This document shows positions 1 through 55,028 of a stretch of DNA of 55,028 bases, piece after piece; the stretch's first letter is position 1, and each line of letters opens with the position of its first letter. This DNA is from a virus. The position numbers and the translations under genes are program-made. The notes under the pieces were generated by a model. That model was not told where the DNA came from and searched no databases. It saw nothing but the letters and a program-made list of their open reading frames with translations. The stretch spans positions 1 through 55,028 of IMG/VR virus record IMGVR_UViG_3300025832_000011, one strand, 5' to 3'.

Positions 1-3
1 TAG

Positions 4-34
4 AACCCCCGCCCCCGTGGCGGGGGTTTTCGTT
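4..34 (+). terminator. Rho-independent terminator at the left edge
   Basis: A perfect 10-bp stem (bases 4-13 pairing with 19-28) has a 5-base loop and is followed by TTTT. It begins one base after a TAG at 1-3. That TAG is in frame with an ORF open at the right edge of the window, so this may be the terminator of a gene that crosses the ends of a circular map. Confidence 0.8.
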
Positions 35-52
35 TGCGCGCTCCACGGCCCC

Positions 53-169
53 GCCTATGGCCGTCCAGATCATGCCGCCCCCTTGCCGCCCGCCTATGGC
101 CGTCCAGATCATGCCGCCCCCTTGCCACCCGCCTATGGCCGTCCAGATCATGCCGCCCCCTTGCCGCCC
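53..169. repeat. 39-bp tandem repeat, three copies
   Basis: Three head-to-tail copies lie at 53-91, 92-130 and 131-169, each starting GCCTATGGCCGTCCAGATCA. The copies are identical except for one substitution near 127. The unit is a multiple of three, so a reading frame stays open across it, but that frame has only a TTG start and no ribosome-binding site. There are no spacers, so this is not a CRISPR array. It may be a protein-binding array or a replication or packaging element. Confidence 0.9.
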
Positions 170-180
170 GCTACCCGGTA

Positions 181-229
181 AATAGGTCAGCATCCCTGTC
201 CTATTTTAGGTCAGCATAACTGTCCTATT
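181..229. promoter_or_regulatory. Two tandem operator-like dyads
   Basis: A 23-base sequence occurs at 183-205 and again at 207-229 with two differences, a spacing of 24 bases. Each copy is itself a dyad: the first reads AATAGGTCAG, a 5-base centre, then CTGTCCTATT, ten paired positions with one mismatch. Tandem dyads 24 bases apart, just upstream of a possible promoter at 240-268, look like repressor or activator sites for the left-end genes. The cognate protein is unknown; the HTH protein encoded at 50719-51012 is one candidate. Confidence 0.6.
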
Positions 230-239
230 ATTTCGCTCG

Positions 240-268
240 TTTTCAGGGGACTATCGGTTGTTTATGGA
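240..268 (+). promoter_or_regulatory. Possible sigma-70 promoter for the left end
   Basis: TTTTCA (240-245) and TATGGA (263-268) are 17 bases apart, directly downstream of the two dyads. The -10 begins with TAT, as do the other promoter candidates in this window. The match to consensus is modest and the leader to the first gene is long, about 270 bases. Confidence 0.3.
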
Positions 269-542
269 ACCTGATACCGTGCCTCGGAGTTGACTACCCA
301 TGGGGAATTTTTTCTGTGCTACTTTGCCGACCCAGCCCGTTCAAAATTTTTGGCCGCTACTTTGGGAGTCTGGCCCGTCGCAAAATTGCCGCCTATGCCC
401 ACCGGATCGTCGAACTCGCAATGCCCTCGACACTGTGCTACGCTGGCTGTACTGATAACGATCAGGCGAGGGCACAAAGCCACGCATTGTTCGATACTGC
501 CAGCCGGGAGCCTGTCGAGCACCTTCAACCCGGAGCCTGACA
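269..542. other. Noncoding leader region
   Basis: This stretch has no convincing gene. Overlapping short frames lack a ribosome-binding site and rely on rare starts. GCTACTTTG occurs twice, near 318 and 355. A TTGACTACCC at about 289 resembles the start of the promoter at 10720 but has no fitting -10. It may be an untranslated leader or hold a small RNA. Confidence 0.4.
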
Positions 543-1037
543 ATGGATAGCAAAATGACATCTTGGACCCTGAACGCCATGCTCGGAGCGATGGTCGCTT
601 CCGTGCTGCTTCTGCCCTCCCCTGCTGAGATCAAGAAAGCCATAGAGTTCAACCACTCGGACCCTGCTATCTCGCTGATCGAAAGACCAGACGAACCGGG
701 AGCCTTGATCACCATATCCGATGAAGAGTTTATCAATCCTGCGTCCATCGAACTCTCGTATGACCCTATCGTGGATTGCTTGGGAGAAAACCTCACGGGA
801 AGCACCATCAGCCTGCGCAAGTGCATCCCGGCCCTCGTTGAAGCGGTAGTCGAACACGACAACCAAGCGGAGCAGGAGAGGATGCTAGGCCGCACTGTGA
901 GACCCGAGCCGAAGATCGAGCAGATGCGTCTGGCTGTGATCAACGTGTGCCGGGCACAGTGGGCAGTTAAAGCAGGCACCGAAAACTCATTGAAGAACCA
1001 AGATTGCCTCGCCGTCAGCCAAGGTGTTGCTTACTGA
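543..1037 (+). CDS. Putative exported protein, unknown function
   Basis: A 164-residue protein, not recognised. The first 25 or so residues form a hydrophobic segment (MLGAMVASVLLLPSP) after a short polar start, which suggests a signal peptide or an N-terminal anchor. Four cysteines in the rest of the protein would allow disulfides in the periplasm. GGAG lies at a good distance before the ATG. It is the first gene downstream of the left-end operators. A membrane or periplasmic role early in infection, such as superinfection exclusion, is possible but is only inference from export and position. Confidence 0.65.
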   Translation: MDSKMTSWTLNAMLGAMVASVLLLPSPAEIKKAIEFNHSDPAISLIERPDEPGALITISDEEFINPASIELSYDPIVDCLGENLTGSTISLRKCIPALVEAVVEHDNQAEQERMLGRTVRPEPKIEQMRLAVINVCRAQWAVKAGTENSLKNQDCLAVSQGVAY

Positions 1038-1054
1038 GCGATTCGAGGATAAGT

Positions 1055-1140
1055 TCTCTCTGTCAGGAGAGATGCGTGGTCCCATACCATCGCAGGAAGC
1101 GGGTTCGTCGCGGGCTGGTCCCCCGCATAAACGAATCCGC
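1055..1140 (+). ncRNA. Three consecutive hairpins, possible structured RNA or terminator array
   Basis: Three stem-loops follow the stop at 1037: TCTCTC/GAGAGA (1055-1060 with 1067-1072); TGCGTGG paired with 1087-1094, with one bulge (1073-1094); and a larger stem of ten pairs (1099-1108 with 1131-1140, one G-U) enclosing GCGGG/CCCGC (1110-1114 with 1122-1126). No clear U-tract follows. The block sits between a stop codon and the promoter at 1240. It could be a terminator, a processed small RNA or a stability element. The large arm recalls a T-arm sequence, but no tRNA cloverleaf can be drawn. Confidence 0.4.
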
Positions 1141-1239
1141 TTCTATCGTTTCAACGGATCGCGCAAAACGAATCCTGAGCGACCATTTCACCAAAACGTG
1201 AGCGACTGAGGTCGAGCGACATTATTTTCGTAGGGGGGC

Positions 1240-1268
1240 TTGATAGGCAACCCACAGTAACCTATGTT
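1240..1268 (+). promoter_or_regulatory. Sigma-70-like promoter, conserved-spacer family
   Basis: TTGATA (1240-1245) and TATGTT (1263-1268) are separated by 17 bases. The spacer GGCAACCCACAGTAACC closely matches the spacer of the promoter at 7494 and the core of the element at 54368-54384. It drives the gene cluster starting at 1308, whose leader carries the ACCAAAGGACCTGAC sequence also found before 10779. Confidence 0.6.
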
Positions 1269-1307
1269 CAGTGGACAAGATTGATTCCCTGACCAAAGGA
1301 CCTGACC

Positions 1308-1622
1308 ATGCCCGACATGACGTATTACCAAGAACGCTTCCGCGATTGGCTCATGGAGTACAAGCGCGAACCTGATAGCCGAGATCGCATCACCCCCGGG
1401 AACCTCCGTATTGAGATAGCCAAGTTAGCCCTCGGTACGTTTGCCGTCACCAAGATTACCGATCTGACTTCGGATCAGGCCCGGCTTCTGTTGAAGGCTT
1501 TGAATATCGACGCTGCGAAGGCACAACCGCGCTCTCCTATGGTCACGCCCTTTACCCCGGACCCGACCAAGATCGAACTCACCATCCACGTAACCACCGA
1601 CCAGAAGAAAGTGACCCTATGA
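1308..1622 (+). CDS. Hypothetical protein
   Basis: A 104-residue protein, not recognised. It is soluble, with an amphipathic N-terminal half and a beta-rich C-terminal end (IELTIHVTT). The leader ACCAAAGGACCTGACC before the ATG gives a good ribosome-binding site. It is the first gene after the promoter at 1240 and overlaps the next gene by ATGA, so the two are co-translated. Confidence 0.75.
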   Translation: MPDMTYYQERFRDWLMEYKREPDSRDRITPGNLRIEIAKLALGTFAVTKITDLTSDQARLLLKALNIDAAKAQPRSPMVTPFTPDPTKIELTIHVTTDQKKVTL

Positions 1623-1933
1623 CAATTTACGCACCAGACTACGCAGGCGCAGTCGTTTTCCGCTTCGTTGATACCCTCAACAAGATGCTGCACGATAGCC
1701 CCTCTTCCGCAGCCGCCCGTGAAGGGTCCCGCCGTCGCCGGATACGGGAAGCCAATCAGGCCAAGGCCATGAAGAAGTGGCACGCCAGCGCCACCAAGGC
1801 TCTCGACAAGATGCCCCCGTCACGGCAAGTGAAGCGCCGGATGGCACGGCAGGCAGTGGGCAGCAAGATTGCGCACCTGAAGAGCGAGACCATGCGCCAG
1901 AGCCTCCCCGGCGGCAGCGCAGCAACCCGCTAA
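1619..1933 (+). CDS. Small basic protein, unknown function
   Basis: A 104-residue, strongly basic protein with clusters such as SRRRRIREANQAKAMKK and RQVKRRMARQ, mostly helical by composition. It overlaps the preceding gene by 4 bases (ATGA). The charge suggests nucleic-acid binding, but no known fold is recognised. A second reading frame (from 1777) overlaps its end but is best started at 1993. Confidence 0.65.
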   Translation: MTIYAPDYAGAVVFRFVDTLNKMLHDSPSSAAAREGSRRRRIREANQAKAMKKWHASATKALDKMPPSRQVKRRMARQAVGSKIAHLKSETMRQSLPGGSAATR

Positions 1934-1992
1934 ACGGATTCGGCCTGAGCAATCGGGCCGATCCACACCCCCTGACATCGAGCGAGGACCAC

Positions 1993-2586
1993 ATGGCACG
2001 CATCCACCACCGCAAGGCCCGTAAAGATTACCCGGAGCACGGGATCAAGAAAGGCGATATGTACTATACCGCCCAGATCAAGACAGGCCCACGGTCGAGC
2101 CGCGTACTGCGCTCCCTGAAGCCTCTCAAGGCCAGTCAGATGACCACAAGCCCGTTCAGGCAGGACTACTATGCCATGCAGGAAGCATGGGACTCCACAG
2201 AGGCCCACACAGCCGAGGACATACGCTCTGCTGCCGAGGTGTGCCGCGAACTGTCTGAGCAGGCGTCCGAGTCCTTCGAGAACATGCCGGAGAGCCTGCA
2301 ACAGGCCGACACGGGCCAGATGCTTGAGAACCGCCGTGACGAGTGCGAGAGCAAGGCCGATGATCTGGACGGATTCGCTGACGAGTTTGAGGGTTTGGAA
2401 GAACCTGAAGAACCCGACGAGTTCGAGGATACCGACGAGCCGGGCATGGACCACACATACGACGAGCGCATGGCTGAGTGGCAAGAGTTGCACGACGACT
2501 ATGCTACGGCCATGGCTGAGTTGTCCGAAGAGCAAGAGCGCATCATCGGCGAAGCCGCCGAACTGATCGGAGATATGCCAGAATGA
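1993..2586 (+). CDS. Acidic coiled-coil protein, unknown function
   Basis: A 197-residue protein. The start at 1993 was chosen over the longer frame from 1777 because GCGAGGACCAC precedes it and the upstream part lies inside the previous gene. The N-terminus is basic (MARIHHRKARKDY). From about residue 60 the protein is acidic and helical, with a run of E, D and P around residues 130-155 and a helical end. The charge asymmetry is like that of DNA-mimic or adaptor proteins, but no family is recognised. Confidence 0.65.
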   Translation: MARIHHRKARKDYPEHGIKKGDMYYTAQIKTGPRSSRVLRSLKPLKASQMTTSPFRQDYYAMQEAWDSTEAHTAEDIRSAAEVCRELSEQASESFENMPESLQQADTGQMLENRRDECESKADDLDGFADEFEGLEEPEEPDEFEDTDEPGMDHTYDERMAEWQELHDDYATAMAELSEEQERIIGEAAELIGDMPE

Positions 2587-2612
2587 ACGACTCAACCAAA
2601 GGAACCGCCCCA

Positions 2613-3170
2613 ATGACTAAATTCCGCATCCAGATCGGCACGAAGATGATCGAAGACATGCTCAACGCCAAGCCCGAGGAACTGGACATCGGGGCGATTG
2701 AGTACAACCTGCACCGCATGGTTCGGTTCTCCAACGCTCAGGGTGCTCTGACGATCCACCAGCACCGTTGCCTCGTGCAGCGCATGTTTGCGATAGACCA
2801 CCTCCGGCTGGACCCTCTGATCGACTTGAACGAGGCCATGTACGACAAGTGCTTCGATTGGTGCTACCACCACGACGATCACGAAGGCATCACGGGCGAC
2901 ATCGTGGCCCCTGTGAAGACTGCCATCGTCAGTGAGACCAACATCCTGCAACGGATCGAGGACTCTCTCGACGCCGCTCTGTGCGCGGCCCGTGGCGTTG
3001 AGAACCCGTCCGAGATAGTCCGAGGGATCGTCCACCGCTATGACAAGGCAGCCGAGACCCTTGAGTGGGTGTTCGCCATGAACCGAGAGGCTACCGATTG
3101 GAACCACCGCTGCCCCCAGCATCTCATTGAGACAGGGCCGAGCCTGATCGAGTGGGCGCGTTCCCAATGA
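2613..3170 (+). CDS. HD-domain phosphohydrolase, YfbR/DatZ-like dNTP hydrolase
   Basis: A 185-residue protein of the HD phosphohydrolase superfamily. Visible motifs are a conserved AKPEELDI start region, HQHRCLV (first metal-binding His) and HHDDHEGITGDIVAPVK at about residues 86-102. The last is the HD pair plus the GDI.xPxK signature of YfbR-like 5'-deoxynucleotidases and of phage dATP hydrolases of the DatZ type. These enzymes remove phosphate from deoxynucleotides and shape the dNTP pool. The start at 2613 is preferred to the overlapping ATG at 2583 because ACCAAAGGAACC precedes it. It opens the nucleotide block that continues with the reductase, DUF550, ThyX and DHFR-like genes. Substrate is not predictable from sequence. 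Confidence 0.75.
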   Translation: MTKFRIQIGTKMIEDMLNAKPEELDIGAIEYNLHRMVRFSNAQGALTIHQHRCLVQRMFAIDHLRLDPLIDLNEAMYDKCFDWCYHHDDHEGITGDIVAPVKTAIVSETNILQRIEDSLDAALCAARGVENPSEIVRGIVHRYDKAAETLEWVFAMNREATDWNHRCPQHLIETGPSLIEWARSQ

Positions 3171-3787
3171 AGGACCCGCAAGCCCACATCGACTTGGTTC
3201 GCGTGCAGGACGGCTCTGTGACCTATCAGGCCCAGCGGCTCTGCTGCTCGCACCCGAACTGCAAAGAGACCTTCAACATGAAGAAGAAGGGGGTTCTCAA
3301 GCCGCCAGAGGCCGTGTGCCGGATGGCCAAGAATAAGGGATGGCTCCCAGACCTGAAGAAAGGTGGCCATCTCTGCTCCATTCACAACCCCAACAGCGAG
3401 GACCAGAAACCCATGGCTCACACAACGCGCCCTCTGCCAAAAGCATCGCCCACCCCTCGGGAGATGACTGTCCAAGATCGCCGCACGATCTTCCGCGAGA
3501 TTGATGACTGCTACGATGAATCACGGCAAGCCTACGTGTTCGAGGTCACGGACAAGACCATCGCCGAGAAGCTGAAGATGCCGTGGGGTTGGGTTGCAAA
3601 GGTCCGCGAAGAGAACTTCGGTCCTGCTGGCCCCGATCCCCGCATCGGGCAGATTATCGACCGCTTGGAGACTCTGAGCAAACAGGTTGCGCTGCTCGAA
3701 AAGCGCGCTCTCGAAACGGCTGAAGAAGCCGAGACAATCGCCAAGGAACTCCGTGAGTCCAAGGCCAAGATGGAGGCTCTGATATGA
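3167..3787 (+). CDS. Zinc-binding plus helix-turn-helix protein with C-terminal coiled coil
   Basis: A 206-residue protein. The N-terminal third holds a probable metal site (CCSHPNC, then a later Cys and CSIH). The middle has a helix-turn-helix-like segment, TDKTIAEKLKMPWGWVAKVR, followed by NFGPAGPDP, a pattern I associate with small DNA-binding proteins of Rhizobiales and their phages. The last 60 residues form a coiled coil. It overlaps the previous gene by ATGA. It is likely a DNA-binding regulator or adaptor; the target is unknown. Confidence 0.6.
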   Translation: MKDPQAHIDLVRVQDGSVTYQAQRLCCSHPNCKETFNMKKKGVLKPPEAVCRMAKNKGWLPDLKKGGHLCSIHNPNSEDQKPMAHTTRPLPKASPTPREMTVQDRRTIFREIDDCYDESRQAYVFEVTDKTIAEKLKMPWGWVAKVREENFGPAGPDPRIGQIIDRLETLSKQVALLEKRALETAEEAETIAKELRESKAKMEALI

Positions 3788-4248
3788 GCGACAAGTACCC
3801 CAAGGGGAACAACGACACGTACAACGTGCTCCCCGGAACCTCTGATCGGGAGAGTTTCGGGAGCCGGGCCATGAAGGACTTCCGGGCGAAGTTCGCCTCT
3901 GGTGGTGTCGTGAACCCAGATCGTTATCTGGTGGGTGAGAGGCCCACCCCGTTCCTTCAGCCACTAGACCGGATGGCCCAGACGGACTTCTCGGATATTG
4001 AGACCCGTGTCTCGGCCCATATGGGGATTCCGCCTGACCGATTGGGCAGGCGTGATTTAGCTGATGCCGAGCAGGAGCACGCTTGGGAGCAGGTTGGGGT
4101 CGTCATGGATCAGATAATGAAGAGCATCCTTTTCGATTGCTTCCACAGCTTGGGGGGCGTCTTCGGTCTTGAGGACGCCCAACAGAACATAGACGAAGAG
4201 GGGTGTGGTGCTTTCTTCGCAGCCGCACGGGAGGTGGTATATGGATGA
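3784..4248 (+). CDS. Hypothetical protein
   Basis: A 154-residue protein, not recognised. It has a polar, disordered N-terminal half and a helical C-terminal half (HAWEQVGVVMDQIMKSILFDCF). It overlaps the upstream gene by ATGA and the downstream gene by 8 bases, so it belongs to the same operon. No signal peptide or membrane segment is seen. Confidence 0.6.
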   Translation: MSDKYPKGNNDTYNVLPGTSDRESFGSRAMKDFRAKFASGGVVNPDRYLVGERPTPFLQPLDRMAQTDFSDIETRVSAHMGIPPDRLGRRDLADAEQEHAWEQVGVVMDQIMKSILFDCFHSLGGVFGLEDAQQNIDEEGCGAFFAAAREVVYG

Positions 4249-4483
4249 TATTGATCGTAGAGCCGCAATCCTGACGCGCCGGGCGAGGATGATGGTCAAC
4301 CCGTTACGGGAGGACGGGTTCACGCCGATGGAAGCCGCCGTAGTGTGTCTCCGGGCAGCCACTTTCTGCGTGTCATGCAGCCAAGAAGGCATGGACAAGA
4401 AGACCGAGGAACTTCTCCGGTCGGCCCTCGAAGCCTTCATCGCGGACCCAGACCTGAACAGAGGCCCTGCCGATGGCGGGTAA
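4241..4483 (+). CDS. Small helical protein, unknown function
   Basis: An 80-residue protein, MDDIDRRAAILTRRARMMV onward. The start is fixed by a strong GGGAGGT ribosome-binding site just before the ATG at 4241; a longer frame from 4205 has no such site. It overlaps both neighbours. No family recognised. Confidence 0.6.
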   Translation: MDDIDRRAAILTRRARMMVNPLREDGFTPMEAAVVCLRAATFCVSCSQEGMDKKTEELLRSALEAFIADPDLNRGPADGG

Positions 4484-4706
4484 ATCTTGGGTGTTCTCAG
4501 CCCTGCTGTGCAACCACTGCAACCGCGTCATCTATGGCCACCAATCTCTGCGCAATAACGTGCGCCGTTCCCTACTTGAGAAGGGCGCACGTGAGGTTGG
4601 GGGAGTGAAGAGCCACGAAGATTGGTACTGCTGCCGAGGCTGCCGTACCGCCCACCAGATCAGCCCCGGCATGAAAAACCGCAGCATATTGCTATCAACC
4701 ACTTGA
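4473..4706 (+). CDS. Small zinc-ribbon-like protein
   Basis: A 77-residue protein with two cysteine pairs, CNHC near residue 13 and CCRGC near residue 53, arranged as a treble-clef or zinc-ribbon fold. The rest is basic. It overlaps the previous gene by 11 bases and ends 55 bases before the reductase gene. It may be a nucleic-acid-binding accessory protein; nothing more specific can be said. Confidence 0.6.
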   Translation: MAGKSWVFSALLCNHCNRVIYGHQSLRNNVRRSLLEKGAREVGGVKSHEDWYCCRGCRTAHQISPGMKNRSILLSTT

Positions 4707-4761
4707 TGCACACTACAAGTTGTACCATGAAGGTCCTTATGACCAAACTCAGGAGAATTTA

Positions 4762-7383
4762 ATGTCACGTTTCGCAGCCCCTATCGCAGAGCAAATCTGG
4801 GATATGAAATACCGTTTCAAAACAGCAGACGGCACGCCCATTGACGAAAACGTCGAAGCCACATGGGAGCGTATCGCCCATGCCCTGTCGGCCCCAGATA
4901 CCGCAGGACCCAACCGCAATGCAGGCAAAGCCGTTCGCCGCGATTTCTATGAAGCCCTCGAAGATTTCAAGTACCTGCCCGCTGGCCGGATCATCGCAGG
5001 CGCGGGCACAGAACGCACCGTCACGCTCTTCAACTGCTTTGTCATGGGCACCATCCCTGACTCGATGTCTGGCATCTTCGAGATGTTGAAAGAGGCCGCG
5101 CTCACCATGCAGCAGGGGGGTGGCATCGGCTACGACTTCAGCACGATCCGGCCCAAGACCTCGTGGGTCAAGGGCGTGGACTCAGACGCCTCGGGGCCTC
5201 TCTCGTTCATGGACTGCTGGGACGCCATGTGTCGCACCGTCATGTCCGCAGGCAACCGCCGTGGTGCGATGATGGCGACCATGCGCTGCGATCACCCCGA
5301 CATCATGGACTTCATCACGGCCAAGAAGGACCCGACGAAACTGCGCATGTTCAACCTGTCCGTTCTGGTCACAGACGACTTCATGGAAGCGGTCAAGTCC
5401 GACTCAGCATGGGACCTCGTGCATGTCGAGCCGTACAAGAGCCGGGGCACAGACGGCCCTATCCTCGACCACAAGGGGTCCGATACGCGGGGCCGCGATG
5501 ACCTGCCTCGCTACATCCACGAGACCGTTCGTGCCCGCGATCTCTGGAACGCGATCATGGAGAGCACCTACGCTCAGGCCGAGCCGGGCGTCATCTTCAT
5601 CGACCGGATCAACCGGACCAACAACCTCAACTATGTCGAGACCATCGCAGCCACCAACCCCTGCGGCGAACAGCCTTTGCCGCCCTACGGTGCCTGCCTT
5701 CTCGGGTCGATCAACCTCGCCCGCCTGATCAAGGGGGCCTTCACCCCGGTAGCCGGGATCAAGGAAGACGAACTGCGCAAATTGGTCAGAACTGCCGTTC
5801 GCATGATGGACAACGTGGTGGATGTGTCGAACTTCCCTCTCGACGCCCAGCGCGCCGAAGCTAAGGCCAAGCGCCGCATCGGTCTGGGGGTCACTGGCCT
5901 CGCCAACGCTCTGGCCATGTGCGGCCTGACCTACGGCTCCGATAGGGCCGTGGCTCGCACAGGGGCGTGGATGCGCATCATTGACGAAGCTGCATACGCA
6001 GCCTCGGTCGATCTGGCTCGGGAGAAGGGCGCGTTCCCTCTGTTCGACGCAGACAAGTTCCTCGCTCCGGGCACGCACGCCTCGGAACTGCCGATGAACC
6101 TGCAAGAGGACATCCGTGAGTTCGGCATCCGCAACGCCCTGCTGACCAGCATCGCGCCCACCGGAACGATCAGCCTGTACGCAGGCAACGTATCCTCTGG
6201 GATCGAGCCTGTCTTCGCTCATGGCTACACCCGTAAGGTGCTTCAGAAGGACGGCAGCAAGACCGAAGAGCGCGTGGAAGATTACGCAGTCGCCGAGTAC
6301 CGCGAGAAGTGGGAGAACGGCGACTTCAACGGCGGTATGCCACCCGTCCCTGCGTTCGACCCGGACAAGCACTTGCCTGACTACTTCGTCACCGCCCAGA
6401 CTCTCTCGCCGATGGATCATGTGCGGATGCAGGCCGTGGCCCAGCGCCATGTGGACAGTTCGATCTCCAAGACGATCAACTGCCCCGAGGACATCTCGTT
6501 CGAAGACTTCAAAGAGGTATACATGGCCGCTTGGGACTCCGGTTGCAAAGGCTGCACCACCTACCGTCCGAACGACATCACAGGCTCAGTGCTGAGCGTG
6601 GACGAGAAACCCAAGACAGTCGAGGTCGAGGCCGAGGACGAAGAGTATCCAACGACGAAGCAGGCCATCGGCATCGCAGCAGGGGCCGATAAGACATACG
6701 AACAGGTCTTAGCTGACTTTCCGCAGCCAGAGTGGCATGTCAACAACGGGATCGGGTCGATCCCAGAAGCCCTGCCTGCCCGTCCCGATGAACTGCTGGG
6801 GGCAACCTACAAGATCAAGGTGGGGGATCAGAAGGCGGTCTATCTCACGATCAATGATGTGGTAGAATCGGACGGCACGGTTCGGCCTTTCGAGATATTC
6901 CTGCGGTCGAGCGACCCGACACATGACGAGTGGATGGTTGCGGTGGCCCAGCTTGCCTCTGCGGTGATGCGTCGTCCCCATGACGCTTCGTTCATAGGCC
7001 CTCGCCTCATGCGGATCGCGTCAGCCAACTCTGGCGGCTTCCAGAAGGGGGAAGGCTACCAGCCCAGCCTCGTGGCTGCTATCGGTCGCCAGATCAAGGC
7101 TCACACCGAACGGTGCTCTGCGAAGACTCCGAACATGAAGTGGGCGTTAGAGTTGCCCGAACTGGACGTGGACTCTGAACGGTACACTCGGGCCAAGGCG
7201 TTCATGGATAACATGGAGCGGAACTCTTCGACTCTCTATGATTGCCCTCCCGATGCGGATCACGGCCCGTCCAAACTCAGCCACCCTCTCCATACGGCCT
7301 GCGCTGCGTGTGGGAGTTTCAATATCAAGCACGAAAGCGGCTGCTCGTCTTGTGCCGATTGCGGCAACTCTTCTTGCGGCTGA
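4762..7383 (+). CDS. nrdJ: Class II (B12-dependent) ribonucleotide reductase
   Basis: An 873-residue adenosylcobalamin-dependent ribonucleoside reductase, which makes deoxynucleotides from ribonucleotides for phage DNA synthesis. Visible landmarks are LFNCFVMG (Cys92), NPCGEQPLPPYG (Cys301, thiyl-radical cysteine region), APTGTIS at about residue 465 and SSGIEPVF. A TSCPD-type domain follows at roughly residues 670-770, then a C-terminal Cys cluster (CSSCADCGNSSCG) that would carry reducing equivalents. The start at 4762 has AGGAG six bases upstream; a 14-codon longer frame has none. The protein needs host B12. It is the largest gene of the nucleotide block and is followed by a long hairpin. 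Confidence 0.93.
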   Translation: MSRFAAPIAEQIWDMKYRFKTADGTPIDENVEATWERIAHALSAPDTAGPNRNAGKAVRRDFYEALEDFKYLPAGRIIAGAGTERTVTLFNCFVMGTIPDSMSGIFEMLKEAALTMQQGGGIGYDFSTIRPKTSWVKGVDSDASGPLSFMDCWDAMCRTVMSAGNRRGAMMATMRCDHPDIMDFITAKKDPTKLRMFNLSVLVTDDFMEAVKSDSAWDLVHVEPYKSRGTDGPILDHKGSDTRGRDDLPRYIHETVRARDLWNAIMESTYAQAEPGVIFIDRINRTNNLNYVETIAATNPCGEQPLPPYGACLLGSINLARLIKGAFTPVAGIKEDELRKLVRTAVRMMDNVVDVSNFPLDAQRAEAKAKRRIGLGVTGLANALAMCGLTYGSDRAVARTGAWMRIIDEAAYAASVDLAREKGAFPLFDADKFLAPGTHASELPMNLQEDIREFGIRNALLTSIAPTGTISLYAGNVSSGIEPVFAHGYTRKVLQKDGSKTEERVEDYAVAEYREKWENGDFNGGMPPVPAFDPDKHLPDYFVTAQTLSPMDHVRMQAVAQRHVDSSISKTINCPEDISFEDFKEVYMAAWDSGCKGCTTYRPNDITGSVLSVDEKPKTVEVEAEDEEYPTTKQAIGIAAGADKTYEQVLADFPQPEWHVNNGIGSIPEALPARPDELLGATYKIKVGDQKAVYLTINDVVESDGTVRPFEIFLRSSDPTHDEWMVAVAQLASAVMRRPHDASFIGPRLMRIASANSGGFQKGEGYQPSLVAAIGRQIKAHTERCSAKTPNMKWALELPELDVDSERYTRAKAFMDNMERNSSTLYDCPPDADHGPSKLSHPLHTACAACGSFNIKHESGCSSCADCGNSSCG

Positions 7384-7428
7384 GAAAATCCCACAAAAAT
7401 TGGGGGGCCGGATTCAGTTTTGGCCCCT

Positions 7429-7466
7429 CGGATTTCTTAGACGCCTCCGAGGCGTCTTAAAATCCG
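7429..7466 (+). terminator. Long hairpin after the reductase gene
   Basis: A two-part stem: CGGATTT (7429-7435) pairs with AAATCCG (7460-7466), and AGACGCC (7439-7445) pairs with GGCGTCT (7451-7457) around a 5-base loop. It lies 45 bases after the nrdJ stop and 28 bases before the next promoter. It lacks a clean U-run but is well placed to end or attenuate transcription. Confidence 0.6.
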
Positions 7467-7493
7467 ATTAGCAACTTTTCTTTGCTCATGGGG

Positions 7494-7522
7494 TTGAAGG
7501 TCTACCAACAGTAGCCTATATG
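7494..7522 (+). promoter_or_regulatory. Sigma-70-like promoter, conserved-spacer family
   Basis: TTGAAG (7494-7499) and TATATG (7517-7522) are 17 bases apart. The spacer contains CTACCAACAGTAGCC, matching the spacers at 1246 and 54368. It starts the second segment of the rightward operon at 7558. Confidence 0.65.
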
Positions 7523-7557
7523 TCAGTCACCGAACCCATCTCTACCCGGAGGACTCT

Positions 7558-7878
7558 ATGACTGCCACATTGAACATGACCGATCGTATGCTCCGCATCT
7601 TTAAGGAGATGCCAGAGCACCTTGAGGACCTTCCCACCTCCCGTTACGCGGTACTCTGGAACTACAAGGTAGTGGCCAACAGCGAGGACCATGATGGCGA
7701 ACTGGTGTGGGACGAAGGGATCGAATTTCTGAGTGACGCGGTAGAAAAGATGCACGAGGTCTATGAGGTCTTGCAAAAAGTCGAGGACTTTTGGGAAATA
7801 TCCCTGTGCGTAGAGACCCGCTGGACTGCGCATACCCACAAGACGGAAGAAAGCGAAGCCGATGACCAAGGATCGTGA
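7558..7878 (+). CDS. Hypothetical protein
   Basis: A 106-residue acidic protein, not recognised. It has helical segments and a hydrophilic end (TEESEADDQGS). CCCGGAGGACTCT precedes the ATG, a strong ribosome-binding site. It is the first gene after the promoter at 7494 and overlaps the next gene by 17 bases. Confidence 0.7.
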   Translation: MTATLNMTDRMLRIFKEMPEHLEDLPTSRYAVLWNYKVVANSEDHDGELVWDEGIEFLSDAVEKMHEVYEVLQKVEDFWEISLCVETRWTAHTHKTEESEADDQGS

Positions 7879-8173
7879 GCAGAAGGAAGAAGAGTTTTGG
7901 GCCTACCACAGGCGCAATCCCCATGTGTACGAGTGGTTCGACCGCCTGACCCGTTACACTCTGTCCAAGGGCTGCAAGCACACCTCAGCCTACCTAATCT
8001 TCGAACAGATTAGGTGGGAGACCGGGGTCGAAGCGCAGGGAGACGAGTGGAAGGTCAACAATAACCACAGACCCTATTACGCCCGCCTCTGGATGGACCG
8101 TAACCCCGAGCACGAAGGTTATATGTTCGTCCGTGGCCCCCGCCACTTCCAATACGATTTTCACCTGATCTAG
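7862..8173 (+). CDS. Conserved phage hypothetical protein
   Basis: A 103-residue protein. The pattern FWxYHRRNPHVYEWF, then IRWETGVEAQGDEWKVNNN and YYARLWMDRNPEHEGY resembles a small conserved protein found in many phages and prophages of Gram-negative bacteria, of unknown function. It overlaps the preceding gene in another frame and lies 11 bases before the DUF550 gene. Confidence 0.7.
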   Translation: MTKDREQKEEEFWAYHRRNPHVYEWFDRLTRYTLSKGCKHTSAYLIFEQIRWETGVEAQGDEWKVNNNHRPYYARLWMDRNPEHEGYMFVRGPRHFQYDFHLI

Positions 8174-8184
8174 GAGACCAAGTA

Positions 8185-8589
8185 ATGTACTATGACATCA
8201 TCCCCCACCTCGCCCGGCAGGTTGCGTTCAGCCGCGCCACGTTCGGCCCCGGCCCACGCACCAAGGGGGTCACGGACCACATCCGCAAGGAACTGGTCGA
8301 GGTCGAAGCCGTCTACGAAGCGCACGACAAGCTGACCACGGACCCCTACGATTGGTCCACGCACACCACTGCTGCATTGGAGTGGACTGACGTGGCTATA
8401 CTCGCTCTTGACGGCCTGCTGCGCTCCATATGGGCCGCCAACCCGAACTGGTCGTCAGAGCAGGTAGCCGAAGAAGCCGTGGCTCACCTTCGCCAGAAGC
8501 AGGGCAAGAACGAACGCCGGGAGTGGCCCGATTGGCGCACCGCTGCGCCCGGCAAAGCAATCGAACACGTTCGCGGAATCGAAGACTGA
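8185..8589 (+). CDS. DUF550 nucleotide pyrophosphohydrolase (dATP/dGTP type)
   Basis: A 134-residue protein matching the DUF550 (dATP/dGTP pyrophosphohydrolase) pattern of the MazG-like superfamily. Visible are KELVEVEA (metal-binding acidic residues), EWTDVAILALDGLLR (second acidic helix) and the typical end KQGKNERREWPDWRTA.PGKAIEHVR. Such enzymes split dNTPs to dNMP and pyrophosphate. Relatives occur in phages that replace adenine by diaminopurine, but the key synthetase PurZ is not encoded here. It lies in the nucleotide block between the reductase and ThyX. Confidence 0.85.
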   Translation: MYYDIIPHLARQVAFSRATFGPGPRTKGVTDHIRKELVEVEAVYEAHDKLTTDPYDWSTHTTAALEWTDVAILALDGLLRSIWAANPNWSSEQVAEEAVAHLRQKQGKNERREWPDWRTAAPGKAIEHVRGIED

Positions 8590-8680
8590 TCACGGAAGGA
8601 GTCCACAATCGCGATAGATTGGGGGATTCCACAAGATCGCCCCGCACCTCTTCATCTTTTACTCCTGAAAGGTAGAAACT

Positions 8681-8944
8681 ATGGAAATTCTTGTACTCTT
8701 TATCGTCACGTTTTTCGCTGGGGCTTTCTTGTGGATCAGTGCCACCTCCCGTGACCAGCCCCCGAAGGACGAAGACCGCCAGTACCTCGAAGACCTGCGC
8801 AGGTTGGCCAAGGAGGGCTACCTGTTGGACGAGTTCGGCCTGACTATCTGCATGGTCTGCGGTAGCAACTGCGGCCAGTGTGGCTCTGGCACCGAGCGCG
8901 ACGGCCTGACCCTCGAACAATACCGTTTGCGGTACTGGCAATGA
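8681..8944 (+). CDS. Small membrane-anchored protein with cysteine pairs
   Basis: An 87-residue protein with one N-terminal membrane segment (residues 2-20, EILVLFIVTFFAGAFLWIS), a charged middle and a cysteine-rich motif CMVCGSNCGQCG. The topology suggests an inner-membrane anchor with a metal-binding or redox-active cytoplasmic end. GAAAGG precedes the ATG; it overlaps thyX by ATGA. Function unknown. Confidence 0.65.
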   Translation: MEILVLFIVTFFAGAFLWISATSRDQPPKDEDRQYLEDLRRLAKEGYLLDEFGLTICMVCGSNCGQCGSGTERDGLTLEQYRLRYWQ

Positions 8945-9972
8945 AGAAGTTGCTCTCATGGCTGGTGATTCCCCTCACCGACCATATCCTCGACCGAATG
9001 GCTACGGCCTTAATCCCCCGACCGAAAGATTGGAACTCACCTATGGAAAACATACTGCCAATGAAACGTCCGAGCAGTGGCTTCATGGACAAACTGCTCG
9101 GGGTAGAACACCCCGTCCTCGACAAGGGGATGATCCGGGTCGTTGACTACATGGGCAACGACGAGGCCATCGTACAGGCAGCCCGTGTCAGCTATGGCGC
9201 AGGCACGAAGACGCCCAGCGACGACCGCAGCCTGATCCGGTATCTGACCCGCCACCGCCACAGCACGCCGCTTGAGATGTGCGAGATCAAGCTGCACGTC
9301 AAACTGCCTGTCTTCGTGGCCCGCCAGTGGATTCGTCACCGCACAGCCAACGTGAACGAGTACAGCGCACGCTACTCGATCCTCGACCGGGAGTTCTACA
9401 TCCCCGAGCCGGGCGACATCATGCCCCAGAGCAAGACGAACAAGCAAGGCCGTGAAGGTGAACTGCCCGAGGACGTGCGGCAGGCCATGCGCAAGACAAT
9501 CGAGATGCACTCAGCCAACAGCTACGACTTGTACAACGAACTGTTGACCGGGTGGCCGTGGTACAGCCCGGAAGGCCACGCTTGGGATGACTCTGACGCA
9601 GAGTTCGGCCAGCACGACAAAGATCACGGCATGGCTCGGGAGATGGCCCGCATGGTGGTTCCACCGAACATCTATACGCAGTGGTACTGGAAGGTGGACC
9701 TGCACAACCTGCTGCACTTCCTCTCGCTCCGTGCCGACCCGCACGCTCAGATGGAGATCAGAGCCTACGCAGAAGTTATCTGTGAGATCGTGCGCGGCTG
9801 GTGCCCCGATGCCTACGAGGCGTTCGAGGACTACCGGATGAACGCAGTCACGTTCTCTGCTCAAGAAGTCGCTGCGATCCGGCGCAGGCTCTACGGCAAA
9901 ACGGTCACGGCGACGGGCCTCTCGGTCGGCGAGCAGCGTGAGTTCAAGAAGAAGTTGGAGTACCCTAAATGA
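8941..9972 (+). CDS. thyX: Flavin-dependent thymidylate synthase
   Basis: A ThyX-family protein that makes dTMP from dUMP with methylene-tetrahydrofolate, FAD and NADPH. The signature RHRTANVNEYSARYS begins at about residue 132 of the frame, and HFLSLRADPHAQMEIR is the usual C-terminal active-site region. From the ATG at 8941, which overlaps the previous stop by ATGA, the product is 343 residues, longer than usual. Starts at 9043 (309 residues) or 9061 are closer to the normal family length, and the extra N-terminus (MKKLLSWLVIP) is not a ThyX feature. The start is therefore uncertain; the identity is not. Confidence 0.92.
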   Translation: MKKLLSWLVIPLTDHILDRMATALIPRPKDWNSPMENILPMKRPSSGFMDKLLGVEHPVLDKGMIRVVDYMGNDEAIVQAARVSYGAGTKTPSDDRSLIRYLTRHRHSTPLEMCEIKLHVKLPVFVARQWIRHRTANVNEYSARYSILDREFYIPEPGDIMPQSKTNKQGREGELPEDVRQAMRKTIEMHSANSYDLYNELLTGWPWYSPEGHAWDDSDAEFGQHDKDHGMAREMARMVVPPNIYTQWYWKVDLHNLLHFLSLRADPHAQMEIRAYAEVICEIVRGWCPDAYEAFEDYRMNAVTFSAQEVAAIRRRLYGKTVTATGLSVGEQREFKKKLEYPK

Positions 9973-10397
9973 GTGACCTGTCACAGGTAAATCTCGTGGC
10001 CGTCGCAGGAGCAGGAGGGGCTATTGGCCCCTCCGATGGTCTGCCGATGATGATAGACGAGGACGAGGCTCGGGCCTTCGAAGATTGGTTCACCGAACTG
10101 ACCCGTGGGGGTGTGATTGTCATGGGCCACAGGTCGTGGGTTTGGCTGCATGATCGGGGGTTCTCTGGCACCTTGTCAGACGAACATCTCTTCGCGCCGT
10201 GGTCTCGGGACTCCGTGGTCGATCCCGATCAGTTCATGGACCTGTGCAAGTCCATGGGCAAGCCGATCTTTATCTGCGGGGGGTTGACCACCTACCGGAC
10301 CTTCATGCCATATGTGCAGCAGTTCTTCATCCGCCGGGTTGCACTGCACCCGCCGCATGATAACTACATGCCACCGATGTTTGGGAGAACACAATGA
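9969..10397 (+). CDS. Dihydrofolate reductase-like protein
   Basis: A 142-residue divergent DHFR-fold protein. VNLVAVAGAGGAIGPSDGLP corresponds to the N-terminal strand and Met20-loop region. GGVIVMGHRSW is the cofactor-binding strand. PIFICGGLTTYRTFMP is the conserved GG motif with the following Tyr. It is a little shorter than bacterial FolA (about 160). It overlaps thyX by ATGA. ThyX does not oxidise tetrahydrofolate, so a DHFR next to it is not needed for a closed cycle; it may raise the folate supply. Activity is not certain because the substrate loop is divergent. Confidence 0.72.
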   Translation: MSDLSQVNLVAVAGAGGAIGPSDGLPMMIDEDEARAFEDWFTELTRGGVIVMGHRSWVWLHDRGFSGTLSDEHLFAPWSRDSVVDPDQFMDLCKSMGKPIFICGGLTTYRTFMPYVQQFFIRRVALHPPHDNYMPPMFGRTQ

Positions 10398-10723
10398 ACC
10401 GACAACAACGCCGCCGTCACGCCGCCATGCAGGCCAAGATGCCCCTACCCAAGGCCCGCGTGGATGGTCGTCCCCTGTACTATGACGTGGGGGCCGGAGA
10501 GCGCCGTGCGTGCTTCTTCTGCGAGCGCAACGGGCTGCTCGCCACCTACGGGGTCAATGATGTTTTCATGAACGATCCAGCCAACGCCCCGGACGGCTCC
10601 AACGATATGTTCACTGTCTGCCGCCACCACCTCCCCCATGACGCTGTGATCTACAATCAGGCCACCAACCTCTGTCGGAACAAAGAGGGCAGTGATTCAT
10701 GGACAGAGCCGAACGTGGGTTGA
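10394..10723 (+). CDS. Small zinc-finger-like protein
   Basis: A 109-residue protein with a basic start (MNRQQRRRHAAMQAK) and a probable metal site made of CFFC and CRHH about 38 residues apart. It overlaps the upstream gene by ATGA. Its last codons overlap the promoter at 10720. The family is not recognised; nucleic-acid binding is plausible. Confidence 0.62.
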   Translation: MNRQQRRRHAAMQAKMPLPKARVDGRPLYYDVGAGERRACFFCERNGLLATYGVNDVFMNDPANAPDGSNDMFTVCRHHLPHDAVIYNQATNLCRNKEGSDSWTEPNVG

Positions 10724-10748
10724 CTACCAACCTATCGTTGACTATCTC
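10720..10748 (+). promoter_or_regulatory. Sigma-70-like promoter
   Basis: TTGACT (10720-10725) and TATCTC (10743-10748) are 17 bases apart. The spacer keeps the CCAACC part of the family core, but the rest differs. The leader ACCAAAGGACCCTGAC before the ATG at 10779 nearly repeats the one before 1308. Confidence 0.5.
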
Positions 10749-10778
10749 TACCTGTACACCAGACCAAAGGACCCTGAC

Positions 10779-11258
10779 ATGGCCACAAAACCCGAACTCT
10801 CTGGTGCCCTCGACAAACAGGTCGGTGGCAACCACTACAAAAAGGGCATCCAGCCCTTCCACCTCTCGTATGCCAACGGACATGATGGCTGCATCCACGC
10901 CATGACCAAGTACATGACGCGGCACCGTCGCAAAGACCCCGAGAAGGGGTACGAGGATTGCCAGAAGGCCCACCACATCACGGGCATCCGACTCGATCTG
11001 ATAAGTCTGGTCGGTGAACCTGCGCCCCCTCCGAGGCCGCGCCTTCCTATTCAAGACTACGTGGAAGCGAACGAACTGGTCACCCAAGACGCTGTTGCCG
11101 TCTACGCCATCGAAGCATGGCACGAGCGGTGGAACGCAGGAAGTGCCACACGCCAAGGGGCCACCCACGAGATGTGGCACAACAACATTCGCAGCCTTAT
11201 CCGCGCTGCCGCTCAGGCGGCGTACCCTGAATTTTACAATGAGAAAGATTTCGTATGA
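10779..11258 (+). CDS. DUF3310 (SaV-like) protein
   Basis: A 159-residue protein. The N-terminal half carries the DUF3310 pattern QVGGNHYKKGIQPFHLSYANG with the following MTKYMTRHRRKDPEKGYEDCQKAHH. This domain is common in phages, often near replication or nucleotide genes, and its function is not settled. The C-terminal half is an unrelated helical region. The start at 10779 follows a strong AAAGGACC site; a longer frame from 10692 crosses the promoter. It overlaps the next gene by ATGA. Confidence 0.8.
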   Translation: MATKPELSGALDKQVGGNHYKKGIQPFHLSYANGHDGCIHAMTKYMTRHRRKDPEKGYEDCQKAHHITGIRLDLISLVGEPAPPPRPRLPIQDYVEANELVTQDAVAVYAIEAWHERWNAGSATRQGATHEMWHNNIRSLIRAAAQAAYPEFYNEKDFV

Positions 11259-11833
11259 ACGACCTACACCCCACCGACACGACCTATGTGATCGAAGTGA
11301 ACCCCCGCGCCTCGGAAGGATACGTCCGCATCCCCGTGGTTGGCTGGATCATAGAAGAGGGTCGCCCCCTGCCCATGACCCTCAACGGCAAGCACACCCT
11401 GATCGGGGGCTGCGCTGTCCTGTTCCCCGGCGGGATGGTCGAGAACCCGTCCGATGGGTACGCCTTTGACTCAATCGAAGCGTGGTTGGAGACCAACCCC
11501 GGCAAGGGCAAGGCCCATGCACCCGCAGAGAAGGCCAAGACGCCTGCTCAGGAGCGCGACGAGGGAGAGATGGGTGCCTACGACATCGAATGGACTGAGG
11601 ACACGTTCAAGAACAACTCGTTCTGGCACTACGATGACGGTGAGTTCGAGTTCGTCTTCCAGATCGACGGAGGCGAGGCTCTGCCCAAGGCTACCAAGTA
11701 TGTGGTCAAGATCAAGCGCGACGAGATGATGGCCCTGAAGAAGAACGTGGACCTCTTGTCCGTGGCCGACATCATGGACGCCAAGCCGCTTGAGGTCGAG
11801 ACAGAAGAAGATGATGGGATGGACTTGCTGTAA
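11255..11833 (+). CDS. Hypothetical protein with acidic DLL tail
   Basis: A 192-residue protein. Residues 1-85 form a mixed alpha/beta region, 90-105 an Ala/Lys/Pro linker and 110-165 a second domain (FWHYDDGEFEFVFQIDGG). It ends in an acidic tail, ETEEDDGMDLL, one of ten proteins here that finish this way. It sits directly upstream of gapR, overlapping it by one base. Function unknown; the tail suggests it works with the replication proteins that share it. Confidence 0.7.
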   Translation: MNDLHPTDTTYVIEVNPRASEGYVRIPVVGWIIEEGRPLPMTLNGKHTLIGGCAVLFPGGMVENPSDGYAFDSIEAWLETNPGKGKAHAPAEKAKTPAQERDEGEMGAYDIEWTEDTFKNNSFWHYDDGEFEFVFQIDGGEALPKATKYVVKIKRDEMMALKKNVDLLSVADIMDAKPLEVETEEDDGMDLL

Positions 11834-12132
11834 TGGCCGACCTGTCTGAACTCGATGACCTCATGGGTGATGCCCCCAGCGATACTGCTGGGGACGCCAC
11901 CTACCGAGTAACGGCCAACGAACTCCGTTCCTTCGTTGAGCGCATCGAATACAACAACGCGGAGAAGGCCGACCTCGCCGAACAAGGCAAGGAGATTTTG
12001 GCCGAAGCGAAAGCCCGTGGCTACGATACGAAGATACTCAACAAGATCGTAGCCATGCGCAAACGTAACGCTGACGACATCGCAGAAGAGGGGGCTGTCT
12101 TGGAGATGTACATGGAAGCCCTTGGCATGTAG
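11833..12132 (+). CDS. gapR: GapR-family nucleoid-associated protein (DUF2312)
   Basis: A 99-residue protein. After a 20-residue acidic lead (MADLSELDDLMGDAPSD) it matches GapR closely: VTANELRSFVERIE, then AEAKARGYDTKILNKIVAMRK, and the end EGAVLEMYMEALG. GapR is an alphaproteobacterial chromosome protein that binds overtwisted, AT-rich DNA ahead of replication and stimulates topoisomerases. A phage copy could help replication forks, or compete with or replace the host protein. The acidic lead with DDLM is not part of the GapR fold and resembles the shared acidic motif of neighbouring proteins. Confidence 0.9.
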   Translation: MADLSELDDLMGDAPSDTAGDATYRVTANELRSFVERIEYNNAEKADLAEQGKEILAEAKARGYDTKILNKIVAMRKRNADDIAEEGAVLEMYMEALGM

Positions 12133-12341
12133 TGCCAGACTCCGACCTGCTCGATCAGATCGAGGCGATGGGCGCGGATACCGTCTACTTCATTAAGCGT
12201 GGGGACGGCCTCTGGGGGGTGCATGTGCGCCATCCGGGGGCTGGCCCCTGCGCCTACACCCTGACCAACTGCCGAACGCTCCGAGGTGCCGTACAGGCTG
12301 CCGTTGAGCCTTCTGACACAGAAATTGAGGACCTGCTATGA
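12132..12341 (+). CDS. Small protein with acidic DLL tail
   Basis: A 69-residue protein starting at a GTG that shares its first base with the gapR stop codon. It begins PDSDLLDQ and ends PSDTEIEDLL, so it carries acidic DLL motifs at both ends around a small beta-rich core (TVYFIKRGDGLWGVHVRH). It overlaps the next gene by ATGA. Family not recognised. Confidence 0.6.
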   Translation: MPDSDLLDQIEAMGADTVYFIKRGDGLWGVHVRHPGAGPCAYTLTNCRTLRGAVQAAVEPSDTEIEDLL

Positions 12342-12532
12342 GAACCATGACTGAGATTAACGGGGACATAAGCGCAGAAGAGCGCATCGCTGTTCAGGCA
12401 CTACAAGACGCCATGAATTACTTCCGAAGAGTCTCTGGAAAATCTTGTTTGTTGTACGCCTTCAAAACGGAAGAAGAAGCCGAAGCTGCTATGAAGAATT
12501 TCGACGCGGCTCTCGGGGGCACTAGCAAATGA
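12338..12532 (+). CDS. Small hypothetical protein
   Basis: A 64-residue helical protein with ATGA overlaps at both ends, which supports its being real despite its size. Its motif ISAEERIAVQALQDAMNYFR resembles small helical phage proteins, without a named family. Confidence 0.6.
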   Translation: MRTMTEINGDISAEERIAVQALQDAMNYFRRVSGKSCLLYAFKTEEEAEAAMKNFDAALGGTSK

Positions 12533-13260
12533 ACAAGAGCATCGACCCGGATAAAGAATACTCGTGCCCATCCTGCGGACTCGTAGGACCAGAGGCGTGT
12601 GGCTCTGCCGAGGACATGGAGGACTGTCCACACATGCGCATCGCTGACGGGCCTCTGGCTGGCCTCAAGATCAACCACTACAAGGTGATCTACGCAGACC
12701 CTCCGTGGTCCTACAAGACCTTCAGCAAACCCAAGGAGGGCACAGTGCCGCACCGCTCCAAGGACGAGCCGTACAAGAGCATGACCGCCGAAGAGTTGCT
12801 GGCCCTGCCTGTCCACAAGATCGCGGCCAAGGACTGCGTGCTGCATATGTGGGTGATCAGTTCCCATCTCGATCAGGCTCTCGCTCTGGGGGCTGCGTGG
12901 GGCTTCACGTTCAAGAGCCTTGGCATGGTCTGGGTCAAGACCCAGAAGCACAACCCCGAGGTCCCCAAGATGGGCATGGGCAAGTGGTTCCGGCAAGAGG
13001 CTGAGATATGCCTGCTGTTTACCTGCGGGAAGCCCAAGCGGGTCTCTGCCGGGGTGCGCCAGACGATCCTCGAACCTGCTCGGGAGCACAGCCGCAAGCC
13101 AGACGTGGCCTATGAACTGGTCGAAGCCCTGACAGACGGCCCCTACCTTGAGATGTTCTCTCGGTCGAGCCGCGAAGGCTGGGAGGCTATGGGGAATCAG
13201 GCTGGGAAGTTCGACCCCATCGACTTGTCCGAAGAAGCGGAGATCGACGGGCTTCTATGA
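12529..13260 (+). CDS. MT-A70 family DNA adenine methyltransferase
   Basis: A 243-residue N6-adenine methyltransferase. The catalytic DPPW is at residues 57-60 (VIYADPPWSYKTF), and the C-terminal PYLEMFSRSSREGWEAMGNQ is the usual SAM-binding end of the family. The N-terminal 35 residues hold a zinc-finger-like CPSC and CPH cluster. No restriction partner is nearby, so it is an orphan enzyme, likely shielding phage DNA or marking it for regulation. The protein ends SEEAEIDGLL, a member of the acidic-tail set. It is the last rightward gene and overlaps the convergent gene by 6 bases. Confidence 0.88.
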   Translation: MNKSIDPDKEYSCPSCGLVGPEACGSAEDMEDCPHMRIADGPLAGLKINHYKVIYADPPWSYKTFSKPKEGTVPHRSKDEPYKSMTAEELLALPVHKIAAKDCVLHMWVISSHLDQALALGAAWGFTFKSLGMVWVKTQKHNPEVPKMGMGKWFRQEAEICLLFTCGKPKRVSAGVRQTILEPAREHSRKPDVAYELVEALTDGPYLEMFSRSSREGWEAMGNQAGKFDPIDLSEEAEIDGLL

Positions 13261-13764
13261 AGCTGGGAGAACTCTGAACGTGTTGGACCAACCGCGCATC
13301 TGTTTCACAGGAAAGTCGGGCTTGGTCATGTCTCGTGTCAGTTGGATACGATATGTGCCCGGCCCGACCGCGCAAGGGCGACCGAAGAACCAGTTCCAGT
13401 TGACCGTTCCGTCTGGTCCTAGGACATCCACGATGTCATAGTCATCGACCCCCGAGCCGGAGCAGTAATTCTGGAACACACCTTCTCGACCGCCGGGGTT
13501 GACCTTCTGAACTTCCGCGACCCAGAACCCTCTGTGAGACTCCAAGATCAGGCGGTCATAGATCATGCCGGGGTTACTGCCCTCGACATGATCCGGCACG
13601 TAAATCTCCTGAAGCACGAACCAATCGGTCGCCGGGATGTCCGCCTTCTGCAAAGCCTCCCGGTACACGATCATGTTGACCGTAAGGTACGCCAGCGCGG
13701 ACGCCACGAACAGTTCGGTCAGGCGGGAAAACCACCACCTCGGGCTTGTAAGGTTAGTCAGCAC
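13255..13764 (-). CDS. Membrane-anchored protein, unknown function
   Basis: A 169-residue protein with one N-terminal membrane segment (about residues 17-33, ELFVASALAYLTVNMIV) and a beta-rich remainder with a few cysteines. It would sit in the inner membrane with the bulk in the periplasm. It is the last gene of the leftward operon, after the lysis genes, and overlaps the upstream gene by 11 bases. It may be a lysis accessory protein; no family is recognised. Confidence 0.65.
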   Translation of the reverse strand: MLTNLTSPRWWFSRLTELFVASALAYLTVNMIVYREALQKADIPATDWFVLQEIYVPDHVEGSNPGMIYDRLILESHRGFWVAEVQKVNPGGREGVFQNYCSGSGVDDYDIVDVLGPDGTVNWNWFFGRPCAVGPGTYRIQLTRDMTKPDFPVKQMRGWSNTFRVLPAS

Positions 13765-14038
13765 GGAGAACCCCTTTCACGAAGTCTGCGATGGTCCCCT
13801 CAGTAACAACCCAGAGTGTCAAAAGGAAGCCGAGAAGGATCGCGGTGTTCCTAATGCTGCTCAGGACCTTGAAGGTTCCTTCCCAACTCTGATACCAATC
13901 AATCGCCCGCAATGCTACCTTGCTCTGGTCTGCGGTGAGCGCAACAATGTGCCCTGTCTCTACCATCCGGCGCAGGTCTTTGAGGGTCTTAGCCTCTTGG
14001 TCTTCGAGCCGTGAACTATCACCGTTACCCCAAAACAT
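13754..14038 (-). CDS. Putative holin or lysis-associated membrane protein
   Basis: A 94-residue protein with a polar N-terminal half and one hydrophobic segment (about residues 66-83, TAILLGFLLTLWVV) followed by a short amphipathic end. Size, single membrane segment and position right after the spanin pair and endolysin make it a holin candidate. The domain order, with a long polar N-terminus, is unusual. The upstream membrane segment at the endolysin C-terminus is an alternative source of holin-like activity. Confidence 0.55.
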   Translation of the reverse strand: MFWGNGDSSRLEDQEAKTLKDLRRMVETGHIVALTADQSKVALRAIDWYQSWEGTFKVLSSIRNTAILLGFLLTLWVVTEGTIADFVKGVLRAD

Positions 14039-14041
14039 ATC

Positions 14042-14326
14042 CTACTCCTTCTGTCCGAGTTTAGACGCGACATCCTCGTACTGAGCAACGACGTTCTGGT
14101 GTTTCTTTCGGCAGTCCGCAAGGGCTAACCGGGTATCCGCCACCGCGACATAAGCGTCTGAGTCCACGCCCGGATCGTAACAAACCTTCTTGTCTCTCGG
14201 ATCGAGGGGTGGTGCCTGATAAGGTGCCGCGCCCTCATTTGATCCCAAGCAACCGCTTGCGAAGGTCGTCAGGGATAGGACAAGAGCCAGCTTCCCCGGA
14301 TTCAATTTCTGTCTTGAGTTTTTCAT
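14042..14326 (-). CDS. Outer-membrane spanin lipoprotein (Rz1-like)
   Basis: A 94-residue lipoprotein: basic start, hydrophobic segment and lipobox TFASGC (Cys at about residue 26), followed by a Pro-containing stretch and a helical end. It begins inside the Rz-like gene in another frame, the overlapping arrangement typical of two-component spanins. After sorting to the outer membrane it would bind the inner-membrane subunit and fuse the membranes at the last step of lysis. Confidence 0.8.
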   Translation of the reverse strand: MKNSRQKLNPGKLALVLSLTTFASGCLGSNEGAAPYQAPPLDPRDKKVCYDPGVDSDAYVAVADTRLALADCRKKHQNVVAQYEDVASKLGQKE

Positions 14327-14597
14327 AGGCTAGTCCCAACTCGGTCAACTCCCCCTCGGTCTTGTCTGCCCGAGCACGGGCGGCTGCCGCTATATCCTGA
14401 GCGATCTCAGATTGGCGGTTCGCTTCTGCCAGTTCCTCTGTTTCATACTTCTCAATACACGCAGCGGTAGCATCGGCCCTTTGGTACATCGTCCAGAGAA
14501 CAAACGCTAGGACAACCACAAGGAATTTACCCGCCGGGCTGAAGAGGAACCCGGCGAATCGTTTGAAAGATGTGGCTGCGAGCCACCCGCTAATCAT
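14235..14597 (-). CDS. Inner-membrane spanin (Rz-like)
   Basis: A 120-residue protein starting MISGWLAATSFKRF. It has an N-terminal membrane segment (AGKFLVVVLAFVLWTMY, about residues 21-37) and then a long coiled coil rich in Ala, Glu and Arg. The 3' part overlaps the lipoprotein gene by 92 bases in a different frame. The start overlaps the endolysin stop by ATGA; a longer frame lies inside the endolysin gene and is not used. Confidence 0.8.
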   Translation of the reverse strand: MISGWLAATSFKRFAGFLFSPAGKFLVVVLAFVLWTMYQRADATAACIEKYETEELAEANRQSEIAQDIAAAARARADKTEGELTELGLAYEKLKTEIESGEAGSCPIPDDLRKRLLGIK

Positions 14598-15778
14598 ACT
14601 GGACCTGCGAAGGCTGTCTTGCCTGACCGCTGGTCGTCCAGACGGGCTGCGGTGCTCTTGCGGCTGTTCCACCAGACGAACGCGCCCACGGCCAACGCGA
14701 CCCACGGCAGCGCCGGGATCAGGAGGTCCATGTACGGCTCGACGGTGCTCAGGATGGACGAGACGGTGCCCGCCTGCTCTTCGACCTGCTTCAGGACCGC
14801 TGCGGTGCCCGCCACACCCCCTCCTACGGCTGTTACGGCACCACCTATGCCCGTGGCGTCGTTGGCGTCCACGATACGGCTGTTAGCGGCTCTGAGGTCC
14901 GCTACAGTGCTGCTGGCCCGCTCTTCACCCACGTCGCGCTCGGGTGCCCCGAACAGTTTCGTGATGAACTCGCTGTCGATCCCGTCATAGATCGGGAGAC
15001 CGCTGTCCACACGGAAGGCTACGATCCCTGCCCGCGTGCGACTGCCCATCTTGCCGTCAGCCCAGCCGACCTCGGTGTACCGGAGTTCGCCCAGACGGCG
15101 CTGGATGCGCTTGAGGAGCACCGCGTCCGGTACGATGATCTCGACCGGAGCCTTGTCCGCCTTCCAGCCAGAGTCCGCGATCCCGGTCAGCTTGGCATAC
15201 TCCCGAGCCATCTTCGTGTGGTAGCCGTTCTTCTCGTAGCCGGGGCCGTTGTAGATGCGCGCCACGGTGCGCCACCGCTCAGCCCGGAGGTCATCGGCGA
15301 TCCCGTTGACGAGGATGAACTTGACCATCGCTTCGACGTGCTCTTCTTCGTCACGCATGAAGGCTCGCACCATCTCTTCGGCGCTGCTGAAGCCGACCAC
15401 CGAGAAGTTCTCCCCGAGGACTTGTGAGGACCCCCACGAGCACGCCTTCAGGGCTGCCTCGACGTTGATAGCCATGGCCTTCTTGAGCCACTGGTAACGA
15501 GCGTCAGAGGTCTTGGGGTAGGGCTTCTGCCCCCACTTCGGGTAGGCCAACCCCTGCCGCACGGCCTCGTCGCGCTCAGCGCCTCGGAGGTTGCGGTAGA
15601 AGACATGCGGCTCGGTCAGGATGACAGGTCGTCCAGCGCGGTCGAAGCCCTGCGATCTGGACTCTACGTTGAGGAAGGCTTGGAGGTGGTCTTCGGATAC
15701 GCCGATCCGGTAGGCAAGCTGGGGCACGTCATATTTGTCGAGTGCTCTCCCTGCGCCTTTGAAGTCTGTGATAGTCAT
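14594..15778 (-). CDS. Endolysin: N-acetylmuramidase with PG-binding domain and C-terminal membrane segment
   Basis: A 394-residue lysin. The N-terminal domain (to about residue 190) matches the N-acetylmuramidase (DUF3380) family, with FLNVESRSQGF (Glu39 as probable catalytic acid) and ILTEPHVFYR. A peptidoglycan-binding domain follows at about 225-275 (LLKRIQRRLGELRY, then DGKMGSRTRAGIVAF). An Ala/Gly/Val-rich region leads to a membrane helix at about 352-371 (LIPALPWVALAVGAFVWW) and a basic end. The C-terminal anchor is unusual for an endolysin and may hold it at the membrane until release. Its ribosome-binding site lies in a hairpin (15782-15818). Confidence 0.85.
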   Translation of the reverse strand: MTITDFKGAGRALDKYDVPQLAYRIGVSEDHLQAFLNVESRSQGFDRAGRPVILTEPHVFYRNLRGAERDEAVRQGLAYPKWGQKPYPKTSDARYQWLKKAMAINVEAALKACSWGSSQVLGENFSVVGFSSAEEMVRAFMRDEEEHVEAMVKFILVNGIADDLRAERWRTVARIYNGPGYEKNGYHTKMAREYAKLTGIADSGWKADKAPVEIIVPDAVLLKRIQRRLGELRYTEVGWADGKMGSRTRAGIVAFRVDSGLPIYDGIDSEFITKLFGAPERDVGEERASSTVADLRAANSRIVDANDATGIGGAVTAVGGGVAGTAAVLKQVEEQAGTVSSILSTVEPYMDLLIPALPWVALAVGAFVWWNSRKSTAARLDDQRSGKTAFAGPV

Positions 15779-15781
15779 GGT

Positions 15782-15818
15782 GATCCCCTATGATTTCATG
15801 ATTCAACCATAGGGGATC
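15782..15818 (-). promoter_or_regulatory. Hairpin that buries the endolysin ribosome-binding site
   Basis: GATCCCCTATG (15782-15792) and CATAGGGGATC (15808-15818) form a perfect 11-bp stem with a 15-base loop. In the leftward RNA the arm nearest the gene contains AGGGG, six bases before the endolysin AUG (15776-15778), so the Shine-Dalgarno sequence is fully paired. No U-run follows, so simple termination is less likely. It may delay lysin translation or make it depend on unfolding or on translation of upstream genes. Confidence 0.7.
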
Positions 15819-15837
15819 GGTAGCTTATTGGGAAGCC

Positions 15838-16563
15838 TTACGCAGTCGCGTACCAATCAGCGATGGCGTTGTGGACGGCGAGGATGTCCGCGTCAGACAG
15901 GATGGCTTGGAACGCCAGAACGTCGCCCACGTATCCGCGCCATGACCGGGCAGGGAAACCCTTGTCCCCGAACAGCGTTCCCGCCGCCGAGAAAGAGGCG
16001 TTGTTCGTTACTGCGATCCCTCGCTTCACGGAGGGCAGCCAAGGGTCTGTTTTGAGGGCCGGAGCACCATCGTAGAAATAGGTCATGTTGTGGAAGAAGG
16101 TGGTCAGACCGGATGCGCCCGTGATCTCAGCGGACGCCCCAATACCGTCCGAGATCAAGCCGTCGAAGTCATCGAACGCAGCGTCGAGTCCATCCTTGTA
16201 TCCTGCGACGGCAATGAGCGTCCGAGCCTCTGCGATGTTGTCGAAGGTGTACTGCGCGTCGGCAGCTTGCAGGTCGAACACGTCGCGGTCGTTCCACTCG
16301 GGGCGGTTGGCCACCTTGGCACGACCTGCGTAGATCGGGGTCGCGTCGTTGGTGGCCCCGTTAGAGCCTTGGTTCAGGATTTTCGTGATGTTCCCGGACC
16401 CGTCAACCTCGACATCCCTAGCAGACCACCACCCGAGGGGGGCCGTGACGCCTTCAGGCATGACCGGAGCAGACGCCCCACCACCACCGCCACCACCGCC
16501 GCCAAGAGGCGAGCCGAGAAGGTTCTGGATTGTAGTGTGGCTGTTTCTGTTGGCGCTGATCAT
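15838..16563 (-). CDS. LamG-like lectin domain tail protein
   Basis: A 241-residue protein. A short N-terminus is followed by a nine-glycine hinge (about residues 21-29) and a concanavalin/LamG-like domain. The end, WRGYVGDVLAFQAILSDADI followed by a helix with AIADWYA, is typical of LamG_3-type modules on phage fibres. It likely binds surface sugars as part of the adhesion apparatus with the two proteins encoded upstream. Confidence 0.65.
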   Translation of the reverse strand: MISANRNSHTTIQNLLGSPLGGGGGGGGGASAPVMPEGVTAPLGWWSARDVEVDGSGNITKILNQGSNGATNDATPIYAGRAKVANRPEWNDRDVFDLQAADAQYTFDNIAEARTLIAVAGYKDGLDAAFDDFDGLISDGIGASAEITGASGLTTFFHNMTYFYDGAPALKTDPWLPSVKRGIAVTNNASFSAAGTLFGDKGFPARSWRGYVGDVLAFQAILSDADILAVHNAIADWYATA

Positions 16564-16573
16564 TGGTAGCCTC

Positions 16574-18604
16574 CTATGGGAAAGTCAGGGTTGCGACATA
16601 CTCGTTGTTGCCGTCATAGTCCCCTGTCGTGATGTTGAACACCCCGGCGTCCACCCAAGCCAAGCCGTTGTGGTACTGGATAGCAAAGTCCAAAGGCTCG
16701 TAGGTGTCCTCGGTCTTGATCATCACTTCCACAATGGACCGGGCCGTGAAGAACTCGTAGGCGAGCCATGTGTTTGAGCCGGGGGACATGGGGGCGCACC
16801 GCCAACCATTCACATCGAACTGCCCACCGAACGCGCCTGTTGAAGGGTAGTCGACGGTGATGGTCTTAGCGGTGGACTCGCCATTGGGGGTAGATGGGTT
16901 GAGGTCTGCCGTCTGGCCGCCACCCGCGCTCGTCCTCAGTTCCAGTTCAATGATCCCGACTTGCCCAGAGGCAGGCACGTTGGTCACAAGGATGCGCCAA
17001 TCGGTAGCTGACGGGGTGGGTGATGCTGCGCCGGGGACGGCAAAAATCTGCGCGTCTTGGGTCCACGCTGACGCCTCGCCGGACCAAGCGGTTGTCCATG
17101 TCGTACCATCCTCTGACCCCTGCATCGCAAAGGTCAAAGGTGCTCGTGCTGCATTGACCCCGGCAGGGGGTCTGATCCAGACCTCGTTGATAGCGATCTC
17201 GCCGTCCACGCCGTAGTCTTGGCCGAGCCATGTGTCTTCAGCAACGTCACGGTCGATCAACCAACTGCTGAAGGCGTCCGAGTCGTTGAAGGCACTGGTC
17301 GCAGCGAGATCGGGGGTCCCCCCGAAGATCGTCTGACCCGAGGTTGTGGTATCCGCCCCACCAACAGTGGCTCGGAACTCAATGCCTGAAATGCTGAAGA
17401 ACCCGGCGTCCGCGCCTGTGAGACAGAGAAGCCGCCAGTAGCGGTATTCCGATACCGCCCCACCCTCGCCCGATTGGAACCAGATAGCAGCTAGGCCGCC
17501 TTCGCCCACGACGCCCCCACCAGCCGTGTCGATCAGAAGATCGTCCCCGGCCAGCACAGGCAACGCAAAGGCCGCTTGGGTCTTGACGGCGACGTTCGCC
17601 AGAATAGTCTCCTTCACGCCGCCGCTGACCGTGATGTCCACATCCACGCCGCCAGATTCGAAGTGAGACGAGACGTGCGTGATCGCCGCGTCGTTGACCA
17701 TGACCGTGGGGCCGTAGTCGAAGGGGCCTGCTGCGTTAATGTCGTTGTCCTCTGTGAGCAACACCCAATTGTTGCCAATCGTCGGGGTGCCAATCGTGAA
17801 CTCGATAGCGCCGACCGAGTTGCCGTTCGCATTGTCCCCGTCTGCGCCCGTGAGGTACACGTTCTGCCCTGCCGTGACTGCGTGAGCCAAGCCTGTGAAG
17901 TTGACCTTCTGAACGCCGATCCCAAGGGTTTCTGTTTGCACGACCGCGCCGTTGACCCACAGCTTAACGGTGTGCTGGGTCGTCGTGGCCGGGGCGTCCG
18001 TATAGTATGAGAACCCCGTCACCACCACATCTTCAGGCAGGACCAGAGGCTCGTTGCCATTCTTCTCTCCGAGAGACAGGATACGATCAGACGTGCTGAT
18101 AAAACGGTTCGAGACGCGGACTTGGAACACGCCAGCGGTGTCCACCTCGTCACGGAACAAGAGGGTCATGCCGATGCTGTTGGAGAAGTTGTTGCCGGAA
18201 CCTTCGTAGCGCAGTTCGATCCAATCACCAGCAGACACAGCCACTTCCAGACCTGTGAGGGTTTCAACACCCTCGTACCCTACCAGTTCGTTGAACAGTT
18301 CGGTGTAGGTGCCATTGATCGAGTACCCACACCCGAAGGTGCCACGGAGACCTCCGACACGGGTCTCGAAGAAGGTCGCTCCCCGGATCACAGAGTCGAA
18401 CGGCATGTAGAAGGAAGCCCCTGTGAAGGAGTCGTTGGGTCCAGACGCCATGTGCCCGGAAGCGTTCGCGTCCTCGACGGCACCAGCCGCAAGGAAGACC
18501 GTAGGCACAGGCCCGCCACCCCCACCGCCGGGGTCTGTGCCCCCAGCAGCAGCGCCGTTCTGCGCGACCGAGGCTAGGTAGGATTCATACCAAGGTCCGG
18601 TCAT
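16574..18604 (-). CDS. Putative receptor-binding tail fibre with discoidin-like domains
   Basis: A 676-residue protein starting MTGPWYESYLASVAQNG, with ATGA overlap with the preceding gene; a longer frame runs back into that gene. After a Gly-rich linker (about residues 25-35) come beta-rich domains. A region with YRYWRLLCLTGADAG and IAINEVWIRPP looks like a discoidin (F5/8 type C) carbohydrate-binding module, and the C-terminal 110 residues look like a second one (RSIVEVMIKTEDTYEPLDFA). The position after the tip protein and DUF2793 fits a host-recognition fibre. Confidence 0.65.
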   Translation of the reverse strand: MTGPWYESYLASVAQNGAAAGGTDPGGGGGGPVPTVFLAAGAVEDANASGHMASGPNDSFTGASFYMPFDSVIRGATFFETRVGGLRGTFGCGYSINGTYTELFNELVGYEGVETLTGLEVAVSAGDWIELRYEGSGNNFSNSIGMTLLFRDEVDTAGVFQVRVSNRFISTSDRILSLGEKNGNEPLVLPEDVVVTGFSYYTDAPATTTQHTVKLWVNGAVVQTETLGIGVQKVNFTGLAHAVTAGQNVYLTGADGDNANGNSVGAIEFTIGTPTIGNNWVLLTEDNDINAAGPFDYGPTVMVNDAAITHVSSHFESGGVDVDITVSGGVKETILANVAVKTQAAFALPVLAGDDLLIDTAGGGVVGEGGLAAIWFQSGEGGAVSEYRYWRLLCLTGADAGFFSISGIEFRATVGGADTTTSGQTIFGGTPDLAATSAFNDSDAFSSWLIDRDVAEDTWLGQDYGVDGEIAINEVWIRPPAGVNAARAPLTFAMQGSEDGTTWTTAWSGEASAWTQDAQIFAVPGAASPTPSATDWRILVTNVPASGQVGIIELELRTSAGGGQTADLNPSTPNGESTAKTITVDYPSTGAFGGQFDVNGWRCAPMSPGSNTWLAYEFFTARSIVEVMIKTEDTYEPLDFAIQYHNGLAWVDAGVFNITTGDYDGNNEYVATLTFP

Positions 18605-19269
18605 GCTGGGTCGTCCAGAGCACCGATCAGGTAGTAGTCGTCCGATGCTACGGGGATCAAGGTGACAGAAGCATTGGCTGCCGAGGTTGTCAGGACATCG
18701 CCTGCCGACCGGATCGTGACGCCTGCGCCTGCTGCAATGGTGAGAACGCCACCAGACCTGTTGATGATCGTGACAGGCTCGGTGCCCGTGATGCCGCTGT
18801 TGAGCGTGATCGTGGACGTGCCCGTGGAAGAGTGCTGGGTCAGGATTACGTTGCCTGCGAAGTGTGCGTCGGTCAGCGTATTGGATGCCGTCAAGAACTG
18901 CGATACCGCGATCCCTGCGGCTGCTGCGCCAGTAGAGAACGCGACCCAATCCGTGCCGTCGAACTGAACGAACTCGGTGTCTGCGATAACGTAGAACAAC
19001 CACCCCTCAAGGGGGGTGATGACAACCCATGCTCCGTTATCCCGGAAGATGATGTCGCCGGGATTGCCGAGGCCCCAGATGCCCGAAGCGATGTAGACAT
19101 CGCCATCGGTGGGAACCCCCGGCTCTGTCGCCACGACCGAGATTGCCCGCCCCTGAAGGAGCACGGAGATTTTGCGGAGATTGGCGTCCATGGCATCTTT
19201 CCATGTATTGTCGCCAAGGTCCCAATAGCCTGTGAGGCCGAGGCCCGGAAGAGTGCGTTCGCCTGCCAT
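18601..19269 (-). CDS. DUF2793 tail protein
   Basis: A 222-residue protein. Residues 1-100 show the DUF2793 pattern (LPGLGLTGYWDLGDNTW and PGVPTDGDVYI), a module of phage tail fibres in alphaproteobacterial phages and prophages. The C-terminal half is Thr/Ser/Gly-rich and beta-structured, as in fibre shafts. It lies between the tip protein and the discoidin-like fibre and likely links them. Confidence 0.75.
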   Translation of the reverse strand: MAGERTLPGLGLTGYWDLGDNTWKDAMDANLRKISVLLQGRAISVVATEPGVPTDGDVYIASGIWGLGNPGDIIFRDNGAWVVITPLEGWLFYVIADTEFVQFDGTDWVAFSTGAAAAGIAVSQFLTASNTLTDAHFAGNVILTQHSSTGTSTITLNSGITGTEPVTIINRSGGVLTIAAGAGVTIRSAGDVLTTSAANASVTLIPVASDDYYLIGALDDPA

Positions 19270-19281
19270 GGTCTGTCTCCC

Positions 19282-19566
19282 TTACGCCGGAGCCGTGCCG
19301 GGAGCGACCGCGATGACGCGATTGTTCTCAGACTGCCGAGACTTCACGAAGATCGAATCTCCTTCTTCCATCACCAGCACGGACATCTCGGTCAGGCCGG
19401 GATCGTTGAGCATGACGCCTTCGTCACTGCCTACCAGCGGGGCACTCTGCCCTACGTGGACCAGAACCGGACCTGCGTCTTTCAACTGCACGAAGCCCGT
19501 GGTCTGGCCAGTAACGACCGTAGTCCACGCTGTTTCGTCCACGGTAAATTCTTTGGTGTAACTCAT
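19282..19566 (-). CDS. Small beta-rich tail-associated protein
   Basis: A 94-residue protein, MSYTKEFTVDETAWTTVV onward, beta-rich, with the end NRVIAVAPGTAPA. Similar small proteins follow tip genes in siphophages, and this may be a tail-tip or fibre-base decoration. It has its own ribosome-binding site (AAAGGAACATCCC). No firm family. Confidence 0.6.
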   Translation of the reverse strand: MSYTKEFTVDETAWTTVVTGQTTGFVQLKDAGPVLVHVGQSAPLVGSDEGVMLNDPGLTEMSVLVMEEGDSIFVKSRQSENNRVIAVAPGTAPA

Positions 19567-19598
19567 GGGATGTTCCTTTGCTTTCTAGGTTAAAGTAC

Positions 19599-19612
19599 CC
19601 GAGTTGCCTCGG
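19599..19612 (-). other. Small GCAA-loop hairpin after the tip-protein gene
   Basis: On the leftward strand CCGAG-GCAA-CTCGG forms a 5-bp stem with a GNRA tetraloop, nine bases after the tip-protein stop. There is no U-run. It is probably an mRNA-end stabiliser or weak attenuator. Confidence 0.3.
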
Positions 19613-19620
19613 TTGCGCAA

Positions 19621-22600
19621 TTACGGTGTAGCACGGACCCCACCATAGGCGATGCCGTAGCTGTTGCCCCAGCCGATCTCTGCTGGCTCCACTTCGAAGT
19701 ACCTGCGCGGACCCATGATGGACTCGATGCCGTCACGGACTGCGATGAACTCGATGAACCCCGTTCCCGAAGGAGGCAGGAGGCTTACCGCTATGGTGTG
19801 GGTCTCCCCGGTCAGGTCTTCAATCGTGTCGAACACGGACCCGTCATCGTTGAGGATTTTGAGCGTGGTGGTCTGGCCCACTTCGACTGCCACAGAGTCG
19901 CTATCCCAGCGCAGAGATACGGTGTCCTCTGTCGTCCGGTTGCGGTTTTTCCACGTCGCTACGATCTCTGTTGGGAACGGCTCTTCCAAGGCAATCAGAG
20001 GCTCGAAGCCCAGACCGTCTAGCTGCGCGTCGGCAGGCCGGAACGGCGCATGGGGCCGCTCGGATACCTCAATGGTCAGAGGCGTTGATTGGCTGCGCGG
20101 CAGGACGCCTGAGCCTGTGACAGGCAGCAGGTAATAGGTCATCTCTTCGGATGCGCTGCGCGCCACCGGATCGAGGTTCGATTCGGTCAGGTCGAAGGAC
20201 CACAACCGCGTGCCCGCAGGCCAAGCCCGAGGCACCGTGTCCCACATGCCGCGTGCTACCGTCCAGAAGCCGCCTGTGAGAGACACGAGCATCACCAGTT
20301 CGGATAACTCTTCGGTCGTCCCCAACATGAAGAAGTCGCCGGGTCCTGATCCTGTCCTGCCGATCCCTGAGATGATACCCTCGGGTACTTGGGTGTACGC
20401 TTCCGCGACCCAAGGTGAACTCGTGCGACCAGAGACGCTAACCGAGATGTCCGCGATCTTCTCCGTGCTTGTCGATCCGGTTGGGTTGACTTCCGTAGCC
20501 TGTACCTGAATCTTCGTCGGCCTATCGTCGTCGTCGTCCCCCAGCAGGGCGATGGCCACGTTAGGATACCGATCATCCACGTCAGCCACAGAGTACCCAC
20601 CGCGCAGGATCACGGGCATAGGGACGGCGACCGCAGCCTGCGCTTCAAGGGGCGTGGGAGTGCCGAAGTTGTTGCCGTTGCGCGCCCACTCTGTTGTCTG
20701 AGGTGCGGAATACTTGGCCTGACCGATGGAGAAGATGTCCTCGGATACCTTCAGCATGATCTTACGGTCATTGGGCTTGCCGTAATCTACGGCCATGATA
20801 CGCACCACGATCTGGTCGATCCCATCCTCGGGCCACGAGAAGACTGCTATGTCACCGGGGCGTGCAAGCCACAGACGGCGATCCACTTCGATCTCACAAG
20901 AGAAGAGAGGGTAGCCTGCTTCGGCCACATCCCGTTCAGCCACATACTGCGCGATGTTAGGGTTGCGGAAGCCGTGGTAGTCGCGGGTTTCGGAAGAGAT
21001 ACCCCCTTGAATTTGGATGTTGGCGTTGTTGTGGGCTGATACCGTGGCTGACTTCTCTGTGCGAGGGTCCGTGTAGCTGACCACGATCTCGTTGATCGTC
21101 TCGCCCCAGAGCCTACGCTTACGGTTGGTGGCCTTGCAGTTCGTCTCGTCCAACACGAAGGCATCGTTCAGATCATAGTCATCACGCAACAGCTTCATGG
21201 TCCACAGACCTGTCTCGGGGTCTTGGAAGAAGAACGCCTGAACGTGATCCAGAATCTCGCCGATGAAGTCTTCGATGGTCGCCTGATTAAACCAGCCGAT
21301 GGAGATACCCATGCGCTCGTTGAAGATGACTTCGGCGCACGCTTCGAGAGATGGTAGGTCGATCAGGCTCGGGGACTCACCCTTCCCCCAATCTTTGTTG
21401 GTCATCGCCTCGTAGATGATGTTGGCCGCGTTCGCGTCGGGGAGCGGGCCGAGTTCCTGATCGGGCGTACACCATACGGGGTCGTAGGTTTCTCCGTCAG
21501 CCACAAGAATTTTAAGGCCAGAGAACTGGAACGTAACGGAAAGCCCAACGCGACCGACATACCCACCTTGGACTTGCAGGAACCGCGTACCGGGTTTGAT
21601 CAGAGTCGATGTGGTTTCAATCGTACCGATGCTGCTCCCGATGTCGAACTCTACGGGCACAGGGCCGAAGGTATCCTCGGGGGTTCCTGTGACCTGAGCG
21701 TCATAGTAATTTACTGGCTCGACCGCGTGGTAGTACCCGAAGAGGAATGTCTCGACCGGAATGTCGTTCTCCAAAGCAGCGATACGTTGGGTGTCATCGC
21801 TCAAGATGTTCAGTGCCGCCCACCGGGCCAGACCCCCGTCAATCTGCTCTTCGGTCAGACCGATGCCGAGAAGGTCTACGACCGTACCGAGCCGGAAAGG
21901 AGGAACTTGCGGATTGTCTATGCCCGCCGCATAGATCGTCCGGTACTCGTCAGCCGAAGGGGTCGTCACCGGGGTCGCATCGTCTATCCCTGTGAAAGTT
22001 TGGTCGATAGCGAGGATGAACTCACCGACCGAATTGACACGGTAGGTATCGACCGCGTTGTAGCTGGTCATAATCTGGATGTACCGAGTGCCCACGGGTG
22101 CCGTGATGCTGCTGACCGTGTTGGACACAGCCCCCGAGAACCCTGCGGTCACAACCTCGTCCAAAGCGAAGGTCTGGCTCGTATACGCCAGCGCCTCTTC
22201 TCCGATCACAGGGGCCGTCTCCCCTGCCGTCTGGTCCCATACCGTAGGGACATCCGCATAGAACCTAATCTGCGTCTCTGCCAAGGCCGTGACGCCCGAG
22301 GTCCATGACCGCAAACGCACGTCCCAATTGACCCGCAGCAGAACCTCTCCCGCGTCGATCTGTTCTTGGGTTGCCCCCTGTTCGATCATGTCGATGATGG
22401 TGCCCGGCGTGGTCAGGTCAACCCCCGGCCCGTTGTCGTCTCGGATGATACTGAGCGACTGAGGGGTCAGGTCCTTTACCGCATCTCCTACCGTTCCGAA
22501 CTCTGACCCGAGGGGCCAGATGGCTTTGTAGGCCGGGTTCGGCATAGTCGGCAGCCGAGTCACGTTAGCCTTCAGGGACGGCATATAAGGGTTGTTAGAC

Positions 22601-23070
22601 CCCCACTTCCATCCGAGCGTGTTGGAGGTCTTCAGACCGTCCAAGTTGCCCGTGATGATGGCTTTTAGAAGGGTGAAAAAGAGGTTCAACCCGTCACCGT
22701 ACTGGTCGTCAACCGTTTGCGATGCTTCTTGAGTCCGAAAGCCTCGGAAGAACAAGTGGCTCAGGCCCCGGTAGCCCGGCATCTCCAAGACGGTGCGACC
22801 GTCACGGGAGGACAACTCGGAAGAGGAAAACTGATCGTCCGTCCCCATGTAGACTTCGAGCGTGCCGCCCACGCCACCTTCAGCAGTGTCTCCACCGAAC
22901 AATTCAGGCAGCCAAATTTCGATGTCTTTGCGGCGGTCCACGCGGTCACAGAGAATCGGCTTGTCTTTGATCCAGACCATGTTGAGGTGGTCAATGGGGC
23001 CGTGGCAGAGGCCGTAGTCCAAGGACATGAGGAAGTCATAGACCTTTTGCTTCTGGCTCTTACTTCCCAT
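19621..23070 (-). CDS. Tail tip attachment protein (J-like)
   Basis: A 1149-residue protein, the largest of the tip region. The start MGSKSQKQKVYDFLMSLDYG follows GAGGATCGAACGAG. The N-terminal region (GPIDHLNMVWIKDKPI) and the central part (about residues 600-800: ETINEIVVSYTDPR, YVAERDVAEAGYPLFSCEIE, RLWLARPGDI) match the J/TipJ-type phage tail domain (PF13550-like). The C-terminal third is fibronectin-like. It forms the distal tip and contacts the receptor. It follows the hub genes in the usual siphophage order. Confidence 0.85.
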   Translation of the reverse strand: MGSKSQKQKVYDFLMSLDYGLCHGPIDHLNMVWIKDKPILCDRVDRRKDIEIWLPELFGGDTAEGGVGGTLEVYMGTDDQFSSSELSSRDGRTVLEMPGYRGLSHLFFRGFRTQEASQTVDDQYGDGLNLFFTLLKAIITGNLDGLKTSNTLGWKWGSNNPYMPSLKANVTRLPTMPNPAYKAIWPLGSEFGTVGDAVKDLTPQSLSIIRDDNGPGVDLTTPGTIIDMIEQGATQEQIDAGEVLLRVNWDVRLRSWTSGVTALAETQIRFYADVPTVWDQTAGETAPVIGEEALAYTSQTFALDEVVTAGFSGAVSNTVSSITAPVGTRYIQIMTSYNAVDTYRVNSVGEFILAIDQTFTGIDDATPVTTPSADEYRTIYAAGIDNPQVPPFRLGTVVDLLGIGLTEEQIDGGLARWAALNILSDDTQRIAALENDIPVETFLFGYYHAVEPVNYYDAQVTGTPEDTFGPVPVEFDIGSSIGTIETTSTLIKPGTRFLQVQGGYVGRVGLSVTFQFSGLKILVADGETYDPVWCTPDQELGPLPDANAANIIYEAMTNKDWGKGESPSLIDLPSLEACAEVIFNERMGISIGWFNQATIEDFIGEILDHVQAFFFQDPETGLWTMKLLRDDYDLNDAFVLDETNCKATNRKRRLWGETINEIVVSYTDPRTEKSATVSAHNNANIQIQGGISSETRDYHGFRNPNIAQYVAERDVAEAGYPLFSCEIEVDRRLWLARPGDIAVFSWPEDGIDQIVVRIMAVDYGKPNDRKIMLKVSEDIFSIGQAKYSAPQTTEWARNGNNFGTPTPLEAQAAVAVPMPVILRGGYSVADVDDRYPNVAIALLGDDDDDRPTKIQVQATEVNPTGSTSTEKIADISVSVSGRTSSPWVAEAYTQVPEGIISGIGRTGSGPGDFFMLGTTEELSELVMLVSLTGGFWTVARGMWDTVPRAWPAGTRLWSFDLTESNLDPVARSASEEMTYYLLPVTGSGVLPRSQSTPLTIEVSERPHAPFRPADAQLDGLGFEPLIALEEPFPTEIVATWKNRNRTTEDTVSLRWDSDSVAVEVGQTTTLKILNDDGSVFDTIEDLTGETHTIAVSLLPPSGTGFIEFIAVRDGIESIMGPRRYFEVEPAEIGWGNSYGIAYGGVRATP

Positions 23071-23269
23071 CTCGTTCGATCCTCTTTCTGGCGATACCAA
23101 CGGCGCGCATTACATTGGCGTCTGGCAGGTTCTCTACTTCAGAGAGAGGGATACCAACTTTGACCAACAAACGGAAGTTGATGTTGTAAGTCTCGCACGC
23201 TTTCTTGACGCCGGGGTGGATGCAGAACCCCGCGTCCCGGCAGTCTTGGATTGTCAGTTTGTCGGTCAT
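23060..23269 (-). CDS. Small tail-region protein, unknown function
   Basis: A 69-residue protein (MTDKLTIQDCRDAGFCIHPG) that overlaps the tip-protein start by 11 bases and the upstream gene by ATGA. Similar very small genes lie at this place in GTA-like and lambda-like tail modules. No function known. Confidence 0.65.
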   Translation of the reverse strand: MTDKLTIQDCRDAGFCIHPGVKKACETYNINFRLLVKVGIPLSEVENLPDANVMRAVGIARKRIERDGK

Positions 23270-23511
23270 TTCTTACCACCAGTTCTCACCGTCCGTTCGA
23301 TCATCTCCTTGTCGAAGAAGCCGATCAGGTTGGGGCTTTCTAGTGTGATGCTGCCGAACACCACAGGGATAGGTTTGCCCGCTTCTGCCGTAGGGTCTTC
23401 CTGTTCCTGCATCGCCTCGGGCTTCTGCTGCTTCGGCTTGGGCATGAGCATATAGCCCACAATGCTCAGGCCAACGCCGATCACGAGTTGAAGGAGGAAT
23501 GGAATAGGCAT
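23266..23511 (-). CDS. Tail-assembly-region protein with N-terminal membrane segment
   Basis: An 81-residue protein with a hydrophobic N-terminus (PFLLQLVIGVGLSIVGYML), a K/Q/E-rich linker and a conserved-looking end GKPIPVVFGSITLESPNLIG. This architecture is frequent just upstream of J-like genes, and the protein is probably a tail-assembly factor (gpI-like position). It overlaps its downstream neighbour by ATGA. Confidence 0.65.
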   Translation of the reverse strand: MPIPFLLQLVIGVGLSIVGYMLMPKPKQQKPEAMQEQEDPTAEAGKPIPVVFGSITLESPNLIGFFDKEMIERTVRTGGKK

Positions 23512-23520
23512 GGTGCGTCC

Positions 23521-24375
23521 TTATGTGTGGTTGTTCTTCCCTACTGGATTGACCAGTGGAATCAAATGGTGTCCGCCGTAGTTTACCGCATTGTTGTGGA
23601 CATCCCGGCAGCCTGCAAGGTTATGGGGGCAACCCAGATACACATCCACAGCCCCACCGTCCGTGAAGTCGTGCAGCGCAGCGTTGGTCGTGACCACAGT
23701 GTCCGAGACGATGGTATGTATCGTCCGATACTCTCTGCCGTTGACCGAGTCCCACTCGATCAAGCCACCAATGTAGTTGGCCGTATCGTTGGACCCGTTC
23801 CAGCCTGCGGAGAGCGTCACCACGTTGCCTACTGCGGTCGCAGTGGCCGAGGACTCAGCGGCAGCCTTGTCGGCCCCACAGCGCGTGCCATAGAGAGCCA
23901 GAGGGCACGGCCACTGGAAGTGCTGACGCAGACCTACGCGCTTCATGCCTGCTTGTGCGTTGTTGCATGTCAGGATCGAAGATGGGCCGTTCCTGCGGCT
24001 CTCCAATACGGAGCCTGTCCAGACCACGGGAAACATAGAGCCTGTCTCGAAGCCTACCGGATCGTCGGGGTTGGGGAGGTGCCCCTGCCGGATGATCAAC
24101 GTGACCACTCGACCGGGAGGAAAGATGCGGAACAGTTCGGCGATCTCGCAGTTCAACGGAACCTTGACCGACATATCCAGACCTTCCCCGCGCCCTTCGG
24201 TCTTCACGTTGTCGCGTTCAATGGCGATAGGTTCATAGATGACCCCATCGTACCCGAAAGACTGTTCTGCATTGGTGTAAGACACGATCCGGCCAGCGTT
24301 GTCGCCGTACTGGAACAGGTACAGTTCAATGGGCTGCCCCCGGTCCACACTGGTTTCATAGTCGTTGATCGACAT
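23521..24375 (-). CDS. Tail hub protein, BR0599/DUF2163 type
   Basis: A 284-residue protein matching the BR0599/DUF2163 family found in gene transfer agents and siphophages. The C-terminal half has the conserved cysteine pattern CPLALYGTRC ... GCPHNLAGC and then HNNAVNYGG. In lambda gpL-type tip proteins a comparable cysteine cluster binds an iron-sulfur cluster, so the same is likely here. It would form the hub ring between the distal tail protein and the tip. Confidence 0.8.
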   Translation of the reverse strand: MSINDYETSVDRGQPIELYLFQYGDNAGRIVSYTNAEQSFGYDGVIYEPIAIERDNVKTEGRGEGLDMSVKVPLNCEIAELFRIFPPGRVVTLIIRQGHLPNPDDPVGFETGSMFPVVWTGSVLESRRNGPSSILTCNNAQAGMKRVGLRQHFQWPCPLALYGTRCGADKAAAESSATATAVGNVVTLSAGWNGSNDTANYIGGLIEWDSVNGREYRTIHTIVSDTVVTTNAALHDFTDGGAVDVYLGCPHNLAGCRDVHNNAVNYGGHHLIPLVNPVGKNNHT

Positions 24376-24376
24376 A

Positions 24377-25561
24377 TTAGACTTCCGGTTCTGGTGCGTA
24401 AATGGTCTTGATGGCCATGGTGATCTCGCAGGCTGCCATTGTCAACCATTGGGCCTCTATGGTGTCTGCGTTGAAGCGGCAATAGGGGAGCCAATAAATC
24501 TTGGTCGCCTCTGTCACCGGGTTAATCCAAGCGTCCGTGAAGGTGAGGTCTGAGTCCGTGGTGCCTCCGATAGCCGTCAGCCTATTGGCTTGGTGCGTGC
24601 CGTCATCCCAGACCGCGACCATGGCCACGTAGACCGGACTGCCCCCATAGACCGTGCGGAAGTCAGACCCATCCACTCGGAACGTATTGGCCCCAGCGAT
24701 GGTGGTCTCCGATGGCGTGAACTCCCGTGACCAGATGGGGGACCAGAAGCCGTTGCGACGGCCCCTCATGCGCAGGAAGAAGTCGATGATGGCGTGGGCC
24801 TCGGTAGGCCGGAGACCGCTGAAGAGATACTGCGCCATGTAGTGCGGAGCCAGACCGTAAGGCAGGATGAAGTCCCGCCCGATGCCCACATCCAGCTTGT
24901 CGCGGTTCTGCATGAAGTTGATCTCCGGCTGACTGCGCCAGTTGGGCTTCCGCATGAACAGTTCGCGCCCCTCGAACGTCTCGCCGGGGGTGGCGTCGAA
25001 CGTCTCGACCTGCCGACCGGGGATCACCTCGAAGCGGTTGTTGGCTGTCCAGATAGTCTCGGTAGACGCGCTCACCGTGAACGTCTCGGGGAACCTCACG
25101 GGGAGGGCCTTGTGGATCACGGTGCCTGCTGGGTACGCGGTAGATATAGCCTCTTCGACCGTGGCTGTCGTGGCCGTAGTGGCCGAGATCGTCAGCAGGT
25201 CTTCATGCGTGGCCGTGGTGGCGATGATGATCCCGCCTTCCACCATCCAATCGGGTGTCGCCTCGAACGTGAGCGTGTTGCCGGAGGCCGCAGCGACCGA
25301 GGTCTGGGTGCCGAGCCACTCAGCCCGGCAGGCGATCTCTGCGCCGTGCCCAGAGGTCAAGTCAGCCCGGAGCCGTGTGATGTGATCCCGCGTCATGAGA
25401 GTCGCCATGGTGGTGGCCTGCCGTGCGGTCTGGCGCATAGCCTCTCGCTGCTCGTGGCCGTCGCGGGACTCGATGATGCTTGTCTTGAAGCTGTACTCGG
25501 ACACAACCGGATTGTTCCAGTTGGCCCGAGGGGAGAAGATCGGCGCGTTGCGTGTCAGCAT
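24377..25561 (-). CDS. Distal tail protein-like structural protein
   Basis: A 394-residue protein. The N-terminal region (YSFKTSIIESRDGHEQREAM) and the later FFLRMRGRRNGFWSPIW recall distal-tail (Dit/DUF2460-like) proteins that cap the tube and hold the hub. A Thr/Ala-rich insert (about residues 95-160) separates the two. Position between tape measure and hub fits. It overlaps the tape-measure stop by one base. Confidence 0.65.
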   Translation of the reverse strand: MLTRNAPIFSPRANWNNPVVSEYSFKTSIIESRDGHEQREAMRQTARQATTMATLMTRDHITRLRADLTSGHGAEIACRAEWLGTQTSVAAASGNTLTFEATPDWMVEGGIIIATTATHEDLLTISATTATTATVEEAISTAYPAGTVIHKALPVRFPETFTVSASTETIWTANNRFEVIPGRQVETFDATPGETFEGRELFMRKPNWRSQPEINFMQNRDKLDVGIGRDFILPYGLAPHYMAQYLFSGLRPTEAHAIIDFFLRMRGRRNGFWSPIWSREFTPSETTIAGANTFRVDGSDFRTVYGGSPVYVAMVAVWDDGTHQANRLTAIGGTTDSDLTFTDAWINPVTEATKIYWLPYCRFNADTIEAQWLTMAACEITMAIKTIYAPEPEV

Positions 25562-28500
25562 TAACCCAGAGCCGCCTTGATCTCAGTCCGTGAGCCTCGG
25601 ATCGTGTTGACCAGAACCTCTTGTCCCATGGGGGACGAGAGCGCACGGCTGAGCACTTCCTCGGGGTCGAACGTGTTGATGATGGTAGTGCCGCCCTTGG
25701 GCTGCGCTGGTGCCGCAGCACCCCCACCGTTGAGCATGTGGCGCGGGTCATCCCGTGTCAGCATCTCTTCGCCTTGCTCCGCAATGATTGGCACCTCGCC
25801 GGGGCGCAGGCCGATCATGCCGCCTTGGTGGTAGCGTGCCGCGCCTGCGAACATAGCGGGGCTGACCTGCCGTGTGCTGTTGCCGGAGCCTGCCCTGCTG
25901 CTGCCGATCAAGCCGCCCGTGTGCGCCGTACCGATGCCGATCAGGGAACCAAAGCTGGTACCTCCGAAGGCTGCCCGGAGAGCGTTGAAGATCGCCTGCT
26001 TGATGATCATCTGAGCGATCTGGATCAGGAAGTCGGAGGCAAACTTGAGGAAGGCGTCACGGGCTGCTTCACCCACGGACTGACCTTCAGCCACAGACTG
26101 AGCGAACGTGTCGAACGCGGACGCCAGACCGTTGAGGAACAGGTCTCCCACACGATCCCATTGCAGGTAAGCGTTCTTGGCCTCGGTGCCGAAGTTCTGC
26201 GTTTCCAGCTTGGCTGTTTGCAACTTCTGGATCGCCGCGTCAGCCTCGGAGCCACCAACAGCAGACCAGAGTTTCTGGGAGTTCTCGATAGCGGCCAACA
26301 GTTCGGCATTGATCTCGCCGATCTTCAGCTTCAGGTTCTCTTCCTGTTCGAGATCGCCTTGGCCCTTGGCGAGTTCAATCTGCTGCACCAGAGCAGCCCG
26401 TTGGCTCAAGAGGTTGTTGACCTCTTCCTCTGATTTCTTAGCAGCTTCGCTCGCTGTGACTGAGTTCTCTTTCGCCTTCTCAAGGTCAAACAAAGCTGCC
26501 GTCTGCTGCTTAATCTGTTCCAGTTCTGCGGTCGAGATATTCGGGTCCGCTTCCTTAGCCGCCCGGATAGCCTCTTCGATAGCGGCCTGCCGCTCCTTGC
26601 CTTGGTTGATCAACTCCTGCTGGGACAAAGCGAAAGTGCCGTCCGCGAGCCGTCCGTCCGTGGCTGCCTGCTCCGTAGCTGCCAGCTTGGCTGCTTCTTC
26701 TGCGGCCTTCTTGGTCGCTTCGATCTGTTTCTGGCGAGCGTCGACCACGGACTCTTGCACGCTGAGTTCCGTCTCGGAGATGCCGACCTTGCGCTGCGCC
26801 CAAGCGATCACTTCTTCCCGTGTCTTACCTTCGAGGATCGAGCGGTTCGCATTGATCTGGCCTGCGCCTAGGCTCTGGGAAGTCGGGGTTCCGGGGGCTG
26901 AGCCGATCAGGCTGGCTGCGCCTCCCGGCCCAAGGAAGTGCGAGAGGTACAGGTTCGCATCGTTGATCGCCACCCCTGCGGAGCGGAGATGCTTTGCGTT
27001 CTCTTGCAGGTAAAACTGGACCATCTGACGGCTGATCCCAGCATCCTTACGGAGTTCGAGGATCGCCGCGTTCGACATGCCCGTGGCGGCACCGGGGAAA
27101 TACTGCTTGAACATCCGCAGCCATGTGGACTCGATGAACTGTCCGAGACCTGTCGCGGATGATTTCGGGTTCTTGGCGTTGGGATCGCCACCAGATTCAA
27201 CACCGATGATCCGGTCAACGAGGGAGCCACCAACAAAATCGTTGTCCAGAGCGGTCTGCGCCCCGGCTGCGGCCTTCATAGCCTTCTCGACATCGGTCAT
27301 ATTGGTCGCCAGATCAATGGCCGTTGCCAGCATGTTTTCGAGGGCTTTGGATTCTTCGAGGTAATCCAGTTCACGTCCGATACCGGGGATCGAAGACTGA
27401 ATCTCTTTCAAAGCCGCATCGAACTTAGCAGCCGTTTCGGAGGCTGTCTCCATCCCTGCTGCCGACTCCTTGAGCGTGCCGTTCAGTTCTGCCAAAGCTG
27501 CTTCTTGCTCTTCGACCGAGCCTGTCATTGCTTGGATGATAAGGTTCAGCCTACGTACAGCAGCGGCTTTGTTTTCGATGTCCTTGGCAGCCGTGAGAAG
27601 CCCTTCCGCGTACCTGCGGTTGGCTTCGTTTCCATCGTTGAACTTCTCTGCGGTGTCGTCAATCGCGTCCGCCAGATCGGACATCTCAAGTTCGCCACGG
27701 TTGACGGCCCCTACGATCTTGTCGATCTCTGCAACGAACTCCTTAGAAGCCCCTGAACCCAGCCCCAGCTTTGCGAATATGCTGACGCCGCCCTGACCGT
27801 CTTCAATGTCGTTGAATGTCTTTACTGCATCCTTGAAACTGTCTTCCAGTTCGCGCAGGTTGCGACGGACATCCGTGAGTTTAAGGCTCTTGATGATCTT
27901 CTCGCCGAACTTCTCGACGTTCCGGCCCGCCGCGTCATAGGTGTTCTTGACCTGATCAACGATACGCTCGTGCTCGATCATGGCTTCCGTGGCGCTGGTG
28001 CCCGAGGTGGCCCAGAGCGCGATACCCGCGCCGATGGCTGCGACCAACAGGCCGAGGCCCGTGGTGGACAAGAGGGTCAGCAAGGCCACACGCACTCTGT
28101 TCACGGCACCCGCGAGGATTGTCATCTTCCCGGAAGCCCCAGCGGCAGCGTTGCCTGTGAGCGACACGCCCTTCGCAGCGTCTATCGAAGCCCGACCCAC
28201 GTCGCGCATCCCGTTAGCAATAGCAATGACTATCGGAGTGAATTTCAACCCGGCAAAACCTGCAAGAACCGTGAAGAAGAACTGGAAGTTCTCGATGGCA
28301 AAAGAGACTGTCCGCACCACCCCGGCCAGTGCCGAAGATACCCGAGCCGCGAAGTCTTGGAAGTCCGCAGACTTCAAGGTCACGACCAGCGTGTCTACCA
28401 TGTCGGTGAAGGCGTCGAGGAACCCAGCTTCGCCAAACCGGAGCAGGGCTTCAAACGCTTCGTTGGACAGTTTACCCAAAGACGCGGATGTGGACGACAA

Positions 28501-30591
28501 GGCGTCAGCCAGACCGGGGCCGAACCGCTTCTGAAGTTCTTCAGCAAACGGCAGCAGAGCGTCAGAGGTGACTTCTCCCTGCTCCATCATCTTGATCAGT
28601 TCGGCTGTACCAACACCCAGACCATCGGCCATGAGTCGGATCGCGCCGGGGAGCCTATCGCCCAACTGCTGACGAAGTTCTTCCATCTGGACCGCGCCTT
28701 TTGACACAATTTGTGTCAGGGCGGTGAAGACTCCAGCCATCTCTTCGGTGGAGTTTTTGTTGACCCGAGCGGACTCAGCAACGGCTGTGAAAATCTTGCG
28801 CGTGGCCTCACCTTCGAGGCGCGTGTTCTGCGTGGCGATGGAGAACTTCGAATACTCTGTCGCCAGCACACCGAACTGGATGCCAAGCCGATCAGCCGAG
28901 CGCCGCAGGAAGTCGAGTTCCTGTGCAGCAAGAGCCGTGTCGCCGCCCGTGGCGACCGTCAGACGGGCCTGAGCAGCCTCAAGCTGCTGGTAGGCGTCCA
29001 CAGTGCCCTTGAGGGTCTGGATGACCGCAAACAGGCCACCATAGGCAGCCACGAGGGACAGAACCTCGCCACGGATACGCTGAAGCAGACCGAGGGACTT
29101 GCGGTTGTCGCCATAGAACTGCCGATAGGCGTCGGCCAGACGGCCACCAGATGCAGCCCCCTTGTCGTTGGCCGCTGCTGCCCGGCCTGCCGCGCTCTCG
29201 TACCGTGTCATCGCCCCGGCAGCTTTGGTGGACTCGGTGTAGATGCGGCTCAAGGCCGCTTGGTTCTCACGAGCCTCTTGGGCGTTGCGCCCGAGGGCTG
29301 CTGTCGTCCGGGTCAGGATCGCTTGGAAGCGGGCCTGAGTCCCATTGATGCTTTCGATGTCTTGGCCCGTGTCACGGTAGGCGCGGCCCATGAGTTCCAG
29401 AGCCTCCCGCTGCTGGATATACTCCTGCTTCGCTGAAGCCCCTGCCGTCTTGGTCCGAGCGAACGCTTCGGCCATCTCCCGAGTGGGGACGCCAACCTTG
29501 CCGATGGCGGTTGCCAGCGTCGTGGCTTCCTTGCTCAGGTTGATGTACTCACGCTTGGCTTCCAAGGTGCTGCGCTTCTGATCTTGGAGCGCGGATGTCA
29601 GCTTGCCGAAAGACTGGCCGGACAGAGACCCGAGGGCCGCGTCGGCCTTGCCTGCTGCCTGTGCCAGTTCGACATAGTTGTCTTCGGCTTTATCAATCGC
29701 CTGCTGCTGTGATTGGATCGTCTTGGTGGCACCAGCGACCTTGCTTTGCAGCTTGCCTTGTTCCCGGCCCAGAGCGGCTGACTGCGCTGACACAGCGGTC
29801 AGGTTGTCTTTGATCTGGCCGAGCACCTTCTCCTGCCGGGCAACGGTGCCCGCAGCCCTCTCGGACTGTCCTGCGAAGATCGCCATGGCCGAGCCTGCTG
29901 CCCGTACCTGACCGCCGATCTCGCCGTATTCCGTGGTCAGCTTGTTCAGCTTGCCTGACTGCCGATCAACTGAAGCAGCCGCCGCGTCAAAGGATGTCTG
30001 AAGCGTGCGGCTGGGGGCTGCTGTCGCGGAGATGCGGTCAGCCAGATCGGCATACTTGGCCTTAGCCTTATCGAGGGCTGCGCTCTGGCGTTCGATCAAT
30101 CCGGGCAGCTTTGCCTGCCGGGCAGCGAACTTGTCCTGAGCAGCGGACGCCTGATTGTACGAGGCTGCCAGTTCTTTCTGGTCTTGCTTGGTCTGCTTGA
30201 TCGCGGAGCGTTGGTTCTCAAGAGCCTTGGTGGCCCCGGCCTGCTTGGAACCGAACTTCTGGACTGCGGCACCCGTCTCTGCAAGCTGTGCTTCTAGCGC
30301 GGCTGCATCCTGCTTGGTGCCGTCGAGGGCCTTCTCCAAGCGGGTCAGTTCGCCTTCGGCTGAGCGGAGTTCTTTTTCCAACTTCCCGGCGATGTCGAGG
30401 CCACCGAGGTTCTTCTGAAGATTGGAAATGGCAGCGCCAAGCTGACCTAGGGAGGATTCAGTCTTGTTGGCGCTGCCATCCACGCCCTTGGAGGCGTTGG
30501 TGAAGTCATCGAGCGCGGCTGTGATCTGGTCGAGGACCTTCTTTGCCTCGTCCTTCGCGCTGATTACTAGATCGACATTCCTGCGAGCCAT
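25561..30591 (-). CDS. Tape measure protein with lytic transglycosylase domain
   Basis: A 1676-residue protein. Roughly residues 1-480 are Ala/Gln/Lys-rich coiled coil. A tape-measure N-terminal type domain follows (ATGGDTALAAQELDFLRRSA to QLGDRLPGAIRLMADGLG, about 530-660). Hydrophobic segments lie near 790-865 (LLSTTGLGLLVAAIGAGIAL). An SLT transglycosylase-like domain at about 1120-1270 (IIGVESGGDPNAKN, then SATGLGQF) has a probable catalytic Glu near 1130. At about 0.15 nm per residue the length predicts a tail of around 250 nm. The SLT domain would open peptidoglycan during DNA entry. Confidence 0.92.
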   Translation of the reverse strand: MARRNVDLVISAKDEAKKVLDQITAALDDFTNASKGVDGSANKTESSLGQLGAAISNLQKNLGGLDIAGKLEKELRSAEGELTRLEKALDGTKQDAAALEAQLAETGAAVQKFGSKQAGATKALENQRSAIKQTKQDQKELAASYNQASAAQDKFAARQAKLPGLIERQSAALDKAKAKYADLADRISATAAPSRTLQTSFDAAAASVDRQSGKLNKLTTEYGEIGGQVRAAGSAMAIFAGQSERAAGTVARQEKVLGQIKDNLTAVSAQSAALGREQGKLQSKVAGATKTIQSQQQAIDKAEDNYVELAQAAGKADAALGSLSGQSFGKLTSALQDQKRSTLEAKREYINLSKEATTLATAIGKVGVPTREMAEAFARTKTAGASAKQEYIQQREALELMGRAYRDTGQDIESINGTQARFQAILTRTTAALGRNAQEARENQAALSRIYTESTKAAGAMTRYESAAGRAAAANDKGAASGGRLADAYRQFYGDNRKSLGLLQRIRGEVLSLVAAYGGLFAVIQTLKGTVDAYQQLEAAQARLTVATGGDTALAAQELDFLRRSADRLGIQFGVLATEYSKFSIATQNTRLEGEATRKIFTAVAESARVNKNSTEEMAGVFTALTQIVSKGAVQMEELRQQLGDRLPGAIRLMADGLGVGTAELIKMMEQGEVTSDALLPFAEELQKRFGPGLADALSSTSASLGKLSNEAFEALLRFGEAGFLDAFTDMVDTLVVTLKSADFQDFAARVSSALAGVVRTVSFAIENFQFFFTVLAGFAGLKFTPIVIAIANGMRDVGRASIDAAKGVSLTGNAAAGASGKMTILAGAVNRVRVALLTLLSTTGLGLLVAAIGAGIALWATSGTSATEAMIEHERIVDQVKNTYDAAGRNVEKFGEKIIKSLKLTDVRRNLRELEDSFKDAVKTFNDIEDGQGGVSIFAKLGLGSGASKEFVAEIDKIVGAVNRGELEMSDLADAIDDTAEKFNDGNEANRRYAEGLLTAAKDIENKAAAVRRLNLIIQAMTGSVEEQEAALAELNGTLKESAAGMETASETAAKFDAALKEIQSSIPGIGRELDYLEESKALENMLATAIDLATNMTDVEKAMKAAAGAQTALDNDFVGGSLVDRIIGVESGGDPNAKNPKSSATGLGQFIESTWLRMFKQYFPGAATGMSNAAILELRKDAGISRQMVQFYLQENAKHLRSAGVAINDANLYLSHFLGPGGAASLIGSAPGTPTSQSLGAGQINANRSILEGKTREEVIAWAQRKVGISETELSVQESVVDARQKQIEATKKAAEEAAKLAATEQAATDGRLADGTFALSQQELINQGKERQAAIEEAIRAAKEADPNISTAELEQIKQQTAALFDLEKAKENSVTASEAAKKSEEEVNNLLSQRAALVQQIELAKGQGDLEQEENLKLKIGEINAELLAAIENSQKLWSAVGGSEADAAIQKLQTAKLETQNFGTEAKNAYLQWDRVGDLFLNGLASAFDTFAQSVAEGQSVGEAARDAFLKFASDFLIQIAQMIIKQAIFNALRAAFGGTSFGSLIGIGTAHTGGLIGSSRAGSGNSTRQVSPAMFAGAARYHQGGMIGLRPGEVPIIAEQGEEMLTRDDPRHMLNGGGAAAPAQPKGGTTIINTFDPEEVLSRALSSPMGQEVLVNTIRGSRTEIKAALG

Positions 30592-31292
30592 TTACTGTTC
30601 CTTGCCGAATAGACCCTTCCGGGGTGTGACCTGCACGTTAAGCTGTTTTGTCATCTTTGAAAACTCCCCCCGTGCGGGCTTCGAAAGTAGGGAGTGTACG
30701 GCAAGTCGAATAAGCTGGCTCTCGGTTATGATTTTGTTGTTCTGTCTTTCTTCGACAAGAGCCGCCTCGTCTCCGAGACGGCCCAAGGGGTAGGACATTG
30801 CTTGGGGGTGGCCAGCCTCTATTAAGAGACTCGCCTGCCTTCGGATTCCCCAGTACCATTCATTGAACTCAACGGCGCTACCTCCGTCAGAACCCCAGAT
30901 ACCGCCGTTATCATTCGTCTCAGGGATTCGATCAACTTTTTTACTTCCGCCTCCGAATAGAAGGTCTCGTGGAAGATCGCTTCGATCAACTCGATCTGGA
31001 CAGGGGTCGGCAGCTTGGCAGCCAGAGCCACCATCTCGGGATCATACTCGTCTGAGGCCAGAGCGATGGCTGCTGCCACCACCTCGGGCAAGTCAGACAC
31101 GAAGGTCATGATCGCTTTCTTGGTGTCTCCTTCGAACGTGCCGTCCGTGACCTTGCCGAAGATCAGAGCCATCTCAGGCCCATAGTCTTGTGCGGCAATC
31201 ATGAGGTCGGAGCCTGAGATACCGCGAACAGTGATGTCCTGTTCGCGGTACTTGATTGTGGTCGAGTGGATTGTAATGTCGCGCAGTCCCAT
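30592..31292 (-). CDS. Tail assembly chaperone G-T frameshift fusion
   Basis: Predicted -1 frameshift product of 233 residues: 119 codons of the G frame to the slippery A-AAA-AAG, then 114 residues in the -1 frame down to 30592. The -1 frame is open over its whole length. It reads as a plausible protein upstream of the first ATG in that frame (30798), for example EFNEWYWGIRRQASLLIEAG, which would be strange for a non-coding frame. The stretch 30592-30798 is therefore read as the end of this fusion, not as a separate gene. As in lambda gpGT, the fusion would bind the tape measure and tail tube during assembly and then leave the tail. Confidence 0.75.
30822..31292 (-). CDS. Tail assembly chaperone G
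   Basis: A 156-residue, mainly helical protein (MGLRDITIHSTTIKYREQDI). It lies between the major tail protein and the tape measure, the invariant place of the gpG-type chaperone. Its middle (VVAAAIALASDEYDPEMVALAAKL) resembles tail-chaperone proteins. It is the main product; a minority of ribosomes should shift at 30936-30942 to make the longer fusion. Confidence 0.8.
   Translation of the reverse strand: MGLRDITIHSTTIKYREQDITVRGISGSDLMIAAQDYGPEMALIFGKVTDGTFEGDTKKAIMTFVSDLPEVVAAAIALASDEYDPEMVALAAKLPTPVQIELIEAIFHETFYSEAEVKKLIESLRRMITAVSGVLTEVAPLSSMNGTGESEGRRVS
30936..30942 (-). promoter_or_regulatory. Slippery heptamer A-AAA-AAG for -1 frameshifting
   Basis: On the leftward strand the zero-frame codons GTA-AAA-AAG give the heptamer A AAA AAG, the same as in E. 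coli dnaX and among the most slippery in bacteria. It occurs 119 codons into the chaperone gene, and a shift of -1 joins the T frame. Confidence 0.75.
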
Positions 31293-31304
31293 ACTCTTTT
31301 TTCC

Positions 31305-32084
31305 TTAGCTGAGTGTCGGTGTGCCGTCGCGGTAGATCGCTTCGCCAACCGTGGGTTTCAGGATTTCGAGAGCCAGCGGAATCTGCTGCCACTCGTCGCC
31401 TTTCAAGGCATAGTCCCCATTGGGTGTGATCTTCACGTAAGGCATGAAGAATACCGCATCGGCCCCCTTGGGGTTCTTGGTGACGTACATCATCGCACCC
31501 TCAACAGGCTCGGAGCCTGAGATCACACGGTCGCGGCTGGAACCAGCAACAGCGTAGGTGACTTCGATGTTCGCATCGTCAACAGCCACGATGGATGCCT
31601 CAAGGAAGGTGATGATACCGTTCAAGAGATCGACCGTGTAGTCCGTATCCTCGACCAGTGCGACCGCACCGTCCGTCTCAACAGAGAAGCCAGAAGCGTC
31701 GATGCCGAAGTAGCCAGCCGGATTGGATGACGTGATGCCCAGCTTGTAGCTGTGACCGTTCTTAATGGCCGTCAGCGTCTCGACTGCACTGGCAACGGAT
31801 GCCTGCGTGACAACGCTGTCAGAACCGAAGAAGAACAGCGCGACGTTCTTCGGGTCGATGTTGTCCGTGGTCAGCGACCCGGTACGGTTGACTTCCAGAG
31901 GTACGGAGTCATCTTTTTCACGGATGCCTTCGTCAGAGGAATAGTGATCCAGAGTTTCGGACTCAATGGTCAGCGAGAACTCAGGGGTGTTACCGATGTA
32001 GAAGAAGCCATCCGGCGTCTGCGTCCCGGTCTTGAAGCGAGCGAAGTGAACCTGACCACGCCCGAGGGTATAATTGTTAGCCAT
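31305..32084 (-). CDS. Major tail tube protein
   Basis: A 259-residue beta-rich protein starting MANNYTLGRGQVHFARF after AGGAAAGGTC. Features such as GNTPEFSLTIESETLDHYSS and EVNRTGSLTTDNIDPKN fit siphophage tail tube subunits, and the gene lies directly upstream of the chaperone pair. A longer frame to 32132 lacks a ribosome-binding site. The middle (about 100-180) resembles an inserted surface domain. Confidence 0.82.
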   Translation of the reverse strand: MANNYTLGRGQVHFARFKTGTQTPDGFFYIGNTPEFSLTIESETLDHYSSDEGIREKDDSVPLEVNRTGSLTTDNIDPKNVALFFFGSDSVVTQASVASAVETLTAIKNGHSYKLGITSSNPAGYFGIDASGFSVETDGAVALVEDTDYTVDLLNGIITFLEASIVAVDDANIEVTYAVAGSSRDRVISGSEPVEGAMMYVTKNPKGADAVFFMPYVKITPNGDYALKGDEWQQIPLALEILKPTVGEAIYRDGTPTLS

Positions 32085-32106
32085 GATGATGACCTTTCCT
32101 GCTTGG

Positions 32107-32643
32107 TTAGACCGTGTACTGGTCTGTGACATCCTCGACTATATCGAGAACAATTAGTAGCCAAAAATATGCCTTGGCTGAGATTTCATCGGGGGGCCGC
32201 ACGACCCCTGTTCCGATTGCGACCCGTGTGACTTGGTTCAAGAGGCCGAACGGGCCGTCCTCTTGCTTAGTCGCTAGGACCTTCTTGCTTTCCAAGGCCA
32301 GACACTTCTTAACATCTGCCAAGGCGACGTGCGCCGGATCGGTTGGGTTCTGCTTGTCGTCATCGACAAAGCCCTGAACCATTAACTCCCACCCACCGTA
32401 GCTGTAACCGGAGCCTTCAGGTGGGGGTATTTGATCGAGAGGGATGGGGCTTTCGAGAACGGAGAGCATAGGGATAGGATCGCCCTCGCCGAATACGGCA
32501 CGTCCACGAAAAACCCGGTTGTCCTCGGAGCCTTCCGCACCGGAGAAGTCCATGACGTAACCTTCTGCCGGAGTAATCCCCCGCAGGGTCTCACACATGC
32601 GCTTCATGATCTCCAACCGGAGCGGGCTTGTAATGGTGGCCAT
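32107..32643 (-). CDS. Putative tail terminator protein
   Basis: A 178-residue protein. LRLEIMKRMCETLRGI at the start, the middle GWELMVQGFVDDD and the end FWLLIVLDIVEDVTD give the alpha/beta pattern of tail terminator (gpU-like) proteins. It lies just before the tail tube gene, where this role is expected. The terminator would cap the finished tube before joining to the head. Confidence 0.65.
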   Translation of the reverse strand: MATITSPLRLEIMKRMCETLRGITPAEGYVMDFSGAEGSEDNRVFRGRAVFGEGDPIPMLSVLESPIPLDQIPPPEGSGYSYGGWELMVQGFVDDDKQNPTDPAHVALADVKKCLALESKKVLATKQEDGPFGLLNQVTRVAIGTGVVRPPDEISAKAYFWLLIVLDIVEDVTDQYTV

Positions 32644-32644
32644 T

Positions 32645-33265
32645 CTACAACTCCAACAATCTCAGGAACTCTTCAGATAAGTCTCTTTCTATCTCAGGAA
32701 TGAGGTCGTTGGCAACGCCGTCGCCGCTGATCGCCCTGAAGACCTGATCGACCGAGGGTCCGTAGAGAACATATAGGCCCTTTGCTACTCGCCGGGCGGA
32801 TGTCTTATTCGCGAGTCTCTCGCCGGGCCGGAGCCTGATCGCTAGACCCATGTTGGCGCGGCCCAGATCGGTGGAGCCTGCTTGGCCGGGCAGCCGGATC
32901 ATGAAGGCTCTCTTCATAAAGCGGGCTTTGCCGGGGGCGACTTCCACGACCACGCCGGGCTTGCCTTCCCGTGCGTTGCTGGTCACGAACCGAGCGAGGC
33001 TGGTGGCCCTACCGCGTGCTGTGATCTTACCCTGAAGGTTGCCCGGAGACGCCATCTGTGAGACCCACAGGCCCTTACCGCCGGGGGCAACATAGGATGC
33101 GGGCAGGTTCACTTCGTCTCGGATCAGCTTAGCTGCCCGTGTGCGCTTGTTCCGCGTGATGGTGTTGATGGCTTTCGATGCAGCGCGTTTGATGTTGCCT
33201 GCCGCGTCCTTGGTGAAGTCTACCTCGGTGAGGCCGTTCACGAATACCGCAAAACTCTCTGCCAT
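32645..33265 (-). CDS. Minor tail protein Z-like / tail completion protein
   Basis: A 206-residue basic protein. The N-terminal region NIKRAASKAINTITRNKRTR and the following AAKLIRDEVNLPASYV match the pattern of minor tail protein Z (PF06763-like). The position between the connector and tail terminator genes fits a head-tail joining or tail-completion role. Confidence 0.7.
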   Translation of the reverse strand: MAESFAVFVNGLTEVDFTKDAAGNIKRAASKAINTITRNKRTRAAKLIRDEVNLPASYVAPGGKGLWVSQMASPGNLQGKITARGRATSLARFVTSNAREGKPGVVVEVAPGKARFMKRAFMIRLPGQAGSTDLGRANMGLAIRLRPGERLANKTSARRVAKGLYVLYGPSVDQVFRAISGDGVANDLIPEIERDLSEEFLRLLEL

Positions 33266-33269
33266 GGCG

Positions 33270-33665
33270 TCATGCGCCTATCACGGAGCCGTCAGGCAGG
33301 GTCTTGCCCAACAAGTCTGCGGTGGACATCTCGGAGACTTCCACAGTGGTCGTCAGACCGTCCCGTGGCTTTACTGTCTCAACGAAGAAACCTTCGTCCG
33401 CTTCGAAGATGATCAAGCACCCCCGGCGGATTGAGGTCGATGTCAGTTCTGCGTTCCAGAGAACCACCTCGGTAGGGCGTTCGTGAGTCTCTGCATACGA
33501 AAGGTTGGTGCCTGCCAGATCGCCAGCCATCTTGGCTTCGTCATGGCGGCGCGCAGTAATGGGGTCGGGCAGCAGCGTGCCCGAGCGGTCGTAGAACGAG
33601 GCAGGCCGTGCCATGAACTCATGGAGTGCCTGCCTCGCTTTGGCTTTGATTTCAGCCAGTGACAT
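33270..33665 (-). CDS. Putative head-tail connector protein
   Basis: A 131-residue protein, helical at the start (MSLAEIKAKARQALHEFMAR) and beta-rich afterwards (RRGCLIIFEADEGFFVETV). Size and position right after the capsid genes match head-tail connector or stopper proteins; sequence evidence alone is weak. Confidence 0.6.
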   Translation of the reverse strand: MSLAEIKAKARQALHEFMARPASFYDRSGTLLPDPITARRHDEAKMAGDLAGTNLSYAETHERPTEVVLWNAELTSTSIRRGCLIIFEADEGFFVETVKPRDGLTTTVEVSEMSTADLLGKTLPDGSVIGA

Positions 33666-33667
33666 GA

Positions 33668-34033
33668 TTACAGCATGTCCTCGCCGTCGCCTTCGCCGTT
33701 GCCTTCGCCGTTGCCTTCGCCGTCGCCTTCGCCAGCATCTTTCTTGGCAGGGGCTTTCTTGGCAGGGGCTTTTTTGGCAGGGGCTTTTTTGGCCGAGCCG
33801 ACTTTGACAGGATCATGTTCTCTGTCAGAGTCTTTGCACAGTTCGATTGCGCCCTTGTCGAGCAGTTCCTTGCAAGTGTCGCTGTCCGGGTCGATCTCAA
33901 AGCGGCGTTTGGCCGGAATGATAACGACCTTCGGGGGCGTGGGCGCGATGCCTTTGGCTTTGTCGCCAGCCTTGCCGGGAACGTCTGTGATGTGGACCTC
34001 TGTGATCGCACGGTACGTTTTTGAAGCAGCCAT
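33668..34033 (-). CDS. Small head-region protein with AKKAP repeats and acidic tail
   Basis: A 121-residue protein. Residues 1-75 form a small domain (YRAITEVHITDVPG onward). Then come lysine-rich repeats (AKKAP, four times) and a Gly/Glu/Asp/Asn repeat that ends GEGDGEDML, one of the acidic-tail proteins. The opposite charges of the two repeat blocks are notable. It is located between capsid and connector genes and may be a head completion or decoration protein. Confidence 0.6.
   Translation of the reverse strand: MAASKTYRAITEVHITDVPGKAGDKAKGIAPTPPKVVIIPAKRRFEIDPDSDTCKELLDKGAIELCKDSDREHDPVKVGSAKKAPAKKAPAKKAPAKKDAGEGDGEGNGEGNGEGDGEDML
33677..33793. repeat. Coding microrepeats: 12-bp and 15-bp units
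   Basis: Two tandem arrays lie within the small head-region gene. A 12-bp unit GCCTTCGCCGTT-like repeats over about 33677-33734, and a 15-bp unit TTCTTGGCAGGGGCT repeats from 33741 (33741, 33756, 33771, partial at 33786). They encode the acidic GEGNGEGD and basic AKKAP repeats and could vary in number by slippage. Confidence 0.75.
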
Positions 34034-34071
34034 TGAATAGTCTCCCTAGATAGCTGTTGTATGGTTGGGTG

Positions 34072-34095
34072 TCGGGGCAGCCGAAGCCGCCCCGA
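34072..34095 (-). terminator. UUCG hairpin just after the major capsid gene
   Basis: On the leftward RNA TCGGGGCGGC and GCTGCCCCGA form a ten-pair stem (one G-U) closed by an extra-stable UUCG tetraloop, four bases after the capsid stop. No U-run follows, so it may protect the 3' end of the abundant capsid message or attenuate transcription. Confidence 0.55.
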
Positions 34096-34099
34096 TTGG

Positions 34100-35158
34100 T
34101 TACGCTACGACGCGAGCACGGAACGTCGCGTTCGGGTTCAGAGGAACCATGAGCGGAGCGGACTGTGACATCACGAACGTCGCTGAAGGGTCTTCCTGAT
34201 TCCACATCTTCGGGAAGATGGCGAGAGGCTGGAAGCCTGCCGACACGTCCTGAATTGCGCCGAAGCAACGGATGCCGCTGACGCTCGGAGAGGTCAGAAC
34301 GATGTCCTTCGGGTTCATGAAGTCTGTGACAGTGCCGTCAGCCAACTCGTAATAGTCCGAGTAGACATAGACTTCTGTCGTACCATTCAGCTTGCCGACA
34401 TACTCGACATCCAGACCATCCATGACGCCGAAGTTCAGATCGAGACCACCCTGCTGCGCGGGGCGGTAATCAGTCTTGATCAGGTCGCGGATTTCTGTGT
34501 CTGCCCGCATCACTTCCCAAGCATCGACGCCTACCGTCAAACGGTTGGCTACGCCGCCGTGCTTGGCCCGACGCATGGTTTTCTTCCACGTTTCCAGATT
34601 GCCCAAGATGGATACGCCAGCAGCGCCCCAAAGTGTGCCGCCAGAAAGCGTAACGGTGTGGCCTGCGGCACGCTGGAAGTCTACGACCTTCTTCGGATAG
34701 TTGTCATCCTCAAGGGTCACAGAACCGTTCAGAACGGCTTCAGCGGCCATCCATTCCCAGCGACGTTCGATGGCTTCACGGTGCTGACGAAGAATGTCGG
34801 CAACGATTGCCTGATACCGCTGAGCCGGGGACATCGGAGCAGACGAGTTCAGTTCACCAAAGCCTGCGGCCCGGCGGATTACACGGCTTGCGCTCACGGA
34901 ATCCTTGGGCTTGACGTATGCAGGCTTCACTGAGCCGCGCTCTTCGGCTGCGGAGTAGATCGGCACGCCCTGAGCGGTAGGGACTACGAGAGGCGCAATT
35001 TTGCGGTTCTCTTGCAGCTTGGAGAAGTCAATCTCTTCGGTGTCGAACTGGATGGTCTGGCCGAAGCACAAACCCAGCCAGTAGTTGGAAGGGGCTTCCA
35101 TGTGACGCATCGTGCCCAGCAGGGTTGATGTGTCGTAGATGTTATTTGCAAGTGACAT
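34100..35158 (-). CDS. Major capsid protein, lambda gpE family
   Basis: A 352-residue HK97-fold capsid protein of the lambda gpE type (Phage_cap_E). It starts MSLANNIYDTSTLLGTM; conserved-looking parts are FGQTIQFDTEEIDF, RYQAIVADILRQHREAIERR and RWEWMAAEAVLNG. It follows the gpD-like decoration gene, as in lambda. There is no cleavage-type N-terminal extension, which also fits lambda. Confidence 0.92.
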   Translation of the reverse strand: MSLANNIYDTSTLLGTMRHMEAPSNYWLGLCFGQTIQFDTEEIDFSKLQENRKIAPLVVPTAQGVPIYSAAEERGSVKPAYVKPKDSVSASRVIRRAAGFGELNSSAPMSPAQRYQAIVADILRQHREAIERRWEWMAAEAVLNGSVTLEDDNYPKKVVDFQRAAGHTVTLSGGTLWGAAGVSILGNLETWKKTMRRAKHGGVANRLTVGVDAWEVMRADTEIRDLIKTDYRPAQQGGLDLNFGVMDGLDVEYVGKLNGTTEVYVYSDYYELADGTVTDFMNPKDIVLTSPSVSGIRCFGAIQDVSAGFQPLAIFPKMWNQEDPSATFVMSQSAPLMVPLNPNATFRARVVA

Positions 35159-35205
35159 GCTGATTAACCTTTCTTGCCTGTCAAACTGGTGTGATCAATC
35201 CCGAC

Positions 35206-35643
35206 TTACGGGTAGATCGCATCCGAGTCGAAATTACCCTTAGAGACGAAGATCGTCGGCGACACTGAGCCTTGGAAGGCAGCAGCTTTTTTCGCGTCGG
35301 TATCGTAGGTGGCGTCCCAAGTCAGGGCTTCCATCTCGAAGTGACCCATCACGTAGACAGACACAGAGGCCGTCTCGCCATCGGCGATGGTGATCGGCAT
35401 GGCTGCGATATAATCCGCCGTGCCTGCATCCGGGGTGGCATTGTAATCAGCCAGTGCCCCAGCGCCGTTAAGCACGTCGAGGAAGCCGATTTCAAGGTCC
35501 GCACCGGACGCGGTGAACTGGACAACCTGAGTGGTCAGCGCGGGCGTATCGCCGTACTGCCAGTTCTGCTTGTTGCCCCATGATTCCTTCTCGAAGCCTG
35601 CAATGCCGGGTTCGGAGTAAGGTACTTTATTGTCAACAGCCAT
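35206..35643 (-). CDS. Head decoration protein, lambda gpD family
   Basis: A 145-residue beta-rich protein. ADLEIGFLDVLNGAGALADY, the later YIAAMPITIADGE, and MGHFEMEALTWD fit the lambda gpD (HDPD) family, whose trimers stabilise the expanded capsid. It lies between the protease and the major capsid genes, as in lambda. Confidence 0.85.
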   Translation of the reverse strand: MAVDNKVPYSEPGIAGFEKESWGNKQNWQYGDTPALTTQVVQFTASGADLEIGFLDVLNGAGALADYNATPDAGTADYIAAMPITIADGETASVSVYVMGHFEMEALTWDATYDTDAKKAAAFQGSVSPTIFVSKGNFDSDAIYP

Positions 35644-35685
35644 GTTTTGATCTCCTGCTATTGAGTGGTTGTGCCGTTATCCGGC

Positions 35686-37008
35686 TTAGTTGGCTTTACC
35701 GGGGCGCATGTCGCGGCCCGTCAACATGGCGAAAGACCCAAGAAGGTCGTCGGACGTGGTGCCCTTCGCCTTGGGATCGCCACCCTGTACTTCGGCACCG
35801 ATCTCAGGGCCATCCATATTAGCAGCGAAAGGGGTCGGGGCAGGAGCAGGGGTTGTGGCTGCGGGAGCGGCCTCTGGTGCTGCGGCTGCGGGTGCAGACT
35901 CTTTCGGCATCTTGCCGAGAGCGACAACGGCGGCGTCAGCAGCCATGCCTGTGTCTGCGAGGGCGCGGGCTGCGGTAGGGCGGTCTTTTGCCTCTTCGCT
36001 GTCCATGATCGCAGAGGTACGTGTGCGCTCTGCTACTGCGCCTGCTGTTTCGCCTTCGGTACGAGCCGCTGCTGCTGCTGCGTCCATATCGGCCTGTGTG
36101 AAGCTACCTTCAGAGGCAGCCGGGGTCTTGGGTGTAGTGGTAGCCATGATTTGCTCCATTTCCGTTGCGGCCATCTGAAGTTCGGCCAGTTCATCGTTCA
36201 TCGTACCGACACGATCTGCGAAGCCAATCTCCACAGCGTTCGATGCGTCGTAGGTCAGCGCCTCAGTGTCCCGAACCGCCTGCTCTTCCATTCCTCGGTT
36301 GCTTGCCACCAGAGCGACAAACTCGCCGTAAGTACGGTCGATCTTCCCCTGAATACGATCTTTGGTCGCTTCAGGCAATGCTTCATAGGGGTTGCCGTCA
36401 ACCTTGTGCTTTCCGGCGTAGATGAACGTGACCTTGACGCCCATCTTATTCATGCGCTCGGTCATGTCCATGTGCATGGTCACGATCCCGACTGAGCCTA
36501 CACCGCCAGACCGGGCGAGGGTGATGCTGTCGGCTGCGGTCGCAAGACTGTACGAAGCAGAATATGAGTGGTCGTTCGCCACGGCCCGCATGGGCTTCTG
36601 CCCACGCATCCCGGCGATCTTCTCGACCAGTTCGAAGTTTCCCGCGACCTCGCCACCGGGGCTGTCGTGGTCGAACACAATGGCTTCGACCTCGGGGTCT
36701 TCCATGCCGCGCTCGACGGCCTTCTCGATGTACTGGTAGCCTGTCGCCATGGAACCGAACTTGACGCTCAGCTTGTTCATGAGGACGCCTTTGACCGGGA
36801 TTATCAGGGTGCCCGCCTGCACGTTGTACGGACGGAGCCACGCCATGAACTCGTCATCATCATCCCAGAAGTCGTCGGCCAGCATGTTCTCCGAGATTGC
36901 CATGGCGTCGGAGAACTTCTCGTGCATCTGCATCTCAATGATGCTGCTGGCAAAGAGGTCTTCGGAACCCGGCTGCAAGAGCATGGGGTTCTGGACCAAA
37001 CGGGCCAT
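35686..37008 (-). CDS. S49-family prohead protease with C-terminal scaffold-like region
   Basis: A 440-residue protein from the ATG at 37008; an in-frame GTG at 37059 would overlap the portal gene. Residues 60-280 match the S49/ClpP-like fold (IVFDHDSPGGEV, HSYSASYSLATAADSITLA, GGVGSVGIVTMHMD), with the catalytic Ser in the SYSASYS segment. The last 140 residues are Ala/Thr/Pro-rich with helical parts, as in lambda gpC, where the scaffold Nu3 is the C-terminal end. It degrades scaffold and processes the portal during head maturation. Confidence 0.85.
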   Translation of the reverse strand: MARLVQNPMLLQPGSEDLFASSIIEMQMHEKFSDAMAISENMLADDFWDDDDEFMAWLRPYNVQAGTLIIPVKGVLMNKLSVKFGSMATGYQYIEKAVERGMEDPEVEAIVFDHDSPGGEVAGNFELVEKIAGMRGQKPMRAVANDHSYSASYSLATAADSITLARSGGVGSVGIVTMHMDMTERMNKMGVKVTFIYAGKHKVDGNPYEALPEATKDRIQGKIDRTYGEFVALVASNRGMEEQAVRDTEALTYDASNAVEIGFADRVGTMNDELAELQMAATEMEQIMATTTPKTPAASEGSFTQADMDAAAAAARTEGETAGAVAERTRTSAIMDSEEAKDRPTAARALADTGMAADAAVVALGKMPKESAPAAAAPEAAPAATTPAPAPTPFAANMDGPEIGAEVQGGDPKAKGTTSDDLLGSFAMLTGRDMRPGKAN

Positions 37009-37021
37009 TAGGAGACCGCCT

Positions 37022-38707
37022 TCATTCCTCGTCTGCATTTGCTTCATCCTTGTCGCCACTGTCGGCTTCCCGTGTCGTACCGGACGCCGCGTTCACGCTG
37101 TTGTCCTCGTAGAGTTCGATCCCGCGTTCTTCACGCGATGCCGCCTCTCGCTCAAGCTGAGCATAGACCTTGCGCCAATCTTTGCCAAGTCGGCTCAATT
37201 CGTCCTCGTGTGTGGACAGGCCGTACTTGATCCGAAGGACCGCAGCCTGCGTCTCCTTCAGTTCGTCAATCTGACCGCGTGATGCCCCGATCCAATCCGC
37301 CTGTGTCAGCGCATCGAACATGAGGTTCTGGTGGCCATTGGTGTAGAGCAGCCCTGCTTCGCTGGCACGGAAGGACTCGATCTGATCTTGGTTGATCGCC
37401 TCTTCGAGCCACAGGCGGTAGACGATATTGGCAAACCGATCAGCGACCTCTTTCTTCCGCGTCTGCATGAAGCGGTGGGTCTGCGCCATCGCCGCCCGAG
37501 CAGACGAATAGTTCGTCTTGGAATAGTCGCGGCTCAGTTCCTCGTAGGACACGTTGAGCGCAACGGCGATGTACCGCAGCAACGAGGTCTCGAAGTCCTG
37601 ACCAACGCCACCGGGGGTGCCCGCAGGAGTCAGGTTCAGCTTCGTGCCGGGGAACAGGTGTGGCACCCGCACGCCGTCAATCTGCATGTTCTTGGACGAT
37701 CCGGTATAGTCCGAGATCGCGGACAGGTAGTCCGTGGCGTAGTCTGTGATCGCGGATGCCGTATCGCCTGCGCCCATCTGAGCGTAGACGACTTCGGGCG
37801 GCAGTTCGCTCTCGATGCTGGCTGCGTAGGTCGCGTTCACGACCGCGTTCTGCAACGTGACATCGCGGAACTTCTTGGTGATCGCCAATTCGCGCAAGCT
37901 GGTGGAGATGTCAGATACCGCACGGCTCTGGTCCACACGCTTCTCGTTGAGGATGTGGATGACCTGCTGACGACCCCAAGGCTTCTGGAAGCCCACCTCC
38001 TTGTAATCGAGGAAGTCGGGCATCACCAAGTTCGGCATGTAGTCGTGGGGGTGGTGCGTGCGGATGAACGCGGAGACCGGACCACCGTAGCTGTCAAACC
38101 GGATGCCGCCCTTGACGTTGGGGTTGTGCATCTCTTGGAAGGGGGTGATCAGACGGTCGGGGTCGATCATCTGGATCGCTGTCTTGAACTCCCGCCGCTT
38201 GGTGCTGATCCACTCAGCCGTCGCCAGCACTTCGCCGCCGTAAACAAAGACGCCCACAGCCAACCGGATCAAGGAGGTCAGGTCAGACTTGCGCCGAGCG
38301 TCTACCCAATTGTGGGGACTCTCTGCCCAGACTTGGAACTTGCTCTCGACCTCTTCTTGGAACTTTTCTGCCTTATCGTCCGCCCAACCAAGGACGCGGA
38401 CGTTGGGCTTCGCGTTGAGCACGTACATATGGCCGACAATGGCGTCTTTGTGCAGTTGCTCCCCGCCAGCCACATAGGCGTCGTTACGACCGAGATCGCG
38501 CGACCGAGCGTCGAGCATCGCCTTCTCGGGGAGGATCGCCGCGTCGGCTGATTGCAGCGGGGGCGACCATGTGTTGATTTGTTTGTCGAACTGAGCCGCG
38601 CCGTCATAGGCACCGGAGAACGCCATCTCCTTGGCGTTGCCCCCGACCAGTTCGTCCAGCGTGCGTGCGATTTCCGCTTGTTCAGCGTTCAATACTTGGA
38701 TGCCCAT
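37022..38707 (-). CDS. Portal protein, lambda gpB family
   Basis: A 561-residue portal protein. FVYGGEVLATAEWI, a DPDRLITPFQEMHN-like region and AVALNVSYEELSRDYSKTNYSSARAAM match lambda-type portals, which form the dodecameric DNA channel at the head vertex. It overlaps gpW by one base. The end is acidic (DSGDKDEANADEE). Confidence 0.92.
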   Translation of the reverse strand: MGIQVLNAEQAEIARTLDELVGGNAKEMAFSGAYDGAAQFDKQINTWSPPLQSADAAILPEKAMLDARSRDLGRNDAYVAGGEQLHKDAIVGHMYVLNAKPNVRVLGWADDKAEKFQEEVESKFQVWAESPHNWVDARRKSDLTSLIRLAVGVFVYGGEVLATAEWISTKRREFKTAIQMIDPDRLITPFQEMHNPNVKGGIRFDSYGGPVSAFIRTHHPHDYMPNLVMPDFLDYKEVGFQKPWGRQQVIHILNEKRVDQSRAVSDISTSLRELAITKKFRDVTLQNAVVNATYAASIESELPPEVVYAQMGAGDTASAITDYATDYLSAISDYTGSSKNMQIDGVRVPHLFPGTKLNLTPAGTPGGVGQDFETSLLRYIAVALNVSYEELSRDYSKTNYSSARAAMAQTHRFMQTRKKEVADRFANIVYRLWLEEAINQDQIESFRASEAGLLYTNGHQNLMFDALTQADWIGASRGQIDELKETQAAVLRIKYGLSTHEDELSRLGKDWRKVYAQLEREAASREERGIELYEDNSVNAASGTTREADSGDKDEANADEE

Positions 38708-38943
38708 TAGATCATGTTCACTCTCATTGGGCCGAGCACGGTCGTTACGCCCAGCGTCAGCTTCAGTTCTTGGATATACGCCCGAAGCCTGTTGGCGTTC
38801 GCTGCGGTGAACTCGACCCGTTCGCCATTCTGGTCAACGAAGGTCCGAGCCTGACCTCCGATCATGAGGCTGTGCAGCGCAGCCTGCGCTTCCGAAAGCT
38901 GCTGGGTGTAGAGAGTTCTTTGTTCGGTCGTCAGGGTCGCCAT
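38707..38943 (-). CDS. Head-to-tail joining protein, lambda gpW family
   Basis: A 78-residue protein. LSEAQAALHSLMIGGQART, then VEFTAANANRLRAYIQELK match lambda gpW almost region by region. gpW binds under the portal and stabilises packaged DNA. The location between terminase and portal is the same as in lambda. Confidence 0.9.
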   Translation of the reverse strand: MATLTTEQRTLYTQQLSEAQAALHSLMIGGQARTFVDQNGERVEFTAANANRLRAYIQELKLTLGVTTVLGPMRVNMI

Positions 38944-38951
38944 GTTTCACC

Positions 38952-41132
38952 TCATGCAAGATTGGACGCTAGGTCCTTGAGTGAACGCCTGTCTTTGCGC
39001 TCTGTGCTATAGGGCTTATCTTCTACTTCTGGGTCAAATACCAGATCATTCATATCCCAATCCTCTGCCCACAGGGGAGGGTCTTGCCAGTTAATATGCT
39101 CGATGTTGATGGTTGGCGTCAACTGTGCTGCCAGACAGTACGCCAGAAGGTCCCAACTCTCGTTCCGGAAACCCTTGGGATTGAGCCACCCCTTCTGGGG
39201 GTCGCGGACCTCGACCGTCAGTTCGATGAAGAAGTTGTCGTCCAACCAATCGGGGAACAGGATGCCGTTGCCCGGCTCGATCCGGTCGAGCATGTTGTTC
39301 AAGGAATCCTTCACGAGATTGGTGTTGATGAAGAGCACAGGAACTTCGCCGCGTGCGCCTGCGTGCCTGTCTTTCCTCTGGCTATCTGGGTACGAGATCA
39401 TGGCCCGAGGTGCGGTCTTGGTCGAAGCACCCTTGAGCAACAGGAACCGCCCAGCTAGGCCCGGACGCCAACTGTAATCGCCTTCTTCGTTCTCGTCAGT
39501 GGACTCGTGACCCTCTTCGGAGCGGTCGCCCCACTTCAGCCAGCGGTAGAAGTCGTAAGCGTTGGCCGTGGTGCCTGCTTTACCTCCTGAGTCACAGACC
39601 GTGAACCGGACGCCCATGGCTCTGCCGGAGCCGTCGATCAGTGGGTACGTCTTGTCCAAGACCTCTTCGACCAACAGCTTCCAATCCTCGGGGTGGGCAC
39701 CGGGGTTGACCCAATACCGCTCACCTTCAGGATCATGCCGCTTGGACTTGCGGATGTCGAAACGATCTACGACCGAGATGTCTTTGTTCGCATGGACGCC
39801 GTGAACCTGTACGACAAAGCGGTTCTTCTGCACGTCGATGGATGCGATCAAGAACCGCACACCGACCGGAACCTGCCGGATCGCAATCGGCTTTGCCCGC
39901 GCCTTCAGGACCTCGGGCACGCGGTCGTTCGTCATGCTCTTGGGCGTATAGGGCTTCCCTTGGTCAGTGTTGACCGTGGTCTTGAGGGATTCCTCGGAAC
40001 CGTTGCTCTCGTACTCTCGTTCGGCTGTGATATAGTTGAACACCAGCGTCTTCCAATCAGAGAACGCAGCGGCCACACCCTTCAGCCAGAAGGACGCGAT
40101 TGACGATCTCGTGGGCGTGCCATGGATGACGCCGTGCTGGTCGATGTCGCAGTTGTCAGGCACCCACCGCCCATTGCGGTTCATCTCGTGCTTGCCGGGG
40201 CGACCGTTCGCCGGATCGTGGCGGTAGATGCCGCGTCCGGTCTCTGCGTCCCCGCAGTGAGGGCACGCCAGATGCGCGTTTTCCGCAGCCGTCATGGCGT
40301 CGTCAATATCTTCATAGACCAGCAGTTCAAAGTCAGGCTCAAACCAGTTGCGGCAATCTACGCACTGCCAGTACCACAGCCTGCGGTCGCCCTGATTGTA
40401 AATCCCCAAGATTCCCTTGGTAGGCGGGGCTTCGTGCTTCGTGGTCTTGATCCACTTGGGATTGTCCACCGAGTAGCCCGGAGATGATTCAACAGCACAC
40501 ATGCCGTGGCTACGGAACGTGGTCGCACGCTTACGAGCCAGAGAGAACGCGCTTCCCTCGCCGTCGATGTTCTCCGGCATCCGGTCATAGTCCGTGAGCC
40601 AGAGGCGCGGGATCGGCTTACCTGAGAGTTCGTTGATCGCAGGCCACGACATCGAAAGCATCATGCCCGTCCGGTACTGCTTGTCGAAAGTGTTGTCGCT
40701 CTGGGTGCCTGCCGCCAGCATAGCGCCGATCTCAGGGCTGTGACGGTGCAAACGATCTATCCGGCGAATAGAGAAGTCGCGGGATGTGGTCTGCGAGGTC
40801 TGAACGATCATCATGTCTGCCGGGTCGCATTTGGCCGAGTACCCGACCCAATTGATCACCATGTCCGTCTTGCCCGTCTGCGCGGGGCCAACGAAACACA
40901 TACCTGTGACCTTCTGTGATTGCAGCGTATCCATCGGCTCGACCAGATAGGGCGTGACCGAGTTCAGCCACGGACCCACATAGGAACCGGGGTTGTTCAG
41001 GTGGCGGTAGGCTTCAGCGGACTCGGATACCGACATGCGCTGTGCAGGTCGGACTGCTTCAGCAGCGTCGAGGATCAGGGCCTCAAGCGAGAACTCAAAT
41101 GAGGTCGGAGAAGTCATCTTCATCTTCGTCAT
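38952..41132 (-). CDS. Terminase large subunit, lambda gpA family
   Basis: A 726-residue packaging motor of the gpA type. The Walker A region is VGPAQTGKT (Lys88). The DNA-binding and ATPase part continues with QTSQTTSRDFSIRRIDRLHR and a CVDCRNW ... CPHC zinc pair around residues 255-295. The C-terminal nuclease part includes VCDSGGKAGTTANAYDF. AGAGG lies nine bases before the ATG at 41123, so that start may be preferred; the difference is three residues. It overlaps the small subunit by 38 bases. gpA-type motors usually cut at cos sites. Confidence 0.92.
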   Translation of the reverse strand: MTKMKMTSPTSFEFSLEALILDAAEAVRPAQRMSVSESAEAYRHLNNPGSYVGPWLNSVTPYLVEPMDTLQSQKVTGMCFVGPAQTGKTDMVINWVGYSAKCDPADMMIVQTSQTTSRDFSIRRIDRLHRHSPEIGAMLAAGTQSDNTFDKQYRTGMMLSMSWPAINELSGKPIPRLWLTDYDRMPENIDGEGSAFSLARKRATTFRSHGMCAVESSPGYSVDNPKWIKTTKHEAPPTKGILGIYNQGDRRLWYWQCVDCRNWFEPDFELLVYEDIDDAMTAAENAHLACPHCGDAETGRGIYRHDPANGRPGKHEMNRNGRWVPDNCDIDQHGVIHGTPTRSSIASFWLKGVAAAFSDWKTLVFNYITAEREYESNGSEESLKTTVNTDQGKPYTPKSMTNDRVPEVLKARAKPIAIRQVPVGVRFLIASIDVQKNRFVVQVHGVHANKDISVVDRFDIRKSKRHDPEGERYWVNPGAHPEDWKLLVEEVLDKTYPLIDGSGRAMGVRFTVCDSGGKAGTTANAYDFYRWLKWGDRSEEGHESTDENEEGDYSWRPGLAGRFLLLKGASTKTAPRAMISYPDSQRKDRHAGARGEVPVLFINTNLVKDSLNNMLDRIEPGNGILFPDWLDDNFFIELTVEVRDPQKGWLNPKGFRNESWDLLAYCLAAQLTPTINIEHINWQDPPLWAEDWDMNDLVFDPEVEDKPYSTERKDRRSLKDLASNLA

Positions 41133-41781
41133 CCTCTGCTAGGGCTGGGTTCAATACTAATGATGTTTCTTCCTTGGCGTCCTTCAGGATGACATCCAGT
41201 TCGGCCAACTGGGGGCCTGTCATGTTAGCCTCTGCGTTCTCCTTCAGGGAGTCGAACAGGGTACTTTGCAGCTTATCGGTCATGGTGTTCAGCAGGTCGC
41301 GCTGCTCTTCGCTCAGGCCGACTTGCCGTTCGATGGTGTCGCCCCAAAGCTGGATCGTGAACTTCATGGTCTGGAACATCGCGCCGATGGTGGAGCGGAT
41401 GGTCTCGGTGCGCCAAAGCTGACCCGCGTTCTCTTCCCACTTCTGCCGCTTCAACTGCGCGTCCCAGAAAGCCGTGTTGATGGCCGGAGGCAGGTCTTCT
41501 CTCTTGATCTGGGACAGGATGTCTTCGACCTTGATCTTCGGCTCTACCAGATATGCGGCAGCCGTGGCGAGGTCGTACACGTTCTGCATTTGGGTGGTGC
41601 CGCGCTTGCGGTACTCTTTGACCGGGCAGTTGACCAGCAGCAGCTTCGTCTTCTGAGGGGCGATCTTGAAGGTCTGCGAGAGGAACGCGACCGTCACCCC
41701 CTGCAAGGCACTATCCGCCAGCACGCTCTGCGAGGCCCCTCGGGATGCCAGTTTCGTCAATCTCTCGTCTATGTCTTTCAT
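41095..41781 (-). CDS. Terminase small subunit (DUF1441-like)
   Basis: A 228-residue helical protein. MQNVYDLATAAAYLVEPK, FWDAQLKRQKWEENAGQLWR and LSEEQRDLLNTMTDKLQ match DUF1441/Nu1-like small terminases. It recognises the packaging site and recruits the large subunit. The last 20 residues are strongly acidic and end DDFSDLI, a member of the shared-tail set. Confidence 0.8.
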   Translation of the reverse strand: MKDIDERLTKLASRGASQSVLADSALQGVTVAFLSQTFKIAPQKTKLLLVNCPVKEYRKRGTTQMQNVYDLATAAAYLVEPKIKVEDILSQIKREDLPPAINTAFWDAQLKRQKWEENAGQLWRTETIRSTIGAMFQTMKFTIQLWGDTIERQVGLSEEQRDLLNTMTDKLQSTLFDSLKENAEANMTGPQLAELDVILKDAKEETSLVLNPALAEDDEDEDDFSDLI

Positions 41782-43265
41782 CTCGCCGCCCTTTTCAATC
41801 TTACTCTCACCGCTTCGGTGATCTGGTCCTGTGTCGCGCCGCGCTGCTTGAGAACTTCCAGCACGTCAAAATCTCCGGTCCCTGCGGTTAGGATTCGGTG
41901 CAGGAACACCTTGTCTTCTTTCTGCCCAGATCGGTGCAGTCTCTTGATGAACTGGCGGTACAGTTCCAGTGACCAAGTTAGTCCGTACCAGACCGCGATA
42001 TTGCTCGCTTTCTGAAAGTTCAGACCGTGACCTGCGCTCGCCGGATGGGTGACGAGCATCTTGATCTTGCCAGCGTTCCAATCGCGCATGTCGTTCTTGT
42101 TTTCGCCAAAAACCCGGCACCACGGAAACTTCTTCTTGATCGCATCTTTATCGAATTTGAAACTATAGGCAACCAGTATTGGTCTACCCGCAGCTTCTTC
42201 GATGATGGACTCGAGCACGCCCATCTTGTGATCGTGGATTTTGAAGGCTGTGTGGTCTTCCCGATACAGGGAGCCGTTGGCGTACTGCAACAGCTTGCCC
42301 GTGAGCACGCCGTTGTTGACGGCTTCGATCACTTCAGGCTCACCCCACTTGTCCAGAACTTCGATGGCGGTCTCCCGCTCGAAGTCTTTGTAGCCCTGCA
42401 TCTCTTTCTTGGTCATGTGGACAACGTGGTCTACCGAGATCATCGGCGGCAGGTCGAGATAGTCCTCTTCGCGCAGAGAGAAGAAGATGTCTTCGATATT
42501 CTCCATGATCTCCCGCTCTGCGTGGGGGAACGGGCTTACCTTATCGGTGTACCTGTCGGTAGCGAACCATCGCCTCTTGTACGCAGCCAGAGAGGCCCCC
42601 AGACGCTTGCCTTGGTCGAGGGCGAAGATAGGGCCGAACAAGTCGATCAGGCCGTTCGGTGAGGGCGTGCCCGAGAGTTCGATGATCTTCTTGGTCTTGC
42701 CGTGGACCCTATGCAGCACGCCGAGTTCGGTCAGGCCGGGGTCTCCTACGGTTCCGTCTTTCCGGGGCTGGGGGTTCGTCCGCGTGACGCCCTTCTTGAG
42801 CCTGCTGGCCTCGTCATAGACGATCATGTCGAAGTTCCACCGCTTCATGCCGATGCCCTTCAGGAGCCATCTCAGGTTCTCTCGATTGACGATGGTGATT
42901 CGAGCAGGCCGCTTGAGGGCTGCGCGTCTTTCCTCTGGGGTCCCTGTGACAACCCGGTAGGTCAGGTGCCGGGCAAAGTCCCACTTGGCGATCTCTTCGG
43001 GCCACGTCTCTTCGGCCACCCGGAGCGGAGCGATGATCAGCACGTTCTTGATCAGCCCCTTGGCTACAAGATGCTGGATTGCCCAGAGCACGGCAGCCGT
43101 TTTACCCAGACCCATCTCTGCGCCGATGTAGGTGCCCGGCAGGTCGATCATCTTCTGCGCCATCCACTTCTGGTACGGGCGAAAGTTCGCGTAGCACAAG
43201 ACCTCTTCAGGAGGTCCGTAGAGCAGTTCGATGGCTTCGATGTCTGTGAGGTGCTTGGGGTTCAT
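41778..43265 (-). CDS. SNF2-family DNA helicase/translocase
   Basis: A 495-residue superfamily 2 ATPase. Walker A is GAEMGLGKT (Lys55), motif II is VYDEAS, and motif VI is QFIKRLHRSGQ near the C-terminus, the SNF2 type. Such phage proteins act in replication, recombination or displacement of bound proteins. It overlaps the nuclease gene upstream and the terminase gene downstream by ATGA, so it sits at the join between the replication and packaging blocks. Confidence 0.88.
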   Translation of the reverse strand: MNPKHLTDIEAIELLYGPPEEVLCYANFRPYQKWMAQKMIDLPGTYIGAEMGLGKTAAVLWAIQHLVAKGLIKNVLIIAPLRVAEETWPEEIAKWDFARHLTYRVVTGTPEERRAALKRPARITIVNRENLRWLLKGIGMKRWNFDMIVYDEASRLKKGVTRTNPQPRKDGTVGDPGLTELGVLHRVHGKTKKIIELSGTPSPNGLIDLFGPIFALDQGKRLGASLAAYKRRWFATDRYTDKVSPFPHAEREIMENIEDIFFSLREEDYLDLPPMISVDHVVHMTKKEMQGYKDFERETAIEVLDKWGEPEVIEAVNNGVLTGKLLQYANGSLYREDHTAFKIHDHKMGVLESIIEEAAGRPILVAYSFKFDKDAIKKKFPWCRVFGENKNDMRDWNAGKIKMLVTHPASAGHGLNFQKASNIAVWYGLTWSLELYRQFIKRLHRSGQKEDKVFLHRILTAGTGDFDVLEVLKQRGATQDQITEAVRVRLKRAAR

Positions 43266-43585
43266 TGCATCATCCTGTCTATGTCACCCAACGTGGGTCC
43301 TCCGTTGTGGCCCGGCAAGAGCCAAAGGATGCGCAGAGCGTCTTCTATGTTATCACACACATGGACTTCCATGCCTGCCTTCCTCATGCGGTCGTGCTCC
43401 CTGATCTGGGAGAGCCGTGGCTTCTCGCCGGGGGCCTTGAACTCGATCCAGACCGTGCCCCGATCTTCTCGGGAGAACACACGATCCGGGGCACCCTTGC
43501 GCCCCGGCCACTGCACTTTCCGGCAGAAATAGTCAGCAGCTTCGGCCCGCTTGACCACTGGCATCTCTACCGCAGCTTCGCGCAT
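43262..43585 (-). CDS. VRR-NUC domain nuclease
   Basis: A 107-residue protein. Catalytic pattern: GAPDRVF, then TVWIEFKAPGEKPRLSQ and EVHVCDNIEDAL, the VRR-NUC (PD-(D/E)XK) fold. Stand-alone VRR-NUC proteins often lie next to SNF2 helicases in phages, and here they overlap by ATGA, suggesting a helicase-nuclease pair that acts on branched DNA. Confidence 0.85.
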   Translation of the reverse strand: MREAAVEMPVVKRAEAADYFCRKVQWPGRKGAPDRVFSREDRGTVWIEFKAPGEKPRLSQIREHDRMRKAGMEVHVCDNIEDALRILWLLPGHNGGPTLGDIDRMMQ

Positions 43586-43741
43586 CTAGTGCTCCTTGTT
43601 CAACACCTTGCAGACCTCGGTCGCGTGATGCACCCAGACCAGATGGGCTATTCCGCCCGGTCTCGCTATCGTCCTGTGATAGTAGTATTTATCACCCTTC
43701 TTGGCCAAACCGATACCGTACCCATCCCATACATACTTCAT
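43586..43741 (-). CDS. Small hypothetical protein (51 residues)
   Basis: A short gene filling the gap between the C5 methyltransferase and the nuclease. It reads MKYVWDGYGIGLAKKGDKYY onward and ends CKVLNKEH. AAGGATAAGGATTGAGC precedes the ATG. The stop codon touches the next ATG (TAGATG). Function unknown. Confidence 0.6.
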   Translation of the reverse strand: MKYVWDGYGIGLAKKGDKYYYHRTIARPGGIAHLVWVHHATEVCKVLNKEH

Positions 43742-43743
43742 GC

Positions 43744-44625
43744 TCAATCCTTATCCTTTTCCATGCCGGAAAGTATGTGTGCGATCACATCCACCGTCCA
43801 GCCGTTTCCGAGCATCCTGATCCTCTGGGAGTCGCTCACACTTTTCGTGTATCGGTCAGGTACGGTCTGAAGCCTCTCGTATTCTATCGGGCTGAGTCTG
43901 CGTAAGACCCCATCTTGCATCGCTGCGTTGTGGTACTCTCTTCCCGGTATCCCTTTGTAGTCTCTGGCCACCACGCAGACGGCTTTATCGCAGTTCTGGC
44001 TCGGGTCTCTAAACGCTATCTTGCACGCCCCCTCTTCGATCTCTTCCAACCTCGTAACCCTCGGTAGTTGGATGTCGGAGACGTTGTAGTTTGGGGCCAC
44101 CATGAAAAGAGGCTCCAAGATGTCGTCAAACATTATGCCCCTGTCCTCCGGCTGCGTGACATCTGGAATGTTGGTCCAGTACATCCGGTTCCGGTTCTGC
44201 GCACTACAAAGCGCACTGTTGATCGTGATGGGTTCGACCCCAAGAAAGTCAGATATTGCGTCCGACCATTCCTTTTTCATTCGCACGTTTTCCAGCAAGA
44301 AATACTTCGGTTTAGCCTCTCGGAGGATGCGGACGAACTCGAAGAAAAGAGAACTTCTAGGGTCCTCAAAATTCAACTGTTTCCCTGCGTAACTGAAGCC
44401 TTGGCAAGGACTTCCACCAAGAACCAAGTCCACCTTTTCCGGCAAGTCTGCGCGTGTAACTTGGGTTACATCCCCTACCTGCCGGATGTCAGGATAGTTC
44501 GCCTGAGATACCTTAATTGCATGAGGGTCCACCTCGGACGCCACATACTCAGCCACATCGAAACCTGCTCTGTCGAGCGCAATACGACCACACGACATAC
44601 CGTCGAATAGAGACACAACATTCAT
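43744..44625 (-). CDS. C5 cytosine-specific DNA methyltransferase
   Basis: A 293-residue enzyme with all main motifs: SLFDGMSCGRIAL (SAM site), GGSPCQGFS (Cys74 nucleophile), LLENV (Glu112), SAQNRNRMYW, and the C-terminal RRLSPIEYERLQTVPD and RMLGNGWTVDVIAHIL. There is no restriction enzyme beside it, so it is an orphan, probably protecting against host restriction. The target-recognition region (about 165-235) is short. The gene looks less GC-biased by eye than its neighbours, a hint of separate acquisition. Confidence 0.93.
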   Translation of the reverse strand: MNVVSLFDGMSCGRIALDRAGFDVAEYVASEVDPHAIKVSQANYPDIRQVGDVTQVTRADLPEKVDLVLGGSPCQGFSYAGKQLNFEDPRSSLFFEFVRILREAKPKYFLLENVRMKKEWSDAISDFLGVEPITINSALCSAQNRNRMYWTNIPDVTQPEDRGIMFDDILEPLFMVAPNYNVSDIQLPRVTRLEEIEEGACKIAFRDPSQNCDKAVCVVARDYKGIPGREYHNAAMQDGVLRRLSPIEYERLQTVPDRYTKSVSDSQRIRMLGNGWTVDVIAHILSGMEKDKD

Positions 44626-44627
44626 GG

Positions 44628-46742
44628 TCAGTCCTTTTTGAAAACCTTGGTCGTGAACCCTGCCGAACCGAGCGGGAGATCAAGCGCCCAGCGAGGGTGT
44701 TCTTCCATGCACTCGATCAAGAGAGTCAGATCACGGTCGGCCTTGCTCTCTTCTGTCAGGCAAACAATCTGGTCGTGAACGTGGAGCCGGATGTCCAACT
44801 GATACCGCTTGTGTGCCAGCATCATGCCGTTCGCCAACAGGTCGCGGCTGATCGCTTGGTCCACGTTCTCCGTCAGCTTGCCGGGGTGCGTCTGCTGCCT
44901 GACCCACTGCTTCCGATCATTCAGGCCCATATAGGTGATGGTGTCCTTCATGTCGCCCCATGGGGCCTTCTTCTGCTCGATCTTAGGCTCTTTGTAGTGT
45001 AGGTGCCGACCCGATGGCAGCTTGATCCTCATGTATGGACCCTTGAGGTCAAAAGTGACCTGATCGAACTTCTGCGGCTTTCCTGTTTTGATGCACTTCA
45101 TGGCTGCCCGTTCGATGGCGTACCAATAGGATTTCACTTCCTTAAATTCCCGGCGGAACGTGTCCACGCTCAGCTTGGACTCCTCGTGGGTGAAGTGCTT
45201 CACGCCCATGCCCCAAGCGTACCCAAGGAGACCTGTCGCTTCGATCTCTCCGGTTGTCAGGTCCTCGTAGGTCTGGCCGGGGCCGAGCATGTACCCACAT
45301 CCCAGCACGCCGGGCTTCGCAATGGTCCGCTTGGCGCTGTCACCAGCTTTGTACTCTGCGATCAGCTTGTCATACGGCTGGTGGAACAGATAGGTGGCGA
45401 AGTCCACATAGGGGTCGCGGCCCTTCTCGAACACGTCGAGGATTTTCTGGCACCGAGCCATCCAGCCAAGCACCCTGTTCTCGATGGCGTTGAGGTCTGC
45501 GTCGATGAACATCTGGCCCTCGGGGGCCTGCGCTGCCGGGCGGATACAGGAGGCCAGCACGTCGAAAGTGTTGGGATAGATCATCTCGATTGATTCGCGG
45601 TCCAGCTTCTCGATGTTGGCCGCATGAATCTCGATGCCCTTCTCGTACCGCTTCTCGGGGCGTGGGAGGTTCTGCGCCTGAAAGAGCCGACCTGCCCAGC
45701 GTGCCGTGCGCTGCGCTCCGGCGAACTGCAAGGTGTACCGGAGCAGTCCGTGCTGGCCGTTGCCAACTGGGTCCGTGGCCTTCTGCAAGGCGTGGAATTT
45801 CTTGATCGAAGACCGTGAGAGTTCAAGCCGCATGTCGAGGGCCTGCATGAGTTCTTCGTTGTACTGGTACTCCATCCACTGCATCTCGTCCCAATGGTCT
45901 GGCTTCTTATCGAAGTACGACCGAGCCTGCTTGACGTGGCCTTTCTTCAGGTCGTCAAACGGGTATCCTTGGGCTTGGAGCCACGGGAGCAACTGCTTCG
46001 GGGACATAGGGTTCCCGAGGTGTGTCACCTCCTGCATTTGCTGGAATCCGATAGCGTAGGACTCGTCGTAAAGCCGAACAGCATTGTGGACCATACCGAG
46101 GTTGATCGGCAGGCCCTTCCGGTTGATCATCTGGTCCAGTTCCCACAATTCCCATTCGTGGGCTGGGGGTGCGTAGGGGTCGATCAGCTTCTTGATCTCA
46201 TACTCTGCACGGGTGTCGCCTCTGTTGTATTCCAGATAGCCTTCCCAATCTTCCATGGCTTCGTACCAGTGAGTTCGGATCATCTGGCCCATGGTGGCTT
46301 TCCGGCGCGACTTCGACCGCATCGAGAACTTGCGCATGAGTTTGCGGCCCGTGTCCATCTTCAGCTTTTCCATGGGGATGCCGACCGCAGGGCCAGCTTT
46401 CTCCAAGGAGCCGGGGTAGGCGCAAAGCTGCGCCATCGCCATGGTGCATCGCCACTGTGCGACATCCACAGGGATGCCCAGACAGTTCTCGGTGATGTTC
46501 ATCTCGAAAGGTGCGTTCCATGCCCAAGTCGTAACTTCAGGATCGACAAAAGCCTCTTTGAGGATTTTTGGCATCTCCTGTCCTTCGGCAGGAATCCACT
46601 GCTGCATTGGTCCACCGTCTATCATGAACGCTGCCATGAGGACTTCGGTACTCTCGTGGCGGGAATAGACATCGGACCCAACTTTCGTAAGGTCTGTGTC
46701 AGAAAAAGTTTCAAAATCAATGTTCATGACGGACTTAGACAT
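44628..46742 (-). CDS. Family A DNA polymerase
   Basis: A 704-residue replicative polymerase. An N-terminal 3'-5' exonuclease domain starts MNIDFETFSDTDL (DxE motif). The polymerase domain has motif A IDADLNAIENRVLGW (Asp414), a finger-domain region AKRTIAKPGVLGCGYMLGPG, and motif C HVHDQIV (Asp657), where the usual HDE is HDQ. No 5' nuclease domain is present. GGGAG precedes the ATG. A perfect 8-bp hairpin lies 20 bases upstream. Confidence 0.92.
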   Translation of the reverse strand: MSKSVMNIDFETFSDTDLTKVGSDVYSRHESTEVLMAAFMIDGGPMQQWIPAEGQEMPKILKEAFVDPEVTTWAWNAPFEMNITENCLGIPVDVAQWRCTMAMAQLCAYPGSLEKAGPAVGIPMEKLKMDTGRKLMRKFSMRSKSRRKATMGQMIRTHWYEAMEDWEGYLEYNRGDTRAEYEIKKLIDPYAPPAHEWELWELDQMINRKGLPINLGMVHNAVRLYDESYAIGFQQMQEVTHLGNPMSPKQLLPWLQAQGYPFDDLKKGHVKQARSYFDKKPDHWDEMQWMEYQYNEELMQALDMRLELSRSSIKKFHALQKATDPVGNGQHGLLRYTLQFAGAQRTARWAGRLFQAQNLPRPEKRYEKGIEIHAANIEKLDRESIEMIYPNTFDVLASCIRPAAQAPEGQMFIDADLNAIENRVLGWMARCQKILDVFEKGRDPYVDFATYLFHQPYDKLIAEYKAGDSAKRTIAKPGVLGCGYMLGPGQTYEDLTTGEIEATGLLGYAWGMGVKHFTHEESKLSVDTFRREFKEVKSYWYAIERAAMKCIKTGKPQKFDQVTFDLKGPYMRIKLPSGRHLHYKEPKIEQKKAPWGDMKDTITYMGLNDRKQWVRQQTHPGKLTENVDQAISRDLLANGMMLAHKRYQLDIRLHVHDQIVCLTEESKADRDLTLLIECMEEHPRWALDLPLGSAGFTTKVFKKD

Positions 46743-46762
46743 ACGCTTGCTCCCAAACTGCT

Positions 46763-46787
46763 GAGTACACCACGCTCCTGTGTACTC
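46763..46787 (-). promoter_or_regulatory. Hairpin upstream of the DNA polymerase gene
   Basis: GAGTACAC (46763-46770) and GTGTACTC (46780-46787) form a perfect 8-bp stem with a 9-base loop, in the untranslated space before the polymerase gene. It leaves the polymerase ribosome-binding site free. It may attenuate transcription or bind a regulator. Confidence 0.5.
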
Positions 46788-46809
46788 CTAATAGGCATCC
46801 AAAATTCCA

Positions 46810-46992
46810 TTAGCTTTTCCTTCTGAGCATAAACAGCAAGATCACCATGATCACGAAGTTGGCGAAGGGCCACAGAACAACACAGAGAACGTATGTAATC
46901 TTCAGCGCGAGGTTCTTCTTCTTGCCCTTCTCGGTCATGTACAAAAGCTGAACCATGACCATGGCCCCCATGATCCACAGAAATACAATCAT
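46810..46992 (-). CDS. Small protein with two membrane segments
   Basis: A 60-residue protein, MIVFLWIMGAMVMVQLLYM at the start and LCVVLWPFANFVIMVILLFM at the end, joined by a basic loop (TEKGKKKN). A longer frame runs through the upstream gene; the start at 46992 overlaps its stop by ATGA. A small inner-membrane protein between replication genes; function unknown. Confidence 0.62.
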   Translation of the reverse strand: MIVFLWIMGAMVMVQLLYMTEKGKKKNLALKITYVLCVVLWPFANFVIMVILLFMLRRKS

Positions 46993-47261
46993 TCCATGAT
47001 CTTCGTTCGGACCCGGTTCTCTGGTGGGCATATTCTCATGCTGGCCTTCCCGTCGCTGAGAATTACACGACCGGAATCCGTGAAGCACGTTACGCCTGTG
47101 ACTTCCATCCAGTTGCCATAGAAGTCTTCGACCCACATGCCGGGCTGCACGTTCTTGGCCAAGCGCGAGACTACCCGACCGGGCTTCTCTTCGCGGACTT
47201 CAGTTTGCTCTTGGATCGCTTTGCGCAGGTCCAAGAACATTTGTTCTATCGTTTTGGGCAT
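46989..47261 (-). CDS. Hypothetical protein
   Basis: A 90-residue protein. A helical start (MPKTIEQMFLDLRKAIQEQT) leads to a beta-rich part (VQPGMWVEDFYGNWMEVTGV) of SH3-like character. It overlaps the downstream membrane-protein gene by ATGA. Not recognised. Confidence 0.62.
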   Translation of the reverse strand: MPKTIEQMFLDLRKAIQEQTEVREEKPGRVVSRLAKNVQPGMWVEDFYGNWMEVTGVTCFTDSGRVILSDGKASMRICPPENRVRTKIME

Positions 47262-47282
47262 GTCTGGTCCCCATGCTGAGTT

Positions 47283-47435
47283 CTATCTCTTGGGTTTCTT
47301 CGGAGGCTTCGGCTTCGGCTTCGGATTCGGCTTCGGCTCTTCGGGCTTTGTCTGTTCGATCAACAGGTCTAGCTTGACGCTGATCTCCCCCAACACGGTG
47401 ATGATCTTCTCTGTGCTGCGTGACATATAATCCAT
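47283..47435 (-). CDS. Small protein with Pro-Lys repeat tail (50 residues)
   Basis: A short gene starting MDYMSRSTEKIITVLGEI after a GGAAGG ribosome-binding site. It has a helical first half and a tail of repeated PKPNPKPKPK type ending PPKKPKR. The basic, proline-rich tail could bind the acidic tails found on neighbouring proteins or nucleic acid; this is speculative. Confidence 0.5.
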   Translation of the reverse strand: MDYMSRSTEKIITVLGEISVKLDLLIEQTKPEEPKPNPKPKPKPPKKPKR

Positions 47436-47462
47436 CGTATTCGGCCTTCCGGATGGTAGAAG

Positions 47463-47484
47463 GGGGGCCAGTTGCCCGGCCCCC
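47463..47484 (-). terminator. GC-rich hairpin after the ssDNA-binding protein gene
   Basis: GGGGGCC (47463-47469) and GGCCCCC (47478-47484) form a 7-bp stem with an 8-base loop, six bases after the stop. There is no long U-run. It is probably an attenuator or a 3' stabiliser for an abundant message. Confidence 0.5.
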
Positions 47485-47490
47485 AGAGAC

Positions 47491-48177
47491 TTAGATCAGG
47501 CTGTCTTCGCCGTCACCCTCTGTCTCAATGTCGTCTTCGATGTCGCCCTCGTAAGACACGTCATCATCATCCAACAGATCGTCAGGATCGCCACCACGGT
47601 TCGCAAACGGCTCACCGTCACGGAGGAACTGGACCGTCGAAAAGGAAGCGTTGATGCGGTTGGGCATCTTGCGCTTCGGGTCTTTCTTCTGTCCGTACAG
47701 TTCAACGATCCCGTTGACATAGCACCCAGCATAAGGTGCGCCCTTGCGACCCTCTTCCGCTTCCAACCACTTGTCGTCGGAACCTTTACGGTTCGTGATG
47801 ACCCGTGGCGGGTACTTCGCGGGGCTTGAGCAGGACAGGATATAGTGCCCGGCATACTCGTCCCGAGGAGTCTGGAAGTGATCGTCGTTGTCGCCGTCTT
47901 TGAAGCACGTCATGGACGCGGGAATCTTCGGCCAATCGGCCTCGGACTCGCCCCATGCTTTGCGCTTCGCTTCCCGAGACCCTGCTTTGATCAGCGCCAA
48001 GATCGCCTTCAAATTGGGGTTATCTTCCTTCGGGATCATGAGGACACAGTTGAAGGTCTTACGGGTCGTACCGTCATCGTTCTCCTGCTCCTGCGGTTCG
48101 AAGATGTGCGGGAACGACAAGCGTGCCCCTTTCACAACAACAGTACGCGGGTCTTTCTTCTTTTTCTCAGTAGCCAT
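47491..48177 (-). CDS. DUF2815 single-stranded DNA-binding protein
   Basis: A 228-residue protein of the DUF2815 (T7 gp2.5-like) type. It starts MATEKKKKDPRTVVVKGARL (48177; the longer frame has no ribosome-binding site). The core has FNCVLMIPKEDNPNLKAI, YILSCSSPAKYPPRVI and a CYVNGIVELYGQ strand of the OB fold. The C-terminus is long and acidic (DDLLDDDD, ending GDGEDSLI), as in ssDNA-binding proteins whose tails recruit partners. It coats single strands in replication and recombination. It lies between the Cas4-like nuclease and the polymerase. Confidence 0.82.
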   Translation of the reverse strand: MATEKKKKDPRTVVVKGARLSFPHIFEPQEQENDDGTTRKTFNCVLMIPKEDNPNLKAILALIKAGSREAKRKAWGESEADWPKIPASMTCFKDGDNDDHFQTPRDEYAGHYILSCSSPAKYPPRVITNRKGSDDKWLEAEEGRKGAPYAGCYVNGIVELYGQKKDPKRKMPNRINASFSTVQFLRDGEPFANRGGDPDDLLDDDDVSYEGDIEDDIETEGDGEDSLI

Positions 48178-48196
48178 GTTTTTCGTTCTTTCAGGT

Positions 48197-49513
48197 TTAT
48201 AGGAGTTCATCGAACTCGTCGGGGGTTTCCTCGTACATCTCGTCCAGCAAGTCGTCGTCGCTGGGGATCGCTGCACGCGGGTCGGTTTCGGGAACCAGTA
48301 TCGGTTTGCTGTCGCCTTGGACAACGTGCCGTTCATACCGGGTCTGGTATGCTGCTTTCCCTACTTCGTCCTCGACCATAGTCGGGGAGCGGAGTTTCTT
48401 GGTCCATGCCTCTTCCTTGAGATCATGCTCCAGTAATATCTGTGCCTTGTTGGCATCCTTCCACCGCCTTGCCCCAGAGCGACCCGGAACACGCTTCAGA
48501 CCGGGCGTAGGTAAGCCTCGGGATGCGTCTTCCATCGCCTCTTCGTGCAGTTGCTTGAGTAAGCTGGTGATCAGCTTCTCGTGCAGCAAAATCTGCGATC
48601 TCTGCTCCGGCGTCAAGGCCCTGCGATCCACGAGGTCGGGTTCGGCCCCGATCATGAGATCATCTTCCAGTTCGTCCAGTTGCAGGTCGATCAGATCGGC
48701 GGCGTACTCGATCCGAGTCTTGCATGTGTTGAAGAACGCCGCCTTGCAGAACTTGCACTGCTTCTCGCCGGGGGTGCGCGGCTGACCGGGCAACAACGTC
48801 TGATCGGCCAGCTTGCGGATGCGCTTCAGTTCCTTCAGGAGCGGCCCCAGCTTCGTGCGCCAGACGCCACCCCCACCGGGGGCACGGGGCTGCTCGATGA
48901 TGATCACCACTTCGATGTCGTCACGGGCTTCTTCCCACGTCTGATACTTGTCCCCCGTCTCGCCCAACTCGTATGCGTCACGGAACCGATCATGTGCGAA
49001 CGTGTCCCAGACGCCGCCCGTGTAGAGCGTAGCCTGTTCGTTGTGCTCAGGGCTGACCGGAACACCAGCGCCCCACTTCCAATCGAACGTGGTCAACATC
49101 CATTCGATGGGGTTGATCACGAAAGCGTCAGCAGTGCCGCTCTCGTCATCGCCCACCCAATTCGCAAGGTTCACACGCCGTTCTACGTAGAGTTCGGCAC
49201 CGGGAGTATCAGCCAAGGCCCAGACCATATCGAGGCCAGAGACCATCTTATTCGCCATCTCTGCGGTGAACTCCCGATAGGCTCCATCCTCGCAGAGCAT
49301 CCGGTCGCCCACGAGGGGCCACGGGTCCAGACCGAGTTCGAGACAGTCCGCAGCGTAGTCGTGGAAGACCGTGCCCTGAATAGCCTCTTCGCCTGCCGTA
49401 TCTTTCAGCCCCTCTTCCTCTTCAACAGAGCCGAGGCAACGCACCCAACGGTGCGCTGTCGAAGGCGACCTCTTGGAGTGGAAGCCGGGGACTTTGATCG
49501 GTTCAGGCAGCAT
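48197..49513 (-). CDS. DUF2800 Cas4/RecB-like nuclease
   Basis: A 438-residue protein with the DUF2800 pattern: an N-terminal SPSTAHRWVRCLGSV with Cys, then QGTVFHDYAADCLELG, GTADAFVINP and LTTFDWKWGAGVPV (PD-(D/E)XK active-site strands), and a Cys cluster CKFCKAAFFNTC near residue 260 that with the first Cys may hold an iron-sulfur cluster. Phage DUF2800 proteins sit with DUF2815 and family A polymerase and are taken as recombination exonucleases. The internal SDDDLLDEM and the end EFDELL match the shared acidic motif. Confidence 0.82.
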   Translation of the reverse strand: MLPEPIKVPGFHSKRSPSTAHRWVRCLGSVEEEEGLKDTAGEEAIQGTVFHDYAADCLELGLDPWPLVGDRMLCEDGAYREFTAEMANKMVSGLDMVWALADTPGAELYVERRVNLANWVGDDESGTADAFVINPIEWMLTTFDWKWGAGVPVSPEHNEQATLYTGGVWDTFAHDRFRDAYELGETGDKYQTWEEARDDIEVVIIIEQPRAPGGGGVWRTKLGPLLKELKRIRKLADQTLLPGQPRTPGEKQCKFCKAAFFNTCKTRIEYAADLIDLQLDELEDDLMIGAEPDLVDRRALTPEQRSQILLHEKLITSLLKQLHEEAMEDASRGLPTPGLKRVPGRSGARRWKDANKAQILLEHDLKEEAWTKKLRSPTMVEDEVGKAAYQTRYERHVVQGDSKPILVPETDPRAAIPSDDDLLDEMYEETPDEFDELL

Positions 49514-49734
49514 TACAGCAAGTCCTCGTCGTCGATGGCCTCGAACAGATCGTCACCCTCTTCCATCTTCTGCTCTTCGGCGAGATGGTGAAGCAGAGCA
49601 ACTGCGTGGCTCAAGGTTGTGGCATAGTCGAACTGGTTCGCGGCTATTGCTCCGTCGCGGACCTCGATAACAGCCTGCCGGATTCCCATGATGGCTTCGG
49701 AGTCGAAGTCTTGGTCGTCGATTGTAATGGGCAT
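49513..49734 (-). CDS. Small protein with acidic DLL tail
   Basis: A 73-residue protein, MPITIDDQDFDSEAIMGIRQ at the start, with a helical middle (YATTLSHAVALLHHLAEEQ). It ends FEAIDDEDLL, preceded by EEGDDLF. It touches both neighbours with one-base overlaps. Unknown function; probably co-translated with the DUF2800 nuclease. Confidence 0.62.
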   Translation of the reverse strand: MPITIDDQDFDSEAIMGIRQAVIEVRDGAIAANQFDYATTLSHAVALLHHLAEEQKMEEGDDLFEAIDDEDLL

Positions 49735-49862
49735 TATCTGTGGCCCTCCGAGGCTGGTTTACCGTCGCTCTCCCACTTGTGGCGGGCGATGGCCATGTCC
49801 CGGATCAGGCTGTGCGCCGATGTCGGGTTCGTCGTCATGACTTTGATCGGTTCAGGCAGCAT
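49734..49862 (-). CDS. Very small protein sharing the MLPEPIKV start
   Basis: A 42-residue product, MLPEPIKVMTTNPTSAHSLI and a basic end. Its first eight codons are the 24-bp repeat shared with the nuclease gene. GCAGGT lies before the ATG at 49862; the ATG at 49838 lacks a site. One-base overlap with the next gene. It may be real or a remnant of duplication. Confidence 0.45.
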   Translation of the reverse strand: MLPEPIKVMTTNPTSAHSLIRDMAIARHKWESDGKPASEGHR

Positions 49863-50121
49863 CGAAGACCTGCTCGAAACGCTTATCGCCGTTGCTGCGA
49901 TTGGCGAAGAAATTGTCAACTGAGCGCACGCACAGGACAGGGTTATCTTCGCGGACGTGGGCCAGACCCCAATGGTCTTCTTCCCCCAGCCAGCAGCACT
50001 CTACGATCTTGTAGACGTGGCCGTTTCCTGAGTGTTTCCAACGAGTTCCGATCAGATCGGTCGGGGCCACGCGCATCCGTTCATCGAGCGTCTGGTGGCT
50101 GAAATTCGGGTCCTTGGGCAT
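49852..50121 (-). CDS. Hypothetical protein
   Basis: An 89-residue protein, MPKDPNFSHQTLDERMRVAP at the start. The middle GTRWKHSGNGHVYKIVECC and the following strands resemble small beta-barrel domains often found in phage proteins of unknown function. The start at 50121 follows ACCAAAGGACAAGAT, the same leader type as at 1308 and 10779; the frame from 50163 is not supported. Confidence 0.65.
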   Translation of the reverse strand: MPKDPNFSHQTLDERMRVAPTDLIGTRWKHSGNGHVYKIVECCWLGEEDHWGLAHVREDNPVLCVRSVDNFFANRSNGDKRFEQVFDAA

Positions 50122-50214
50122 ATCTTGTCCTTTGGTCAGGAGGGCTGTTTCGACCCCACGCACGTCCCGTGACCGAACGTGGGGTCAGGATGCTACGAGG
50201 CACCCAGAAGACGA

Positions 50215-50604
50215 TTACATGAGGTCGCCGTCTTCTTCTTCTTCCCCGCCGCCGAAGGGGTCTTCACCCGCTTTGTACTGTTCCAAGAGCGCAAGCGCCT
50301 CTTCATAGTCACTGGCTTCGAGGTTTGAGATACGATCTACGCTGAAGTGCGTGATGATCGCTTTGGCCGCTGCCTTGGCACTCTCACGTTCGTCCTTGTC
50401 CCCTGTCTTCAGGAACTCGCCGAACGCGGAGATGACATCATCGGCTGTCGGGCCTTTCTTGGCCGCAGGCTTTTTCGCCGCCGCCGCCTTGGCTGCTGGT
50501 TTCGCTGCTGGTTTCGCCGGGGCTTTAGCTTCGCCCCCTGCGAGGGCTGCGGTGTTCGCTTCGACCGCTGCGGTCAGTGCTGTGATTGCTGCTTCGAGAG
50601 ACAT
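50215..50604 (-). CDS. Low-complexity protein with Ala-Lys-Pro linker and acidic tail
   Basis: A 129-residue protein and the first gene of the leftward operon. It has a helix (MSLEAAITALTAAVEANTA), a linker of repeated AKPAAKP type to about residue 50, a helical domain (ADDVISAFGEFLKTG ... YEEALALLEQYKAG) and the acidic end GGGEEEEDGDLM. GGAAGGACCATC precedes the ATG. The layout of basic linker and acidic tip resembles adaptor proteins. No family recognised. Confidence 0.65.
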   Translation of the reverse strand: MSLEAAITALTAAVEANTAALAGGEAKAPAKPAAKPAAKAAAAKKPAAKKGPTADDVISAFGEFLKTGDKDERESAKAAAKAIITHFSVDRISNLEASDYEEALALLEQYKAGEDPFGGGEEEEDGDLM

Positions 50605-50641
50605 GATGGTCCTTCCCATGGTTTCTGTCTTTGGAGCCTGA

Positions 50642-50671
50642 TACATAGGATCGGACGCATGGGGTTGTCAA
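50642..50671 (-). promoter_or_regulatory. Leftward promoter of the main operon
   Basis: On the leftward strand a consensus TTGACA (50666-50671) is followed after 18 bases by TATGTA (50642-50647). It points at the gene starting at 50604 and would serve the leftward domain. Its -35 lies inside the palindrome at 50661-50675 and coincides with the -35 of the rightward promoter. Confidence 0.5.
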
Positions 50672-50675
50672 CCCC
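50661..50675. promoter_or_regulatory. Palindromic operator shared by divergent promoters
   Basis: GGGGTTG-T-CAACCCC is a perfect 7-bp dyad covering both -35 elements. A second dyad, ACCAT-CTAT-ATGGT (50683-50696), covers the rightward -10. A protein bound here would block both directions. The HTH gene immediately to the right is the obvious candidate. Confidence 0.6.
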
Positions 50676-50693
50676 CTGTTGACCATCTATATG
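50665..50693 (+). promoter_or_regulatory. Rightward promoter of the regulator/primase operon
   Basis: TTGTCA (50665-50670) and TATATG (50688-50693) are 17 bases apart. The same TATATG -10 is used at 7517. The predicted RNA start lies near 50700, which makes the ATG at 50719 rather than 50707 the likely start of the first gene. Confidence 0.6.
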
Positions 50694-50718
50694 GTGATTA
50701 AGCAAAATGGAGAATGTA

Positions 50719-51012
50719 ATGCCCACCTATAAGAAACCCTCGGACGCTGCGAGCAAGTTGCACCAGCTTTTACTGACGGCTGTGCCTCCCAATAAGCATG
50801 GGAACAAGACCCTGACCGAATTGGCCCGCCTCACTAAACTCTCAAAATGGGCGATTCGCAAATGGATTAACAACGAGAAATTGTCCCCTGAGCGCGCCAT
50901 GCAGATCGTCAACATATCGAAGATCACGGGATATGATGTGGATGGTAAACCGATTCTTGGCATGGCTCGTGTCAAGCTAATTGATTTCCACGAGTTCGTT
51001 TACAAAGACTAA
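50719..51012 (+). CDS. Small HTH transcriptional regulator
   Basis: A 97-residue protein. LTELARLTKLSKWAIRKWIN is a helix-turn-helix of the Cro/CI-like type, followed by LSPERAMQIVNISKITG. GGAG lies six bases before the ATG at 50719; the in-frame ATG at 50707 has no site. The gene lies directly beside two dyads that cover divergent promoters, so it is probably an autoregulated switch that balances leftward and rightward transcription. Confidence 0.75.
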   Translation: MPTYKKPSDAASKLHQLLLTAVPPNKHGNKTLTELARLTKLSKWAIRKWINNEKLSPERAMQIVNISKITGYDVDGKPILGMARVKLIDFHEFVYKD

Positions 51013-51026
51013 AGCCCCAGCCTAAT

Positions 51027-51052
51027 CTGACCGGGCCGTCTCCTGACCGGGC
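51027..51052. repeat. Direct repeat CTGACCGGGC
   Basis: A 10-bp sequence is repeated at 51027-51036 and 51043-51052, between the regulator gene and the primase gene. It could be a regulatory site; there is no other evidence. Confidence 0.35.
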
Positions 51053-51082
51053 GTATCCCCTTTGTAACGAATAGGACCTGCA

Positions 51083-53887
51083 ATGACCACGCTTTCTGAC
51101 CTTTACTCGAATACGATTCTCTTCTCACTCGGGGCTGGCGACAACCTCGGAAAAGCCAAGAACACCTCGGAGACGATCCGTAAATTCGTTGATCGTTTCC
51201 GCAAGCCTCATGTGACCCCGGAGAAGTACCGGGAATACAAAGCCATGAATGATCAGCGCCAGCGGACCCTGAAGGGGATCGCCGGATGGATGATGCGCGG
51301 CTCGATCAAGAAGGGCGAGAATCGCAACCGCAACTCGATCCAGCCCAGCAAGTTGATGACGCTGGACATCGACTATGCGACCCCCGAGTTCGTTGAGATG
51401 CTACTGGCCGGGAAGATACTGCCCGGCGCGGCCTTCATTGCCCACAGCACACGCTCCCACACCCCCGAGAAGCCTCGCCTCCGAATCATCATCTTCCTGA
51501 AGGATGCCGTGAGCCGCGACCGCTATCAGGCAGCCAGCCGGATCACCGCGCAGGCAGCCGATCCCGAGATGCAGTGGGTGGACAAGGTATCGTTCCGTCC
51601 TGCTCAGATGATGTACATGCCAACCGTCTCCAAAGACATGGAGAAGCACTATGTCTTCTACGAACAGGGTGGCGAACTCTGGGACCATGAAGACGCCATC
51701 GAACAGTGGGAATTGCTGAACGACTCGGCCACCGACATCGCAAACCTGCCCCGGACGCCGGGCGAGGACGAGTTGCGCGAAGCAGCCGACTTTGCCGAAG
51801 ACCCTCTGGACAAAAAGGGTCCGGTCGGAGACTTCTGCCGCGCCTACTCGATCACCGATCTGGTCGAGGGCAAGGATGGCGAGCCGGGTATTCTGGCTCA
51901 CCTTTACACGGCGACCGAGTGGCACAACGGGGCCATCACACGGATGACGTGGCTCGGGGGCGGCAGTTCCAACGGCGCGGTCGTCTACGATGACAAGTTC
52001 GTCTACTCGCACCACGGCACCGACCCGACTGCCGACAAGCTGGTCAACGCCTACGATCTGGTCCGCATCCACCTCTTCGAGAAGTTTGACGAAAAGGCTG
52101 ACAGTGACACGGCGATGAAAGACCTGCCGTCCACCAAGAAGATGACCGAGTTCCTGAGCGATAATAAGCACTTCAGGATCGCCCAGACCGAGAGCCGCTA
52201 CAACATCGAAGACATGCTGTCCGATGATGACGTGGATTATGATGCTGGGTCAGAACGTGACATAGACGAAGGCGAGTTGTCCGAGATGGACGACCTGCTG
52301 GGGACTCCTGTCGCCAGCATTGCCGCGCCTAGATTGCGCAAGAGCCACCGCAGGAACCTCGCCGAAAAACCGCCGAAGAACTGGATCGCTTCCCAACTGA
52401 GCCTAACGGCTGACGGGAAGATCGAGAACAATTCGTGGAACATAGGGATGATCCTCATGAACGATCCCCGTCTCTGGCGGAAGATCGGGCGCAACGAGTT
52501 CAACTACCAGATCGCTATGGTCGATGACGTGAAAAGCAAGATGGAACTGCTCGTCCCCTACGAGTGCAAAGACAAAGACAATGGAGACCGCTGGCAGGAC
52601 CACTTCGACAATCTCTGCCGCACCTTGCTTGAGGCCCCTACGGACAAGGGTGGCTACGGGATGTCTGTGCCGATGGAGAAGGTGCGGCAGCAGATCGACA
52701 ACGTGGCTCGGAGGAACAGTTTCCATCCGGTTCAGGAGCGCATCCTCGACCACGCAGAGAACGGCGAACCGGGCTTCGACATCGAACGGGTGTTCCTTGA
52801 TTACTTCGGGGCCAAAGAAGACAACGCTTATACGCGGCAGGCTTCGCGGCTGTTCATGATCGCCTCGGTCGCTCGGGTGTTCGAGCCGGGCTGCAAGTTC
52901 GACTTCGCTGTGATCTTCGAAGGCAAGCAGGGTCTCGGTAAATCGACCGCGATCAAGAGGCTCTACGGGCAGGAATACTTCGGCGAACTTGAGACCGATC
53001 TGGGGAACAAGAAAGAGACCGCAGAACACATGATGGGCAAGTGGGCCTTGGAACTGCCGGAATTGTCAGCCCTGACCAAAGGTAAAGCTGACGCCAACAG
53101 CACCAAGTCCTTCATGTCGCGGCAGCATGACGATGTGCGTCTCTCCTATGAGAAGCATATGGCACAGTTGCCGCGCCAGTGCGTGATCTACGGTACGACC
53201 AACAACAAAGAGTATCTGAGCGACCCGACCGGGAACCGTCGCTTCTGGCCCATGCCTGTAAAGGACGAACCCATCGACTCCATCGCCATCATGCGCGCCA
53301 AGGCGAGCATCTGGCGTGCAGCCTATGAGGCGTATGTCGAGATGCGGTCCAACACGCACACATCTCTCGACCTGCCCTTGTTCCTGACCGGAGAAGCCGC
53401 CGAGATCGGATTGCGGATGCAGGAGGGTGCTCGCAAAGAGGGGACCGCCGAGAATTGGGCGAAACAGGCGGTAGAGTGGGCCGATGAAAAGATGACCCTG
53501 CAATCCTTCATATCTGTGTCTAACTTAGGAGACGGCTTAGAACAGCGGTACAAGGGCTACGATGTAGACAACACGCTCGTCTGTCGGGTTGGGGTCGCAC
53601 AGAAGGAACTGTTCCGCGAAGTCCTCGGGGTGAACAAGAACACCTCTATCTCGCAGCAGGAGCAAAACCTTTACCTCGAATACCTAGAACATATGCAGCG
53701 GCTAGGTTGGGTAAAATCTAGGAATTTGATCGGTGGGGTTCAGGCCGTTCGCATGATCCGACCGGACTTGACCAGAAACGAAAAGTACGAAGGCTTCCGG
53801 GTGGTCGGATCGGCGGATGCCCCAGAATCCGCGACCCCACAAGTTGACGATGACGAAGGCTACGGAGACAACAACGACCTACTTTAA
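51083..53887 (+). CDS. Primase-helicase with VirE/D5-like ATPase domain
   Basis: A 934-residue replication protein. The N-terminal part has MTLDIDYATPE (Asp95, Asp97) and a later HSTRSHTPEKPRLRIIIF, the pattern of archaeo-eukaryotic-type primase domains. The C-terminal part is a VirE-type superfamily 3-like ATPase: EGKQGLGKST (Lys620), WALELPELSAL and YGTTNNKEYLSDPTGNRRFW. An acidic linker with MDDLLG separates the parts around residue 410. It ends YGDNNDLL. It would open and prime DNA, and the origin-like region lies just downstream. Confidence 0.88.
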   Translation: MTTLSDLYSNTILFSLGAGDNLGKAKNTSETIRKFVDRFRKPHVTPEKYREYKAMNDQRQRTLKGIAGWMMRGSIKKGENRNRNSIQPSKLMTLDIDYATPEFVEMLLAGKILPGAAFIAHSTRSHTPEKPRLRIIIFLKDAVSRDRYQAASRITAQAADPEMQWVDKVSFRPAQMMYMPTVSKDMEKHYVFYEQGGELWDHEDAIEQWELLNDSATDIANLPRTPGEDELREAADFAEDPLDKKGPVGDFCRAYSITDLVEGKDGEPGILAHLYTATEWHNGAITRMTWLGGGSSNGAVVYDDKFVYSHHGTDPTADKLVNAYDLVRIHLFEKFDEKADSDTAMKDLPSTKKMTEFLSDNKHFRIAQTESRYNIEDMLSDDDVDYDAGSERDIDEGELSEMDDLLGTPVASIAAPRLRKSHRRNLAEKPPKNWIASQLSLTADGKIENNSWNIGMILMNDPRLWRKIGRNEFNYQIAMVDDVKSKMELLVPYECKDKDNGDRWQDHFDNLCRTLLEAPTDKGGYGMSVPMEKVRQQIDNVARRNSFHPVQERILDHAENGEPGFDIERVFLDYFGAKEDNAYTRQASRLFMIASVARVFEPGCKFDFAVIFEGKQGLGKSTAIKRLYGQEYFGELETDLGNKKETAEHMMGKWALELPELSALTKGKADANSTKSFMSRQHDDVRLSYEKHMAQLPRQCVIYGTTNNKEYLSDPTGNRRFWPMPVKDEPIDSIAIMRAKASIWRAAYEAYVEMRSNTHTSLDLPLFLTGEAAEIGLRMQEGARKEGTAENWAKQAVEWADEKMTLQSFISVSNLGDGLEQRYKGYDVDNTLVCRVGVAQKELFREVLGVNKNTSISQQEQNLYLEYLEHMQRLGWVKSRNLIGGVQAVRMIRPDLTRNEKYEGFRVVGSADAPESATPQVDDDEGYGDNNDLL

Positions 53888-53901
53888 CCAAGGAGACTGC
53901 A

Positions 53902-54291
53902 ATGACTATCCAACCATATCTTGACCAGCATGGCGTACCTTACCCCCACGACCTCGTGGACGAGGATTACGAGAAGAACCGCGATCTGATCAAGAATACC
54001 CCCTACGGTGTCTGGCTGCTGGAAGACGGCACGGAGATGCTGTTCAATCGGAAGTACAAGGCCATCGCCCAGCGCGACTCAGAGGGTTCTCGTCGTGTCG
54101 CCATGGATGGTACGAAACACATCTCTGACATACTCAAGGTCAAGTATCACGAGCGGTACTTTCGCTCTGAAAGGCACTTCAACCCCCTCGTCAATCAGGG
54201 GAACATGGACCGTTGCACCATGATCCTCGGTAAGTTCTTTCTCGGGGATGACATCGGAGAGTTCGTGATGGGGCCGAACGTGTACCCGTAA
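53902..54291 (+). CDS. Hypothetical protein
   Basis: A 129-residue protein, MTIQPYLDQHGVPYPHDLVD at the start and FFLGDDIGEFVMGPNVYP at the end. AACCAAGGAGACTGCA precedes the ATG. It is co-transcribed with the primase-helicase and followed by a terminator. No family recognised. The end is hydrophobic rather than acidic, unlike its neighbour. Confidence 0.68.
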   Translation: MTIQPYLDQHGVPYPHDLVDEDYEKNRDLIKNTPYGVWLLEDGTEMLFNRKYKAIAQRDSEGSRRVAMDGTKHISDILKVKYHERYFRSERHFNPLVNQGNMDRCTMILGKFFLGDDIGEFVMGPNVYP

Positions 54292-54317
54292 CCCCACCCA
54301 CCGTAAACTACCCACAG

Positions 54318-54351
54318 CCCTCTCACGGTGATCCCCGTGAGGGGGTTTTTT
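54318..54351 (+). terminator. Rho-independent terminator
   Basis: CTCACGG-TGATC-CCGTGAG, extended by flanking C and G runs with one mismatch, is followed by TTTTTT. It is 30 bases after the stop at 54291 and ends the regulator/primase operon. Confidence 0.85.
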
Positions 54352-54355
54352 GTTA

Positions 54356-54396
54356 CCTGTGTGGGTAGACAACCCTCAGTAGCTTACCCACACAGG
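54356..54396. promoter_or_regulatory. 12-bp inverted repeat around the promoter-spacer core
   Basis: CCTGTGTGGGTA (54356-54367) and TACCCACACAGG (54385-54396) are a perfect inverted repeat with a 17-base centre. The centre, GACAACCCTCAGTAGCT, aligns over all 17 positions with the spacers of the promoters at 1240 (GGCAACCCACAGTAACC) and 7494. The -35 and -10 are here replaced by repeat arms, so a protein, not only sigma factor, may recognise the core. Confidence 0.65.
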
Positions 54397-54444
54397 GGAT
54401 ATTACCCTCACCGTGGGTATTATAGTACCCACCGTCACGGGGAT

Positions 54445-54820
54445 TTGCAGGGCATGTCAGGGGGAATCCGGTATTTGCAGGGGGGTTGCTGGGGGGTTGC
54501 AGGGGGCCTGCTACACGTAAGTCATTGATAACAAAAGAGAAATTGGCCTCCTGTCAGGGTTGCATGGGGGTGGGGCGTTTTTCAGAATTATAAGAGAAGA
54601 AAAAAGAAGAAGAGAGGATGTGTGCAGAGCATATCAGGGGGATACCCCCATATACGCCCCTTCCCCTACTCTTACCATTATACCCCCTACCCCCCTGCAA
54701 CTTACTATATATACTTTATATATTGTATATATTATTGTTATATAACAATAGGATGGCATAGAAAAATCAGTTTGCAGGGGGGCCTGCTAACCCCCTGCTA
54801 CCCCCCTGCAACCCCTGCAA
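54445..54820. other. Origin-like region: G-rich repeats, AT-rich core and palindrome
   Basis: Seven copies of TTGCAGGG(GGG): forward at 54445, 54475, 54497 and 54772; inverted at 54690, 54801 and 54812. The pair 54690-54700 and 54772-54782 is an 11-bp perfect inverted repeat that encloses an AT-rich core (about 54701-54752) with an 18-bp palindrome TATTGTTATATAACAATA (54733-54750). Four G-runs at 54460-54506 could form a G-quadruplex. There is no gene. The features suit a replication origin with a melting region; packaging or recombination sites are alternatives. Confidence 0.55.
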
Positions 54821-54899
54821 ATAAACCCCACAGCAAAAAATATCCCCCACAGCCGTTACCCACGGGGAAAATGCCCCCTCACGGTAAAATGGGTAAGCC

Positions 54900-55028
54900 A
54901 TGCTGACCTTTCCCAAAAACGCTGCCAACCCGAGGCTCAGCGCACCCCCTGACGCACCCCCCAGAGCGGGGAAGGACCCGAGCGACCCCTCCACGGGGGA
55001 GACGGCCACGCACCCGGCCCCACGGCCC
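54900..55028 (+). CDS. Possible small Pro-rich ORF crossing the window edge
   Basis: An open frame of 43 codons from the ATG at 54900 reaches the last base without a stop. If base 55028 joins base 1, the next codon is TAG (1-3), followed at once by a terminator. The product would be rich in Pro, Ala and charged residues. The ribosome-binding site is weak (GGGTAAGCC). It is listed because the frame and stop fit a circular map; it may not be translated. Confidence 0.3.
   Translation, partial: MLTFPKNAANPRLSAPPDAPPRAGKDPSDPSTGETATHPAPRP

Follow-up and report, generated by a model that had tools for sequence, protein, structure and literature searches.

The alpha protein of phage P4 combines primase, helicase and origin-binding functions, and its iterons lie near an AT-rich stretch (ori, crr). 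In SaPI systems, the C-terminal domain of the Rep protein reads iterons located just 3′ of its own gene, and the SCCmec helicase Cch2 uses its C-terminal domain to bind direct repeats that follow its gene (PMC7581432). The origins of PICIs always carry two iteron sets that flank an AT-rich region (PMC6092414). Repeats in opposite orientations have been described as loading two head-to-head hexamers, and an analogy between SaPI origins and the SV40 origin with its large T-antigen has been drawn (PMC9894130). In the literature searched, we found no mapped origin for chi-like phages.

The window (the whole 55,028-nucleotide stretch that was analysed) is a separate virus record in its own right. 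Its closest named relative is Synechococcus virus S-ESS1 (Casjensviridae), and the Ruegeria phages DSS3-P1, V7, V11 and V18, all Casjensviridae, are further relatives. The primase gene adjoins a cos site of the Chi type. Judged by this cos core, the primase-next-to-cos layout and the nearest named matches, which fall within the family, the window phage is a chi-like relative of the Casjensviridae. Specifically, the 12-base cohesive end of Salmonella phage Chi, 5′-GGTGCGCAGAGC, was determined experimentally (PMC4342425), and its reverse complement matches the window near the right end at 11 of 12 positions. The related contig L006 ends one base beyond the cos-equivalent point, and the corresponding position is where the DSS3-P1 record stops. 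Together with the cos match, these ends indicate that the window contig reads through cos and continues for ~80 bp beyond it, and the noncoding region is thus the interval between the primase-helicase gene and cos. A noncoding region between primase and cos is also present in Chi, Enc34, Pibe, Smarc5 and Nazgul, and cos is annotated in the records of the last four. The features of the locus are as follows.

50707..51012, + strand: gene for an HTH-domain protein, just upstream of the primase gene (HTH_3 match, E=1e-4)
51083..53887, + strand: primase-helicase gene, VapE/PriRep type, proposed initiator (VapE-like domain, 1e-62)
53558..53797, + strand: proposed iteron reader, the winged-helix-like C-terminal domain (aa 826-905) of the primase-helicase
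53902..54291, + strand: small conserved gene between primase and origin, 46% identical to L006 13218-13577
54309..54432: outer repeat family, left; TACCCAC at 54309+, 54361-, 54385+, 54413- and 54426+
54316..54353, + strand: intrinsic terminator (13-pair stem plus T run) for the transcript of the primase gene
54356-54367 / 54385-54396: 12-bp inverted repeat, within the left outer repeat family
54413..54432: operator-like element GTGGGTATTATAGTACCCAC, with an 18-mer identical in L006 though the iterons differ
54445..54567, + strand: left iteron array TTGCAGGG; copies at 54445, 54475, 54486 (one mismatch), 54497 and 54560 (one mismatch)
54690..54700, - strand: inner iteron CCCCCCTGCAA at the left edge of the AT core (exact TTGCAGGG at 54693-), left arm of an 11-bp inverted repeat
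54701..54770: AT-rich core, proposed melting site (37/40 bases A/T at peak)
54733-54750: 18-bp palindrome TATTGTTATATAACAATA inside the AT core
54772..54782, + strand: inner iteron TTGCAGGGGGG at the right edge of the AT core (exact TTGCAGGG at 54772+), right arm of the 11-bp inverted repeat
54793..54820, - strand: right iteron array; copies at 54793 (one mismatch), 54804 and 54813
54857..54863, + strand: outer repeat family, right copy, TACCCAC
54900..54946: cos region, comprising box ATGCTGACCT at 54900-54909 and the cos core
54935-54946: cos core GCTCAGCGCACC
54947..55028: sequence beyond cos, the opposite genome end joined on; GGACCCRAGCGACCCCTCC is common to L191 past its cos

Several observations concern the genome ends and other repeats. 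The box ATGCTGACCT by cos is kept in L006 and, as TTGCTGACCT, in L191, and may therefore be a packaging or regulatory site. Its reverse complement, AGGTCAGCAT, is found at 184-193 and 208-217 near the left contig end. Near that end, positions 50-171 hold a tandem repeat of period 39 in three copies, and the start of the DSS3-P1 record also has short tandem repeats. A 15-bp tandem repeat of about four copies lies within a coding region at 33724-33798. In the V18 record (NC_052970; L014 4195-4312), the last ~115 bases differ from V7 and DSS3-P1, and this terminal sequence, starting CTGTCTCTTATA, resembles residual Nextera adapter. The operator-like element at 54413-54432 includes a TATTATAGT box.

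The presence of the repeats, the AT-rich core and the palindromes is confirmed, and they far exceed chance expectation. The six exact TACCCAC and seven exact TTGCAGGG sites in both orientations, the 11-bp inverted repeat around the AT core with its 18-bp palindrome, and the 12-bp inverted repeat all lie where an initial annotation of this DNA had placed them. Across the whole window, TACCCAC occurs 12 times (3.3 expected) and TTGCAGGG nine times (2.0 expected), totals that were reached in 0/100 shuffles in either case. Seven TTGCAGGG copies fall at 54445-54820 and two elsewhere in the 55 kb; for TACCCAC, six are in the region and six elsewhere. The best 8-mer in the 1.1 kb after the primase gene has seven copies versus a shuffle maximum of four (p=0.005); elsewhere in the window, the best 8-mer reaches at most five copies in any 740-bp stretch. 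The two repeat families had been described as lying on either side of the core. Instead, the iteron, in the form TTGCAGGG(GGG), flanks the 70-bp AT core on both sides in mixed orientation (+++-|+--), and TACCCAC lies outside it, five copies to the left and one to the right. Counterparts of this outer TACCCAC/GTGGGTA family, GTGGGGGA, are found outside the iterons in L006 and L191.

Other signals were sought in the same region. The G-quadruplex suggested earlier fails a strict rule (four G-runs, loops up to 7) and could form only with one long loop; its G-runs are part of the iterons, and it is not a general component because it is absent from the AT-type iterons of relatives. GC skew, calculated by window and at third codon positions, follows the gene strand and gives no usable origin signal. 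A sigma-70 promoter scan returned a single weak match at chance level, and no DNA similarity of the origin region to known phages was found. Matches to Rfam were restricted to sub-threshold microRNA families and were rejected.

The gene that precedes this region encodes a candidate initiator. Its helicase part is closest to PriRep1 (PDB 7pds; 1e-40 by sequence, ~1e-22 by fold), and this nearest solved structure is of PriRep1 bound to dsDNA. The C-terminal domain is modelled as helix-helix-strand-strand, a winged-helix pattern, at medium confidence. The primase of L006 is 68% identical to that of the window overall, with 70-77% in the N-terminal and helicase parts and 41% in the C-terminal domain. 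No known family was matched by the small gene at 53902-54291, which is not needed for the layout because it is absent in V16. By BLASTP, the window enzyme and the P4-family primase of Chi give no significant alignment, and the homology to the Chi primase expected of a P4 alpha-type initiator is thus not seen. Since the Chi-type and VapE-type enzymes do not align, the same layout appears to be served by two distant initiator types.

The layout, with iterons and an AT core between primase and cos, recurs across the Casjensviridae, and the iteron is lineage-specific (TGTCGAGG, TGGAACAC, TTGTAACC, TTGTTACC, TTGTAATA, GTGACAGT and others). For example, L006 has TGTCGAGGGGGG where the window has TTGCAGGGGGG, in the same layout. 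The iterons are TGGAACAC in DSS3-P1, GGAACACC in L191, AGGGTGAG in RcAqua, GGTCCGAA in Nazgul, GTGACAGT in AhaSv and Bhz60, TTGTAACC in Chi, TTGTTACC in Pibe and TTGTAATA in Enc34. The best 8-mer is significant in 26/31 loci (p<=0.05 versus dinucleotide shuffles); these are not 26 independent events because several loci are near-duplicates, and they include L028, whose repeat looks like a coding repeat. The repeats of L027 and L028 (7x kb contigs) resemble coding periodicity and were not relied on. No significant exact 8-mer was found in five of the 31 loci, among them Inception, Kokobel1, AhMtk13b and FoX4, and degenerate GTGTGTCA-like copies can be seen by eye in Inception and Kokobel1. The AT-richest 40 bp lies within the iteron span in 21/27 loci (8.3 expected). 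An alignment scan of viral contigs yielded two weak loci of little use. In S-ESS1, the annotation divides the primase (L004 484-3325) between two overlapping ORFs, whose products were compared piecewise, and only half an origin is visible because the record is cut inside the AT core.

The initial annotation had made conservation of the repeats in relatives a test of its reading. Applied to the letters of the repeats, this test would have misled: the letters vary among relatives, whereas the position, the spacing, the two-orientation layout and the AT core are conserved. Copies to the right of the core lie at 673-, 691+ and 709+ in Chi, 667-, 685+ and 703+ in L020, and 290-, 307+ and 325+ in Enc34. 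Such a pattern, in which all copies change letters together at kept spacing, is what a sequence-specific reader would demand.

Natural exchanges point to the C-terminal domain of the neighbouring primase-helicase as this reader. Phages that are 90-100% identical in the primase and helicase domains but have a different C-terminal domain carry different iterons. YSD1 and L020 (FSL SP-030 type) are 99, 97 and 98% identical in three parts of the protein and 67% in the C-terminus; their origin DNA is mostly 27-48% identical in sliding windows and then 93-95% up to cos, and their iterons are TTGTAACC and CTGTTACC, respectively. For Smarc5 and L166, the corresponding values are 92, 90, 93 and then 56%, with iterons TTGTTACC and GTAACAGT. 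Phage sal2 has three differences from L020 in aa 1-719 and a C-terminus 96% identical to that of YSD1. A YSD1-type iteron was predicted from this C-terminus beforehand, and four exact copies of TTGTAACC and none of CTGTTACC were found. ST-374 is 98% identical to YSD1 in aa 1-719 and 90% in the C-terminus, and has TTGTAATA iterons like Enc34 and Soft. Among phages with the window type of enzyme, V16 and DSS3-P1 share ~96% DNA identity from the upstream gene to the end of the N-terminal primase domain (99% aa in that domain), and then only 33% in the helicase and 32% in the C-terminus; V16 has AATCGGAC iterons, and identity returns right after the last one.

These exchanges also bear on whether the repeats might be terminase-binding sites of the packaging region (cosB-like) instead of an origin. 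The repeats do lie <500 bp from cos, and cos phages have terminase sites by cos. However, the cos-side block is conserved separately and is unchanged when the iterons change (V16/DSS3-P1; YSD1/L020), YSD1 and L019 have the same iterons with a different cos flank, and the iterons track the helicase C-terminus. We therefore regard a packaging role for the repeats as very unlikely. The cos region does account for the last ~130 bp of the right end, all of which had been read as origin-like; that reading is supported up to 54880.

A candidate specificity residue emerges from the Chi-type enzymes, whose C-terminus is likewise modelled as helix-helix-strand-strand and places residue 804 in the first strand of the wing, although it gives only weak fold matches. 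Lys804 is present in 9/9 compared phages with TTGTAACC- or TTGTTACC-like iterons, Ser in two with other iterons, and Cys804 is common to ST-374, Enc34 and Soft, all with TTGTAATA iterons. Column 804 is the sole strictly discriminating column among 861, but one or more such columns also occur for 18 of the 220 possible groupings of three members, so that by itself the separation of ...CC from ...TA iterons by K or C at this wing residue is suggestive and not proof. Columns 744 and 777, which split TTGTA from TTGTT iterons, are also C-terminal. Among ten phages, pairs with the same iteron have C-termini more alike than the rest of the protein predicts (permutation p=0.03), and the same test is not significant for the other parts of the primase. 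This fine mapping derives from Chi-type enzymes, which do not align with the window enzyme; evidence from the window type is limited to the V16/DSS3-P1 swap, which is wider and takes in the helicase as well as the C-terminus, and to the rapid divergence of the C-terminus between the window and L006.

An HTH protein had also been proposed to bind the repeats, which could in principle form an array of operators for a repressor, for instance the HTH protein whose gene precedes the primase gene or one encoded beside the origin. Each of these phages has an HTH gene adjoining the primase, some Chi-type phages have one by the origin, and the operator-like element at 54413-54432 is conserved. In contrast, in both swaps checked, phages with different iterons are ~98% identical in the region of the upstream HTH gene, and this gene therefore does not appear to set the iteron. 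Furthermore, the annotations of Enc34, Pibe, V7 and ST-374 include no HTH gene on the origin side, and the sole strictly discriminating primase column is C-terminal. An operator array is accordingly a highly improbable explanation of the iterons, and the HTH-domain protein is probably a regulator rather than their reader. The outer TACCCAC family may still be such an array.

Alternatively, the C-terminus and origin might be exchanged together through physical linkage only, with the iterons read by another phage or host protein. The C-terminal codons adjoin the origin, so one crossover moves both (V16/DSS3-P1; YSD1/L020), and because much origin DNA changes with the C-terminus, linkage instead of recognition could explain some cases. 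Linkage as the whole explanation is unlikely, given that the letters of all iteron copies change together with their positions kept, that the distant TTGTAATA phages Enc34, Soft and ST-374 share C804, and that iteron reading by a C-terminal domain is known from related Rep helicases (PMC7581432).

A replication origin remains the best reading, as first proposed, on comparative evidence that goes well beyond iterons plus an AT-rich stretch. The layout, its family-wide conservation, its co-variation with the initiator C-terminus in natural exchanges and the constancy of the HTH protein can each be read from sequence comparison. They make it highly likely that this chi-like phage has its replication origin at 54290-54880, with iterons that would be read by the primase-helicase C-terminus; DNA copying thus very probably starts in the noncoding end of the genome. 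As part of the same explanation, the iteron array and C-terminal domain would form one specificity unit, passed as a cassette between related phages.

A self-loading initiator helicase of the SaPI/PICI type is the best model, because the closest solved relative is PriRep1. Subunits of the primase-helicase would recognise the TTGCAGGG iterons through the C-terminal winged-helix-like domain, and iterons in both orientations would load helicase hexamers on each side of the AT core. The core at 54701-54770 would then melt and the two helicases travel apart, giving bidirectional replication primed by the N-terminal domain of the same polypeptide. The outer GTGGGTA/TACCCAC sites may bind a second protein, other than the primase-helicase.

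This reading locates a precise candidate origin in >20 genomes, and tailed phages, too, would use a type of origin that has been described as restricted to phage satellites. The iteron would be predictable from the C-terminus, and vice versa, and the natural domain swaps with their candidate specificity residue offer a route to decoding how a self-loading helicase reads its origin. There is perhaps an even chance that the Casjensviridae diversify by swapping this origin-specificity cassette (C-terminal reader plus iterons), whose joints would lie between helicase and reader and immediately ahead of cos, and that a residue-804 code (K for ...CC, C for ...TA) underlies it. If so, closely related phages on one host would carry origins that do not cross-initiate, and cassette swapping might be an escape from origin-parasitising satellites or co-infecting phages.

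The origin is of a kind known in mechanism, and its setting in tailed phages is not described in the papers searched; the comparative evidence for what determines its specificity is unusually direct. Like P4 alpha, a single protein would be primase, helicase and proposed origin binder, with iterons near an AT-rich stretch; however, P4-family is the annotation of the Chi-type primases, and the window enzyme, of VapE type, does not align with them. SCCmec Cch2 differs in belonging to a chromosomal cassette with three short iterons and a separate primase. With SV40, the likeness is in opposite-orientation repeats that direct head-to-head self-loading hexamers, but T-antigen reads DNA with its N-terminal domain and no homology is claimed. 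The closest likeness is to the SaPI/PICI pri-rep-ori systems (PriRep1, 7pds; SaPI5 Rep, 7ola and 7om0), which share the VapE/PriRep-type initiator helicase (identified here by the 7pds matches) encoded next to the origin, iterons flanking an AT-rich region, element-specific iterons, and an origin just 3′ of the initiator gene (one 390-bp ORF intervenes in the window and none in V16). The window is nevertheless not a PICI, a helper-induced satellite without virion genes, because its gene layout agrees with that of its nearest relatives, and these are complete tailed phages that encode a terminase of their own. Unlike in SaPI/PICI systems, the origin sits in a tailed-phage genome by its own cos, primase and helicase form one polypeptide, a second, outer repeat family is present, and the C-terminal reader and iterons are swapped among close relatives of the phage.
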